Assembly (NCBI GenBank): GCA_019055375.1
Contig: JAHQIW010004769.1
Location: forward strand, 248,001-312,000
DNA from: Parelaphostrongylus tenuis
Taxonomy: Eukaryota; Nematoda; Chromadorea; Rhabditida; Metastrongylidae
Reading direction: 5' to 3'
DNA length: 64,000 bases
Part shown: piece after piece, positions 1 through 64,000 of the stretch
Numbering within the stretch: position 1 is the first letter of the stretch
Layout of the letters: each line of letters begins with the position of its first letter
Notes under the pieces: model-generated
What the model saw: the letters and a program-made list of their open reading frames with translations, nothing else
Databases searched by the model: none
Told to the model about the DNA's origin: nothing
Translations under genes and position numbers: made by a program

Positions 1-51
1 TCGACCTTGTGTGCGACGCAGAGACCTTTGACCACTGCGCCACATGCGCCC
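1..51 (-). repeat. SINE-B head, truncated by the window edge
   Basis: Minus strand: GGCGCATGTGGCGCAGTGGT and GCGTCGCACACAAGGTCGA match the head of the 57.0 kb copy. Confidence 0.75.
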
Positions 52-54
52 TAT

Positions 55-266
55 GTGCATATATATATATATATATATACGTATATATATGTATATATGT
101 GTGTATATATACATAGGCATATGTATACGTATATATATATATATATATATATATACAAATATATTCACAAGCATATGTATGTGCATGTACATATGTATAT
201 ATACATGCATATGAATGTATATGCATGTATATGTACATACACATATACATACACATATACATGTGC
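55..266. repeat. AT/CA-rich compound microsatellite
   Basis: Long TA, TG and CA alternation, broken only by single substitutions. The 110-codon ORF across it is a low-complexity artefact. Confidence 0.9.
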
Positions 267-1211
267 ACGTGTTTGGGGTACCGTGATCGAGTGGATGACA
301 ATATGGCAATCTTCAAAATTGCAAGACGTGCTTGACTAATGTTTTACAAGGTTTGTGAAGAGGATGAAATTCCCAAGCAAGAAGAAAGGCAACTTAAATA
401 CTAGGAGTTCGCGGATCCGCACAGTAAGAAAAACAATTGTGATGTGGGTCGGATTGAGTTATGAAGTGATATATATCAAAATTTCTTGCTCATTTGAAAG
501 CGGAGCGTCACCATACTGTTCTAAAATCCCTACCACTGCCCCGTCCATATGATGAAGTTACGTAGTTTCTATGTATTCACGTCCTGCGAATATTCTATAA
601 TCAGTATTCTACAAGAGAAACGACGAATTATCGCGGTCAGAAGACACGTGGTTCAACTCAGCTACGTTGGTTCGTAGTAGAGTATCAAAGCATGGTACAG
701 CTTGTTAACATTAAACAGTTTAAGAATTCGTTCTATTGCTGACCAGTTAGACTGATAATGAATTATGAAAACATCATAGAAATATTATTTTTCCGTATTT
801 GGTCAACTATCATTTCGTGGATTCTGTGAGATAAACAGATGCTTCACGTTTGGAAACAAAGCCGCACTCGTCTGATTTTCACCCGAGTCAGGATGTGATT
901 TGTGTGTAAGAAGCACGAATCGATAGACATTGTCTGCACCACCTTCATCTAATGCTCGACGAAATACCGTGGCTCAGCACTTGTTAATTGCTTCATTGTG
1001 GTTCGCTCGAGAATTATATATAGTTATTCAAATAATGTACCGTAATTTCGAACACAGAGCATATCAATACATGCAAACCATATTCGTGGTGATTTTATCA
1101 CTCACACAGCATAAAACGAGTTTTATGAAACAACGAGTACATTGAGAATCAGCGGGCACCTCTGTCGGATGACTACTGAATCAAGTTAGAATTGACCGCA
1201 CTAGTTGAGGA

Positions 1212-4200
1212 CTAGATGAAATACATGCGGCTCCTGAACTTGTCCGTCACCGATACGCATTCTTGAAGAGCGGCGTCCGAGTTCGGCGGATGAGCGCTGA
1301 TATCACCTAAACAAGCACAATGTACACATTGCTAGACGCTTGCCATACATTCCAGATACTGTTGTGCAGTAGCAAGTTATAGTGCCAAAACATGTCGGCT
1401 GAAGACAATCAGTACATATGTTTTGCACAATTCCGCCTGCAGGAGTTAAATGTAGACTAAAGCATGAGTTAGATTCAAGTTATTTACCAGCTTCATATTC
1501 GCGACGTCTACGCGGGCGGCCGACGGACATTAACGATGACAGTGACGAAACTACGGAACCGTTCTCGGATAAACCGTCTGATTCATGAACACCACTGAAA
1601 TATGTATGTTTTGCATCTTAGAATATTAATTTGAAAGCTGCGCAGAAGCTTTTTATTGATTAGATTGTATTTCCTAATCCAAACCTCATGACAGCCGTTG
1701 TTCAGATTCATTGGAGATGGTGTCGATCGCTAAATTTTTTTGGAGTGTAGAATTTTAACAAAGTCGCTTAGAAATCGCTATGTACTGTTACGTGAGCGAG
1801 TTCGAGTAAAATGAAGCACACTGCTTAGGCTTATATGCATATAAGTTTCATGTTTTATCGCTGCATCACTTATCTTATCATTTACGGCGGTACACTATAA
1901 ATTTTTGAGTGCTTCAAGCTAATGAGCGGTTCATCTTTTTCATAGGATTATATCTGCTGGAAGATTCTATGCTCAACTGCCATCAAAATACCATCAAAAA
2001 CTCACTATCTTAAAGGTCTACATATTTTTAAAAAAGTCAGCAGCGCTTTAGAGCGCGAAAGAGATGAAAGAGAGGTTTTTGAGCTATATACTCAGGTAAC
2101 ATGAAACGTAATTAACTTGTTAAAAATCGATTTTGGTTTTAGGTATGCAGATTCTCTACACACCTTGTTATCCGTTTTCAGAGTGTTTTTTTTACACTGT
2201 GCCATTCGACTGTTTTTCCTCTTCTTCTTGAACGTCCATGAGTATTGGTTGAGCGCGCCTCCTTGCAATCCTTGGGATAGTCTGGTTGTGGCGCTCGTTG
2301 TTCAAAGCCAAAGAGTTTTGGGGCGGGGGAAAGGTACGGCCTCACGCTTGCTTCGACGAGCATCACAACCACTCGACCACGGCGCTCCTTCATATGTCAT
2401 TACATTTGGTCAAAATATGACTTGAAGAACAGCATTTACGGTCATCGTCTGGTAACCATTCTACTACGTAGCTGTTATTATGTAACTCCGTCATGATCTC
2501 ATAAGTATAATCTAGGGCGTCGTCAATCGTAATAACGATGGAAGTGCTAGAGAGCATTCAAAATCAGATAACTGTTCTATGGGAACATTTTTCTCCAAGG
2601 CACAACCAACTCTAATTTGTCTACACTGCCAGTGGGTTAGTCAGTGTGAGGACTTTTTCTGTTTTCAAAAGTGACTCTCAATTCTAACAGTATCGGGAGA
2701 CATCTGCCGTAATGGGAAAAAATAAAACATCCATTATCAATCATTAAAAAATTAAGTTGTTTTCATAGTTTCAATAATCTCCTTTCCTTTGACCAATTTT
2801 TTATTCATTCAGAACAGTAGCATGTTTCTCTCTTTTTTCGAACTTCACAAGTAGATCCTAATTCTCGTTTGTAGGATTCTTTTTTCTTATTCTACAGCTG
2901 CTTGTTGTTAACCATGTTTTGCAAAAATCTATTCACAAGAGGCTGAGATACGAGTAATCTTGGTGCTTGATGTTTTTTTTTCGTCATAAAGTCTTAGCGT
3001 TACTATACTTTCCCGGAGCTGTACCTACTGGCACGTCAGCGAAGCTTTCGCTGTATTCTCGCTCTTGTATATAGCTATTCGGAGGATATTAGTTTCCCGT
3101 CACGAGATTAGAAAAATCCTTTTTTTTTCAGGATCACATCGTAAACTTCAATTGCCAAACTCAATTTTGACGGTAGGGTAAGATATAACGTATCTATAAC
3201 CACAGGGATGCTAAGACAGAGGCTAAACTTAGAACCTAATGTAGGTGGACTGCACTACAACAACGATTACCCTTTCTGGGGAGGGACAAGTTCGCACTAC
3301 TATATCGAAGCTCTTGCTCTGCCTTCCTTCAAACCGCTTTCTTTAGGACCATTCTTTTTAGTAGTCGTTTGTTGCAATACTTACAGTTTTCTCTTGATGT
3401 GGCATCGAGCTCTAGTAGCGACGAGATCGGCATAATATACTGGAGCTGGAATTGAAACAGAACGTGCGCAACGTCCATATGTGTGGCACATTCTAAAAAT
3501 GAAAATGCAGTGAGATTTTATTGTTGAACTTGAAGATGAAGCGGCATTCTATGTCAGATCTCAGCGTACCCATATGTGATGGCTTGCATCTCATCAGCGG
3601 TGAAGTTATTGTCATCCCACAATACATGATATTTGGCAGGACGAGATGTGCCCTGTACACCGTAGTGCGAGCACAGATAGAAATCGAATCCTTCTGGTGA
3701 AACGATCCCAGTGTCAACCTTAAATTGGGTGGGGTATCAAATTTTCTTTTGTTTTTTTATTGAGTGATAATCTGTATTGGCGAACATTATCTGCTAAACA
3801 CCCACTGATGAAATGTAGATAAATACCAAAAAGCGAAAGACGGTTTGGCGAAACTTCCCAAATGTATGATGAGATTACCGATGAGCGTGCGGTAGATGGC
3901 CCCAGATCAACGCTCTGTAACTCACTATTGTTCCAGGTGGAATGTTTCTAGCTTTTCCAACCATGTCCGAAGTGTATTTGCAGAACATTCGGGCATGATG
4001 ACGTTTTTGCACAACAACATAGGTAATAGGTGGTCGATAGTCCGGTGAAAGTATCATGCAAGCAGATCGTATTCCCTAAGTTTCAAGCAATACGTCTGAT
4101 ATGATAATGTATAGAAGTTCGTCTATTTAAATCATCGTATATCCTCTAGTCAGCATTATGGTGATGTACAGCGACCAGACCTGGATTTCTTCGCGTATCA

Positions 4201-7200
4201 CCTCAGCAAACTGGCCTTCGGACACACCATCTCGATAGACGATGATGCGAGTCGGTTTGTGATTCGTGTTCCTAAGCGAGTGAATTCATGAACAGCAAAC
4301 TTCTCGAATTTCGAAAACGCTGAGTATCCATGAATTACACAGATACGAAAGGGCCTTTCTAGAACAAGCAAGCAAACTCTGATCCATGACCTTTATTTTG
4401 TCTCAAATCATATCCATCAAAGGAATCCGACATAAAGTGCTTGAACCTTACTTGATATGTTTCATGAGAAAACTACTACATGGTGAAAAAGTAGCTGCAC
4501 TTTATGCATTGTTAAGACTCACTGTTTGATAATGAAATAAATTCTTGGATGAATGTAATTATATTGTACATCGTTCTAATGCACATGTCTTGCTCTATGT
4601 TTTGTTGGCAATGATGTATTACGTGATGTCAGCTTTATGTCTAATTTTGAGCATGGAAAAGATGTTGTTTGGTGTCAGAGTAATTGCGGTATCAGACCGT
4701 GATGGATCGTGAAAGAGCAGAGACAAATCACAGCATCAACAACGCATTTGACCCAGCAGCTGCTAACGAGCGCAGAGCACAGTAGTGGTTTTATGAACAT
4801 CCGTAAAGGAGAAGCCCTCCAACATGGCATAAACCGCAATTACTTTCGTATCGACCTTACCAGAGTTCATGGTGAAAACAGTCATTGAAGCTGATCCTTT
4901 TTAGACTACACAAGATGCTTCGAAAGATTTCATCCTCGACTTTCTATCATTCTAGCCATTTCAGGCGAGTCACAGAAGTATCTGCCGTTTCAGTGTATCG
5001 TAAAAACGCAATTATTTTTGCCCTAATCTAGTACATTGTGTTACGAAGCTAGTCAGCCACCAGACTGTAAACCGCATCATTCAGTTCTACTGAGGGGGCT
5101 TCAATATTCCAGCTAATCTATTTGAAAACGTGCCTATTTTTGAGGGGCTCTACAGCATCTTTAGGGCTAATGATTTTGCTGTTGAACCCACTTCACTGAG
5201 ACAAGAATCACGGAAATCAGCCCTAATTGTCACCCAGCGAACTGGCGGTGCAGTACAGTCATCCAAGAAAACTAGTCAAGCTAAAGAGTTTTATGATTTA
5301 CCTATAGAAGGATATAAGACGCTCTCGAATCGCGTCAATCAGATAGACCACCGACTCACGACACTTGCGCTGAACTTTGACGTTAGCACCGTATGACTGT
5401 GGAAGCATATCGATATTCGCAACAATCTGAAATTTAATTGATAGACGACTACATATTTGAGAGAAAATCACAGAATTCATTTATTCTGTATTCTCTGGAT
5501 AATGAAATCTTGTCAAAGACCGTACCGCCGCCACTGACGGGATATTCATGCGTTCTTCAGCTTGCGTTGGATGCGTGACGTCAATACCGACAACTAATGT
5601 TGGTTGGTCGATAATGTATTTATGTGTGATGTTATCGGCAACGATACGACTGTTAATGCCGCCCAGCTTCATGTTCACCTGCAAAGTTTGTCCTTTTCAA
5701 GAATTTCGATATGAAATTGGATGACAATTTGGAGCAAACTATCATTCAACGCATTCACGACAACGCTTTTACGACAGATAGATTTTTGATGTCTAGAGTT
5801 TTGGGAGCTGGTGGTCGAGTTGAGGTTAGAGTAAATCACATAATTTTTGAAATCGGACGATTTTAAGTACGTCAGGAAGAGACCTTGCAATCTTCAACTA
5901 GTTTTTATACATAATTTCTCCAGCATATGTACTTTGCTTTAATTTTTTCCGCAAAATCAATTCTTGAAATATCGGTTTAGTGAGAACATCAATTTTTCTA
6001 ACGGAAATGTGTAAGTCAAGGAGGCATTCAAGAGTAACGATGTTGTATGGCTGCTGGAATCCGTTTGTCTAAGCTCTTTGCTACTCGACATACGAGCCTT
6101 AACACAAAAAAAGGTGAAAAAAAACGGTTTGCGTGCTCCAGGAAATTGAAATCTTATGTTTACAGAGAAAGTACTTGACAGAAAATCTAGTATTTTGTCA
6201 GTAAAGGTCCATTTTGTGGCAGTTTTCATCTTGATTAGTAACCTTGACTACTGATTGAGATTGGGCTGGTTGAACTCCTATGACGAAACTATTCTAGGCT
6301 ACACACATTCGAACTAATTGACATTGTGGCAGATGAGTTAATGAAAGTAAGCGAAGAATTTGTTATGAAGAACTGACTTTCAAAATGATATTTGAGCAAG
6401 TAGCTGGTGAAGGTCGTTGAACGTTTTTCATCAGCACGCATTGTGACATTATGCCGTGAATCATGTCCGAGCTCTCCTTGACGGTCACTGAAGAAATACC
6501 ATATGACGGTTACATAGCATTTTCTTGTAATTTTGGAACTAACTGTAAATGTCCGAGTTTTTTCCGGGAAGTACTACTATGACAAGATCGCAGTTGGTGC
6601 TCGTTTGCTTGTATTCATTAGCGATCTCGTTGAAAAGTATCACGACATCGTCACGTCCTCGCCCGTATTTGACGAGATCGGGCCACTTCGGAAAATCCAT
6701 ACCCATTTGGGTTGCCTGAAAAAAATATGTTTTGCTGGTAACTAGCACACTAACCCAGGAGATTCGGATTAAGTTTGATCAGAGATTCTACATAAAATTC
6801 CAGCTACTCAAGCTCCTTGTTTGAATAATGAAATTCTCGATATGACTTCTAATTTTCCTCGAAGGATAAATGAGCCATTACAAAACTTCCGAATTTTGGA
6901 AATCTTTTCTTTCATACCTTTGCGTAAAGTGCTTGGCAGAATCCTTGTAAGAGGTTTTGATCTCGCGGATTCACCAACGCAATCATCGAATAGCTGCCAC
7001 AAGTTGCAGGAAGATACAGTGTCTGATTATCCATTGACCATGCTCCATCCTTCGGATGAACAATGGGATCCTACCGTAGTTTTTGTTGGAGCAAAATTAA
7101 GTTTATGTACAGAAGTATACTTTTGAAAACTGCAAGCTTACCACCATCCTAGAATTGTCACCGAACATTATTTGAGGTGGTTGAATAACTCTTGCTATCG

Positions 7201-10200
7201 TCTCGAACATTCTAGGCGATAGCGAAAGTCCAAATTCTTTGAGGAATGGATCGCGATCGAAACCAGCTTGTAGACAAAGTTTAGCGATGCGCTCTTCTCT
7301 CTGCGATGCATCAACTGCTGCAGCCTTAACAGTGAGAATGATTTTTTACCCATTATAATTCTGATAAGAATTTTTTTCGACTGACGTGTCTGTGAGGAAC
7401 TAACTTTGATAATGGAGCTTGTTTCCTTCTCACTCAGCTTCTTGTTATATTTTTGTGGTGTATCCATTTCGCAAACTTCAAGAGGAAAGAAGATGTTGCG
7501 AGTGGGTGGACCGACATGGAGACACGGAAGTTTGGGAAAGCGCAATTCCTGAATTAGCCTATAGCGTAATGTCCAATCACAGCGTCGCATTAATATTAAA
7601 TGGATTAAGTGCCAGTAACCAGCTTTGATGAGGCGAACTATGTAGTCCCTAAGATGAGAAAGTTTAGAAGGTTTGAGGTGCTTCAAAGTTGGCTTCAAAA
7701 GACCGCAATTACCGAATTCATACGCACTCTTGTAGATGCCGTATGTTGTGAGTCAACGAGAGATTGCAAAAGTAAATTTGGAGGCATCAATATTTCGAGA
7801 ACTCGCATAAATTTCCGGTTAGAGCTCCCCACTGTAGCTTTATAATGTATAAATTGACAATTATCATTTGGCATGTGGGCCTGAGAGTGATGTGGTTCCT
7901 TTCGATTAATAGCTTCACTGAAATCGGCAAAACTTGCTCACTGAGTATTTCTCGGCGAAGTATTGAGCAACCGATTTGATTGTTTCACGGCCATCGTCTG
8001 TGACACCTTTGAACCTGAAAAGTCTCAAATATGTGTTGTAAATACAAAGACATTTTTTTTTCAAGGAAAATGTAAATTCACGTAAGCTGATCAGCAGGCA
8101 GTTGGAGGCTGTTAACGCGGTAGACTCGGACGGCGCCTTTTCGATGTGAGGTTCTGATTTTGATACCCTTCACAGCATCAGCGAGGATTTTCGTCTCGTG
8201 ATTTGATAATGAGAACTCTTTATATAGTGATGCCGGCTGTAAAGATGTTCGATGATTAATCACATGACCACATGACCATGTGGCCTAATGAACTACACAT
8301 AACTCACTGTTAGCATTGCTGACGATTCTTCAGATTTCTGCGTGCTTTGGGTGGTTCTGGGTGAGTAGTTTTGATAACCACCACGCCCAGAGCTTGTCGC
8401 CGTACCGCCTCGACTTGCACCGTAAGCACGTCCAGATTGATTAGTCGTACTGTGGCTGCTACGCATGGTGGACGAAGGATTACGATATGCACCGGCACGT
8501 TCATTAAGTACATCGCACATAAACTGTACCATTGAAATTTTCGCTTTGTAGAATGCAGTGTGCGCAACTAGAACGATGTGAGCAAAATAAGCTATAATCG
8601 ATGACACAAAATGAAAAAGGCACACCGTCAATGTTTAGAAGCGGTTTCCATCCACTAGCCACGTGCGTCGACGAAAAGAAGCCGGTCCACATTTCTTTGC
8701 CACCTTCCAAATCAAGCGCCAACGCTCCATTGATAGGAATGCGGTAACACGATGATTTCCAAGAGTAGAAATTGGTGGAGTTGCTTGAAAGCAGTGCATC
8801 AGAACAAAACACAAACAACAATAGAGAAGTTTCAACTTTCAAAATCTACTTATTGATTGATGATTTTTATGCTACTTGTTTAATTTCATTCAAAGTCACA
8901 AGTCTTTTTAGGAAGTAGATCTTTTTTCATACTATCTCCATAGGAGGTAAAAATAGAGATAACCCTTTTTTTACGTACGAAACGACTGCATGAAAGTATT
9001 TAGACGCACAAAATCTCTATATTATAGCCTTATCCAGGAATGCAACATGCATCTGATCCATTAACACAACGCCCGGTATGAATAGTATAGTGTCCAAAGG
9101 CGGCGCGTAAAGTGGCCAGTATGAGCTGTACATGATTCATTCTCTCTCTAGTTCTTAATTTAGGCGCCCGACTCTTTCACCGGACTCCTTTCAATAAATC
9201 GATAGCTCATAGAATAGATGGTGTACTGAGCACTAGTCAAGAAAATCTCCACTCTGGCACATGAATGTACAAAAACTTTAGCGGCGGAAGGGTGAGAAAA
9301 TAGCACAATATCATTGTACGTTATGTTGTCACCATTTACGCTTCCCTCCTTGCTACAATGCAGGGATTAATGTGGGCGTGGGCCACTGACGAAGAGGGGA
9401 GACCTCTGAAACACACGTGTGTGGCTTGGCATACCAACCTCGCCATGGCTTTGAACACTCCTAAAAATTACAAAAAACTATCTCAAACGATTGTAACAAT
9501 GGATAACATGGGAGAGAGCGAGCTGGCTGTTATTTCATTTGCTATCGGTGCTATAAGTCATACCACTTAAATGGAATATGTGAATCTATAAAAAATACTA
9601 AAATGGGGGTCCATGAGATGCAAAACACTTTGGAATGGTAGCACCTATGTCTATGTATAATGGGCCACGGTAACACATAGTAATGCAACCCACTAGTTCC
9701 TAAGATTATCAAAAGAATATTGTTTTGTTGATAATATTGATAAAATTGTTGTTCTACTCATCCTCTTCTGTCCACCGCTCGCCATTTGGTGTCACAAAAG
9801 AATATTGTTTATCGTAGAAAAAACCATCAGCTCCGTTATTTCAGCGCAGGATGTTAGAGCGAACCAATGATCAAGTATATATCACAGATTAGATCTAACA
9901 ACAGCACTATGTGTATTTAGGTGACATTTAAGCGGACAACATTCTTGATGCATAAAAAGGCTATTCACCAGCTTATGCATTATGAGGCTTAAAATCACGT
10001 ATAACATTTTTAATATTATTATGTGAATGTCATAATATTAATTTATACTAATAATATTAATATATGCTATATATAACGTTTAAAATAACGTATAATATTA
10101 TACAACGTTTGAGCCGTCAAAGTCCGTCGAATTACAAATGATTTTGGTCAAAATTTTACACATACATGAATAAGTTATTGGCTATGTTGGTTCAAACCTA

Positions 10201-12541
10201 ACCTCAAGGCCTTTTAAGAGTTCCGAAAGTACGAAGTAAGAATTCGGCAATACTTTGATTACAAAAATTCCGGTGTGGTGTTTTACAATCTCAGCAATTC
10301 TCCCGCTTATTTAGTTATTATATGTTCGTCATTTACGACCTGTGTGGGTTCAGTTGCTGCTTGAAGATCTCGATCACTGTCTTTGAATACTGATTGACTT
10401 GATAATCCCTGGTTTCAACAAATAAATATACGTGAGCGCCTCCTGGTTTCAACACAGTCTGTTGTTGGATTTTTTTCGAATCGGAGACTTTTCCCTTATA
10501 AACAGTACCGATCTGCTAACTTCGGAGGAATGTGAGGACCCAGTACGGTGTCAGACCAGCAATCGCAAATTTATTTAGCGGCGTTCGTAATGGCTTCACC
10601 AGATGCTACAGCCGATACTGGATGGCGCACATCAAATGACATTAAATGACGTGTTATAGTATAATTGCTTATAACATACTCTATGAATGGGCAGGTAAGA
10701 CTCTGACGACAGACAATATCGAGAATCTGGATCGGAGTGAGCACGCGTTCGTCTAGATTATTCGTACGGGTGCGCCGCATTTCTATAAGTACGGGACCCA
10801 CACACTGAAATCAAAGCAGTGGAAAATTCCTCAACGAATTCGTTCTGTTAGATTTTCTTTGTAAAAACTTAGCACTGAACTTGAATCGTTATTGCACAAG
10901 GGGTTCGCTCTCGAGAGTCTTTGGCAAGTGGTACTTCTGTTTCAAGTCGCATCTGAAATATATGACATCGATTATTCGTTTCCGTTCTGAGAGGCACTTT
11001 TTCGTTTTGTTTTAAAGACTGATCGCAAACGGAAATTGAAGTATGTGCTGTTTTCCATGTAACATCGCATAATGGCTCAAGTATGGCCAACAAACTCATC
11101 ACCGTGTCTCCCAACAACTGAGCACCAACAAAGGATTCGGATATAATCAGACTGAAACATACGATACTTCGCTGATCGGGAAATTCAAGCCGATAGGGTG
11201 TGTAGAGTTGATGAGCGCCGTCGAATGCAACAGCAAATTTATTCACGAATACGAAGGGATGGTCAGCAACGATTTTCCAGAAAATTGCACGATTTTCGTC
11301 ACTGAAACTCGTTTTTTTTTTACAATTTTTGTTCACCTTTTCACCTGTACTTCTTATTGTAATCTCATTCATTCGTCTCTTCATTATATTTGCCAAGTTA
11401 TTGTCATTGCTATCTATTGTCTATTGAACGCGCACAATGCTAGGAGTAACCCGTATCTTGCAAATGAGAGAAATGATCCAAAGTTCCGATCTGCGTCAAA
11501 GATCGAAGATCAGAGACGCCGTTCTACACGTCAGGGCATCGAAAATTAGGTGGAGCGGACACATGATCCGATCCAACGACAACCGATAGACGAGAGCCGT
11601 TACCCACTGGATTCCTCGGGACATCAAGCGCTCCACATGAAGACCACCGACCCGATGGTCCGATTTCTTCACGAAAGGTATGCAAGAAGATAGGATGCTC
11701 AGCGAATCCGTAGAGCGAGGAGGACTCACTGAGCTACTCTTGCATGGGATAGGGAAAAATGGAAGTGTTACTGGTAACCGCTTGAGTTACTCGACGATCA
11801 GCGGGACAATAGCTGAAACAGGTGATTGTCACTGCTATTATAGTTTGTATTTTTATGCATTCTTTTCTTTACCATAGACCTGCTCTCTACTCTAGAAGAT
11901 TTGTATGTTTTTGACTATACGAGAAATCTACGCTATGGTTTAGTGGTGCTTGAATTCATTTGTGATAACTCCTTTTTCCAACAAATGAATACGTCGTGTT
12001 GATGTAATGATAGCACAGTGACAGACTTCATGATAATTGCAAAACGCAAGTCAACAACCGAACTTTCGATTTCACTACGATGATATGATTTTTAGAGTAT
12101 AAAAGCAAACAAACCGGTCAAGTCTACGATTGCCTGGGTGATGTACTTCAACATGATATTGTACGACCATCATATTTGCTGCCGATAGATCAATTTCGAA
12201 AAAGTTTGAACGAATCGCTATAGGACGCCCAATCTGACCAACGCCTGGCCGTGCAGCCACTTCCCGGACGTTCATACATGCGAGCTCCTGAAAAAGGAAG
12301 TTATTGCTTTGATACGACCTTTTATACTCATTCGTCTGCCCAGTTATCAAAGGCTCACTCACATAAAATATTCCGTTTAGCTGCGCATTTCGGTACACGG
12401 CTTTGCTTAGAAGTACAGAAAATGTGTGGCTCACCTGTAACAATAAAGGCGACAAATCTCTAGGCGATCCACTTAATCGCGGAGAACTCGATGGTGAAGC
12501 TTTTCGGGGTGACGAAGATAGGCCATCCGGAGAATGGATTC
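1212..12541 (-). CDS. AGO/ALG-clade Argonaute, 22 exons, N-terminus incomplete
   Basis: Small-RNA-guided Argonaute acting in RNA silencing. Exons, 5' to 3' on the minus strand: 12541-12435, 12287-12115, 11301-11163, 10952-10881, 10804-10680, 8783-8626, 8567-8308, 8236-8082, 8014-7942, 7548-7405, 7324-7142, 7070-6918, 6715-6544, 6487-6378, 5678-5526, 5426-5302, 4271-4181, 4075-3926, 3718-3570, 3492-3385, 1594-1488, 1306-1212. All phases join to give 999 residues plus TAG. Order: Ser/Pro-rich N-end, N domain ([15 protein letters not shown]), DUF1785, PAZ ([13 protein letters not shown]), MID, PIWI, and C-terminus SRMYFI. Counting from the first resolved codon, MID pocket residues Y637, K641, Q653, K674 and K678 match human AGO2 spacing. 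The PIWI tetrad is D707 (VVGIDVTHP), E749, D781 (YRDGVSEG) and D919 ([11 protein letters not shown]). The MYFI end and DEDD recall the nematode ALG-3/ALG-4 or ALG-5 group from memory; the exact paralogue is not settled. The upstream start exon was not found. Least certain boundaries: the 8783 and 7548 acceptors. Confidence 0.93.
1595..3384 (-). other. Argonaute intron 20 (1.8 kb) with a SINE
   Basis: The intron runs from a GTAAGT donor after the KRKL codons to a TTTCAG acceptor. It contains a minus-strand SINE-A copy at about 2170-2390 and no other coding sequence I could support. ORFs reported at 2117-2425 and 3208-3435 are on the wrong strand for the gene and lie in repeat or intron sequence. 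Confidence 0.75.
2170..2390 (-). repeat. SINE-A copy
   Basis: Minus strand: GGAGCGCCGTGGTCGAGTGG head, CTTTTTGG-type middle with CAACGAGCGCCACAACCAGA, then GGAGGCGCGCTCAACCAATA and GTTCAAGAAGAAGAGGAAAA. Lies in Argonaute intron 20, in the same orientation as the gene. Confidence 0.85.
8308..8567 (-). other. Argonaute exon with Ser/Gly/Arg-rich insertion before PAZ
   Basis: This exon encodes the end of linker L1 (AHTAFYKAK...QFMCDVLN), then about 60 residues rich in S, T, G, R and N with SRGG and GRGG motifs. The next exon resumes at the start of PAZ ([12 protein letters not shown]). In human AGO2 the same interval between the CEVLD and KGLK motifs is about 22 residues, so this protein carries a low-complexity insertion here. 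The exon is in frame on both sides and has normal donor and acceptor sites (GTGAGT; CTAG). Confidence 0.8.
9338..9467 (+). mobile_element. Partial copy of hammerhead repeat family 2
   Basis: About 130 bp matching, with substitutions, the minus-strand sequence of the 33.1-33.5 kb element: the shared stretch runs from a CCCTCCTTGCTACAATGCAG block through the ribozyme core to CATACCAACCTCG and a degenerate tail. It is a single incomplete unit without a second ribozyme. It lies antisense to the Argonaute transcript, inside intron 5. Confidence 0.75.
9380..9427 (+). ncRNA. Hammerhead ribozyme, family 2, decayed copy
   Basis: Stem I strand GGGCCA, core CTGACGA (9386-9392), stem II AGAGG/CCTCT with loop GGAGA, GAA (9408-9410), short stem III ACAC..GTGT, then stem I return TGGCT. 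The nucleotide at cleavage position 17 is G (9421) where an active ribozyme needs A, C or U, so this copy is predicted inactive. The compensated stem II supports descent from a functional ribozyme. Confidence 0.65.
11470..11740 (+). mobile_element. RTE-type LINE fragment, reverse-transcriptase C-terminal end
   Basis: Plus-strand translation gives [39 protein letters not shown] with two internal stops. This is the degenerate W-G-H-x-x-R...W-x-P-R...R-G-R-P-P-x-R-W tail typical of the 3' end of nematode RTE retrotransposons. It lies in the Argonaute intron between 11302 and 12114, in antisense. Confidence 0.72.
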
Positions 12542-13100
12542 CTGAAATTTAGGTTGTTAAAGTGATTAGCATCGTGGTTCATCATTGTCATATGTTTCCT
12601 TTCATGCCTATACTAGCTGGAATCCTTGCAGAACTAGACGCCTTAGCACGAAGTCGAACTTTCAATATAACAAGTTATTTTGTGTTAACTGATCGGAATC
12701 TCTGGAATCTCTGCCACCTTGTCCCATTTCAGATTCCTGTAGACGGCAATAATGTTTGACGGTGATTGCAATGAAGACGAAGTTACTGAAAACCGCCTCT
12801 TGAGAGAGCGAGCTAAGCAACTGAAATGGTAACCATACTCGCTAACAATTAGGTATGATTCGTGATAAGGTCTATCACTATCATTGGTTGCTTCAATAAC
12901 ATTTCATCAACGAAATGTCAAACATGTTGATATAATTGGAAACACACCCAGTTCATAAAAAACACCGTGAAGGAAGAGAGCCGCTCGAAAATATTAAATT
13001 CAAAAAAGTCTTTTGAAATCAAAGACGTCAAGGAACGGACAGGCAAAGATTTCACTTCTTCAATCTTTTAGTTCTGTCATGGAGCGAAGAAGATGTGCTT
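12542..13100. other. Unresolved 5' region of the Argonaute gene
   Basis: The first resolved exon starts in mid-codon, so at least one upstream coding exon must exist. A Ser-rich minus-strand stretch at about 12742-12800 (VTSSSLQSPSNIIAVY) follows a TTTCAG acceptor and resembles the neighbouring Ser/Pro-rich exon, but I could not find a matching donor in phase. The start codon is not identified. Confidence 0.35.
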
Positions 13101-13115
13101 TCGTAAAGCTTCTCT

Positions 13116-13620
13116 TCATCCACATATCTGGCAACATAAAGATTCTCCACTGGTAAAACTGGCGATCCATCGGCTTAAAGAAATTTGAAGATTTTGCTCA
13201 ATTTCGGAAATACTTTGGGAATTCTTGCTTCTCAAAAAGTGCTTCATCGAACGGAATAAGTGATAGTCACTCGGCACAAGTCCCCGCTTTACGGCGGATG
13301 CTCTAAATTCTCCCTTCCAAAGCTTGTCAAATGCCTTCTTGTCGGTTATACTGAGTGAGGTTTTGCGTTTTCGTGCAGAAGAATCATTTAAAAACGGGGA
13401 TTTGGCAGATTCTGGAGGACACGGTTCAAAATCTCGCAATAGAGTGCTGTTGTCATCGACTTGAGCAACTCCTAGTGAGCGACCTCGGCGAAAGTCGGGA
13501 AAACAATTAGCATTCGCTTTTCCTTATGAAAATCCTTGACTGGCGTCGAAGAAGCTGTTAAGCCTATTGATCGTCACCCATTGTGTCGATGTGGACTGTC
13601 GAAGACGACCCATTTGTTCT
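13116..13620 (-). pseudogene. Decayed mariner transposase
   Basis: Minus-strand fragments in several frames match mariner transposase in order: a degenerate ELL...TTALYCEILNRV block, then LVPSDYHLFRSMKHFLRSK, the classic region around the third catalytic aspartate. The D34D motif ahead of it is frameshifted and the C-terminus is scrambled. I found no convincing TIR pair. Non-functional remnant. Confidence 0.7.
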
Positions 13621-14815
13621 TTGGGCAGTTCTGTTCATAAGGCTGTGTAGAGAAATGATATATCGTTCGATACGCAAGAAAATGAGCTTTTTATGAGCTC
13701 AAATTTGTACCAAATACGTGCGCTAAAACCATTTTCTTAGGCAGTACGACAGAGCTTTTTTTACGACCTGTTATTTTGTGTGTACCTAAGCATTTCTTTG
13801 ATTCAAGTCACTTTCGCCTATCCATCATTCTTGAGCGTGTTCTGTTTTGTTTGTAAGTTCAGCTACCGGTTGAGCATTTAATTGAGTTATAAAAAGCTCC
13901 TAAATGCTGATTGGATCAACCCCTCTGCGAAACACTGTGCTAACTTGACTGAAACATTTAAAGGTCTTCACGGCAGGTAACCATTAGTATTTTGCAGGAA
14001 AGAGAGATCTCTCCTCATGTGTATTATTATATTAGTATGCCAAAACAAGGGACAGGTCTTGTTAGTATTGGACAGGTCAAATCAGCAACCTTATCTGTTT
14101 CATTGAACATCGTCTTCAACCGCTGCGCTTTTTATCTCACAAAATAGCGGAATAAACATTTTAAGACGACTAAGTGATGAGACGCCAGCAGCTGATGACC
14201 TCTCTAATCTGATGCAATGGCTAACATGCACTTTGGACAAGATTCAAATACGAATTAGGCACATTTTATTCTCACAGTCTCAGCCGACTATTTTTCAGTA
14301 GGAAGTAGTCTTCGTCATAGAGTATGCAAGCACGTCATCGTAGGCAACGTATATGAGCGAATGTAGCTAATGAGTATTGTATTTATGTTAACTTAACTGA
14401 TGACGACAAGCCAAAGTGTTAAGATAACTAAAGGATCCTCTTCTAACAGATCAATAAAATTATGAATTTTGAAGCTAGGTTTTTCATCTTCGGCAATAGC
14501 AATGAATTATATATTGCTTGTTGATTAAGCCTGTAGCACAGAGTTGTTAGAGAACAAATTTAATCGATTAACGCTTCGACCTTTTTTGTTTTCCTCCACA
14601 ATGAGGGTGAAAGACTGTGGGCAACAGAGTCCATTTAATGGCTCTGAAGAAGACGAAATGCATCGAAACCATAGCTAAGAAAACCTTCCTCTAACAATTT
14701 CGTGTTAGAGACTTGATCAATAAACAATATAGAATCGATGTTAGCATTCTCGATGTAAGTTCAGAAATCGCGTTATAGTAGCTGTGAGTCTGAATCACCT
14801 ATCTAATATATGAAC

Positions 14816-14848
<33 letters not shown>

Positions 14849-15400
14849 CCCCATTGGATAATGGAGCATTTACCTTATCAGTTTCATGTTGTCACAAGTA
14901 TTCCGTCAGCACTCTTCATATTGACTCGTTTATGAGTCAACTTCAGTAAGTTATTCTGTCTATGCTGATGTCAGCCTTGTCACAAGGATTTTCTGACACT
15001 GATATCTACTATCAGCATCGCTAAGTGTGCGGCAATATGATAAAGCGTCCAATCTTTTTTCTTTTCGGGTATCTCATTAGTGATAATGAAAGTGTGACAA
15101 ACTTTTTCTTAGAGGAGCTGATTCTTTTTTGGCTCAAGTTTCAAATGCTTTGACAAAGAGCATGTATCCTCAGTTGAATCGCCCTTTATCTACACAGCCA
15201 TATGTAGAAAAAATTGCAACAGGAGAAATCTCGTCAAGCCCAATTTTTTTCGTTTTTTCTCAGTGAAAGAAGTTTTTTCCAGTTTTTCGCCGCAATGATG
15301 TTGGACGCACAGAGAAAACGGTGGTGATCAGATCTAGTACAGAAACCAGATATCACTAAAGTGTCAAAAAGCATTTTTTGTTAATGGAAATATGAACGAT
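13621..15400. other. Gene-poor stretch
   Basis: AT-rich sequence with no ORF, splice-framed exon or RNA gene that I can support, apart from the (TA)n tract. A short GGCTCTGAAGAAG-type motif at about 14640 recurs in several repeats of the window. Confidence 0.5.
14812..14850. repeat. (TA)n microsatellite
   Basis: Alternating AT run interrupted by a single C, in an otherwise featureless AT-rich stretch. Confidence 0.9.
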
Positions 15401-15411
15401 TCAAGCATGGA

Positions 15412-15652
15412 TCGTGACGCTGACAGACCCCATGTTTATTGACGAATTTTGTTCAGAAAAAATAAACTTACATGATAGATATCTGCTACGGACAAATGTC
15501 TTCCAGGATGGTTTCCCTGTCGACTTGTTCTTCCATTCAAAATTCCTCATCCCTGTTTTTCTCATTTCATTTTCGCTGTACGTTCCTGACCTGGCATTAA
15601 AATATCCGACAGCAAATTTATAGAAAGACATTTGGTTTAGGATCACGTACAT
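15412..15652 (-). CDS. Possible exon of an unidentified minus-strand gene
   Basis: Between a GCCAG acceptor near 15582 and a strong GTAAGT donor near 15463, the minus strand encodes about 39 residues (SGTYSENEMRKTGMRNF... SWKTFVRSRYLS) rich in charged and aromatic residues. I do not recognise the family. It could be a 5' exon of the Argonaute gene, which lies downstream on the same strand and lacks its start, but no phase-matched path was found. Confidence 0.3.
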
Positions 15653-16267
15653 CAGTTGAAGGATCTGTCATCTAATTAGATTATGTCGTCTTGCGCTTGC
15701 AGAGTATTCACATGTACTTGGATATGATCAGAGACTTTAAGGAAAGAATAAAGCTTGGTGTCTGAGAAGACTGTCTTTGTGTTGTAGAAGCAGAGCAGCA
15801 GCGCTGTTCTATACAACCCAAAATTTGATCGCTCCTCACCAGCTGTTTCATTGCCTGACGTTGTAGACAGAAGCACTCAATGTGAGCGGTACCGAGACTG
15901 AAGATTTACTGGTTCAGCCAGTTTTCGTGGAGTCTTGAGGTCAGCAACTTCAAAGCCTTTCTCACGTCTTCTGCACCCCAGATACTCGCCGCCCTTGGTG
16001 GATCAGAGGAAAATTTACCATTTTGGATTGGCTGATACCGATGCGACGGTAATAGCCGGTGAAAATAAGCTTGTGCTGGGCTATTTAGTTGTAAACGTCA
16101 GACTCTTTCCGAGCTTTGAGACATTATTGGGTGATGAACTCTCGATGTGCATTGCAGTGGCATACAAAAATACCTACATTCACAATGAGCCGGTGGGCCT
16201 TCTAAGGGCAACCTACATCACAGATAGAAAATCGAAATGGCGAAATCTTCTTACTTCTAACGCTCTC

Positions 16268-16460
16268 AGTTTTCTGCTACATCTGTCTTCCTTGAAAGCT
16301 ATTGGCTTTTTTTCTGCTACATTTGCCATTGACGAAAGCCACCAGTTTCTTTGTTACACCTGTTATCCACAAGGGCATCCACTTTTTTTACTTCTTTGGC
16401 CACTTATTACATCCACCAATTTTTTTTGTTGCATCTCTTTGACGTCGGCCAATGCGATTT
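16268..16460 (+). repeat. Degenerate tandem repeat, about 37-bp unit, five copies
   Basis: Five successive blocks each begin with a T-run, then a CTGCTACATCTG-like segment, then a TTGAC/CCAC.. purine-richer end. Unit boundaries fall roughly every 36-39 bp. The units are diverged, so this is an old minisatellite. The 175-codon ORF running through it is probably a by-product. Confidence 0.5.
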
Positions 16461-17605
16461 GAGCTCGTGTTCGGCTAACCGGGAACTTTATCGTTCTCTT
16501 TGAATTAGAAGATGGCTCTTTCTGAGCTTTCTCGCTTCTTTTTTTTTCACGACGGCCGGTCGATAGTTTTCTATAAATCGGATAGAGGTTGCCGCTGATT
16601 GAGGTGACACTATTATGTCGAATCTAGGGATGTGAGGTTCAGTCGGCCTAGTGTGAGATCAAGCGATTGCCATGCGTTCTTCATTTACGCGGTATCTCTG
16701 ACCATAACACTTCCCTCGGCCCTATGTGAATTTTCCAATAAAAGCCACTGAAGAAAGACGTACGAATCAGTGATCGCTCGAATGGTGAGACATAAGAAGT
16801 GGAAAAGAAAACGCGTTATAAAAATGAGATGTGTAGAGGTGAGGAATGTTGTGTACGAGATAGTTATGATTCGAGAAAACCCATTTGAAGTTCCGATCTG
16901 CGCGACATTTTATGTAGAAAGTATGAATCATCAAACTATGCATAAGAAGTGTACGTAGATTTATTGACGTCTGTAGAAGAGTTGGGTGGAGTGAAGAGCG
17001 ACAATGAAACCAAATACATGCTCGATTAGACGTAGCGAGATGGTATTTCACTGGAAATGGTGGTGAAAAGGTAAAAGGAAAAACGAAAAATTTAGTCAGG
17101 GCAAATAGATTCATTTTGAAAAGGTTTTTATCATTTTGACAAATCAGGACCAATCACTGTTAAAACGAGTCACACTGTGATTATAAAAATGGCAGCGCAA
17201 GTGGTTTCATCATGATTACATCTTGTCAGATTTGTTTTCATGCGATTGTGTAAATTCAAACTAAACGAGCTCTTTTGTGGAAAAAAAATCTATCAAGGAG
17301 AGTGCAAACTATATATAAGACACTAGACAGCGGGAGGTTGATAATTTCAGCTCGTGACGTTCGATACTTTCCCTAAGAAGAATTTGACCTTGATTAATCG
17401 TCAGGGATACGCCTTAAATTCGCCATCGTCAAACATTGTAGAAGCGATTGAATCTGGGTACTAGTAAATTTTTTATTTTCACACACTAGTGCGTACTAAT
17501 AATTTATTACAATTGTGTTTATGTTTACATTCTATAAAGAGATTTCTGTACAAAATTCTCATTTGTTTTCAATTTACTTACTTTGCCTGACTTGTTATCA
17601 TATCC

Positions 17606-17842
17606 TTACTGCGTGTATCTCAGCACTTTTAGCGCTCGATTCCTTTTCTCGCATGTATGCGCCACAAGTCTTCGACCATCTCGCTTGATGATCAACTGCT
17701 TCCTAGGGATTTCGGCTTCTTCACAGATGACGCAGATTGTTGGTGAGGTGAACTCAGAAGAACCGATCTGAGGCGTTCTGTAGGGCTTTCTTAAATGGAT
17801 TGCGAGAGAATGTTGAAAAGGGAGTCGAGCAACAGCGGCCAT
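17606..17842 (-). CDS. Small 78-residue protein, unidentified
   Basis: ATG at 17842, stop at 17606. The N-terminus (MAAVARLPFQHSLAIHLRKPYRTP) is basic and amphipathic with no acidic residue, like a mitochondrial presequence. The middle has a CVIC motif (C-x2-C) followed by RKQLIIKRDGRRLVAHTC, so three cysteines could form an incomplete metal site. About 89 bp upstream is a textbook TATAAAAGG. A GTAAGG within the final codons could also be a splice donor, so the protein may continue in another exon. I do not recognise the family; a small mitochondrial or ribosomal protein is only a guess. Confidence 0.5.
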   Translation of the reverse strand: MAAVARLPFQHSLAIHLRKPYRTPQIGSSEFTSPTICVICEEAEIPRKQLIIKRDGRRLVAHTCEKRNRALKVLRYTQ

Positions 17843-17922
17843 GATCTTATTCTGAGCTACAATTTCACAACGAAATTTTGAAGTTGTCCTAAGTATGCGC
17901 GACGTTGTGAGAGGACGGATTA

Positions 17923-17931
17923 CCTTTTATA
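17923..17931 (-). promoter_or_regulatory. TATA box of the small ORF
   Basis: On the minus strand the sequence reads TATAAAAGG, 80-89 bp upstream of the ATG at 17842. A possible trans-splice acceptor (ATTGTAG) lies shortly before the ATG. Confidence 0.5.
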
Positions 17932-18239
17932 GCCACTGGTCGCTTCCACGCCGAACCACTAGTTCTTAACCCTTTAAGGAAGGTCGTTTTGATCACCGAG
18001 CGACATCATATCTTACGCAGCTACTGTAATGACGACGCCGCGTCTCTTGGTTAGTAGGCAGACAGCCGGATACGCATGCACAGACATGCAAATGCTGCCT
18101 GCCTGCGACAACCGTGTAAGCGACGGCACGACGCCACCTGCCTATCAAGCTGGTTCTCGAAGGGTTAAACGTGATGAGATAATTGTTGGATCATATTTTT
18201 TGACTAACAAACGTCATCTCCCTTTTGAGAAAACATAGT

Positions 18240-21200
18240 CGACGAAAAATATATCCATTGTGTTTGAAATACAAAATTTTCCGATTGATTAGTGCTATTG
18301 TTGTTGTGTTCGTGTGAGCCATCCAACTTGTGAGGATGTACTCAGCTACGCCGTTAATTCTATCTTTTTGAATCTACCGAGCGACTTGTTCCAGGAAAAC
18401 AGAATGGAAATAAATAAAAATTGTTCATCTGAAGAATTGCTCCAAAATCAATCGATATACTACTATTGTATAGAAATAAAATAACAAAATGATTATCATG
18501 ACACTGCGAATTGGCGTAGATCCAAACAGGGTGACTCCTGTTTGCTTTGAGGAGATTTTGAGAGCCATACATTCATTGACGACTCATTCCGCATTACACT
18601 TATTTCTTTTCGTTAGAGCAGATTTTGGAACTTATCAATACGGCCAGCCTTATTAGCTGCAAAATCTTGGATAATAGAAATAAAAAAGAGTCATCGTTTT
18701 GTCCTAACATGTTCCATAGGATGCTAGATTTTTTTTTCATGAGCATCACGTGAACGACATTGTGTGAATTCGGAGAATTTTATGCTATTTTCCTTTCCGC
18801 AATCATTCTTCACAAAGGTTATCGGACTTTTCTTCAGGTTCCATAACTGCTTATTATTTTTTTTTCAGTTCTTCTGAGAATGGTGTTGAATAAAGACAAG
18901 TGGATATTTGGCAGAGCCTTTAGCGTGAAGAGTAATAAAGGGTTTCAAAGTATTCGCCATAGACAATCGCTTGCTTTGTGAATTTAATGGGACTTCTCCC
19001 AGACAGGTTTCGTATCAAATTTTTGAATGCAAAAAGTCAAAAATTTTATTCCACCACGCTTGATTTTTATTTCGTTTTTGTGAATTCGGTATTTTTAGCA
19101 TATCCTTAATCGCTTTTTTCGGAAACAACGAAAAGTTGCTAGATCCTTGGTGATTGCTGGAGCACATTTCTCTAACTTTAAACCGGTTCTCTTTGTATGT
19201 TTCATATCAGTTCCGGCTCTTCACTTCCTTCAGTTTCATTTCCTTTCTTTATCTGCTTAATAATGCTTATTATTCATGCAATTTCTCCAAAGAATTTTCT
19301 ACACTCTTCAAACTTGTTATTGAATCACAAGGGAGACTGTTTACTCACCTCATTAATTTCTATGTAGAACAAATACTGCTCAGTCACTGAAATGAAATGA
19401 ATACAGCGCCTGCCGGAAATCTTCACTATCTTTTCAGTAGTTCACAGAAGATTTTCTAGAACTAGCATTTTTGAAGCTAATATAGCGCAGTGATTATGGC
19501 ACTTAACAATCAATATTGGAATGAACGTTTTCCCACTCCATGCTTCAGGCTCATCAGGCCTTCTGTCTTCCTCAACTCGGTGAAGTGTTGCTTGCCTTAT
19601 CTAAGAAAAAGAAGGGCAAGTGTCCTAATACATCTTTGGGTTACCCTAATTCATTGTATAGATTAGATAATCATTTAATTGCCCCTAAAAATCGTGATCA
19701 TACCGATATCGTGCATGACGCATCCATCAAAGAGCCAAAGGCTTTATCTTTCACATTTTATCGACCGTTCTTTAGAAGCCCACCTATTTCCGATGTAATG
19801 GCAGTTTTCCCGTTTCTCTTTCAACTGATTTACCAGCACATCGCTAATGGCGAAACACCACACTCTTATATTGTCTTTAGTCTGGATATCACAACCACCT
19901 GCCGCTTTCACTAGCTCCCATTGATTTATTCGGTTCTTATTTTCATTCGAAAAAGCAACGATACACGTATCACAACTGTTATCTGCATTGATATAATTTG
20001 ATGACGCTCAGTGTTGCGACTCTTTATTTCCTATATCAAAATTTCTTCCCTCTCAAGTCAATTCACTAATTATCTGAATCATAGAGAGACCTAATTCCCA
20101 ACTCCACACTATCCACTTGCGCATTGTCTTCTCTTCACCTGAAGACAGTTGGTATAGTGTAACGGCCTTTATGATTATTCAAGTTTTCTGTTTGTGTTCT
20201 ATAGTTCTATTTTGAATTCTGATGGTCGCCATTAGCAGAGCTGAATCGACTGCGGCAACACATATTACACTGAAAATTGCTATGAAACAAAACTAAGATT
20301 AGAACTATTGATCGAGACAGAGTGATACTTGTTGAGGCAAAGGCGATCTGATGGATTTTGCATCAGAGTTTCCAAAATTTTGCACCTTAATGATTCTATC
20401 GGTACTCACTTTGGCCATTCTCTATGAATTATGACTTCACTTGTCATTTCCGTTTAGTCGTTTTTTTTGGTTTCTGATACCTTCATAAATTTATTTTCGG
20501 TTTCTTGAAAGACATGTAATTTATCATAAATTTCTTTCAAGGCATGACATTTGATTTTCTCTTTTTCTTAAGCATTTTCAGTGTTGGCAAAGTCGATTTC
20601 TCATTTAATCCAGGTTCAACCCTACCAGTTTCTCTATAAACTCGCTCTTGCTTTCATCATAAGCAATTTCTAATTCTTGTGGATTACGACCAAATTTTTA
20701 TTGATAACTAAGACAGTATTCATTTACCGACCCGTGGGAAGACTACAAGTTAGTTGGTCCGTAACGTGGTTGAACCCGCGATCATGAGAGTGTTATGCAG
20801 TATCTCTAACTACTGCGCTTCTGACCCCACACATCTGCCTCTCGTTTTATTAAATATGGAATAATAATTTGTTCGGTTCACTCAACCTTTTTCGTTTATT
20901 AGTTCACCTGAGAAGTTGAAACGTACATAGAATTATACAACAAACTTCGTTCTATTACTTTATAGGTGTAATCATTCTATTGTTTACTTATTCTTTACTA
21001 TGATCATTTTTGAACTGGCGACTTTCGAAACTGGACAATGTTTACTTTTTTCACCCTGCCCAGCTCCCACCACTTCAAATCTCCAACTTTGATGTGACCA
21101 TGAGCAGTGATTACGCCAGCCTCATAGTACATCGAAGGTCTCTTTCTCTTCATGAGGTCACGGTCACAGATTTGTTTCTAAAGAAGAAGTCGTTGAATTG

Positions 21201-23400
21201 ATATATGCAAACTTTACCAAGGCGTAATCTGGCTGCTACCGAGGGACTCTCCATATAAGATTACTCTAGAATCCTTACGATGTATGGAACTGTGTTTTCA
21301 AGTGACAGTTTGCAACATCGTCGAAAGAAATGTGATTAAATGAGTTAGAAATGCATTGTGCGTGTCGGAATGGTCTCGTTCGTACTACACGCATTTTCCG
21401 AAGTTCACCCATCTTTAGGAAATTGTAGGGGGGTCATCCATTTTTTCGGCACAAGATTCATTTACTTACAGTTCGTCTTTTCGTATGTCCTAATGGTAGT
21501 TTCCGAAGTCGTTTACTTGCGTTAGCCTTGGCTAGGCTCATGCTACAGTGGCTGTAGAGGTGAGCCATGCTCACTAATGCTTCTGCTGTTGACGTCTTCG
21601 AAAAGACTATTGTTAGGAGTTGGACATTTGTGGACAATTACTCTCTTTAATCGCTCTTTACACCATTTGTTCCATTTTCGACGCCACATAACTAAGGGTA
21701 ATGCCGTAAGGCTTGTTAATTTTGAAAGTATATGTCACAGGCTTATATCTAAACCGTTGAAAATTTGTATTGATTTTCAAATTATCTTAAACGCATACAG
21801 TGTTGACATGGCCATGATGATAACACTGCCGACGTGTGTGTTTTCTATAAGGTCTCTAGTCAGCGTATCATCGCTTATGTAGTTGCTCAAAAGAATTTCA
21901 CAGTTCTTGCTGTTGGATATGGTGAGCAGTTGAGGACAAAGGTGGCGCGTGTGAAATTGTAATTATGAGTTGAAAGATAGCACGATGTTACTAATCCATA
22001 GAAACATGTAGTGTCTCTGTCTTTTTCGTGTACTCGCACTCAAAGGAAGACTTTCTGTACTTCCTAGATAGAGCATTGTTTCAAGTACGGAGTTGGAGCG
22101 AGATGTCGTATACCTGACGAGAAAGCTATTCCCTGTTGAATAGCGTCGTAAAATCACGGAGCCATCTTCGGGTTTGATGATGCGTCATGGTATTTTCAAT
22201 TTTGTCCTTCTACTCGGTGTAAATACTACGTGTTGCAGAAGCTAGAGAAGATGGCTTTCTTGCTTGATTGTAAGTTGTCTCCTTCGTCTACGATACTTTG
22301 GTTTAGTTGTTCTCTGATGATCTTGTGGAATTTGCTGAGTATAGTGGAGCCGTTTTCTAAGATCGCTAGCGTAACTGCATTTTCGTATTGCCAAAATTTT
22401 GTTGTAATATGCTGGTGTATACGCACCGTTATTTCTTGGTAGTTCCACATGGTATCCCATTTTTCGTACTGTAGGGCTTTTTTCGAACTGTTTTCACATC
22501 ATGGTGCTTTTCTGCTGTCGCTTTTTCGTACTCGAACTGCTCAAACTGTGGCCCCCTGCGGATTATAATGTAAAAAATTGCTCCATGATTGTTGCCATTC
22601 AGTCGTCTGAATAGATTGTATAACTCTGGCTACGAGGAGCGTACTAATCTGCGCTACTACCTGAAGGTTATGGTTAATCCCACGATGAGATTTCTTAGTT
22701 TAAAGAGAATTATTTCCAGCCTTCAAGGTACCGCTATTGATGTTATGTGGCTCCTTAGATTTAATCGTGCGGCAGGTGAAGCGACCGACCTGAAGGCAAG
22801 GTGTTGTCATCACATTTTTGTGGTTTCGTAGTCAATTCCATACTTTTATCGCCACTAAACAGGGTCTAATTAAAGAGAGATACCACATATCCGGCAGTAA
22901 TATATAGATCGAGAATGACTCGGTGTGTGATAAGGAACGTGGGTGTTTTCGCCTTATCCTCAGATGGTTTCGGCCCTTGGGAAAAAGCACCTTTTGCCTT
23001 TTTTCGAATTTTAATGATCATTCCGTGGCACAAGTCTTAAAAATTCCAGTAGTATGCTTTATTTTCAAAATGGCCTTTTATACTGCGCTGTGACAATAAA
23101 GGTAATATCATATTAAACGTTCAAACACTTTTTTGCTGGGCAGAGCTTAGTAGGACTAAATCCGCCGCTTAAATCTCGACAATTTCATTAGTGTACTTGA
23201 TTCTCAGAAAGAACTTCTCAGTACGGTGTCGCATCCGAAAGAAAATTGGGTTTGTACTCGATGCGCAATGTTTGCTCCGGTGTGTGGATGGAATTGTGCA
23301 AATTTGACACCAAGCTACCGCGCTTTTGAACATAACGGCTATTTGACAGCGTTAATTTAGATGATTTTCAAGCTAATTGTACAGGGACTTTGTTTTATTG
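18240..23400. other. Gene-poor AT-rich region
   Basis: No exon chain could be supported. A tRNA-like SINE head lies at 20748-20850. At 21960-22850 the minus strand has partly overlapping open frames (e.g. WDTMWNYQEITVRIHQHIT) broken by stops. They look like a decayed coding sequence or retroelement but I cannot name it. The 124-codon ORF at 19540-19914 has no recognisable motif. Confidence 0.4.
20748..20850 (-). repeat. tRNA-derived SINE head
   Basis: The minus strand contains an A-box-like AGCGCAGTAGTTAGAG and a B-box-like GGGTTCAACC about 40 nt apart, but no complete tRNA cloverleaf. It is consistent with the tRNA-related head of one of the SINE families in this window. Confidence 0.45.
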
Positions 23401-23453
23401 TTCTGTAGGTTTAGGTTTTTTATTTTTACTATACACTGCTAAATAAACCCGTT

Positions 23454-23510
23454 AATAAGCCTAAGCCCAAGCTTAAGCCTAAATCTAAGCCTAAATAGCT
23501 AAGCCTATGC
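23454..23510 (+). repeat. Interstitial telomere-like repeat, degenerate (GCCTAA)n
   Basis: AAGCCTAAGCCCAAGCTTAA and following sequence contains at least five exact or near GCCTAA units (TTAGGC on the other strand), the canonical nematode telomere repeat, interrupted by short insertions. It is far too short and diverged to be a chromosome end. Confidence 0.8.
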
Positions 23511-24704
23511 ACGAAAAGCATATGGAAACGAGAGAAAATCCTAAATATAGAGTCATATGTCTTATCTAAAGCTTTTCTAAAAGAGAAAAAAACGCTAAAT
23601 TTGAGAGAGTAAGTAGCACGCCAGATCCAAATCGCTCTACTCGATGAATGCGCGCCGAGTGCGAAACCCAACCTCCTTTTGACTGCTACTGTGCGCTGAA
23701 AAATCCTTTTTGAATCAGCTAATTCATTGAAGTGGACCATTATTTGAAATTTAAACTTCGACTGAATACTGAAACTTCAAAAAATGTAGAAAACGCATCT
23801 CAAAAAACAAGAACAAGGGATGAGCGAGGAGGTGTGGATAACGGAAATGACCCTAAAAACACATCCAGCATTCGAGTAAATTCTGTGGGTAAGTGCGACC
23901 TGACGACCGCTTGTTAAAAGGCTGTAATATTATGAGTTACAACGTATTTGTATTCTTGATTGGCTTAAACTCGTGTTAGCGGCTTTGCGATTTTTTTATT
24001 ACAATTACTGTGATATCGTGTCGTAATTCAAAAGTCTGCTCTATTCGTAGTATAATAATTTCACAGGTCTCTTTAATCGCCTAAAGGTCTCCGAAGGTCT
24101 GCATATCCTGTTTTATAGAGTCGACAATGCGCAGTTGGAGACATTAAGCCAACACTTTTGTGATGAAATCGGTCCAAAGCTGTATCGACAGTTATTTGCT
24201 CTTGTGCCTGAGTGCCTTGCTTGAAGGCTTCTGCGCGCATCAATAGGGTCTATCCACTGACCGTATACTTCTTGACGTGTAGAGTACTCTAGACTCGTCC
24301 TCTCGCGCTCATTCTGTAACTTTGCTGTTGATCCTTGCAGCTACAGGTTGGGTCCTTTTTGTTGTCCTGAATGCCATGGGCATCGTTATTGAGAATTTGT
24401 TTTTTCCCAAGCTCTGATAAACCAATTCGTACTTCATTTGGGAAGTCCTGTCAGACGTAAATCGAGTAGAGTCCATGTTTATGACAGATTTGACAGGGAC
24501 CTCTTTTGAAAGTGGAGATCACATGATGTTTTGATCCTCAGCTTGTGGCATAAATCAAGCGTTTCTAAAATTTTTACTCTCCCTTCTAAGGTTCTATTCT
24601 TCTAACAGTGATTTGATAAATGTCCTGCCTTTGCGCAGTAGAAACATGGTTGATACTCAATATCTGTCGTTGCTGACAGATGCGTTGTAGCGTAAGAACA
24701 GTGA

Positions 24705-24862
24705 TGAGAAAACGGTCGCTAGTAATGCGACGGTTAGAGCACGCACCACCGGATAGAGTGAAATGCGGGTTCGAGTCCCAGCTGGCGTCAGGGCTTTGTA
24801 CATTACTCAACATCATGGGGTAAACCCATAACGTCATACCACCGCTAGAAACTGTCAAATAA
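24705..24862 (+). repeat. SINE-C copy (tRNA-derived)
   Basis: Plus-strand A-box-like segment (GCGACGGTTAGAGCACG) and a good B box (GGTTCGAGTCCC), followed by CAGCTGGCGTCA and a family-specific tail ATACCACCGC...GTCAAATAAAA. The same tail ends the copy at 34.77-34.91 kb. Confidence 0.7.
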
Positions 24863-24989
24863 AAAGAACTCTGTTTGAAACACAGTTGACTTGTGACCGT
24901 AGTTGCTGAGTTGAATAAACTTGGTGTGAAATAATAGCTTCTGTCTTTTTGAAGTTGAATTTTCTTCGCTTCCTATAGCTGTTGGAGCA

Positions 24990-25036
24990 TGAGCGGGAGA
25001 GGAGCGGGAGAGGAGCGGGAGGGGGGGGGGGGGGGG
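24990..25036 (+). repeat. GAGCGGGAGAG minisatellite and 16-G homopolymer
   Basis: About three 11-bp GAGCGGGAGAG units run directly into sixteen consecutive G, immediately before the head of a SINE-A copy. The G-rich plus strand could form a G-quadruplex, and the G-run may be mis-sized in the assembly. Confidence 0.85.
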
Positions 25037-25270
25037 AGCATGGTCGAGTGGCTGTGATGCTCGTTGCAGCGCGCGTGGGGCTGAACCCCATCTCCCAACA
25101 CTCACCGGAAGTGAACAACGAGCATCATATGAGACGCCACAACCAGACTATCATCGGGATGCCAAGGAGAAGCATTCAACCGGTATTCAACGACAATTAA
25201 TAAGAAGACCAAAAACGAGCCGACTGCTAGAAGTATTGGAATCCGTAAAAGGTAAAAAAGAGTAAAAGCA
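25037..25270 (+). repeat. SINE-A copy
   Basis: Starts with the type II tRNA-like head (CATGGTCGAGTGGCTGTGATG) and continues with GCGCGCGTGGGGCTGAACCCC, then an internal region shared with the other copies (ACAACGAG...CGCCACAACCAGACTATC). Intergenic. Confidence 0.8.
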
Positions 25271-26339
25271 GTGTGAAGAGGAATAACGAAGCACGAAAGT
25301 ATCTGTTGTAGGATCATGCTGCTAGCTGTGATCTTTCCGTTCAGCTTCAATTGAGTAACGATGGAATACAGTAACCTCATAATGTTTCATGATCTTTATG
25401 CGAGTGTTTGGAGTTCAGCTATGCTCAGTCTCCGAGTTTATCAACGAGGACTAATCGATTCTTGTACTTTTCTTTTGCTTGAACTTTTACCGACCACTTG
25501 AGACACATTGTAGTGTTCTACTACCTTTTGATTTCTCTGCGCCAAGTGCGAAATGTAATTTTTTCTTCGTCGATCCTATAGCTCAAGGAAAAGGTCTTTT
25601 TAGAGGTCGAGCCAAGTACTATACTGCTGTTTTCTCAAGCCATCGAATGATTATTAAGATTCTGGTAGAGAATCTCAGTTCGGCGAAAAAAAAACCAAGA
25701 GCACACAAAAGCAAAACACAGTGAGCACTCCGAAAAGTAAGCATAGCTTTGTCTTCATTATTATCAGACCCCCAGAAGTCCTCAGAAATCAGGTTTAGTA
25801 TTAGCAGCGCAATTCTTTAGCTACTGTATGACTAATAAGAGTTTAGTGAATACCACGGCACGTGAGAAAACCACGGAAAGGTCAGTGTACAATGAAACGA
25901 GAACTTGGTTCCCAGAAGGTTAAATGTGCGTACCTTGTCAGTGAATCGGTCGCCTTTCAAATTGTCTCACGGGCTTCATAATCGCTTGAGTTCGTAACGT
26001 CGACCACTACGCCAGATTGGTCGATTTGAATAGGTGAAATCAACGATGCTATCTGAGTGAATAGGTCAACACTTCACTACTACTGTGCTAATGAGAAGGC
26101 CAGAAGAAAGTGTAAAAAATATGCAGCAAATGTGTATTGTGTTACGAAATGAGGTACATTTGGCATACGAATTATTAGTAAATGATTGAATAGAGTTTAT
26201 TCTGTGGAAAAGTGTCTAAATAAATAATGTAATATTAAGTTGATGAAAAACTTCCTTAACATCCGCTGAAAATCAAAGTTTAAACATGAATTTGAAGGAA
26301 AACAACCATAGTTATTTCTCAAGATAAAGACTATCATTA

Positions 26340-26880
26340 TCCCAACGATCTTCTGCCAACGATCTACAAACTTCCGTATCTATTCGACATACCATTTCTT
26401 GGGCTTTGAATCTCAATCTGAAATCTCCTTGACATGCCTCTCCAACTTGATCATGTGTCTCAAATCGGCGTCACGTAGGAATTGTTCCATTGAGCGGAAA
26501 TTAAACCATTATCTGGCGGCGCAGCATCTGGAGTGTAGGCGGGGTGCGGCGAGACAATGATAGCCTCCAGTTCCTCAAACATTTCCTTAGTCTTCTTTCC
26601 GGCGTGAGGTTTGGCATTGCCTTGCTGGACCAGCGCGCTTTCGCCGAATCAGTGTCGGGTAATTTTCTTTCAGCGCATCGTAAACTCGGTTGAGGTGTTC
26701 GCAGAAGAGCTCGGCATTGGTGGCGCGGCCATTCGGAACAAGTTCGAAATGCAAGATACCTTCAATATTCCACAAGGCGCAGATTACGAACTTCTTGCCA
26801 AACGAATTTTGACGTGCAACCATCATCTGATATCCGGAAAGTAAATCAGAATTTGATTGATGCACCACGAGCAGCGTTGC
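26340..26880 (-). pseudogene. Decayed mariner transposase
   Basis: The upstream frame encodes ICALWNIEGILHFELVPNG and FCEHLNRVYDALKENYP; a second frame encodes VQQGNAKPHAGKKTKEMFEEL and PHPAYTPDAAPPDN. These are the blocks around the three catalytic aspartates of mariner. The first D is N (ALWN), the second is G (QQGNA) and only the third survives (APPDN). With at least one frameshift as well, it is inactive. Confidence 0.85.
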
Positions 26881-26901
26881 CGTGGAAGTTTCTTAAAGAA
26901 A

Positions 26902-27000
26902 TAGGTACTTTTCCGTTATCTGAGCGCTATTTCAATCCAGTAGCAAAATAAGCCTTTTCTGAAGGGTCGAAGTGGCACTAAGATAACGGAAAAGTACCTA
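26902..27000. mobile_element. 99-bp MITE with perfect 20-bp terminal inverted repeats
   Basis: TAGGTACTTTTCCGTTATCT at 26902-26921 is the exact reverse complement of 26981-27000, with a 59-bp non-palindromic middle. It lies next to the mariner remnant, but its arms do not obviously match that element. Confidence 0.85.
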
Positions 27001-27115
27001 TAATATTCGAAATAATCCCATGAATTTACAATGGCAGATATTGTGTGAAGCAAACATGAGATTGAATTTTTCGCGGGTGTTAAAGAGCTTTTCCCATCTA
27101 ATAACAACTTCTGTC

Positions 27116-27412
27116 TTATCTACTAGAAAAAGGTCGATTATTTATCAATGCCGAAGTTAATAAGTTGGTTTTGGGAATTACAAAAATCTGCTTGTTGTAT
27201 GAAATCATTTCGTTGACAAGAGACTGCTGTCGGTAATGGGTGTGGCCAACAGGAGAGATATTGTGTGGAGGAGAACATACGCATCTCTGCTCGATAGAGC
27301 AGCCATAATCCGAGTCAGTTTTCTTACAGTCAGTCGTCGTTGTAATGGAAACTCCATCATCATATTGAATCGAATTCAGTGGAGATAGCCATCCGCGAGT
27401 TAAGGACCTCAC
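27116..27412 (-). CDS. Open frame with a small Cys-rich segment, unidentified
   Basis: 98-codon minus-strand frame containing DCKKTDSDYGCSIEQRCVCS, four cysteines in about 20 residues, as in small secreted nematode modules. No clear splice signals or partner exons were found, so it may be an exon or chance. It lies downstream of the divergent first exon at 28.3 kb on the same strand. Confidence 0.25.
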   Translation of the reverse strand: MRSLTRGWLSPLNSIQYDDGVSITTTTDCKKTDSDYGCSIEQRCVCSPPHNISPVGHTHYRQQSLVNEMISYNKQIFVIPKTNLLTSALINNRPFSSR

Positions 27413-28235
27413 TTGACAGTGCTCAATTTATTTAGAACTGTTGAGGTGATCTGTAGCCACCAACTATGATCAACCTTTTCATTAACACTGTGTTTCACAG
27501 CAGCCGCTATCTATTGATTATTTTCTTAATTCATTTTATGAGATTTTAAACCACGTTTTATGTGTATCTGAACATCATTTTATTCGTTTCAATTTATCAC
27601 ATCTCCCACTTACTGTTGATCCTCTGGTGATTGAGGGTTTTACCTTATGCATTAACTCCTATGAGTACTGGTGGTCATTTTGTTGAGTCAACGTTCAATA
27701 GCTTTGGTGAAATGCTTGCAGTCTTTTACCACGATCACTTTCTGATGCTCATGAATCGAAAGAAGTTTTTCTACTCATAGGGCGTGGATCTAATATGTAT
27801 CAGCATTTTGATCACCTATAGCGTATGAAAAGTTCGATCAGCTCAAGGCGTAGTTGAAGCGACCGAATGAGCATATCGCATAGTATTTTTCTTAAGTATC
27901 CGAAAATCAAAATGAGCTACATGACAGAAAATTGGGAAGTAAAACAGACTGCGACAATTTGTGAGATTTACAGAGAAATCAAGACGTGCTTGAATGGAGC
28001 ATCAATGTTTATATGAAGTCACACATTAGATACGTTTATCCAGAACTCTTTTCCCACTATGCTGTGGTATTTTTCTTTATGATGAAATACGGATCGGAGT
28101 GCTCTCCGCTTCAATTCACTCTGTTGAAACTCTCAAGAAGCGAAAAGATTGTACTCACGTGAGCGTTTATCAGTGGATTAGCAATTCACTTCTGAATGAA
28201 AGTGTGAATGAATAATTACCGAGAGTGAGTTTTAC

Positions 28236-28357
28236 CGAGTTCCTTCATATTTTCGCGAAAAAGCGTCCCTGCGATTTCGCCATCATAGGCAATCTTTACC
28301 GTAGGTCGTGGATTCGTTTTTGACGGCAGCCATTCCTGTAAATAGCTAGCCATACCT
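28236..28357 (-). CDS. First exon of a divergent, apparently trans-spliced gene
   Basis: ATG at 28353 lies four bases after an ATTCAG acceptor, the usual arrangement for nematode spliced-leader addition. The exon encodes MASYLQEWLPSKTNPRP then TVKIAYDGEIAGTLFRENM and ends in a GTAAAA donor at 28235. Codon use and the unbroken signal-to-donor frame look real. Later exons were not resolved and I do not recognise the family. The gene diverges from the beta-glucuronidase gene, with 192 bp between the two start codons. Confidence 0.6.
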
Positions 28358-28545
28358 CTGAATTTTAATGTTAAAAGGCAAAGTAAAGCCTTTTTTAGCT
28401 TGCGATTGTCCTACTTCACCAGAGATCTGCTCTTCACTGTATGATTTCATGCTGTACTGAATTTGAACAAGTTTGAAATAACGCCTTGATTTCCCGTTTT
28501 TGTATGATATGTTCTCAATGTCTATCATATAGGAAACATGTACTG
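28358..28545. promoter_or_regulatory. Shared divergent 5' region
   Basis: Under 200 bp separates the minus-strand start (28353) from the plus-strand beta-glucuronidase start (28546), so both promoters must lie here or overlap the first exons. No clear TATA box was seen. Confidence 0.4.
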
Positions 28546-31500
28546 ATGTCAGATATGATCAACACGGCATTTTTTGTCATCAGCGTAACCCCACTGTGTG
28601 CAGCTATTTTGGCCGTTCAGGTGAGTTCCACTCAACACATTAATTTAACAAACAGCACTGCCCTTTTTATAGATTGCGAAATCGGTTTGGTAATGGAAGA
28701 ATATTAGGCTGTACATGACAGATCTCTAGACTTTGGCTGTTGTGTTTTCTTGTTTGAAACTGAGCCGATCACTGCACATCTGTCGAAAACAATGATCTCC
28801 TAGTGAGAAAGCAAATGTAATGAGTTCAATAATTAAATATCATGGAGGCAAGATTATTGTAAGGAAAATTTTTATTGTCTTCTTTACTAAGAAGCGTCGC
28901 ACCGGGTTTTTTTTTTTGCTCATTTACAACGATAAGAGTATGAGAGATGAATAGATGTTTTATCATGAAGGAGAAGACGTCTGAAGGATAGTGCAGTGGT
29001 AGCGAAGCAGACCACCACGGACACAGTGCTGGCAAATTTTGCATCGGGTTCATGAAGACTCACATCTCTTCGTGGTCGAAATATTCGTAGTACCTGTCAA
29101 GGAATAGTTCAGTGCTGCAATCAATTTGAAATGCTTAGCGCAGCTGTTACAAAATCCAGTAACCGTCGACTTAGGTAGTTATGTCTTATTTTTTGTTCAA
29201 TCAATAGCGCTCGTGATTGAAGGCCAATCTTTATGCAGTATCCGAATACGCATATAAAAAGCTAGAAGACATCTGTGGGTGACGAATGTGAGAGAACGAA
29301 TCGTATGCAGAAAGCGCTGGTGTCAAAAATGCCAGGACCCGCATAGTATATGTGAAGGATACTTGCAAAACAAAATGAGGAATCAAAATGTGTCTTATTG
29401 CTTGTTCAACTCAAAGCGGTGCACTGTTTGCGTTCTACGTGGCATCAAATTTCTTTCTGAGTATTCATAGTTAACCTATTTGCGGCATTGGTTGTTTTTT
29501 CAGATTGGAAAATTGGTAGCAAAAGGACTTCGAGAAAATAAGTCTGTCTCTTTTAGAAGAATGAAGCTCGAACGGCTGACTTGTTGGACGGTTTATGGAC
29601 GTTTGTGATGGAGCCCAAGAACTCAGACGACGTCGGGTTGAGTCAACAATGGTACACAATGGATTTGTCAAAGTTTTCAGTGAGTCATATGCCGATGAAT
29701 GCGCGTTGGATATAGAAGATACTTATTGAATGACTGGCCAAGTATAGGAGAGTGTGTGACAGTTAGCGATGTCTTCTCCAATTTTTTCCTCAATTACTTC
29801 ATAGCTGATCGAAAATTCTAACATCATGTTTACCAAGATGTAGCATTTCAGAACGCAACTGTGATGCCAGTACCGTCAGCTTACAATGATCTTTCTACTA
29901 GCGACAAACTACGAGACCATGTCGGTTGGGTGTGGTACCAGACAACGGCCATCATTCGAGAACATGACATCGCTGACCGGATCGTGCTACGATTTGGTAG
30001 TGTCAACTACTACGCGATAGTGGTACGTTTAACAATTTAGTTATTTGCAAAAGATTAGAGATGGAAGGAGTGCAGAAGTTCATCACCTTCTTCGTTGCTA
30101 CACTTTCTATTCCCACTGAATCACGGATTTTGTTACTGTATAATAATAAGATATGAAGCTATTGGTGTTGATCAATGCTTGGGAAATGCACCATGGATCC
30201 GACTTCATTGCTCATCGTAAGAGGTTTTCTGGTTGCACATCCGACGTCTGCAGTGACTCTTAGTGGCCTACTGACGTACGTCAGTGCTATCCTCCCACAC
30301 ATGTTCAGTACAAATTTGCCGATCCTGGAGTTATGAAAAGCTTGGTGAGCGTGTGATGTGTGAATTGAACCAAAAACTCTCCAAGTTCTGAAGAGAAAAA
30401 GCATTGGAACATTATTCGAATCAAATTATCATCAGCGTCATCGTGCTATAGGCTCAGTTAACAAAGGAACTATGACTGACTAGTGTTGCCAAAGTCAATG
30501 GAGAGTCGCTCTACGATATGTTATCTTGCTGTGTGATAACTATTAATGAAACTCGGCAAAAAACAAGATGTTGTCCCTCTCGTTTCGAGTGTTTTCTCAA
30601 GACCACGCTCAACTTTTAAACTGCCTGATGATCATTTTTGAGCCATACTGTTATAGCGCAACTTATAGAGTCCGATACACGTGTTTCGACCATGTCAGTC
30701 TCATCAATCAAAGGGTTCTTTGTTTAGGCCAATCCTCTCGGAGGAACTCAACTTCTCATATAGAATTGGCACAGGTGAACATTTTACACAATCCAGGAAG
30801 TGAAATTATCACTGAGTGGAAAGTGTTGTACACTAGATTGCTCTTGACTGGTATCGCCAAATATATCATACCTTTCGTTTCGAGTGTTTTCTCAAGACCA
30901 CTCTAAACCTTCAATATGCCAGATGATCAATTTGAGCCATGCACGTGGTCTGTTTTAGGCCTCAAATAAAAACGATGGGTACCGCCCGACTGATGAAACC
31001 GTTAAGAAGGTAACACGTGTATCGGCCTCTATGAGTTGCCCTATAACAGACCACATGCGCGGCTCAAAAATGATTATCAGGCAAAATGTCATCAATGTAC
31101 AATCATTATCATTAGCGACCATTGTGTGTATGAACGCATCGCCAAGTGAGAGGTTCTTCATCTGAGCGGTGCCTACAAGTAGATTTGACTCAGTCAACAG
31201 CGATGAGGAGCACCATGACTAGGAAACAGCATAGACAATAGACTTGGAATTATTGCCCTTGAGGATGACGAAACGCTTCGAAAAGAAGACCGAACGAAAA
31301 GTTTCTGCCATAGATCTCGTGCTGAAGGCTTGATCTACAATGAAAATATGTTGATTGAGAAACCTGAGTTTGAAGGAAAGTCGGCTTACCATATATTTCA
31401 GTGCTTTGCGCTAGTTGTTGATTACATCAACTATTGCAAAGTGGATAATTCGGTGAAAAACGAAATGTCGCTGCTGGACAATCTTTATCATCAACAACCG

Positions 31501-34500
31501 TCCCGTATGCATGGATATTGTCGAGTAAGGCTCTGAATTTGAGTGATGTCCTTCGATGAAAATTCGACTCGATCACAACGGCAAGGGACACTGAAGGCGA
31601 TGACGACTACGAGAATAAGTGAGTGCGGGCGGTTGAGTTGTTTTGTCGACTTCAAAATGACGAAACGCGTTGAAACGTTATTCGAATGAATTTCAATTAT
31701 CAACCTAGTTCTAAAGGCTTAATTAACAAGGAGAGTACGTATAATTGTTGGTTTGATGACTGTGCAGAACTTCTTATCTTATTAAGCTCTCATCTCTCCA
31801 AGAATGGCAATTTGGTACCAAACGTTTGTGGAGGATAGAGGTATTGACCTGATAAAATCATAAACAGCAAAAGTCATCATATAATTTGATTTCAATTAAC
31901 ACTTCTATGCTTGACGGTGGCAAATGCATGATGCATCCGTTGATCGACGCTGAATGCTTATACGACTTTGCCTTACCATCATTTCCTGTGCTTTCAAAGT
32001 TAGGGTGACCGTACCCTTAGGCATTCAATGATAGTTTATCCCGTTTCTGAAAAACGTTCACGTTTCTTCGTCTTTCAAAGTAACTTAATCAGAAGCAGAT
32101 TGCCACCTAAGTAAAACCAGGAGACCAACGTGATTGCGACTGCATGAGTCCATAGTCGCGTTTCTCGTCGAATAGAGCGTTAAGCCGTGAAAAAGTCTAA
32201 CAAAATCGTTTTTACGGTTAGATATGGCAAAAATGCCGCCATCTCTGGAATTATCTCACGTGCGAATACATTCATTATGCATTGTTAGTTTTCATTTACT
32301 GCCTAATTCGTTTTAATGACAAACTACCATGTATGATTCAACCATCAGAATGCTGGGATGCGAATAAAACGAAACCTTATGCGTATGTAGTCAACTCAGA
32401 ACACGGGCAACTTTTCTGTGGGCGCGAGCCTGCACAATACCACCGATACGCTTTTTCTGCTTTTTCCGCAGTCTTAATCTAGCAGAAATCGCCGGCCAGC
32501 AATTACTCGTTGAAGGGATAGATCTGTAATCAGAAAAATATAGGATATTCACACCATATTTTTCTGGTAGAACTTGGACAAAAACTAAAGGTAACAATGT
32601 GATTTGGAACACAGCCTTAGCAAAAACTTGTTAAGTACCAGTTTACCCTTCCCAAATCAATACAAATGATGAGTGACTGCTGGAATCCATCAATTACGAT
32701 TGAAATACGTGGACCAAGAGAAAGATGGAGTGGGGGAGCCACGATAGTGTGGTGCGAAACGTGCCACAGCAAAGGGTAGTCGTGATTGTGAATCTACTAC
32801 GCAACAATCACACCTCAAGCTTTGCTCGTACCCCAGCATTCCTATGGATATATCCATATTACTTGGCTGTTTTCGAACACTGCATCGAGATAGGATTGCG
32901 CATAATACTTAGAGGTGTTCAGCATCGTCCCTGAAAATACTGCTTTTTGAGAAAACAGGAAAATGTTCCTATATGGGCTTGAGAATTAAGCCATGGAAGC
33001 GAAGACAACGATTAAGAACACTGTGACATTCCTATCCTCTTTCGTGTTAATTTTATCTCGTGTAAATTATACTACAACTCTAAAAAAGAATGTTTAAGCC
33101 CAAACGAGGTTGGTACGCTATGGCCATACATCGGTGCTTCGGAGGTTTCGGCCTCCTCGTCAGTGACCCCCGTCCCACATTAATCCCTGCATTGTAGCAA
33201 GGAGGGAGGCGTGTGTGGTGATGGCATAGTGTACATTGACACTGGTCCATCACCTTCAGTCGATGGATTTGGCTGGTAGACCAAAATTGATCCACAAAAT
33301 CGACTGTTTTTGAAACCTCGTGAAAAACATTCAAAATAATTTAAAAAAGAATGTTTCAAGCTTAAACGAGGTTGGTACGCCAGGGCCATACACCGGTGTT
33401 TCAGAGGTTTCGGCCTCCTCGTCAGTGATCCCGCCCCACATTAAGCCCTGTGGCCCTGGCGTACCAACCTCGTTTAGGCTTAAAACATTCTTTTTTGGAA
33501 TTACTTTCAATGTTTATCACGAGGTTCAAAAACAGTCGATTTTTTGGATCAATATACTACAACTCAAATACACTCTCGTTCTTTCCGATGATCATGACCG
33601 AACCTTGATAAACTTGAGAGCACCTCAGTAAAATCCTCGAGAGACATCAAGTAATGCAGATTATGGATGTTTACTAAAATTTAAGATCATTATCAAACGT
33701 GTCTTGGCACTTCACTGATTAGTTTCACAGTGTTTTTATATCACAGTGAGGGTCCCACTGCTTCTGTCATTCATTTCCTCTTTTCGTCTACTTAAACGTC
33801 TTTGAATTTTGGTTGGGCACATTTCCTTGCAATCGCGAAAACAACCTAACTGTGGCGATACATAGGGCGTTCGTTGTTCACTGCTGAACTGGAGAGTTGA
33901 AAGGGGGATCTAGCCCGCGCGCGTCGCGACGAACATCACAACCACTCGGCCACGGCGCCCCCATCAAACACCCTGATCTAGATCAAACATGACTAATTAG
34001 CAGAAATTTCAAAACAATTCGCAACGTCTGGAGTGAATGCTATTTTTAATAGAGATAAAATGTCCGTTTTTGACCAAATCTTTGCGGTGTCTTGTGCATT
34101 TGGATTCATTCGTCCCACAGTAGAGATAATTAGATGCGTATTTGGCCGATGGTACAAATTATCCGAGGTAAGTTAATGTATCAAATGAGGGCCTTTATCC
34201 TATGTAGCAGATCTCATAACAATTTGTAGTCCCAGATAGGATGGATACTTGGTTTGCTTGCGCGCGAAATCAAACCGGTGACTAGTTTATGTTGCAAAAC
34301 ACCTCTTGCCACTGTACTTTGTTCATAAAATATTATGTTGGAACAAAATCACATAACAATATTCTTTTATGAATTACAATTAATTACATTAATTTCAGTA
34401 TATTAATGAGAAGGAGGTCGGATCACATGTTGGTGGACATCTGCCTTTTGAATTCGACGTTACATCGTTGACGGTTTTTGGCGGAGAGAATAGGGTAGGT

Positions 34501-37500
34501 GTTGATTCTCCGAATAAACAATCTTTTCAAAACTGACTCAGAATTCACTCATGGGTTAAGTTAAACACATGGATTTTAGTGATGAATCAAACAGGGCATT
34601 ATTATGAGGAAAAGTCGGTTAGAAAAAATACCTTGATTAAACCCAATAATGTAGAGTGATATGCAAAAACATTTGCGTCAGCTGGGGATCGAACCCAGAT
34701 TTCACCCTATCTTTGGACACATGCTGAACCGTTGCACTACCGATGCCCGTTTTGACACCACTCTACGCTGCAGCGCGTTCAGCACGCGCCCCGGATAGGA
34801 TGAAATCTCGGCTGACGCAAATGTACACCACTCCACATTATTGGGTTGATTATAACAACATACCACCGCAATAAGCGGTCAAATAAAATGAATTCTGATT
34901 GATTATTGATACCCTTGAATATCTTCATGGTCACACTTCAAAATCGTGGCCATAAGCAATCTTCTATTCGTTCCATTTCTTTTTTGGTCACCAATGTCAG
35001 CGCTTAGTCTCTTGCTTGATGACATTTATGATAGTCAGTGTGTGATTGACGTGAAATACATACCTCACTGTTCTCCTCCACCACAAATGATTGTCCAAAA
35101 ACATGTGATCATTTTTATTCCATTGTCGTTCATACGGCGTCAGTTGTCATCAACATGTGATATAAACATTCCCGCTTGTCTTTAGTTTCACATTTCACCT
35201 AGTTTTTAAAAGCGATACTATTTAAGGATCTTAGCAGCGAAGCACTTCTCCATTCTTTGCGTGTCAACTATTAGCTGAAGGCACTGCTTAGTGATTTTGC
35301 GAATAGAACTTAAACTCAGAGCAAATAGGATTAACTGTAAGACCAAGTCTTAACGTAGCCAACTTTTGGAGTACAAAGCGACTTCTTCATCGCTTTGTCA
35401 GCAATGAAAATGACTCGCTGTTTTTCTTTTTCCTCCTCTTTCCATACTCGAGATGTACATCAATTTTACCTAACAGCTAGGTAAGACCGCGTATACTTAG
35501 TTGGAAGACTGCTGCTCTCCACTCATTTTCCATCAAGCATAGGCTTTTTATAGACCGATCTATTCATGGTTATTCAAAGGATATTGTTTAGAATGCTCTG
35601 GAATAATCATACTAGTTATCGCAAATGAGCGGCTTCCTTGTTCTCTGTAGCGCTGAAAAATTTTCTTCCCAGAAATTCTAATATCTTAGTTTTCGGTATG
35701 GCTTGATGGTAAATAGATTCAAATTATTGTGGTACGCCTAGAAATCGATCAAAACATCTTGTGGTCAGTAGAAATTGCGTCAGTCACTAGGCGGTAGACC
35801 CTAGCGAACTCTGACTTCAACTATTGTGTGCCTTTCGTCCACACTACAGAGGTCATTTTAGATTCCTACAATCTTAAGTGGATGATCACATTCAAATCGC
35901 CTGAAGGAAGATTTGGTAATCATAGTGAAGAAACACGTTAATTGTAATTCAGAAAATGTGCCGGTAAACACGAAAATCTGATTGCTCATTCCTCTTTACG
36001 AGAATGATCCAGCGGGATTTTCAAATCTTGAACCATCTCTTTTAGAATGCTCTAACTCCATTCACTAGACAAACTTGCTGATACTCAAGCTCAGGCGGTT
36101 CTAGTTACTTTAGCGTCAAGCTAGATAAAAGTAGGCTCTTAGTCAAGATTAGGGTTGAATCCAACTAACTCGAAATTTGAAGCCCAAAACGCTAAAATTT
36201 ACTATTTCAAAGTTAGCGCTTAAGCTTGGCGTTTCAATGCTCTCTTCTGCCATCATATCCGAACAATTGTGAAATTTGAACAGTTTCTTACAGATTACTG
36301 TCGCTGTAAATAACACACTGTCGTGGAGTACGATCCCTCAGGGTGACTTTAATTATATGGATGACAGCACTCGGACTATCAACGGGAATAATGTAGGGAT
36401 TTCTGATTTCACTAGAACATATTAAAGGTCTCTAAGACAATCAACAACGTGTTTTAGTATTTTTTGTACTGCAAATTATCTACCGAAACGAATATGTAAC
36501 ATTTCTTGAGCCCTTGCCACTCTGTTTAACCGAAAGCCAAGAAGATTATCATGGATAACGGTATGAAGCTGTCCCTTAATTTCTTTTGCACTGCTAATCT
36601 ATCCAATTTCTTCTATAGCAGATCGGGTTATTGCCAAAAGCTGTGGTATGTTGCAGCACGTTCCAGTAGCATGCTTGGGGATTTGAATATTGCCATATTA
36701 CCATCGCTTGGCATCTAAATGAAATGGGCTACCGCAAAGTAACGTATCGATGGACACTTTATGCATTGTCTGACCACCCTATATTGCAAAGTTAACTCGT
36801 CACATTTTGGAAAAACCGGGCTGGACCACGGTACCCACATCTACCGTATCGCTCCAATATTGGTCCAACGCATGGAAGGGAGACATCCAATATTTGCCCA
36901 TCAAATGGTTGTCAAATCACTGGTCAAAATGGTGTGAATATATTGTCTGATAACTGTTTTCTTGTTCTAAAAAGAGTCAATTGAATTAACAAAAGTTTGG
37001 AAATGTGTAGGAAAAATATAGCTAAGTAAAAGGCGGTCGAAGTCATCCTATGACGTTACGCAATTGATTGCATTCATCCCATCGTAACACTAGCTGAATG
37101 TATATTCAGCCTGCATAATGACTTACAATAGAGCGCGTATTGGCGCAGCGGTCAGAAATGCCCTGTGGCACGCATGATTGCGTTGATCAATGGTTCGACC
37201 TTGCACTCAAGGCTCACCAAACTTTTCATCTCACCGGGATCGGTTATATGGTGCCAGATTTGTCTGGGAAGACAGCAGCACTGACTTGATTCATTGGTAG
37301 GCCACCGTGAATCGTTGTAGAGGCCAGATATGTATTCAAAAGCCATGTACAAAAGCAAGATTGGCGACGAGTGCGTCACTCATCCTTTGAAGATTGATCA
37401 ACGCCGAAGGCTGTATCTTTCATTCTTTTGATGACGTTCATGACGTGCTGATTCCGTGATGCAATAGCATATCAAAATCTAGTAATTTTACCCGGGACGC

Positions 37501-40500
37501 CATGGGCGAGTGGTCGGTGATGCTATTCGCGGCACGCGTAAAGCCGGGCTCCACCTCCACCTCCCCTCCCCCCTCTTCTCTCAGGTAGTCAACAACATCG
37601 TCCTATGGAACATCACAGCAAGGTTATCCTCGAGGTTTCAAGCAAATTCGCTCGACCTCTATTCTACGTTGTACAAGAAGAAGACGAAAACCGAATGGAA
37701 TGCTGCGGTGCTGGATCCGCACAGTGGAGAAAACACTGTGATAGCTGATCAAATAAAAAGCTGAAGTACTAAGAATATTTTTATCCTCCCAAACAAATAT
37801 CGAAATTTACTTCTCTAGGGATTAAGGGGCTTGATTAGCATGAGACAGACATGAAATTCTACTACCGACCATGTATTACGTACTTCATAGCGCAATTTAC
37901 TCGCGACCCTCCTGCTGTAACACAGGGTAATGATGCGCCACTTGAAGAGCGTTGTAACAGTTGTTGATTAGACTTCCCTGCAAAGCTAGTCCGGCATCTC
38001 ATTGCACCTGTTGCTGTTCAATATGTCTACAATATCTTGGTTCGCGTATGTCGCAGTGAGTAAGGGCGTCCTGTGGCATACTCGTCGTCGTCGGGTAGTG
38101 TCCCTATACTGTAGCCTCGCCGAACCTTGCTTCCTTCCGGGCTTTGCAAAATGATACTCAGGCTTGTCTTGGAGGATTAGACTATGTTGATAGATTGATA
38201 GACCATCAGGTTTAATGTAGTAGATATGCATTCAATTACCTTTAGTGATGCTGGACAAGATTGGCATTTTATCTCACGAGTTGGTTAGAGCCGAACGCTT
38301 TGTTAGTTATCCTTCTAATGTAAATTTAAGATTTTTTAGATTTCGCGCACACCCAACGGAGCATTTAAGAACATCGGCAATTTCGACTTTTTTCACTACG
38401 CCGGTATTCTGAGATCAGTGCATCTGCTGAAACTACCGCATATTTATATAGTTGACATACGAATCGACGCTGAACATCTAGGTCAATTGTAGTAAATTGC
38501 ATCGAACGTTTTGGTGCAGTCAGCTATTCTATTTTCAACAAGAATGTTTATGTTTCAGGATCATTCTCTTATGAAGTTACTGTAAGCGAGAACCGCTCCG
38601 ATGAAGATGTTTTTGTGCGGATGTTTGATCCAGACAAAAACCTGGTGAGCAAACGGCAAGCACCACATCTTAAAGACCTGACTGTAATGGATCTTCACAT
38701 TTGAGGTTTTTTCGGCACAAGGTCTCCGCCAGAAAGGACAATTAAAGACAGTGCGGCCGTGGTGGCCGCGTGGAATGGGAAAACCGGATCTCTATAGTTT
38801 GGAAGTATGCTCAAATATATTACCAAGTGACTATTGTTTACAGTATTATGATCGAAATGTAAATATGAGGAAAGTATTTGGAGCTATTGCTAATAGTTAG
38901 GTGGAGTTACGAGCATCACTGGATCAACTACGAATTGACGTCTATCGGCAAATATTCGGATTTCGTACAGTTGCTTGGACGAACCGTCAGCTTCTCATAA
39001 ATGACAAACCATTCTACTGTCTCGGTTTCGGGATGCATGAGGATTTCGAGGTTAATTAACCGCATTTCAATTTGTATACCAATTTCAATTGACTAAAGTA
39101 TTATGAGAAATCATAAGTTTTTTGATAATTGAGTCAAGCACAAAATTGATGGAAATTTATGGACTCGACTGACGTGTCGACGCATCTCACCTTCTTCAAA
39201 TTCGTTGCTTTGGATCAATTCCTACAGTCGTTTGTCCTCGTTCCAGTCCTCGTGTTCGTTTCAATCAGTTGAATCTTTCTCGTTGAGCATCAATCAAATG
39301 GCAGACCTCTTTTGGCAACGCCTTTATATATAAGGCGGTCATTGAGGAGCTGATTGTTTGCTAGTAACATCTGCTTTTCAACGGACAAATCATACTGTAG
39401 AAGTCAGCTGTATTACTAGTCCGCACATAACGTAATACTCATGATTTGAAAACCGATTTTCCTCTAATTTGTGCATCATAATCAGTCGTATACTTCCGTT
39501 GATTGAGCCAATAGCGCATAGTGCTCAAAAACATATGATTGATCATATTGCTAAAGTTAAAAAAACCCCTTTACATATCAATATTATTAGACTTTCTGCA
39601 AGTCAATAAATCGCCTTCGACTTTTGCGGGATGATTTGTGAGCTGGAAGCAATTATCAACGGATCAGTATCATCAACATCAACACCGTCCTGTATGTACA
39701 GGATCATCGCCGAGTGAGGTTCTTCATTTTGAGGGGTACACACCGAGGAAGATTCTCTTCTAAGGAAGGGGAACACGAGGAACACAACGAGGACGACTGA
39801 CTGTGGGCATCAATTTGAACCAGCGCTTCTGAAGCAGATGGAAGACATCGAGGCGTCAACCAAATAATCAAGTTTTTTCCTCTCAACTTCGTGCTATCGG
39901 GTCAATTATCAATGAATTGAAATTTATTCCTAATTCTCTTACTAAGTTCACTATGTAATAAAGTAGCCCATCTATTTTATGCCCGAGTATTCTGCTGTTA
40001 TGAGTCCTAATTATTGCTTGGAATCCAAGCTTTCGAGTTTTATATTCCGATATACAATGAGACCATCGCATTGTAGTGCGTAAACAATCGATCTAATGCA
40101 ACAGGTACAGCAACCAAAACATTGCGAAAAAACCAATCAAAAAGTTTTTACATTGATATCAGTGCATACGGCCTATTTTGTCCACCTATATATGCACTGT
40201 ATCAATTCCTACAATCATTTATTTGTCAAGATACATGGACGCGGTTTTGACCCGGTAGTGATGACAAAGGACCTAAACTTGCTTGAATGGATGGGTGGCA
40301 ACTGCTATCGTACAACGCACTATCCGTACGCTGAGGAACGGATGGCGGAAAACGATCGTCGTGGTATTGTGGTCATTGCAGAGACACCTGCTGTAGGGCT
40401 GAAGTAAGAAGACGCTTATGACTAGCTACAACAAGTAATCACTTTTTGTGGTGATTTTCCGTTTATACTGAACAAGTAAGATACAAATAACTCTGTTTTG

Positions 40501-41477
40501 CAGAAGTTTCTCGAAGGAAAACAATTTTCTGCACATGAATATGTTGAAGGAGCTTATCAACCGTGACAAATCACATCCATCAGTGATTATGTGGAGTTTG
40601 GCTAATGAGCCGAGAACCAACAAAAAGGAATCTAGGATGTACTTCAAGTAAGTCCAAGGAAATAGGATCAGTGCTAATACTGGAAGGAGGCGGGTGAGAT
40701 GGAGGGGTGTTTGGTAAGGTGACATTACCAAGTGATTGTGATGTTCGCCTCGGCGCGCATGGAGCCGAACTCCATCCCCTCCAACCACCGCTCTTCGGCA
40801 GTAAATAACAACGTCCTATGGAACGCCACAGCAAGGCTATCCTCGAGATTGCAAAGAGATTCGTTTGACCAGTATTCTAAAGCGTTCGAGAAGAAGACGA
40901 AAAGCGAATTAAATGCTACAAGTAGTGGGATCCGGGGAGTAGAAAAAAGAAAAAAAAAACACTGCGATGACGGATCAATTGAAATGCTAAAGTAAAAGTG
41001 CTTATACTGCGAATATAGCGCATTCCTTGGACAAGCAAGTTTCAATGTTGATGAATAAGAAAACTAGTGCGAACATAATTTTAGTATATACTAGCTTAGT
41101 ATGCTTGTGGAACATATTTGTCAGAGAGGTGCCGTAGATACGGCACCGAAAGCAAGCGTCAAAATTTTCGGTTTTGGTACACCGAAAATAAAGGAGTTCC
41201 AGTCTTGCATGATTTTAGTAACAAACACATACATCTCTGATAGCCTATGTGCCGTACTTGTGCTGGCTTGAGGCATTTTTACATATTTCAGGAAACTCGT
41301 CCAACACGCCCATGATTTAGATAGAACCCGTCCAGTTACAATGGTCTACGGACCATCTAAAGCTGATGACGACCTAACGGTAGGTGATTACAATCTTCTT
41401 TGTTGTTCCTGGAACAAGTACCACTGTTTATTGTTAAACATGTAGAACGCTATCTTATCTCTCTTTCTCTCTACATA

Positions 41478-41517
<40 letters not shown>

Positions 41518-44500
41518 ATCGTTAGTCGCCTAAACCTCATTTCACCCTTTCGCTCTGTCCGTTGATAAAAAGCGGCGCCGCGTTAGTCGCTCTTGTGGCA
41601 GTCGGCGCGATTGACATTTCAGATGGAGCACGTTATTTTTACAGCACTGTGATTTCGGGAGTTTTATCGTCACTAGAGGGATTATTACCAGTAAGTGTGA
41701 AATATGATAGAAGAGACTTCATAAGGCTAATTTTGTTGAAACGTGCCAAAGCAATCACAAAACAATGAACTATTTACCAGAAATGTTATTGCACATTGCA
41801 TGCGATGCCGTATCGTCGATAACTCAGAGATAACTTCTTATTAGTATTTAACAATGAAAGTTCGGACTTCTATATAGTTGTAGAAGAGTCTGTTTCCTAT
41901 TGTCTCATGGGTTAAGACACTGTCTCCATGTTCTTCTTAACTGAGCTTAAGACAAGATTTTATGATATTAATTATCCAAGCTGCTTGAAGTTTCGGCTGC
42001 TTCGCCTTCTTCAGAGCCTGAAAAGATTAGGTTGTCCATAACCCAATCAGTCAGACACTTTCCATTTGATTAGAAAAAATCATTAAACTCAAATTCCAAT
42101 CGCTTCAAGCACAAATCGACTAATGCATTTACTGCTTTTTATGTATCTTTCAGTGGATTAACAGCCGAAGACCACCGGGCCACATGGGCTTGTGACGTAC
42201 CAATCTTAGCGTCAAAATCGGTAATTCTCGAGCTATCGACTGAGTACAAAAGAATCGACTTTTAAGGAAATAAATATTGAACGTTAGGTGTAGGTATATT
42301 TCCTTTGACAGCGATGTGGTTTCCCCTTTAAAGCATAGAAGTTTTTTGACTAGTGTGCGTTGCTTTCGCTAAAATTATCATTATTGGAGCCATCTCTGTG
42401 TCATTTAATCATTTTATGATGATAAGGTCCTCAAAAAATTCCAATTGCTACATGAATTCTCCTACTTCCATTGCCACGTAGGCCCACACAATGTCGTGGA
42501 GAGACACGACACCGCTACTACAGTAGCTCTGTGAGACGCGACATTGCCCGGCTTGACACAAAATGTAGCACGTTGGCGTAAGCGTTTTAGAATTACTGTA
42601 GCGAGCACAAATTCAGATTGACACATCTAACAGTGTATTTGTATGAGGATGCAAGATTACTGAATGATTAATCAATAGAAAAGATTTTATGTCAATTTTT
42701 GTGGCTTTGACTTTTCCACAACTTCCTTTATTCTTTAGGCTGACCTTGTAGATATAATTTGTGTGAATCGCTATTACGGCTGGTACATTAATATGGGTGA
42801 ACTTGATTGGATCAATCAAAGTGTCTACTGGGATTTTTTCCAATGGTCAGACAAATATAAACGACCTGTTCTAGTCACCGAGTATGGCGCCGAAAGTATA
42901 CCAGGATTGAATCAGGTGAACAGATTATATAATCTTTGCTCGTGTACCATTGGCGTAGGCGCCATATCGCCCGTTCAACGCTGAACTACGGAGATTATTC
43001 CGGTCAGTGATGTGATAAATAAGTGGCTACGTTGTTATCACTTAAGAACTAAAGCATCTACTCAAGCGTCATTGGGCAGCTTGAGTCATCCATTACTGCA
43101 TAACTAAACTAATGACAACTCACTTCCTTTCATGTTTAGGTGCTTATCGAAATTTTACAACGGATCGTAGTTCAAACTAACTAGAACAGATTAACGACCA
43201 TTGCTTCTTAGGAAGATTTGATTTTCTTTATTGCGATGTACTGTTACGACCATGCAATAAATATATCAACATTTAGTTCGTAACGTCCAATAGTGTGCTA
43301 AGTAATTTGTTTCTCTTTACAGCCATTTTGAGTTTTCAAGCCCCTTTAGGTCTTCTCCCATTTTGTGAACGGGCAATAGAAGGACATCTTAAAAAATTAA
43401 TTCGAAGAATTTTTGCTGATTTTTGGTCTTCAAATGATGGCTGTCCCATAATTCCTTTTGCGCTTTGACACTTCTGTCAGTCCGATTGTTATTTATTTGA
43501 AGCGATTAATTGATCAGCGATTAAAATTACCGTGATGATCAATCATAGTACAACCATTCGCTGGGCAAAGATTCAACAACTTCCAGAAAGAATGAGGCTG
43601 GCGATCAAATCAACTAAGTCTGTGAGGTCCTCTTAAGTGCTTCTAATCCCCTCCTTCACATGCTGCTCCAGAGCGCGGAAAAGAAGCTAATCCGATGTAA
43701 CAGTATACGGGCTATACGGTGGATGTGTACCGTGAACTAGCTCACTTTCGCTAAAATGTGGCAAGTCGAGTTTGCAATAGGAGGTTGTTGGTTAAGGCAT
43801 GAGGCGTTCATCGAAACACCATTTTGCCGTAATCCATGCATTTAGATAGAAAGTGATGGTGCTACGGCAATGTCCATGTGTCTGGCTATAGCTACTAGAA
43901 CAACTTCAAGCATACCACAGCCTTTTGGGAGTAACCTGATTTGGAATGTAAAGAAAAAACTGGATAAAATGATAATGGGAAAGAATTTGTGGTCAAACCC
44001 AGAAATTGTAACATTTTATTTCATCCGTCATCACCGTGTTTTTTCACTGTGCGGATACTTCTAGCATTCAGTTCGTTTTTCGCCTTCTTCTTGAACGGCT
44101 TAGAATACTGGTTGAGCGAGTCTCCTTGCACTCTCGAGGATAGCCCTGCTGTAGCATTTCATACGACTTGTTATTGACTACCAGAGAGAACTCGGAGGTT
44201 GAGCTCGACTCCATGCGCGCCGTAACCAGCATTACAATCACTCGGCCACGGAAACTCAAAAATGTTCGTTCCAGTGCGGCGATATGATTGGACTGGACAA
44301 TATGGTTTGAGTAATATTTGTTGTTTCAGTTTACGGACCGATCGATGGAAATGCACTAATAAACAATGCAATTTCGTGCCATTATTAAAACTGACATGAA
44401 TTCGGCGACCAATTTTCTGCTACTTTCGCTGCGAACTGGAATGAAATCATACGAACTGATTGGTTCAAGTCATCGTATAGGTGTAAATTGACTCATGGTG

Positions 44501-47500
44501 GAGTTCGGATGTGTCAAATACCTATGCACATATTACTACACAACAAGCAAAAATTGCTTATTTCTTCTAATAAACTTCTCATTATCGTGGGATTGTTTTC
44601 TACGTAGAATTAAACTTTCTATCGCTTACTCTTCAGACATCGCTACCAGTATGTATCACATATGGTGCACCGCTTTAGAGCAGACGAGCGGAGGCCTATG
44701 TATTGCGTAATTTTTTAAGCCGTTCATTCTACCACATATGAGTGTTTTGTTCAACTCTTAAATGATTATGTTACTGACCTAATCAGATATCGCGTGAGGC
44801 CCACCCCCACTCCAGCACTCCGGCAGTCAATAGCGAGCGCCCTATGGAATGCCACAGCCAGTCTATCTTCGAGATTACAAGGAGACGCGCTCAACCAGTA
44901 TTCCAAGACGTTCGAGAAAAAGGTGAACAAGCGAACTGAATGTTAGAAGCGCTGGGATCCTTACAATGAAAAGAACATACTGTGAAAACGGATTAATAGA
45001 GTGTCCATCAGTTATACATAGATACTTACTTTAATACTTGGACGTTCCGTCTTCACGAATTGTGCGGACCTCAGCACATTTCCAATCGTCTCTTCTTCTC
45101 GGGATCGTCGTCCATAGTGGTGGTTTGTTTCGAGCATGGCGACTAGCGCGAGTGAATGGTCGCCCTTGGAGGCGGGTGTAACGACGTGGAGTCCACTCTA
45201 TAGTTCGCTTTGTTCCTCGGTCGTCTGATCTTCCAACCATAACTACATGAACGGCCCATCTGTGTTGCACTATCGATGTAAACTTTTCTGGATCACGAAG
45301 ATGAGACAAACTTCGGAGATCTGAGCTGCGCAAGCCACTAGATGTTGTGAGAGCCGACTAATTCTCAAAAGACATCGTTCGAGCACTCTGTGAGTTATTT
45401 GCAGTGGTTTTGACGTGGTAGAGGTATCAGCACACATCTCTGCCGCATAACAGAGCCCTGAGAGGACTGTCGAATCAAAAAGATGAGCGCGGCGTTCGGG
45501 GTCCGCTGTCTGATCGATGGCTTCTTTAAAAGGCCCGAATGCGGCCCATGCTGCTCTCCTTCTTCTGTCTAGTTCATCCTTCATGTTCTTCTCCATGTTT
45601 ATTGAAGGTCCAAGGTACGAGGTGGTCTCCTTGATCAGGGAATTGTACAATTCAAAATGCTCTCTTTCGAATAATGTATTCTTCATAAGCTGTGTCTTTG
45701 TCCTGTTTAAACGCAGCCTAATTTTTTTCCCCGTTTCATTGAGTCCCCTTGAACTTTGTATTTGCTTCATTGGTACTTTTCAAAAAGATGTCGATGTCGT
45801 CCGCGAAACGAAGATTTGATAGCAATCTGCCATCAATCCTTATACCTTTCTCCTACCATTCGACTAATTTCATCATCCGCTGCAGTGCGGTGATAAACAG
45901 CTTTGACGATACAGTGTCGCCTTGTCGAACTCCTTCTCCGTTATGTATGGAGAGGGGTCAATAGAAAAGCCGTATTTTGTGCTGCAGTTTCGACAGCAGT
46001 CTGCTAATGATCGATTATATAGTCAGATACAATCACATATAGTCTGCTAAAATGTTCAAAAGCCTTTTCGTGATCGAGATGTTAGTGGTTTACGCACGTT
46101 TCGGCTATGTCGCCCACCTCATCAAGGCCACACGCTTCATTAGTCACCATTACTGTAGTATGGACGGCGAAACTATCTCGGTCAAACTCACGTGAAATTC
46201 GATCTTCACCATTTTTCAGTCAATGGCTTGTGGTTATTATCAAACATGTAGACATAGTCTACTGAAGATAATCTGCAAGAATATTCCAAGCATTTGCGAG
46301 TTTGATACGTCAGCGGCTTCGATAGGAACGTAATGACCCCAATAAGACTTTGCGAGCTGGGATCTCCTATGATAAGCACTTTTTTTTTCCGCTCAAAAGT
46401 ATGCAAAAGGCATTTTTCATGTCAATATACTGTACATTGGAAACATCTTACCATCGCTAGGAGCGTTTAAATAAAAAAGTAGTAATTTTTTATGTCATTT
46501 TATATACTAACATGTCCTATAAATGCAAATTGTACCTCTCACATTCGACGAAATTTCGCCAAATGTTGACAAAAATGAGGATACTTAGTGAACGGGTTCT
46601 TATTCTTCACTTTTATATAAGATGTATTCAGATCTCAACAAAGACAGGAATAACATTGGGAGAATTAAGCTTGGGATTTAAAACCACGACAAAACCACGG
46701 TCATTTTGCTTGTAGGGTCGACAGGCCTCGCATTTGACTCACCACTGGGCAGCAGAGAATCAGGCGTTGACACCAATGAGTTAGACCATCCTTTATTTCC
46801 AAGTTGTTGTGTTTCATATGTCTGACATCTACGGTTTATCGCGCTATGATGAAAACACTTAGCCAAAAAGTGGGAATTATCACAAATTAGGCACCGATTT
46901 CTGAACAAACCAAAATTTTTTTTGGTTGCGCATACATTTTCGAACTCGAAGAAAAGAAGGACTGCCCAGAAGCAAAATAATATTTTGGTGGGAATTAATT
47001 TGATGGTAGAGCATATCCGAGAAGTGTCATTATTTGTCCAACTAGGAAACGAAGTGCTGCTGAAATCAAATCAAGGTATTACAGGAGCCATCAGTAGCTT
47101 TCTCTGAACAATATCAAAATGATCTCATTATTCGGACACATCAAGCATTCGACGCTCTTAGAAACTCTCATATACTCGCTGGAGAGATGATCTGGAACTT
47201 CGCGGACTTCATGACTGCTATGTGTGAGTAGACCACCAGATTATTTGATTTGAAATTAAAAATTGTCAGAAATTTTTGAAGAAATAAGGGCATTTATCAC
47301 TGATTGAGTTGTAATAGGAAAATGTAGACTACAAGGGCTTATTGTCCTCAACCGACAGGAGGTTGGGAATAGTACTAGCAATAGCAAATCAGTGACTGAC
47401 GTCGCTCTCTTCCCTGCCTGTGCGCACGCTGTTGTATGAATATTCGTTGTAACTTATTCAACTGTAGCTTCCTCAGTCAAGCTTAGCGTGCCAGTTGTTA

Positions 47501-49676
47501 TCACCTCATCATTTGTTCTTTATATCTCAAGGTTGATTCTCTTCCGTATTTTTAATTACCGCGAGAAACGCCCCGCGCTGTATTTATGGCTATCACCTAA
47601 GGGATCTCCAAATACTTGATCAGAAATGCAACCTAATACCGCATCGTGAACAGCCAAACAAGATTTTCAAGAAAATCTGATTAAACGTGTGATCGCCGGA
47701 CTGATTAGTAAAAATGATCCATTGCGACTATGACATCTCCCAAAATATACAAAATTGGACAAAGTGGTTTGGAAACAAAACAACTTGAAACTGAAAATCA
47801 CGCATGGAACAAACAACCCCAAAGCTGAGTCTTTCCTATCCGATGAATAAGAAATCTGGGGTTTACTCAGACCTCTAGCAGATCACCTGTGTCTAGATTT
47901 CTCACAGTCCACAGACTAGTTGCTCTCGTCCTCTGCTTGCCTTATGTACTCAAAATTTTGAGCAAAACTTCTTCATTCCAGCTAAATCTTCCCATTGTCA
48001 GTGTTAACTTCTGTTCAAAGGTTTGAAAATCACTGCATATGTTGCAAAACTAATACAGGAAAGGAAGCAATTGTTGATTTCAGCTGCTACTTCCTTAAAA
48101 ACCATTTATGAACCTAATTCACTACGTTAGAATCGTTATTTGAACTGCAAAACATTTCTATTTTTTTAAATCCAAGGAGTATTTACTTATTCGCAACCAA
48201 ACTACGACTAATATTCACCACTGTTTCTATGACAATGGCAGCAAATCTAACAGTAATAATCACCTCTCTCATGATTATCAAGGCATTCGGCTTAGAGATT
48301 TAATTCATGAATCAATTTAAAATTCCACAGATAAGAGGAATTCATCGATAACAGCGATCTGTGCTAGATGATAGTACCCAAAAGTAATTTTGGTGATTTT
48401 TTAGTAATTTTATTACTTCAGCAGTTTTTAATCAGCAGTTTTTTTTTGCCTTTCAGCAGTTTTTGGTAAATTTCTTTCGTTCTTATTCTTGGAGAAAAAT
48501 CAAGAGAAACATCGGTACAAGTTGGTTAGACGGCGATAAATGGAAAACCGATCTTATTCGGTGACAGAAATATTTCATAGGAGTGTTAGTAATCAATGAT
48601 AAGCTTAGACTGAGGCTACAGCCGCACTTCGCTGGCTTTTCAGAACACCCCTTTATAACGCTGTAGCATCCAGACCAAAATAATGTTTCACTTTCGCATT
48701 TCGCCTTCATTTTCATAACGCGCAGTATTTGCTGGTAGCTGAAAAACACATTAATGCGTGAAGGAATTTTCGTAGTCTCTCAATCAATCGTTTCATCTGA
48801 AGCTTCCGCCAAAGCGGATCAAAAATCGCCAATTGAATAATAAGACAACGTTCGTTTCTTCCTCGCTCCGTCCTTGCCACGCCTCCTGCTATTGCCTCCG
48901 CTTTCTGGAATAGTAAGCAACCTTGGCATAAATGCCAAACTTGATCACATCTTTCTTGCTAAGCAGTATTTCCAGAAAATGAGCACATCGGTAGATTGAG
49001 AAAATATTATGCTATCAGAAGAATACTTATAGTCTAGAGAAAGAGCTCTGTCCGGCGAGATTTGAAGCAGGAAACAAGAGACCAAGTGAGATAAAGGATA
49101 AAAGAGCTTCTCCAAAAGCAAACACATTTTTGAGTGCTTCGGAGCTTGTGCTATAAAATGGGCACTAGCACTCTAAGAATGGAATTTTGTCCAGCGAAAA
49201 GGCGAGTTAAGGAAAAATAAACATGTGGGTGTGCGCAATATAATCTTATTTTGGATTTTGCAGCGCTACAAAAGGGTGTTTAAAAAACTATCAAGTACGG
49301 CTTTAGCCAATGATTCAGGCTTTCGAATGATTGCTAACACTCCTATGAAAAGTTCCTGTCCAGCGAATGAGATCGTTTCATGAAATCGTTGCCATCTAAA
49401 CGGTTTGTACTGAAATGTCATTACCAAAATGTGCCTTATTCTTCCGGCCAATTTTTTTCTTACAAAAATAGAACGTTCTTATCTTTGGAATTTTAGTACA
49501 TATGCTGACGGTCATAGCTGTGTATTTTCTAAAAATCTTTTTTAGCCGTGACTCGAGCCGTGGGAAATCACAAAGGCGTCTTCACAAGGACTCGACAAGC
49601 AAAAATGGCCGCGTATACGCTGAGGAAACGCTACTTGACGCTCTCCAATCAAACAGATTTGGAGCTTTGGAGATGA
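28546..49676 (+). CDS. gusb: Beta-glucuronidase (GH2 family), 15 exons
   Basis: Lysosomal exo-hydrolase removing terminal glucuronic acid from glycosaminoglycans and glucuronides. Exons: 28546-28620, 29557-29679, 29852-30022, 34399-34494, 36294-36392, 38340-38481, 38559-38644, 38706-38804, 38901-39050, 40231-40403, 40504-40647, 41292-41379, 42739-42915, 47085-47223, 49546-49676. Phases join into 630 residues plus TGA (human GUSB 651). Exon 1 is a hydrophobic signal peptide. Then come the sugar-binding domain (LDGLWTFV; VGSHVGGHLPFEFDVT; FDFFHYAGI), the immunoglobulin-like domain (GQLKTVRPWWPRG) and the TIM barrel (RTTHYPYAEE). The acid/base is E~440 in SLANEP and the nucleophile E~530 in VTEYGAES. 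N-glycosylation sites such as NNTLS fit a lumenal protein. The usual LYP motif after the signal is missing, so a micro-exon could be hidden between exons 1 and 2. The exon 8 acceptor (TTTGAG) is atypical. Confidence 0.95.
30400..31750. repeat. Mosaic of an unnamed dispersed repeat family
   Basis: Within beta-glucuronidase intron 3. The motif TTTCGAGTGTTTTCTCAAGA plus a GATGATCA..TTTGAGCCAT block occurs at about 30588-30650 and 30885-30945, and a related block with GATACACGTGTT lies inverted at 30955-31075. Further related pieces occur at about 39600-39900 and inverted at 61030-61290. A CATCGCC(A/G)AGTGAG block is shared with the 39.7 kb copy. No coding capacity recognised. Confidence 0.55.
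33122..33171 (-). ncRNA. Hammerhead ribozyme, family 2, copy 1
   Basis: Minus strand: stem I GGGUCA, core CUGACGA (33163-33157), stem II GGAGG/CCUCC with loop CCGAAA, GAA (33140-33138), short stem III GCACCGAUGU, A at position 17 (33127), stem I return UGGCC. Stem I pairs with one G-U wobble. Position 15.1 is G where A is expected and one stem III pair is broken, so activity is probably reduced. Confidence 0.7.
33383..33431 (-). ncRNA. Hammerhead ribozyme, family 2, copy 2
   Basis: Minus strand: stem I ..GGGAUCA, core CUGACGA (33425-33419), stem II GGAGG/CCUCU with loop CCGAAA, GAA (33402-33400), stem III ACAC-CG-GUGU, A17 at 33389, return UGGCCC. Core residues are all present. Stem I has one A-C mismatch and a wobble. 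Cleavage predicted between 33389 and 33388. Confidence 0.75.
33735..33962 (-). repeat. SINE-A copy
   Basis: Minus-strand head GGCGCCGTGGCCGAGTGGTT with the Leu/Ser-type A box, then GCGCGCGGGCTAGATCCCCC, and an internal region ending in a TTTAAGTAGACGAAAAGAGG-like segment shared with the other copies. Lies in beta-glucuronidase intron 3. Confidence 0.8.
34625..34762 (-). repeat. SINE-C copy, left half of a head-to-head pair
   Basis: Minus strand: A-box-like GGTAGTGCAACGGTTCAGC, B box GGTTCGATCCCC, then CAGCTGACGCAAATG and CATTATTGGGTT. It abuts an oppositely oriented copy, giving an imperfect inverted repeat of about 280 bp in beta-glucuronidase intron 4. Confidence 0.7.
34763..34908 (+). repeat. 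SINE-C copy, right half of a head-to-head pair
   Basis: Plus strand lacking the complete head but with GATGAAATCTCGGCTGACGC, CATTATTGGGTT and the family tail ATACCACCGCAATAAGCGGTC. The tail matches the copy at 24.8 kb. Confidence 0.7.
37131..37440 (+). repeat. SINE-B copy
   Basis: tRNA-like head (TTGGCGCAGCGGTCAGAAATG; B box TGGTTCGACC), then the body with GGTGCCAGATTTGTCTGGGA, GCAGCACTGACT, GGCCAGATATG and TTGATCAACGCCGA, ending near a TTCATTCTTTTGATG tail. Lies in beta-glucuronidase intron 5, directly followed by a SINE-A. Confidence 0.8.
37493..37765 (+). repeat. SINE-A copy
   Basis: Head GACGCCATGGGCGAGTGG, GCGCGT/GGGCTCC block, then AACAACATCGTCCTATGGAA, CACAGCAAGG and a GAAGAAGACGAAAACCGAAT tail region ending near GATCAAATAAAA. 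Confidence 0.8.
39600..39900. repeat. Related copy of the 30.4-31.7 kb repeat family
   Basis: Contains CATCGCCGAGTGAGGTTCTT and CGTGCTATCGGGTCAATTAT, both with close counterparts at 30.4-31.7 kb. In beta-glucuronidase intron 9. Confidence 0.4.
40712..40995 (+). repeat. SINE-A copy
   Basis: Head ACCAAGTGATTGTGATGTTC with GCGCGCATGGAGCCGAACTC, then AACAACGTCCTATGGAACGC and a GAGAAGAAGACGAAAAGCGA block, ending with GACGGATCAATTGAAATGC. Lies in beta-glucuronidase intron 11. Confidence 0.8.
41468..41514. repeat. (TA)n microsatellite
   Basis: Near-pure AT alternation in beta-glucuronidase intron 12. Confidence 0.9.
43590..43830 (-). pseudogene. Decayed mariner transposase, catalytic C-terminal part
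   Basis: Minus-strand translation gives QPPIANSTCHILAKVSELVH, then PPYSPYTVTSD.LLFRALEQHVKEG. This is the mariner block around the second and third catalytic aspartates, with the D34D region damaged and a stop after TSD. Lies in beta-glucuronidase intron 13. Confidence 0.7.
44030..44252 (-). repeat. SINE-A copy
   Basis: Minus strand: TTTCCGTGGCCGAGTGATTG head, GCGCGCATGGAGTCGAGCTC, ACAAGTCGTATGAAATGC and a GTTCAAGAAGAAGGCGAAAA region. Lies in beta-glucuronidase intron 13. Confidence 0.8.
44795..45005 (+). repeat. SINE-A copy, 5' truncated
   Basis: Begins within the body (CACTCCGGCAGTCAATAGCG), then CGCCCTATGGAATGCCACAG, CTATCTTCGAGATTACAAGG and GTTCGAGAAAAAGGTGAACA, ending GAAAACGGATTAATAG. 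It abuts the oppositely oriented RTE fragment. Confidence 0.75.
45031..46120 (-). mobile_element. RTE-clade LINE fragment, reverse transcriptase
   Basis: Minus strand in order: a damaged KAFD-like block near 46050; GEGVRQGDTVSSKLFITALQ; the catalytic box as LRFADDIDIF near 45800; RLRLNRTKTQLMKNTLFE; RRRAAWAAFGPFKEAIDQ; LFDSTVLSGLCYAAE; VLERCLLRISR; and the tail RWAVHVV..DDRGTKRTIEW with GRPFTRA. Stops and frameshifts interrupt it, and the endonuclease half is absent. It lies antisense in beta-glucuronidase intron 13. Elements of this class supply the likely retrotransposition machinery for SINEs and for the hammerhead repeats. Confidence 0.88.
48495..49390. mobile_element. Fold-back element with diverged terminal inverted repeats
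   Basis: The segment at about 48500-48690 is, in inverted orientation, similar to about 49240-49385 (shared blocks CAGCG(T/C)TA..AA, CTAACACTCCTATGAA and GCGAATGAGATCG). A related copy with the same ends lies at about 60275-61050, and one end stands alone at 51745-51895. It lies in the last beta-glucuronidase intron. Confidence 0.5.
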
Positions 49677-49830
49677 CACCACCTTCATGCTGTTTATAAA
49701 TACGCTGTAGTTCTGTGAATGTGAAATCTGCTGCAATAATCGGCAGAAAAATGCTTTGAGAATGCTTCAAACAGATCATTGTTGCGAAGCGCTGATATCA
49801 TTACTTCTCTTTGCTCTAATCGAATTACTA

Positions 49831-50389
49831 GGTTGGAAAGAAAGTTCTCATCGTTTTATAAAACATTCAGAGTCTATGCATATGTTTGGACAATAAAAAC
49901 AACAACTATTTTCTGAATTATAGGCCATTATCACCCACCATTTTTTGCCATCGGCTCGCCACCTTTCGGATCTGAGCGAAGCACCCTCGTTCGGCTTTGA
50001 ATCAAACAACTCTTGACATGCTTCTTCAAGTTCATCAAAAGATTCAAATTGGTGACCTTCCAAAAAGTGTTGCATTGATCGGAAAAGGCCGTAATCAGAT
50101 GGAGCAACGTCCGGACTATAGGCTGGATGCGGTGGAATCTCAATTCCGTCCAATTCCTCAAACTTTGCCTTGGTCATTTTGGCTGTGTGTGGTTTTGCGT
50201 TGTTTTGCTGAAACAAAGAAACAAACAAACGTTATTGCTCCCTGAACAATTCCATTCTGCAGCGGATATAGGCAAATTATATATCAATAGATGCGCAAGA
50301 AGTAGACCTTTCAAATGATATGAAAATCACACACTATTCATGCGAAAAACAACATTCCAATCGGAGCGATAAAAATTTTCTTTCCAACT
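49831..50389 (-). mobile_element. Internally deleted mariner element with both TIRs
   Basis: TA-flanked ends: GGTTGGAAAGAAAGTTCTCA at the left and the reverse complement of TTTTCTTTCCAACT at the right, about 24 bp of imperfect TIR. Between them the minus strand encodes only the C-terminal third of the transposase: FQQNNAKPHTAKMTKAKFEE, PHPAYSPDVAPSDYGLFRSM, then a relaxed end. The second catalytic D is N (QQNNA) and the third is retained (APSDY). The N-terminal half is missing, so the element is non-autonomous. It starts 155 bp after the beta-glucuronidase stop. Confidence 0.85.
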
Positions 50390-51267
50390 TAATAAAAGAC
50401 TCCTCACTGTTCACTCTAAACGGTTTTCGACAATTTATTATCATATTTATAGTATTACTGTTACCACAAATGGAACATCAATTTTCACATATGTGACAAA
50501 GCGATATTGTTGGCTATGCATTTACTGAGTCTTCATAGGACCTATAATTTGATAATATGAATTTTTGACGCATGGAATAAAAACTTTGCTTCGTCCAAAC
50601 TCTTTGTTCCTCACTGGTTCTTCGACTGATTATTTTTTCCTATTGATTCTTTCGATAAAACTACAACGATACCATATAGTCGCACTGCAGACTTAACCTT
50701 CATTTTGCAATGTGGATCCTCCTCAGTGATCACTCCCAAAGCTATGTAGCGCGTAGACGGATGGGCGCTTAGTGTCAAGTGAGAACAATATGCAATCACA
50801 TTTATTTAATACGTTTGTAAGTGATAGCAATGAATTTGTTGTTTCCGGTGTTCCGGAATGACACAATTATGCCTTTGTACGAATTTAGTCTGGCTTGATT
50901 GTATGGGTAAGCTTGCTTATGAAAAACTGTAAATTTCACGCTGAATCAGGTCGAAGGCGGAAAACAGAAAATTGGCAAAAATATTCTAAGTGACTAGGAG
51001 TTTCGCTCAACAGACAAAATATTCACAGCAGGTACATGCGTTAGTGTTGAAGACGATACTATTGACTTTAGAGGCAAACTTCTTTAAGGTGGATTACATC
51101 GTGAAACAGTTTCTAATCACAGACTTTATCTTAGACGAAGTAGAAGACTGTAGCGGTCTAGCTGAGAATAAGCTCTGATGCACTAACATTCCTTCAATGA
51201 AATAAGGAATTTCTAGGAAACAAGATGGGACCTTATATGAGCATTGAGCCTCCGCCGATCTATCAGT

Positions 51268-51567
51268 TCTTCATAGATAAAGGATAAAGGATAAAGCTCA
51301 CGGCGTTGATCAATCTCTGAGGGATGCGCCATGCATTCGTCTTCAATTTTTGATTTCGCCTGAGGTGATTGAATGACTCGCGGTGGCCTCCTGCTATGCC
51401 GAGTCAGTGCTGCTTATCCCCCTATACAAGTCTGAGACCAGCCTAGTAATATTTACCGACCCGGAGGGATGGATGGCGTGGTGAGCCAGGAGCGCAAGAT
51501 AAGACCATTGACCTCGTTAGCGGCACAGAGCACCTCTAACCACTATGCCACATGAGCTCTTTTTCTC
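51268..51567 (-). repeat. SINE-B copy with TTTATCC tail
   Basis: Minus strand: head CATGTGGCATAGTGGTTAGA, GGTCAATGG, GGCTCACCACGCCATCCATC, CAGACTTG, GCAGCACTGACTCGG, GCGAGTCATT and GATTGATCAACGCCG, ending in a run of TTTATCC units. Confidence 0.85.
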
Positions 51568-52250
51568 ATCAATAGAATCGCAAATGCTTATCAAAACAAT
51601 TACAGCTACTTTTATCATCGTCTGAATTTGGAAAAGTAACTTTCTTCGCCTTTAATAACATTGATCACCTGAACTCCGTAGCCTGCTTGGAGCTGTAACA
51701 AATGGAAGAGCCCTCATCAACAGCACGTAGTCTCATGATATATGATTTTATTTTGAATGGTTCAGCGTTATAGAAGGCTGTTTTGAAAATCCAGCGACGT
51801 GGGGATGTAGCTTCGAGTCTCAGCTTTCAAATGGTTGCTAACACCCTATGAAGAGCTCTTCTCCAGCAAATGAGATCGGTTTTCTATATGTTCCCTTTCA
51901 ATCAGTAAGAAACTATCTTTGTTATTACAGTAACCTAAGAAGTTTTTGCTTCAAAAATTGAGGATTTCGCTAAAGTTCTCGAAATTAAGCTATCGTATAA
52001 CAATTGAAACTTAGGAAAAAAGGAAGAACGCTTTTTTAAGAGGTTGGAAGAGGATGCAAAAAACGGAAAACTACTGAAATTAGTATAAAGATAGCATCGT
52101 GTCTGCTCATAAAGAAAACCGTTTATGCCTTCCAGAAAATACTCAACATCAGATCCATTCGTTTTCATGCAGTATTTTAGCTGATATACCAGTCATTCTG
52201 GAGTCAATAAGACCAATTACTTATTATCCGAGTCTGTACTCATTCCATAA

Positions 52251-52565
52251 TTACTTGACAAACTGCACATTTCCTCGATGACAACTGAATGGCTTACATT
52301 CAAGAAGTGTGCAATTCTTAACGGAAATCTCCTTTTGATCAAACTTTGTTTGAAGGACTTTTAATTCTTCTTGGATCATCGAAATATAAATGGAAGAATG
52401 TTTTGACGTCATTTTCACTGTTAGCTGTTTCTGCCTTACAAAGAAATCCTTCCAAAATCGCTCAAAGTCTAGCCACAGTTTCAAACCAGATGCCAGTTTT
52501 ACTATTTTTGACACCGAATACCGATACGAATCCTTTGGCTTTCGCGATGATACTTCACCTGGCAT
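52251..52565 (-). CDS. Open frame, unidentified, possible exon
   Basis: 104 codons on the minus strand including LKLWLDFERFWKDFFVRQKQ and MIQEELKVLQTKFDQKEIS. This is a helical, charged composition unlike random AT-rich sequence. No upstream partner exon or family could be assigned. A GTGAAG donor-like site lies near its start. It may be a gene fragment. Confidence 0.25.
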   Translation of the reverse strand: MPGEVSSRKPKDSYRYSVSKIVKLASGLKLWLDFERFWKDFFVRQKQLTVKMTSKHSSIYISMIQEELKVLQTKFDQKEISVKNCTLLECKPFSCHRGNVQFVK

Positions 52566-53104
52566 TCAATGCGATCGCTGAATGGACGGAGCACGCTCCG
52601 GCGATGTAATGGTTTTCTGATGAATTTCGGATTTTTGTTGACACTAAAGAAGTTTTGTTTTCTGTAAATGGAAGAATTCGATAGAAAAGACTTTAATAAG
52701 TCTATCAGTAGTAGAAAAAACGTCAAAGCAACCTTCAAAAACCTCACATTTTTAAGAGACAAACCAGATACGAAAGGGTCATTATTCGAACTGGTACTTG
52801 ATGTCCTTATGCTATTTTATTCATATTCAATCATATTAGAATGATACTTATCATTCACCTTTTACTGAAGTAAAATATCATGACACAAACCTTCCACTTT
52901 TCATGTCCTCTCACTAAATAAAATGCCAAAAAGTAATCATAGTTACTGTTTTTCTTCTTTAAGCAAAACACGAGGTGTTTATAAAATAATCAGTAATCAT
53001 AGTAATCATAATCAAATCAGTAATCATAGTTATCAATATGCAAGCCAATAACTAGTTTGGCAAAGTTAATGCTGTTCACTATATGTGATGCCACTTTTTC
53101 AATG

Positions 53105-53119
53105 ACTTTCAGTAGTTTT
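53105..53119 (+). repeat. Left 15-bp direct repeat (target-site duplication) of hammerhead element 1
   Basis: ACTTTCAGTAGTTTT, repeated exactly at 53667-53681 on the other side of the element. Confidence 0.8.
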
Positions 53120-53290
53120 TTTTTTTCTATCGACTGCTTTTTTTACAGACCCGCTCAAAATGATTTAATCTGATAAGGATATGACATATTTTGAGCCATA
53201 GGTCTAGTGCTATATAGGGTGCTTAATTTTACTCGGCGTCGGTTCCTTTAGAGGATTGTTTACCTCAAGGGATCGACGGAACCGAGGGAG

Positions 53291-53340
53291 GGTGCTACTG
53301 ATGAGTCCCAATAGGACGAAATAGGCGCCTATATAGCACT
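53291..53340 (+). ncRNA. Hammerhead ribozyme, type I, copy 1
   Basis: Every core element is present. Stem I GGUGCUA (53291-53297) pairs with UAGCACU (53334-53340). Then CUGAUGA (53298-53304), stem II GUCC/GGAC with loop CAAUA (53305-53317), GAA (53318-53320), stem III AUAG-GCGC-CUAU (53321-53332) and A17 at 53333. This is a minimal type I hammerhead with a very short stem III, as in animal retrozymes. Cleavage predicted after 53333. Confidence 0.9.
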
Positions 53341-53572
53341 AGACCTATGGCTCAAAATATGTCATATCCTTATCAGATTAAATCATTTTGAGCGGGTCTG
53401 TAAAAAAAGCAGTCGATAGAAGAAGTATAGTTCATTTTAAAAGCCGTAAGCTCGACTGCCGGTCACCACAAAGTCAGGTAATAACATCATCCTACTTTGG
53501 GTGCTTAATTTTACTCGGCGTCGGTTCCTTTAGAGGATTGTTTACCTCAAGGGATCGACGGAACCGAGGGAG

Positions 53573-53622
53573 GGTGCTACTGATGAGTCCCAATAGGACG
53601 AAATAGGCGCCTATATAGCACT
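53573..53622 (+). ncRNA. Hammerhead ribozyme, type I, copy 2
   Basis: Base-for-base identical to the copy 282 bp upstream: stem I GGUGCUA at 53573, core CUGAUGA at 53580, return strand UAGCACU ending at 53622. Predicted cleavage after 53615. Confidence 0.9.
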
Positions 53623-53703
53623 AGACCTATGGCTCAAAATATGTCATATCCTTATCAGATTAAATCACTTTCAGTAGTTTTCATTATTATTAGTATTTCT
53701 TAC

Positions 53704-54025
53704 CACTGAATAGCGCATGTGACACAGTAGTTAAAGGTGCTATGCGTCGCAAACAAGGTCGATGGCTCGATCTCGCGCTCGTGGCTCACCAAACCACTCA
53801 TCTCTTCAGAGTCAGTAAATTGGTACCGGGCTGATCGCAGACTTCTCTGGAAAGATAAGCAGCACTGGTTCGATTCAACGGTAGGCCGTCGCGAGTCATT
53901 GTAAAGGCAGGCCAGATATGCATTCAACTACTTTAAACCACGTTAAACAGTGAAGACGATTACATTTCGCATCCGTCAGGAATTTATCAAAGCCGAGAGC
54001 TTTACTCTTTGTCCTTTTGATAGCG
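53704..54025 (+). repeat. SINE-B copy
   Basis: Diverged head GCATGTGACACAGTAGTTAA with GGCTCGATCTCG as B box. Body with GTAAATTGGTACCGGGCTGA, AAGCAGCACTGG and GCGAGTCATTGTAAAGG; tail GCCGAGAGCTTTACTCTTTG. It starts 22 bp after the hammerhead element's right-hand direct repeat. Confidence 0.8.
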
Positions 54026-54894
54026 TACTCCAGAGTTATCACTCATATAAAATTAAGCGACAAGAATATGCGAAAAGACAATAATTTTGTTTTCATGTTG
54101 TAAAATATGGATTGTTTGAAAACAAAGGCGTTTCTTTATAAAAGCACATATAAAAATTATCTCTGACATGCGATTTTTCCGTGATGTTGAAGTGCTCTCA
54201 CCATCTAAATCTTATTATATAACTATTGACAGAATGCTCTCCGAAGTTTAAAAACGCGGTAAGTACTGCGAAAGTAAAATGTAATTTTCTCTTCAAGGCG
54301 AGAAAACACGAACACATTCCACCAAATCCGACTGCAGTGCATAGAATTCGCATTGAAAAGTAGAGATTATTAAGATGACTGGGAGCTCGTTTTTTTTAAT
54401 AATACGATCATAGTCAGAAATTTGTTGTATACGTAATAGGGAATCTCCAATGAAATTGAAATAATGCACTCCGCAAACAAAACATTATCTTTTCTTCGTT
54501 TTTTCAACGTAGTTTAAAGGATTTTTCATTTATTGAAATCAGCATTTTGCAGGGCATTGAATCAGTACAAAAACATATATAAGATAAGAATAAAGTTTTC
54601 TATAGCAGCTGGAAAGGCGCTTCTCTTCGTAATGATATCTCTTTTGAGCCTGAATTTCACTAAGTAAAGGCGGCCTGAAGCGTGTCAATGCAGATTCTCT
54701 TACAGCTCTCTGCGGCAATCTGTGCATCCTAATGGATACATGTGGAACTCAGAAGAAACAAAAACAACTAATTTGTTGTACTTATCAATGAAAATGTACC
54801 TCAGAAACGTTCCTGACAGCACGGACTTTAAAGTATCTAAGCGCGACTGAGATCATTAAACTGTGTGCTTTGACGACTGTCTCTTTAACCCGAA

Positions 54895-55143
54895 TCAACT
54901 TCTTTTCGCCTTCCTTTCTGTTTGGGGAATGGGCAGTAGTACGACTGGATCAGAAAGCCAGTTCACTGCCCTTTTGTCGGATCTCACGGAAAATATCCAA
55001 GGAACCGGGTGCACATAAACATGGCGCTGCAACCTAACGGAAAAAGGCGCTGTCTGGTATGCATCAGCCCTCACGGCAATGCACACCGATTTGTGCGTAG
55101 GACGACTGAGCTGCTTCCTGAAGTGTGCAATTTTATGACGCAT
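54895..55143 (-). CDS. 82-codon open frame, unidentified
   Basis: The ATG at 55143 follows an AT-rich leader (TTTCGTTAGAAAACTGAAACT). The product is basic (begins MRHKIAHFRKQLSRPTHKS). No known motif and no partner exon. It could be a small gene or chance. A nearby minus-strand frame at 54539-54727 has a GTAAGA donor-like site, but I could not join the two. Confidence 0.25.
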   Translation of the reverse strand: MRHKIAHFRKQLSRPTHKSVCIAVRADAYQTAPFSVRLQRHVYVHPVPWIFSVRSDKRAVNWLSDPVVLLPIPQTERKAKRS

Positions 55144-55564
55144 AGTTTCAGTTTTCTAACGAAATAAAAATCTCAAAAGACCAGTCAGAAAGCCACATCT
55201 CCTAAAACTAGTTTGCTGCGTATTGTTGCGTATTACTGATTACTGATAGCTGAAAAAGCTTCTGCAAGTGCACACAGATGTCATTCTCCAGTTGCACAAT
55301 ATTGAGGTGGGCCGTGAAGAAGTTATGTAATGCAATTTTGGGCCAATATCATATACAGACACAAAATTCGTCATATAATTTTAGCCGCTCATGCTGCAAA
55401 TTGATAAAATTTCAAGCCGACTGAGCAGTCTACGCCATCGCATGAGTGGAAGTCAACTCATCATGGAGTCGAAACGTGTTATCTGTGTTCTAAAAACTCT
55501 GTTTTTTTAATGCTTTTCAACAATGGTTTGATATTATCAAAATACATTGAAGATTACTGGGTGA

Positions 55565-55665
55565 TATGCAAAACAGCACACCCCCAGGCGAATATTGAAC
55601 CCCTGTTTCACTGATACCATGTGCGCGTGCTGCCACTACACTACCCAAGCCACCACTTTGTTATC
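55565..55665 (-). repeat. tRNA-derived SINE head, probably SINE-C
   Basis: Minus strand: GGGTAGTGTAGTGGCAGCAC (A-box region) and GGGGTTCAATATTCGCC (B-box region), followed by TTTTGCATATCACCCAG as in the 34.6 kb copy. Confidence 0.5.
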
Positions 55666-55794
55666 ACTCTTTCTTCACACCTATGTGAATATCCGATGCA
55701 CACAGATAAAAACACGTTTGTTTCTAGTAAATTCATCATTCTCATCAAAATACTTTATTTCACGCAATACTTTACTTGCTATAAAACTTAGAGC

Positions 55795-56033
55795 TCTCAA
55801 TGTTGATCATTAGCTGAGGGTTGCACCATGCATTCATTCGACTTTATAAAGCATAGGTTGACTTGACTGAATGCATATCGGACCTCTTACAATGACTCGC
55901 GGTAGCCTACCGAAGTAGTATTCACCGAACCCGGAGAGATGGAAGGCTTGGTGAACCGTGAGCGCGGGTTTCAACCCTCGACCACTTCTGCGTCGTAAAG
56001 TACCTCCAACCACACACCAGACGCCTTTCAAAC
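55795..56033 (-). repeat. SINE-B copy
   Basis: Minus strand: TGTGTGGTTGGAGGTACTTT head, CAAGCCTTCCATCTCTCCGG, GGTAGGCTACCGCGAGTCAT and GAATGCATGGTGCAACCC; internally shortened in the middle. Confidence 0.8.
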
Positions 56034-56111
56034 CTGTCACTGCTTATTCTTAACCATTCAAAAGTTCGACTTTCTATAAACCTCGGCATAATCAATTGTT
56101 ATATGACAATC

Positions 56112-56930
56112 GAGAAAACTTATCTTGATTAGCTGACGCGAGGTTGGTAAATTAGTCGTAGAAATTCGGCTGACGTTTCGGCGACCCGCCTTCTTCAGAG
56201 CCTGGACGTATATAGTATTAGTCTATTTGAATGATCGGATGGTCTTATTTATATGCTGCCTAGGTCACGTTAGAAGATCAAACGAAGAAAGGGCGCGAGA
56301 TCTCGCGTGATGGTGACGCACTCGTCCTTCCGATTCATTTCGGGGTTTTGGGCGTTTATCCAAAATGCCTCAAGAGATTTCTGCGTGGATGTATTTTGAT
56401 TCCTGCGCTAGAATTGTGACAGTCACATCAAAATCCTTGTTGTTGTGTTTTTGTGCCCTATGTAAACCTAAAGGTTTGGTTTTATTTATTTTAGAACTAC
56501 CTACATGTTCTTTTATGCGGATGAAAAGTGGTATAGATAGTAAATCTAAAATAGGTAAATCCAAATATTTTGGTTTACATAGAGCGCAAAAACACAGCAA
56601 CCAAGATTTTGATGTGACTGTCACAATTCTAGCGCAGAAACCAAAAAACATCCACACGCAAATTTTTTTATGGCATTTTGGATAAACGCCCAAAATCTCT
56701 AAATGAATCGGAAGGACGAGTGCGTCACTATCTCACGAGATCTCGCGCCCTTTCTTCGTTTGATCTTCTAACCTGACCTAGGCGGCATATAAATAAGACC
56801 ATCCGAATCATTCTAATAGACTAATACTACATACGCCCAGGTTCTGAAAAAGGCGGTTGCCGAAATGTCAGCCGAACTTCTACGACTAATTTACCAAACC
56901 TCGCGTCAGCTAATCAAGATAAGTTTTCTC
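56112..56930. repeat. 819-bp near-perfect palindrome (fold-back element)
   Basis: The left arm starts GAGAAAACTTATCTTGATTA and the right arm ends with its reverse complement. The arms stay similar through TAATTTACC, CGTTAGAAGATCAAACGAAG, GATCTCGCG, TTGGATAAACGCCC and GTGACAGTCACATCAAAA, up to a centre near 56521. Overlapping ORFs on the two strands encode near-identical peptides because of the symmetry and are not genes. Transcription would give a hairpin of about 400 bp. Confidence 0.9.
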
Positions 56931-57007
56931 AATATTCTAAACCAGTTGATGCCGAGTTGTATCATATATGAACTCTGGTGGGGCATTTTGGTCAAGATAT
57001 CTCAATA

Positions 57008-57325
57008 ACAGGAGCGCATGTGGCGCAGTGGTTAGAGGTGCCCTGCGTCGCACACGAGGTCAATGGTTCGATCTCGCGCTCATGGCCCACCAAGCCATCC
57101 ATCCCTCCGGGGTTGGTAAATTGGTACCAGGCAGGTCTCAGACTTGTCTGGGAGGATAAGCAGCACTGACTCGGTTCAGCGGGAGGCCACCGCGAGTCAT
57201 TGTAAAGGCCAGATATGCATTCAGTCACCTCAAACGAAGTTAGAAATTGAAGTCGAATGCATGGCGCATCCCTAAGGATTGATCAACGCCGAGAGCTTTA
57301 TCCTTTATCCTTTTATCTCAATAAA
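57008..57325 (+). repeat. SINE-B copy, most complete
   Basis: Head GAGCGCATGTGGCGCAGTGG, B box TGGTTCGATCTCG, body with CCACCAAGCCATCCATCCCT, GTAAATTGGTACCAGGCAGG, GCAGCACTGACTCGG, GCGAGTCATTGTAAAGGCC and GATTGATCAACGCCGAGAGC, ending TTTATCCTTTATCC. Confidence 0.9.
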
Positions 57326-57576
57326 CAACTCACCGCTGGGCAGTCGAAAACTAGACATCGAAGGCACTGTTAAAAGGTCCTAGGTCTACATGTTATTACG
57401 TTTCATAAATAGTCGAAATTTCCTTCAGAGATAAAATTTCCGAAGGTAAGAAAAGTCGCCCATCTAGAAAAATATTAGCGTAGTGTAAATTGAAGTAGAT
57501 GTAGTGGGATCTAGCAGGGCCATCACTTGTTCATGTAGGAAACGTCGTGCTCACAAACTAAAGCAATCTGTTCCAG

Positions 57577-57712
57577 GAACCATCAGTAGATTTCTTTGAA
57601 CAAATCAAAATGTTTTGCTATTCGAACGCATCAAGCTTTCAACACCTTTAAAAACTCTCATATACTCGCTGGCAAGATGATTAGGACCTTCGCGGACCTC
57701 ATGACTGTTATA
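57577..57712 (+). pseudogene. Duplicated, frameshifted copy of beta-glucuronidase exon 14
   Basis: After a TTCCAG acceptor the sequence parallels 47085-47223 (GAACCATCAGTAGATTTC against GAGCCATCAGTAGCTTTC; AAAACTCTCATATACTCGCT; TTCGCGGACCTCATGACTG). At least two single-base deletions, the first after GAACAA, shift the frame and bring in a TAA. The upstream intron is also similar, so this belongs to a segmental duplication. Confidence 0.85.
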
Positions 57713-57999
57713 CAACATTACTTGGTTCGAATTTATATATCATGGAAAATCTTAATCAAGTAGAAGCTTTGTTAATAGATCGAGTTCTAGACAGTTCTAT
57801 CGTAGCTTCGTTAATTTTCAAATATCACTTGTTAATGACTAACTATTTGTTTTTAACCTGCTTAATTGGATTTCCTCTATTCGGCTATGCCTAAAAGAAA
57901 TATCTTTCATAGTACTTGGTTTCATCAAGAAATCAGATGGGACATGTAAAAACTTCTCAGTAAATGCTCCAATAAATTGAGCTTTTTTTCCGGTCTAAA

Positions 58000-60200
58000 A
58001 CCACCTCTATTTCCCCTTTTTATCGTTTCTATGAACGATATTCTCAAAAATGCAATGATCTCCACTTTTTTAGAGTGTGACGAATAGTTTTGTACTGGGC
58101 GAGCTCACTTAGATATCGCGCTCCTTTGAATGGTAAGGAATGAGGTAATTCGTTAGGGACCAAATGCATAACATTTCGTGCAGTGGTGGCGCGTCACGTG
58201 AAAGGTAGTTAACATTGGCGTGCCGCTTTAGAAGTAAGGGGATTTGATTGGAAGGTTGAGATTGCAAGAAAACATCGCCATCATTGAATGATGGAAAATT
58301 ACTGAAAAGGCATTCAAAAAGTGTAATTTGATGTAGTGAACGCCCATATGCCGTAAATTACTTATGTTTCAACGAGAAGGAAACATCTTTTAGAGAATGA
58401 TACATAGTCCCATCTGTTGATGAGCACGTTTTTCTTATTTGACTTAAAATTTTCCAGCCAATCGACAACCTGAGAAATGCTTAATCTAAGAACAAGATTG
58501 TTTTGGAAGTACTTTTATAGTACGTTTCGACTAACAAAAAAAAGACGTTTTGTTTTCGCAATAGTCAACGGTTGTTCCAACTTCACAAAAGGCTTGCTGG
58601 TAATTTCATAATGAAATTGGGTTCCAAGAAGACTCCATCGCTACGACAAGATAGATAATTTTCAGGAGATGTTTAATGAACTATTCTCAGTGACGAAGTG
58701 CCCAGTTCTCCTAAAAAAATTTTTTTTCAAGATATGAAAGTTACGACTATGGGGAGTATTGCCTTTTCAAATCATCTTGCTTATTTTATTCGACGATTTA
58801 GTTGAAGCACAGTTTGAATAAATATGTTTTACATGCTACGACTTTGAAAAAATCTTACAGAAAGAAAGGTTGTCGACTTCAGTATGGAGCTTGACTAATC
58901 CTTGAGGGAGTTTCCATTTATCAATGTGTAGAGTTTCTTAAAAAACACGAGTTTTTCTGGCTCTAATCGGTTATTTCTTTGGCTCAAAACATTCGTTCAA
59001 CAATCAACATTATATGCACTTAGCATCGGACAAGAGCATTTGGCCTTTAATCATACATTACCACCGGTCAACAATTTACGTTTTTGCACGGAATTTGTAC
59101 TTCTGGCGAACAACAGTTAGCACATCCTGCTTTCTTATGCGACCAGTAGTAGTCACTGGAAAGCATATGAAAAGGCGGTAATAAAAGGAGTATTGGTTTC
59201 AGGAAAGATTTTCTCATTGATCACTACCATCAAAGAAAGAAAAGGTCTATTTTCCAAAGCAATTAGCCAGTTGTTTAAACCCAGCGGGTTTTACTAATAT
59301 ATATGCAAAAAAATTCGAATTATTGAGCGTTTGATCGCCCAGAAAAGATAAGGTACTATCGAAGAAATCTTTCATCGTATTTTGAACGCTCACTACGCAT
59401 TTTTGATGCCTACCATTATGAGAGTGAATCCGTGTTTTCCCACTCATCACTCTTCCGATACCCGTATATACTTATCTGCTCTGCAATTGACTTCCGAAAT
59501 TGCTTATGTACGTTTCATTAAGGTTAACTGCCTCCCTGCGCGTGAGTATTACGTCGCCTTGAACACCTGCCCGTCTCTCATTAAAGGATAGAGCCCTGGG
59601 CGACAGCATTTTCCTTGACCACTAACCAATCATCCATATCTTTCGAGCTATATCATTTTTCATTACTCAAGCCACTACCCTCCAGCATATGCGAAAAGCG
59701 TGCTGTTTTTCATGGTGTCATCACTTTCGTCACCGAACTCCTCATCGTCAGAAGCGATCAAGCAAGATTCACTAATACTCTTTCTGCAGGCATAGCAAAG
59801 TCGTCCACTCAAAATATCAATTTAGGCATAATTTCATGTAACTTTAGCTACGATTAATAGCTATCAAAAGTCTCCTAAGATCTGACCCTCCTTGAATGAA
59901 ACTTGATTGTGCGAGTGGAGGAGAGTACTCATCGGAAGTATTTGAGCGGACCTTAAGGCTCTCATATGCTAGTTGACTTCCAAAACCACTCGCACATGGT
60001 GGCATTAAAGATGCTCGGAAAGATGGAGATAGGGCAAGGTGTAGAGACTTTCCTTGAAAGCAATCAACTGAAAAAATTGCGCAGCATATGCATAGTGTGC
60101 GCATGCTCAGTGGTCACCATGATGAAATATGCACCTAGGCAAGAATAAATAGGCAATAGAAAGTTGTACGCTGAGGGAGATGGAAAAAGTTTTTTTCTTT
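58000..60200. other. No supported feature
   Basis: Unique AT-rich sequence that expands the duplicated last beta-glucuronidase intron relative to the original. Several 60-90 codon frames on both strands have no motif or splice context I can support. Confidence 0.4.
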
Positions 60201-60274
60201 ACCGTTGTTTCGAGTGTTTTCTCAACACCATGCCCAAACTGTGATATATCTGTTAGGTTTTGTCTGATTAGGAG

Positions 60275-61050
60275 GTGACAATTAAAAAACCAATCTCATT
60301 CGCTGGGGAGAACTATTCATAAGAATGTTAGTAAACATTCGAAACTGAGAATTGAAGCTACAGCTTTACGTCTCCGGTTTCTGAAACACTTCTTTATAAT
60401 TCTGTAGCCTCCAGATAAAAATAATGGTTCAAACTCATCTTTCGCCTCCATTTTATCAAGCGTATATCAATTTGCTGGATGCCGAAAAACATGTCAATGT
60501 GTCGAGAAATTTCCATAGTATCTTAAAAAACCGTTCCAATTAAAGATTTCTCTAAAAGAATGAAAAATTCTCAATTGAATAACAAAATATCGATGGTACC
60601 TCTTTGCTCCGCCCCTGCCACGCCTTCTGCCACGGCCTTCGCCTCGTCGAATAGCCTGTGAACAACGTTACCAAAAATGTAAAACTCTGCCTTATTTTTA
60701 TGCTAAGTCGTATTTCCAAAAGATAAGCAATTCCTAGAGCCAAAAAACTTACGTTATCAGATGCCTACTAATAATTCAAGAAACGGCTCTTTCCGGCGAG
60801 ATTTAAAGTGCAAATCAAAAGACCAGAGGAGATCAAAAGATCGAAAGAGCTTTCAGGAAGGCTAACACATTTTTGAGTTTTTTTTTTTGGCCTCTGGTAT
60901 AGTTTGACTTCTACCACTCTAAAAAAGAAGTCTTGCTCAACGAAATATAAACGAGATAGGAGAAAAAATACGTTGTTTCATAAAAGACGATATTTTGTTC
61001 AGTGTTTCAGCGTTATAAAGAGCTGTTTCAAAAAATTGGCGACCTCGGGT
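60275..61050. mobile_element. Second copy of the fold-back element in the duplicated segment
   Basis: Parallels 48495-49390: CATAAGAATGTTAGTAA, GAAGCTACAGC, GCTCCGCCCCTGCCACGCC and TTTCCGGCGAGATTTAAAG all have counterparts in the same order in the last beta-glucuronidase intron. Confidence 0.5.
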
Positions 61051-62129
61051 TGAGTCCAATACACGTGTTCAAGCTTTGACAGCCTCATCACTAGATCTTA
61101 ATTTAGTGGACTTGACGGCACGTGTAAATTGTACATCGTCGCCTACTCCATGAAGGGGAATAGGGTATCCCCGAAAGGATTGACGAATACGAAAAGTACT
61201 GCCCAACTGATGCTACTGTCAAGATTGAAATACGTATATTGGGCTATTCAGTTGCCCATGAAAGACCATGTGACATGATGGCTCAAAGAATATTTATCGG
61301 ATATTTCTCTAATTTTGTAAGAGTGTCAGCTTCTGAAGTATGCTAATAAACGAAAAATTATTTAGATTTATGAGAGATTTGGCATATCATGAAGTTTGCA
61401 GCATCATTTTGACGGACTATTCATTGTCTTGTAATTTACAGTTACTGTGATGACTTTTGATTACTGTATGAAGTGAGAGGATATGAAAACTTTGATGTAT
61501 ATGTTGTGATTCGAGAGTACAAAATAAGAATGTGATTGATTTGAAAACGGCTTATTCATTTGCGGCCATATACAAAGATGAATTTTTGTTGGCATGATGA
61601 ATGAAAGATATGTACGGTTGAAAGGTCGAAATATGAACAGATATAGATAAGATAGTATAAAAAATCTCAGTAACAGCTAGAAATAAGGTACTTTTGTAGG
61701 CACATGGCATCTCTTCAGAAATGCTGGATTTTGCAGAAAAGATTGTTTTTACTACCGATAGCTTAGAAGAAGTCTGCTCTGCTATCGACGATAAAACCCT
61801 GTTTAGCAATGACAAGAATCTGAATTTCGCATGGAAATAACAACTTTTGCCAAAAGTTCTCTCTAACTTTAGGTTGGCTGCGCCGCGTGCCAGGTGTTTG
61901 CCACCTAGAAATTGCTCTCGAATTCAAAAGACGTCACTACTTTCTACGTTGTTTTGTAAATATATCGAATAATTGTGCACTCTCCAGCGAATCTGAGAGC
62001 GGCACGTATCAGAGCTTCTATAATAATGACAACTAATCTAACCGAGGCAATAACCTCTTCGTAATCAATACTTGAGTACAAATTATCGTTGGTTTCCAAA
62101 CCACTATCCTTCACAAGAATCTTTTTTAG

Positions 62130-62221
62130 CATTCAGCCGAGGTGTGGGAAATCCCAAAGGCGTTTTTACAAGGACTCGTCAAGCAAGGTTGGCTGCCTAC
62201 ACGCTAACGAAACGTTATTGA
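62130..62221 (+). pseudogene. Duplicated copy of beta-glucuronidase exon 15
   Basis: After the same TCTTTTTTAG acceptor, an open frame encodes SRGVGNPKGVFTRTRQARLA then AYTLTKRY and stop. The functional exon at 49546 reads AVGNHKGVFTRTRQAKMAAY at the same place. This copy stops 12 residues earlier than the functional exon. The 3' flank is similar too (AATCAAACAAATCTGGAGCT). Its own exon 14 partner is broken and no upstream exons exist, so it cannot make an enzyme. Confidence 0.85.
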
Positions 62222-62349
62222 GCGTTGTTCAATCAAACAAATCTGGAGCTTTGGGTATAAGATAGCCATGTTGTGGTTTGTTAGTAAGCCTTGATTTTGT
62301 GAATATGAAATGTGCTGATCGGATGTACTGGAAAATAATAGGAAAAAAT

Positions 62350-64000
62350 ATGTGATGGAGAAGATAATAAGAAACAAAGAGAACTGTCAAGCCAGAAGCG
62401 CCGAAAGACCGCAGAGGTTGAAAGTAATATAAACGTCAATCATTCGATATAAAGATGTTCCGAATCTCCTCCATTCAACTCTTTTGTCCTTTGCACAGAT
62501 TTTCTACAGAAAAAATCCAATACATGAATGATAGCTTACGACGCAGTAACTAAAATAGCAAAAATTCCAAAAATGATAGATAAAATTGACGCTCATTTGT
62601 GGTGGTTTCTTGGAGCTTACAGTAGAAACGTCAGTACCTCATGAGCTTAAGTGAAACACAGGTTCACATTTGCTCCGAAACATAATTTGCTACAAAGCGT
62701 TCTTATTGTGGCACTCCCTTGTTATAAGCGGATTGGAAGGCTCTCTAGTTATTTCGTCCGAATGGAAGACTTAGAATGTTGACAAATATCGTACTTGAGG
62801 TATTACCACCTATGAAACACGAACCCTCAACTTATGGCGGCAAAGTTCCGCAGCGGTTAGTGATGTACTAGAAACCGATTTTAGCGACAGGCTAGTTCGA
62901 TCCCTTACACCAACACTCTTTCTCAATCAATTAACTAACCTCCTATAAACGAATTGGCCCCAGAACGATGGCAGAAAATCGTGGACAGTGCTGGTCTAAA
63001 TTTCAAAGATATTGCTGTTTCTGTCACTAAATTGTATACAAAATCAAAATTTGAAGAATTTTAAGAATTTTTTTGCTCAACACCGAAAACGACAATGCCA
63101 TCATTGGATTACGAAGTACGAAAAAGCAAAAAAGCACACATAAAATAGATAATTTGTCAATGCTGCAACGCTTGTGTGATCCTTAGAAAGTAAAAAAAAA
63201 ACTAGACTTCAAAAGGAAATGAAACCCATGTAGAAATTTGAGCCACCTTACAGAAGTCAACGTGGGCTTATATTTTACGCAATGCCCTGTGTGAATCTGT
63301 GCTATCGAGAGGCAGACTATCCAGCAGCTTACAACACCGATAAATATTTTCCGAAATTAAAATGTCAATAATGGTTGTTGCCAACGAATTTTGTACTGCA
63401 ACCAAACAATGTTCTCTATAATTACTGAACCTTTTTCGAATAGAAATGGTGATTCAAAGGCAATGCGCATTTGATAACGTGCTAATGCGGCTGTATTGAA
63501 GAAAATGCGGATCTTACGGTAACAAACATAAAAATATCAATGGAGAAATCTGTGGAACATCAGTATTTGCTGATAACTGTGGAACACACAATCAAGATCA
63601 TTCAGGTCTTCAGTTGTAGGAGTTTAAGGAGAGAAAAACTTTCTATTCAACTCTTCTGTGTCGGATATCGTCACCTTAGTGCAGGTTGTGATAGAAGAAT
63701 GGAAGTGAATCACCGTGAACGGCTTTGACATGCTAATGCCCACTCAAAAGCAAAAACGAAGTTCTATTAAAGACACACTAAACAGATCTACAGCTGTGAT
63801 TATAGATAGGAGTAGCTTACAGACTCAAGGAAAATCCTGACCGGCTCTTAAATGCAATTAAGAACTTCACGGTTATGTTATGTTATATTATGTTGATCTC
63901 TGCCTAGTTAAAACTGAGCAGCTTCATCACACAATCATTTCTTTTCAAGAGTATAGAAATTTGTCACTTAAAAGCCTTAGCCTGATTGGCTCAAGATATG
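62350..64000. other. No supported gene
   Basis: AT-rich sequence beyond the duplicated exon. Only the tRNA-like head at 62.84-62.94 kb was recognised. Confidence 0.4.
62838..62935 (+). repeat. tRNA-like SINE head
   Basis: A-box-like GCAGCGGTTAGTGATG and B-box-like TAGTTCGATCCC about 40 bp apart, without a convincing cloverleaf. Confidence 0.45.

Follow-up and report, generated by a model that had tools for sequence, protein, structure and literature searches.

Head-to-head insertions of a hammerhead retrozyme and of Penelope-like elements carry matching scars in one genome

Background

The animal non-LTR retrozymes described by Cervera and de la Pena in 2020 (PMC7229834) have type I hammerheads with a stem III in a non-coding unit of ~170–400 nt, are arranged in head-to-tail tandems, have a GC content <50% and target site duplications (TSDs) >4 bp, and occur in genomes that also carry Penelope-like elements (PLEs). 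PLEs are named there only as a strong candidate for the helper of animal retrozymes, and in that description and a 2024 review (PMC11722881) LINEs or PLEs figure only as possible helpers. The literature searched, at the level of titles and abstracts, yielded no head-to-head retrozyme insertions and no direct evidence for a helper.

The PLEs themselves occur as head-to-head inverted copies with TSDs, one end of which may carry a tail; they have two internal reverse-transcription starts, and both target strands are cut and extended (PMC11167929, PMC3846280). An earlier description of head-to-head copies in which one inverted repeat bears a tail invoked self-priming (PMC3846280). Purified PLE protein cleaves both target strands, extends them and begins synthesis at two adjacent sites inside the RNA, which accounts for the tail of genomic copies; the commonest start lies 111–118 nt into the ORF and the hammerhead cut at +26, so that synthesis begins ~85–92 nt past the cut (PMC11167929). 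In those experiments with purified PAc the start sites did not differ between strands, nor did the authors see any homology of primer and start site (PMC11167929).

A retrozyme insertion in the window

The window (the whole stretch of 64,000 nucleotides analysed here) contains a 547-bp insertion at positions 53120–53666, flanked by exact copies of the 15-bp direct repeat ACTTTCAGTAGTTTT (53105–53119 and 53667–53681). Within it are two complete type I hammerheads on the plus strand (53290–53341 and 53572–53623), identical letter for letter, whose cores (53298–53323 and 53580–53605) are spaced by 282 bp. An initial annotation had recognized this hammerhead pair and the bounding repeats, and both stand; its description of the element missed the 97-bp left end, 53122–53218 on the minus strand, which is a 99% inverted copy of 53328–53424 and makes the insertion a head-to-head palindrome. 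The overlooked inverted arm carries most of the mechanistic information.

We number the unit from the first base after the predicted hammerhead cut (predicted cleavage sites are 53333/53334 and 53615/53616). The left arm then runs from an outer end at unit position ~91 (88 if only exact matches are counted), separated from the TSD by two extra T, down to position 277. The right arm (53217–53666, plus strand, overlapping the left arm by 2 nt) comprises one partial unit (166–282), one full unit and 51 nt (1–51), and its outer end is at position 51. From the centre of the insertion to either flank, the arms read in the hammerhead sense. The sole complete 282-nt unit, from predicted cut to predicted cut (53334–53615, plus strand), has a fold z of -4.9, and the two direct copies within the insertion are 97% identical across 183 nt. 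The GC content of the unit is 0.429 and its longest stop-free run, read on a trimer, is 74 codons; having no long open frame, the unit lacks the RT plus GIY-YIG ORF of an autonomous Penelope-like element.

The window holds other repeats as well. Diverged dispersed repeats lie at 53712–54010, 57011–57306 and 51286–51559, one of them directly 3' of the retrozyme; we take their heads to resemble a tRNA, and they are possibly a SINE family. A DDE transposase fragment at 49848–50231 (minus strand), presumably mariner-like, matches PF13358 below the cut-off.

The hammerhead ribozymes

The 26-nt core with up to 3 mismatches is matched twice in the window, and 100 shuffles give no match. Over the whole window no Rfam family reaches its gathering score; at a relaxed threshold both hammerheads are full-length matches to Hammerhead_1 (RF00163), the type I model that had been proposed as a check, with 29.5 bits and E 5e-5, short of its gathering score of 34. 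The predicted fold can form the core, a stem I of 7 bp including a G-U pair, a stem II of 4 bp and a stem III of 4 bp with a GCGC loop. At -12.8 kcal/mol it is not the predicted minimum for the hammerhead on its own, because a competing hairpin has a lower energy (MFE -14.5). We considered purifying selection on the hammerhead and found the case unconvincing: a count of events (9 in 49 nt, 69 in 126 nt) gives p 4e-4, but one of distinct changes (8 against 32) gives p 0.17. The pattern CTGATGAGTCCN5GGACGAAA was also seen in at least 120 stretches of viral contigs (L031–L110 and further loci), some with 2 or 3 copies, and a blastn search against phages gave no match.

The retrozyme family and its host

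Across the 481.5 Mb and 5,105 contigs of the genome scanned, the 26-nt core with up to 2 mismatches has 2,844 matches and the reversed-pattern control none, and in tandem copies the cores are ~280–285 bp apart. Among the best 40 of 1,539 candidates the window unit has 199 matches, and four full-length units elsewhere are identical to it. These copies across the genome exclude confinement of the repeat to one locus and bear out its designation as retrozyme-like; with the dispersed, mostly TSD-flanked insertions described below, the identical units likewise uphold the suggestion that it has been recently mobile. A 22-mer that we take to be the nematode SL1 leader has 102 exact copies in the genome, many of them within a 568-bp array, so the host is, judged by these copies, most likely a nematode, in agreement with the initial annotation.

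Like the animal non-LTR retrozymes, the family has a complete core with stem III, tandem repeats in the range of ~150–450 bp in many copies, a GC content <50%, no coding capacity and TSDs >4 bp. It does not match the plant LTR retrozymes, which have a type III hammerhead and a 4-bp TSD; here the hammerhead is of type I and the modal TSD is 12 bp. It differs from the animal elements as presented in PMC7229834 in its head-to-head arrays with two fixed cDNA starts, which go unmentioned in that account. The main texts of three retrozyme papers (PMC7229834, PMC7761336 and PMC11722881) contain no mention of nematodes; the element is thus a retrozyme, of a known kind, in a phylum that does not figure in those texts.

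Arms and target sites of the sampled insertions

The insertions compared here are that of the window and 39 further stretches. The resulting 40 sites are young copies close to the window unit, because they were taken from the best 40 of 1,539 candidates. Two, L185 (a mirror of L184) and L189 (which has palindromic flanks), were dropped before TSDs, haplotypes and ends were counted, which leaves 38, and the plus-strand pieces of L152 that abut a contig end were left out. In 26 of the 38 the left arm is minus and the right arm plus, the reverse order does not occur (0/38), and the other 12 have a single arm. The same polarity is seen among neighbouring cores within 2 kb (first 100 cores among the matches listed), with 23 '-+', 9 '--', 6 '++' and 0 '+-' pairs. 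At the central junctions of L158, L170 and L184 there is filler between the arms that looks copied from a nearby unit, presumably akin to the products of polymerase-theta-type end joining.

An exact TSD of at least 11 bp is present at 27/38 sites and at none of 304 left-right pairs taken from different sites. The lengths are 11 bp (2 sites), 12 bp (14), 13 bp (6), 14 bp (3) and 15 bp (2). The remaining 11/38 sites have no TSD of ≥11 bp in the range searched, the best being 8 and 9 bp at L155 and L157; a wider search range gives 12 bp at L182. Taken over 25 of the 27 TSD sites, the targets have a motif AAN[TSD]NTT, with A in 19/25 at -3 and at -2, and T in 18/25 at +2 and 14/25 at +3.

Inverted arms between TSDs are also what a foldback or MITE-like DNA transposon would leave, in which case the arms would be terminal inverted repeats and the hammerheads a matter of chance. 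However, the arms range from 40 to 3,877 nt and consist of whole or partial 282-nt units, the outer ends of the two arms differ, and single-arm copies exist, so that we give this explanation almost no credence. Spread as satellite DNA by unequal crossing-over, compounded by assembly artefacts such as hairpin contigs, could account for long arrays like that of L161, with 19 full or partial units, and two cases (L184/L185 and L189) do have the mirrored look of artefacts. Against it, the TSD-flanked sites are dispersed, and when the flanks of L181 are joined they align across the joint to an unoccupied copy of a repeat in the window (30622–30959, 68%); we consider a satellite origin highly improbable.

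Two start zones

The outer ends of the arms fall into two zones of the unit. P1, which would be the commonest first start of reverse transcription, is at unit 36–46 (53369–53379, plus strand, in the window) and is mostly unpaired in the predicted circular fold; P2, the second start zone, is at unit 87–93 (53420–53426, plus strand) and adjoins a predicted 6-nt apical loop. With TSD-trimmed ends, 19 of the 22 two-arm sites that have a TSD combine one P1 end (32–51) with one P2 end (87–103), the exceptions being L172, L174 and L180; 17 of 19 P2 ends are at 87–93. If ends are instead set by strict exact match, one arm stops at 21–52 and the other at 74–104 in 24 of the 26 two-arm sites, and the lowest ends of the P2 group are those of L174 (74; an irregular site, with ends 47/74) and L175 (79). 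Two P1 ends occur together only at L172 and L180, and two P2 ends at 0/26. Single arms end at P1 in 10 of 12 cases (35–49), except at L152 (88, truncated by the contig end) and L187 (159). Microhomology between target end and RNA averages 2.1 at P1 and 1.4 at P2 against 0.56 for random pairing, values that are partly inflated by the choice of the maximal TSD.

Penelope-like elements in the same genome

PLEs are abundant in this genome. GIY-YIG has at least 150 matches, and the open frames among the matches listed reach 902 aa, a length listed for C87; an RT fragment of the C87 copy matches RVT_1, the tandem units are ~2,985 bp long, and the PLE-type minimal hammerhead core has 3,057 matches (control 0). 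Neighbouring GIY-YIG matches within 6 kb are arranged '-+' 20 times, '--' once, '++' once and '+-' never among the 150 listed.

We examined ten PLE copies that had been picked as head-to-head and not for their ends or TSDs. Measured from the predicted PLE hammerhead cut, every one of them ends at +56 to +66 on one side and at +101 to +118 on the other; these ends were read in 126- or 221-base pieces placed by EN-to-end distances, in which an end lying outside would be invisible, and all 20 lie inside. Eight of the ten have an exact TSD of 12–14 bp and two only 8-bp matches. Thus the Penelope-type signature, head-to-head with a tail at the P2 end and none at the P1 end, is present at 24/26 two-arm retrozyme sites and 10/10 PLE sites. 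P1 of the PLEs is further from the cut (+56–66) than that of the retrozyme (32–51). The local PLE sites, which are few, fit the retrozyme target motif only partly. Unlike the PLEs, the retrozyme does not code for protein, has a hammerhead with stem III and a unit of 282 nt rather than ~2,985 bp, and has no significant sequence in common with them. We rejected sequence kinship with the PLE region past the cut, where 118/500 and 423/500 shuffles score as high as the actual comparison; the helper is therefore inferred from the insertion signature only.

The window has PLE remains of its own. A 48-bp stub of a PLE end with a P1-type end (52944–52991, minus strand), bracketed by exact 12-bp repeats AGTAATCATAGT (52932–52943 and 52992–53003), seems to be a PLE insertion with a single arm, ~100 bp away from the retrozyme. 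An old head-to-head remnant at 56109–56933 has inverted arms and PLE-type hammerhead cores at 56198 (minus) and ~56844 (plus), and by eye its frames resemble GIY-YIG (no Pfam match); a further PLE-type core is at 42014 (minus).

A LINE, for example of RTE type, might instead move the retrozyme, with the palindromes as products of ordinary twin priming. A minus-strand fragment at 45270–45779 in the window, named by its translation, does in our reading resemble RTE proteins (no Pfam match). In LINE-1, however, the position of the second start is variable and only a minority of insertions are inverted, whereas in the retrozyme both starts are in fixed zones and 26 of the 38 sites are inverted. 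What the two have in common is that in twin priming, too, the second target strand primes on the RNA and leaves an inversion between TSDs (PMC2837659). Since the outer ends keep to two zones, inversion prevails and the same two-ended signature recurs on every PLE copy examined, we regard a LINE as an unlikely helper.

On balance we consider it likely that the element in the window represents a single insertion of a nematode non-LTR retrozyme, present in many copies and recently active, and that PLE machinery, priming on both of the cut target strands, moves this retrozyme in trans. By analogy with known animal retrozymes, tandem transcripts would be cut by their own type I hammerheads, and the resulting 282-nt monomers would then be closed into circles. 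The PLE protein, with its RT and GIY-YIG, would bind the RNA just past the hammerhead cut and cleave the target strands ~12 bp apart, a distance suggested by the TSDs. One target 3' end would then prime cDNA synthesis at P1 and the other at P2, both on RNA of the same polarity. The RT, presumably that of the PLE, would run part way or several times round the template to give arms of the shape and with the ends observed. Joining of the cDNA 3' ends by a presumed repair route, with the microhomology or filler seen at the junctions, would yield the TSD-flanked head-to-head array, and extension of one strand only would yield a single-arm array that starts at P1.

The RNA template

None of 64 inner ends is at the cleavage joint (282, 1 or 2), whereas eight are at 274–278, in stem III, where 1.1 are expected. 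An apparent pile-up at position 1, which would have signified run-off of reverse transcription at a ribozyme-cleaved 5' end, was a BLAST query-boundary artefact that disappeared when the hits were extended, and we rejected run-off. The lack of cDNA ends at the joint indicates RNA that was either uncut or joined at this point, which excludes linear cleaved monomers as templates.

Sequence variants tend to be common to a whole insertion. Marker 87C is concordant within the insertion at 24/24 sites (12/12 with both arms; permutation mean 8.6, maximum 18, over all sites), 199G at 27/30 (discordant at 3/30; 14/16 with both arms; permutation mean 11.2 over all sites) and 210insC at 27/31 (discordant at 4/31; 13/17 with both arms; permutation mean 11.0 over all sites). 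Full units differ on average by 1.6 within and 4.7 between sites (40 sites). Seven site-private variants are in all covering units, three of these on both arms, and a further 90 are confined to part of the units. Some of the discordant markers and partial private variants may be due to hit-edge effects and later mutation, but more than one template, or conversion, is also possible. Mostly one template per insertion fits these data, and for most insertions the haplotypes fit one circular monomer.

Alternatively, PLE machinery could copy linear multimeric transcripts, and circles play no part. A multimer would equally allow arms that cross the 282/1 joint, homogeneous parent arrays could mimic common haplotypes, and in vitro PLE insertion is independent of hammerhead cleavage, with unprocessed RNA as the main substrate (PMC11167929). 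On the other hand, haplotypes are mostly common to both arms, and seven private variants occur in all covering units as a monomeric circle predicts. A linear template seems to us a tentative possibility of some weight, and a circular template is less certain than PLE-driven insertion itself. We lean somewhat towards each insertion having come from a single circular RNA, on which a bound pair of PLE proteins would cut both strands, each priming at a different start site as the other is occupied, after which both RTs would roll round the same circle. P1/P1 sites would then be rare and P2/P2 sites absent because the other start site is taken, and the arms would have a common haplotype because the circle is common to both.

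Conclusions

Accounts of how animal retrozymes move have gone no further than naming possible helpers. In one genome the scars of a retrozyme and of PLEs match in three respects, namely head-to-head polarity, two end zones that are each used once per insertion, and a TSD of ~12 bp, and this match reduces the question of the helper to one in vitro experiment. The rule that P1 and P2 each supply one end also places a new constraint on PLE insertion, since the enzymology reported in PMC11167929 found no difference between strands in their starts. If each insertion does come from a single circle, circular RNAs would be direct templates of genomic insertion in animals, and PLEs would insert themselves through the same ordered double priming.
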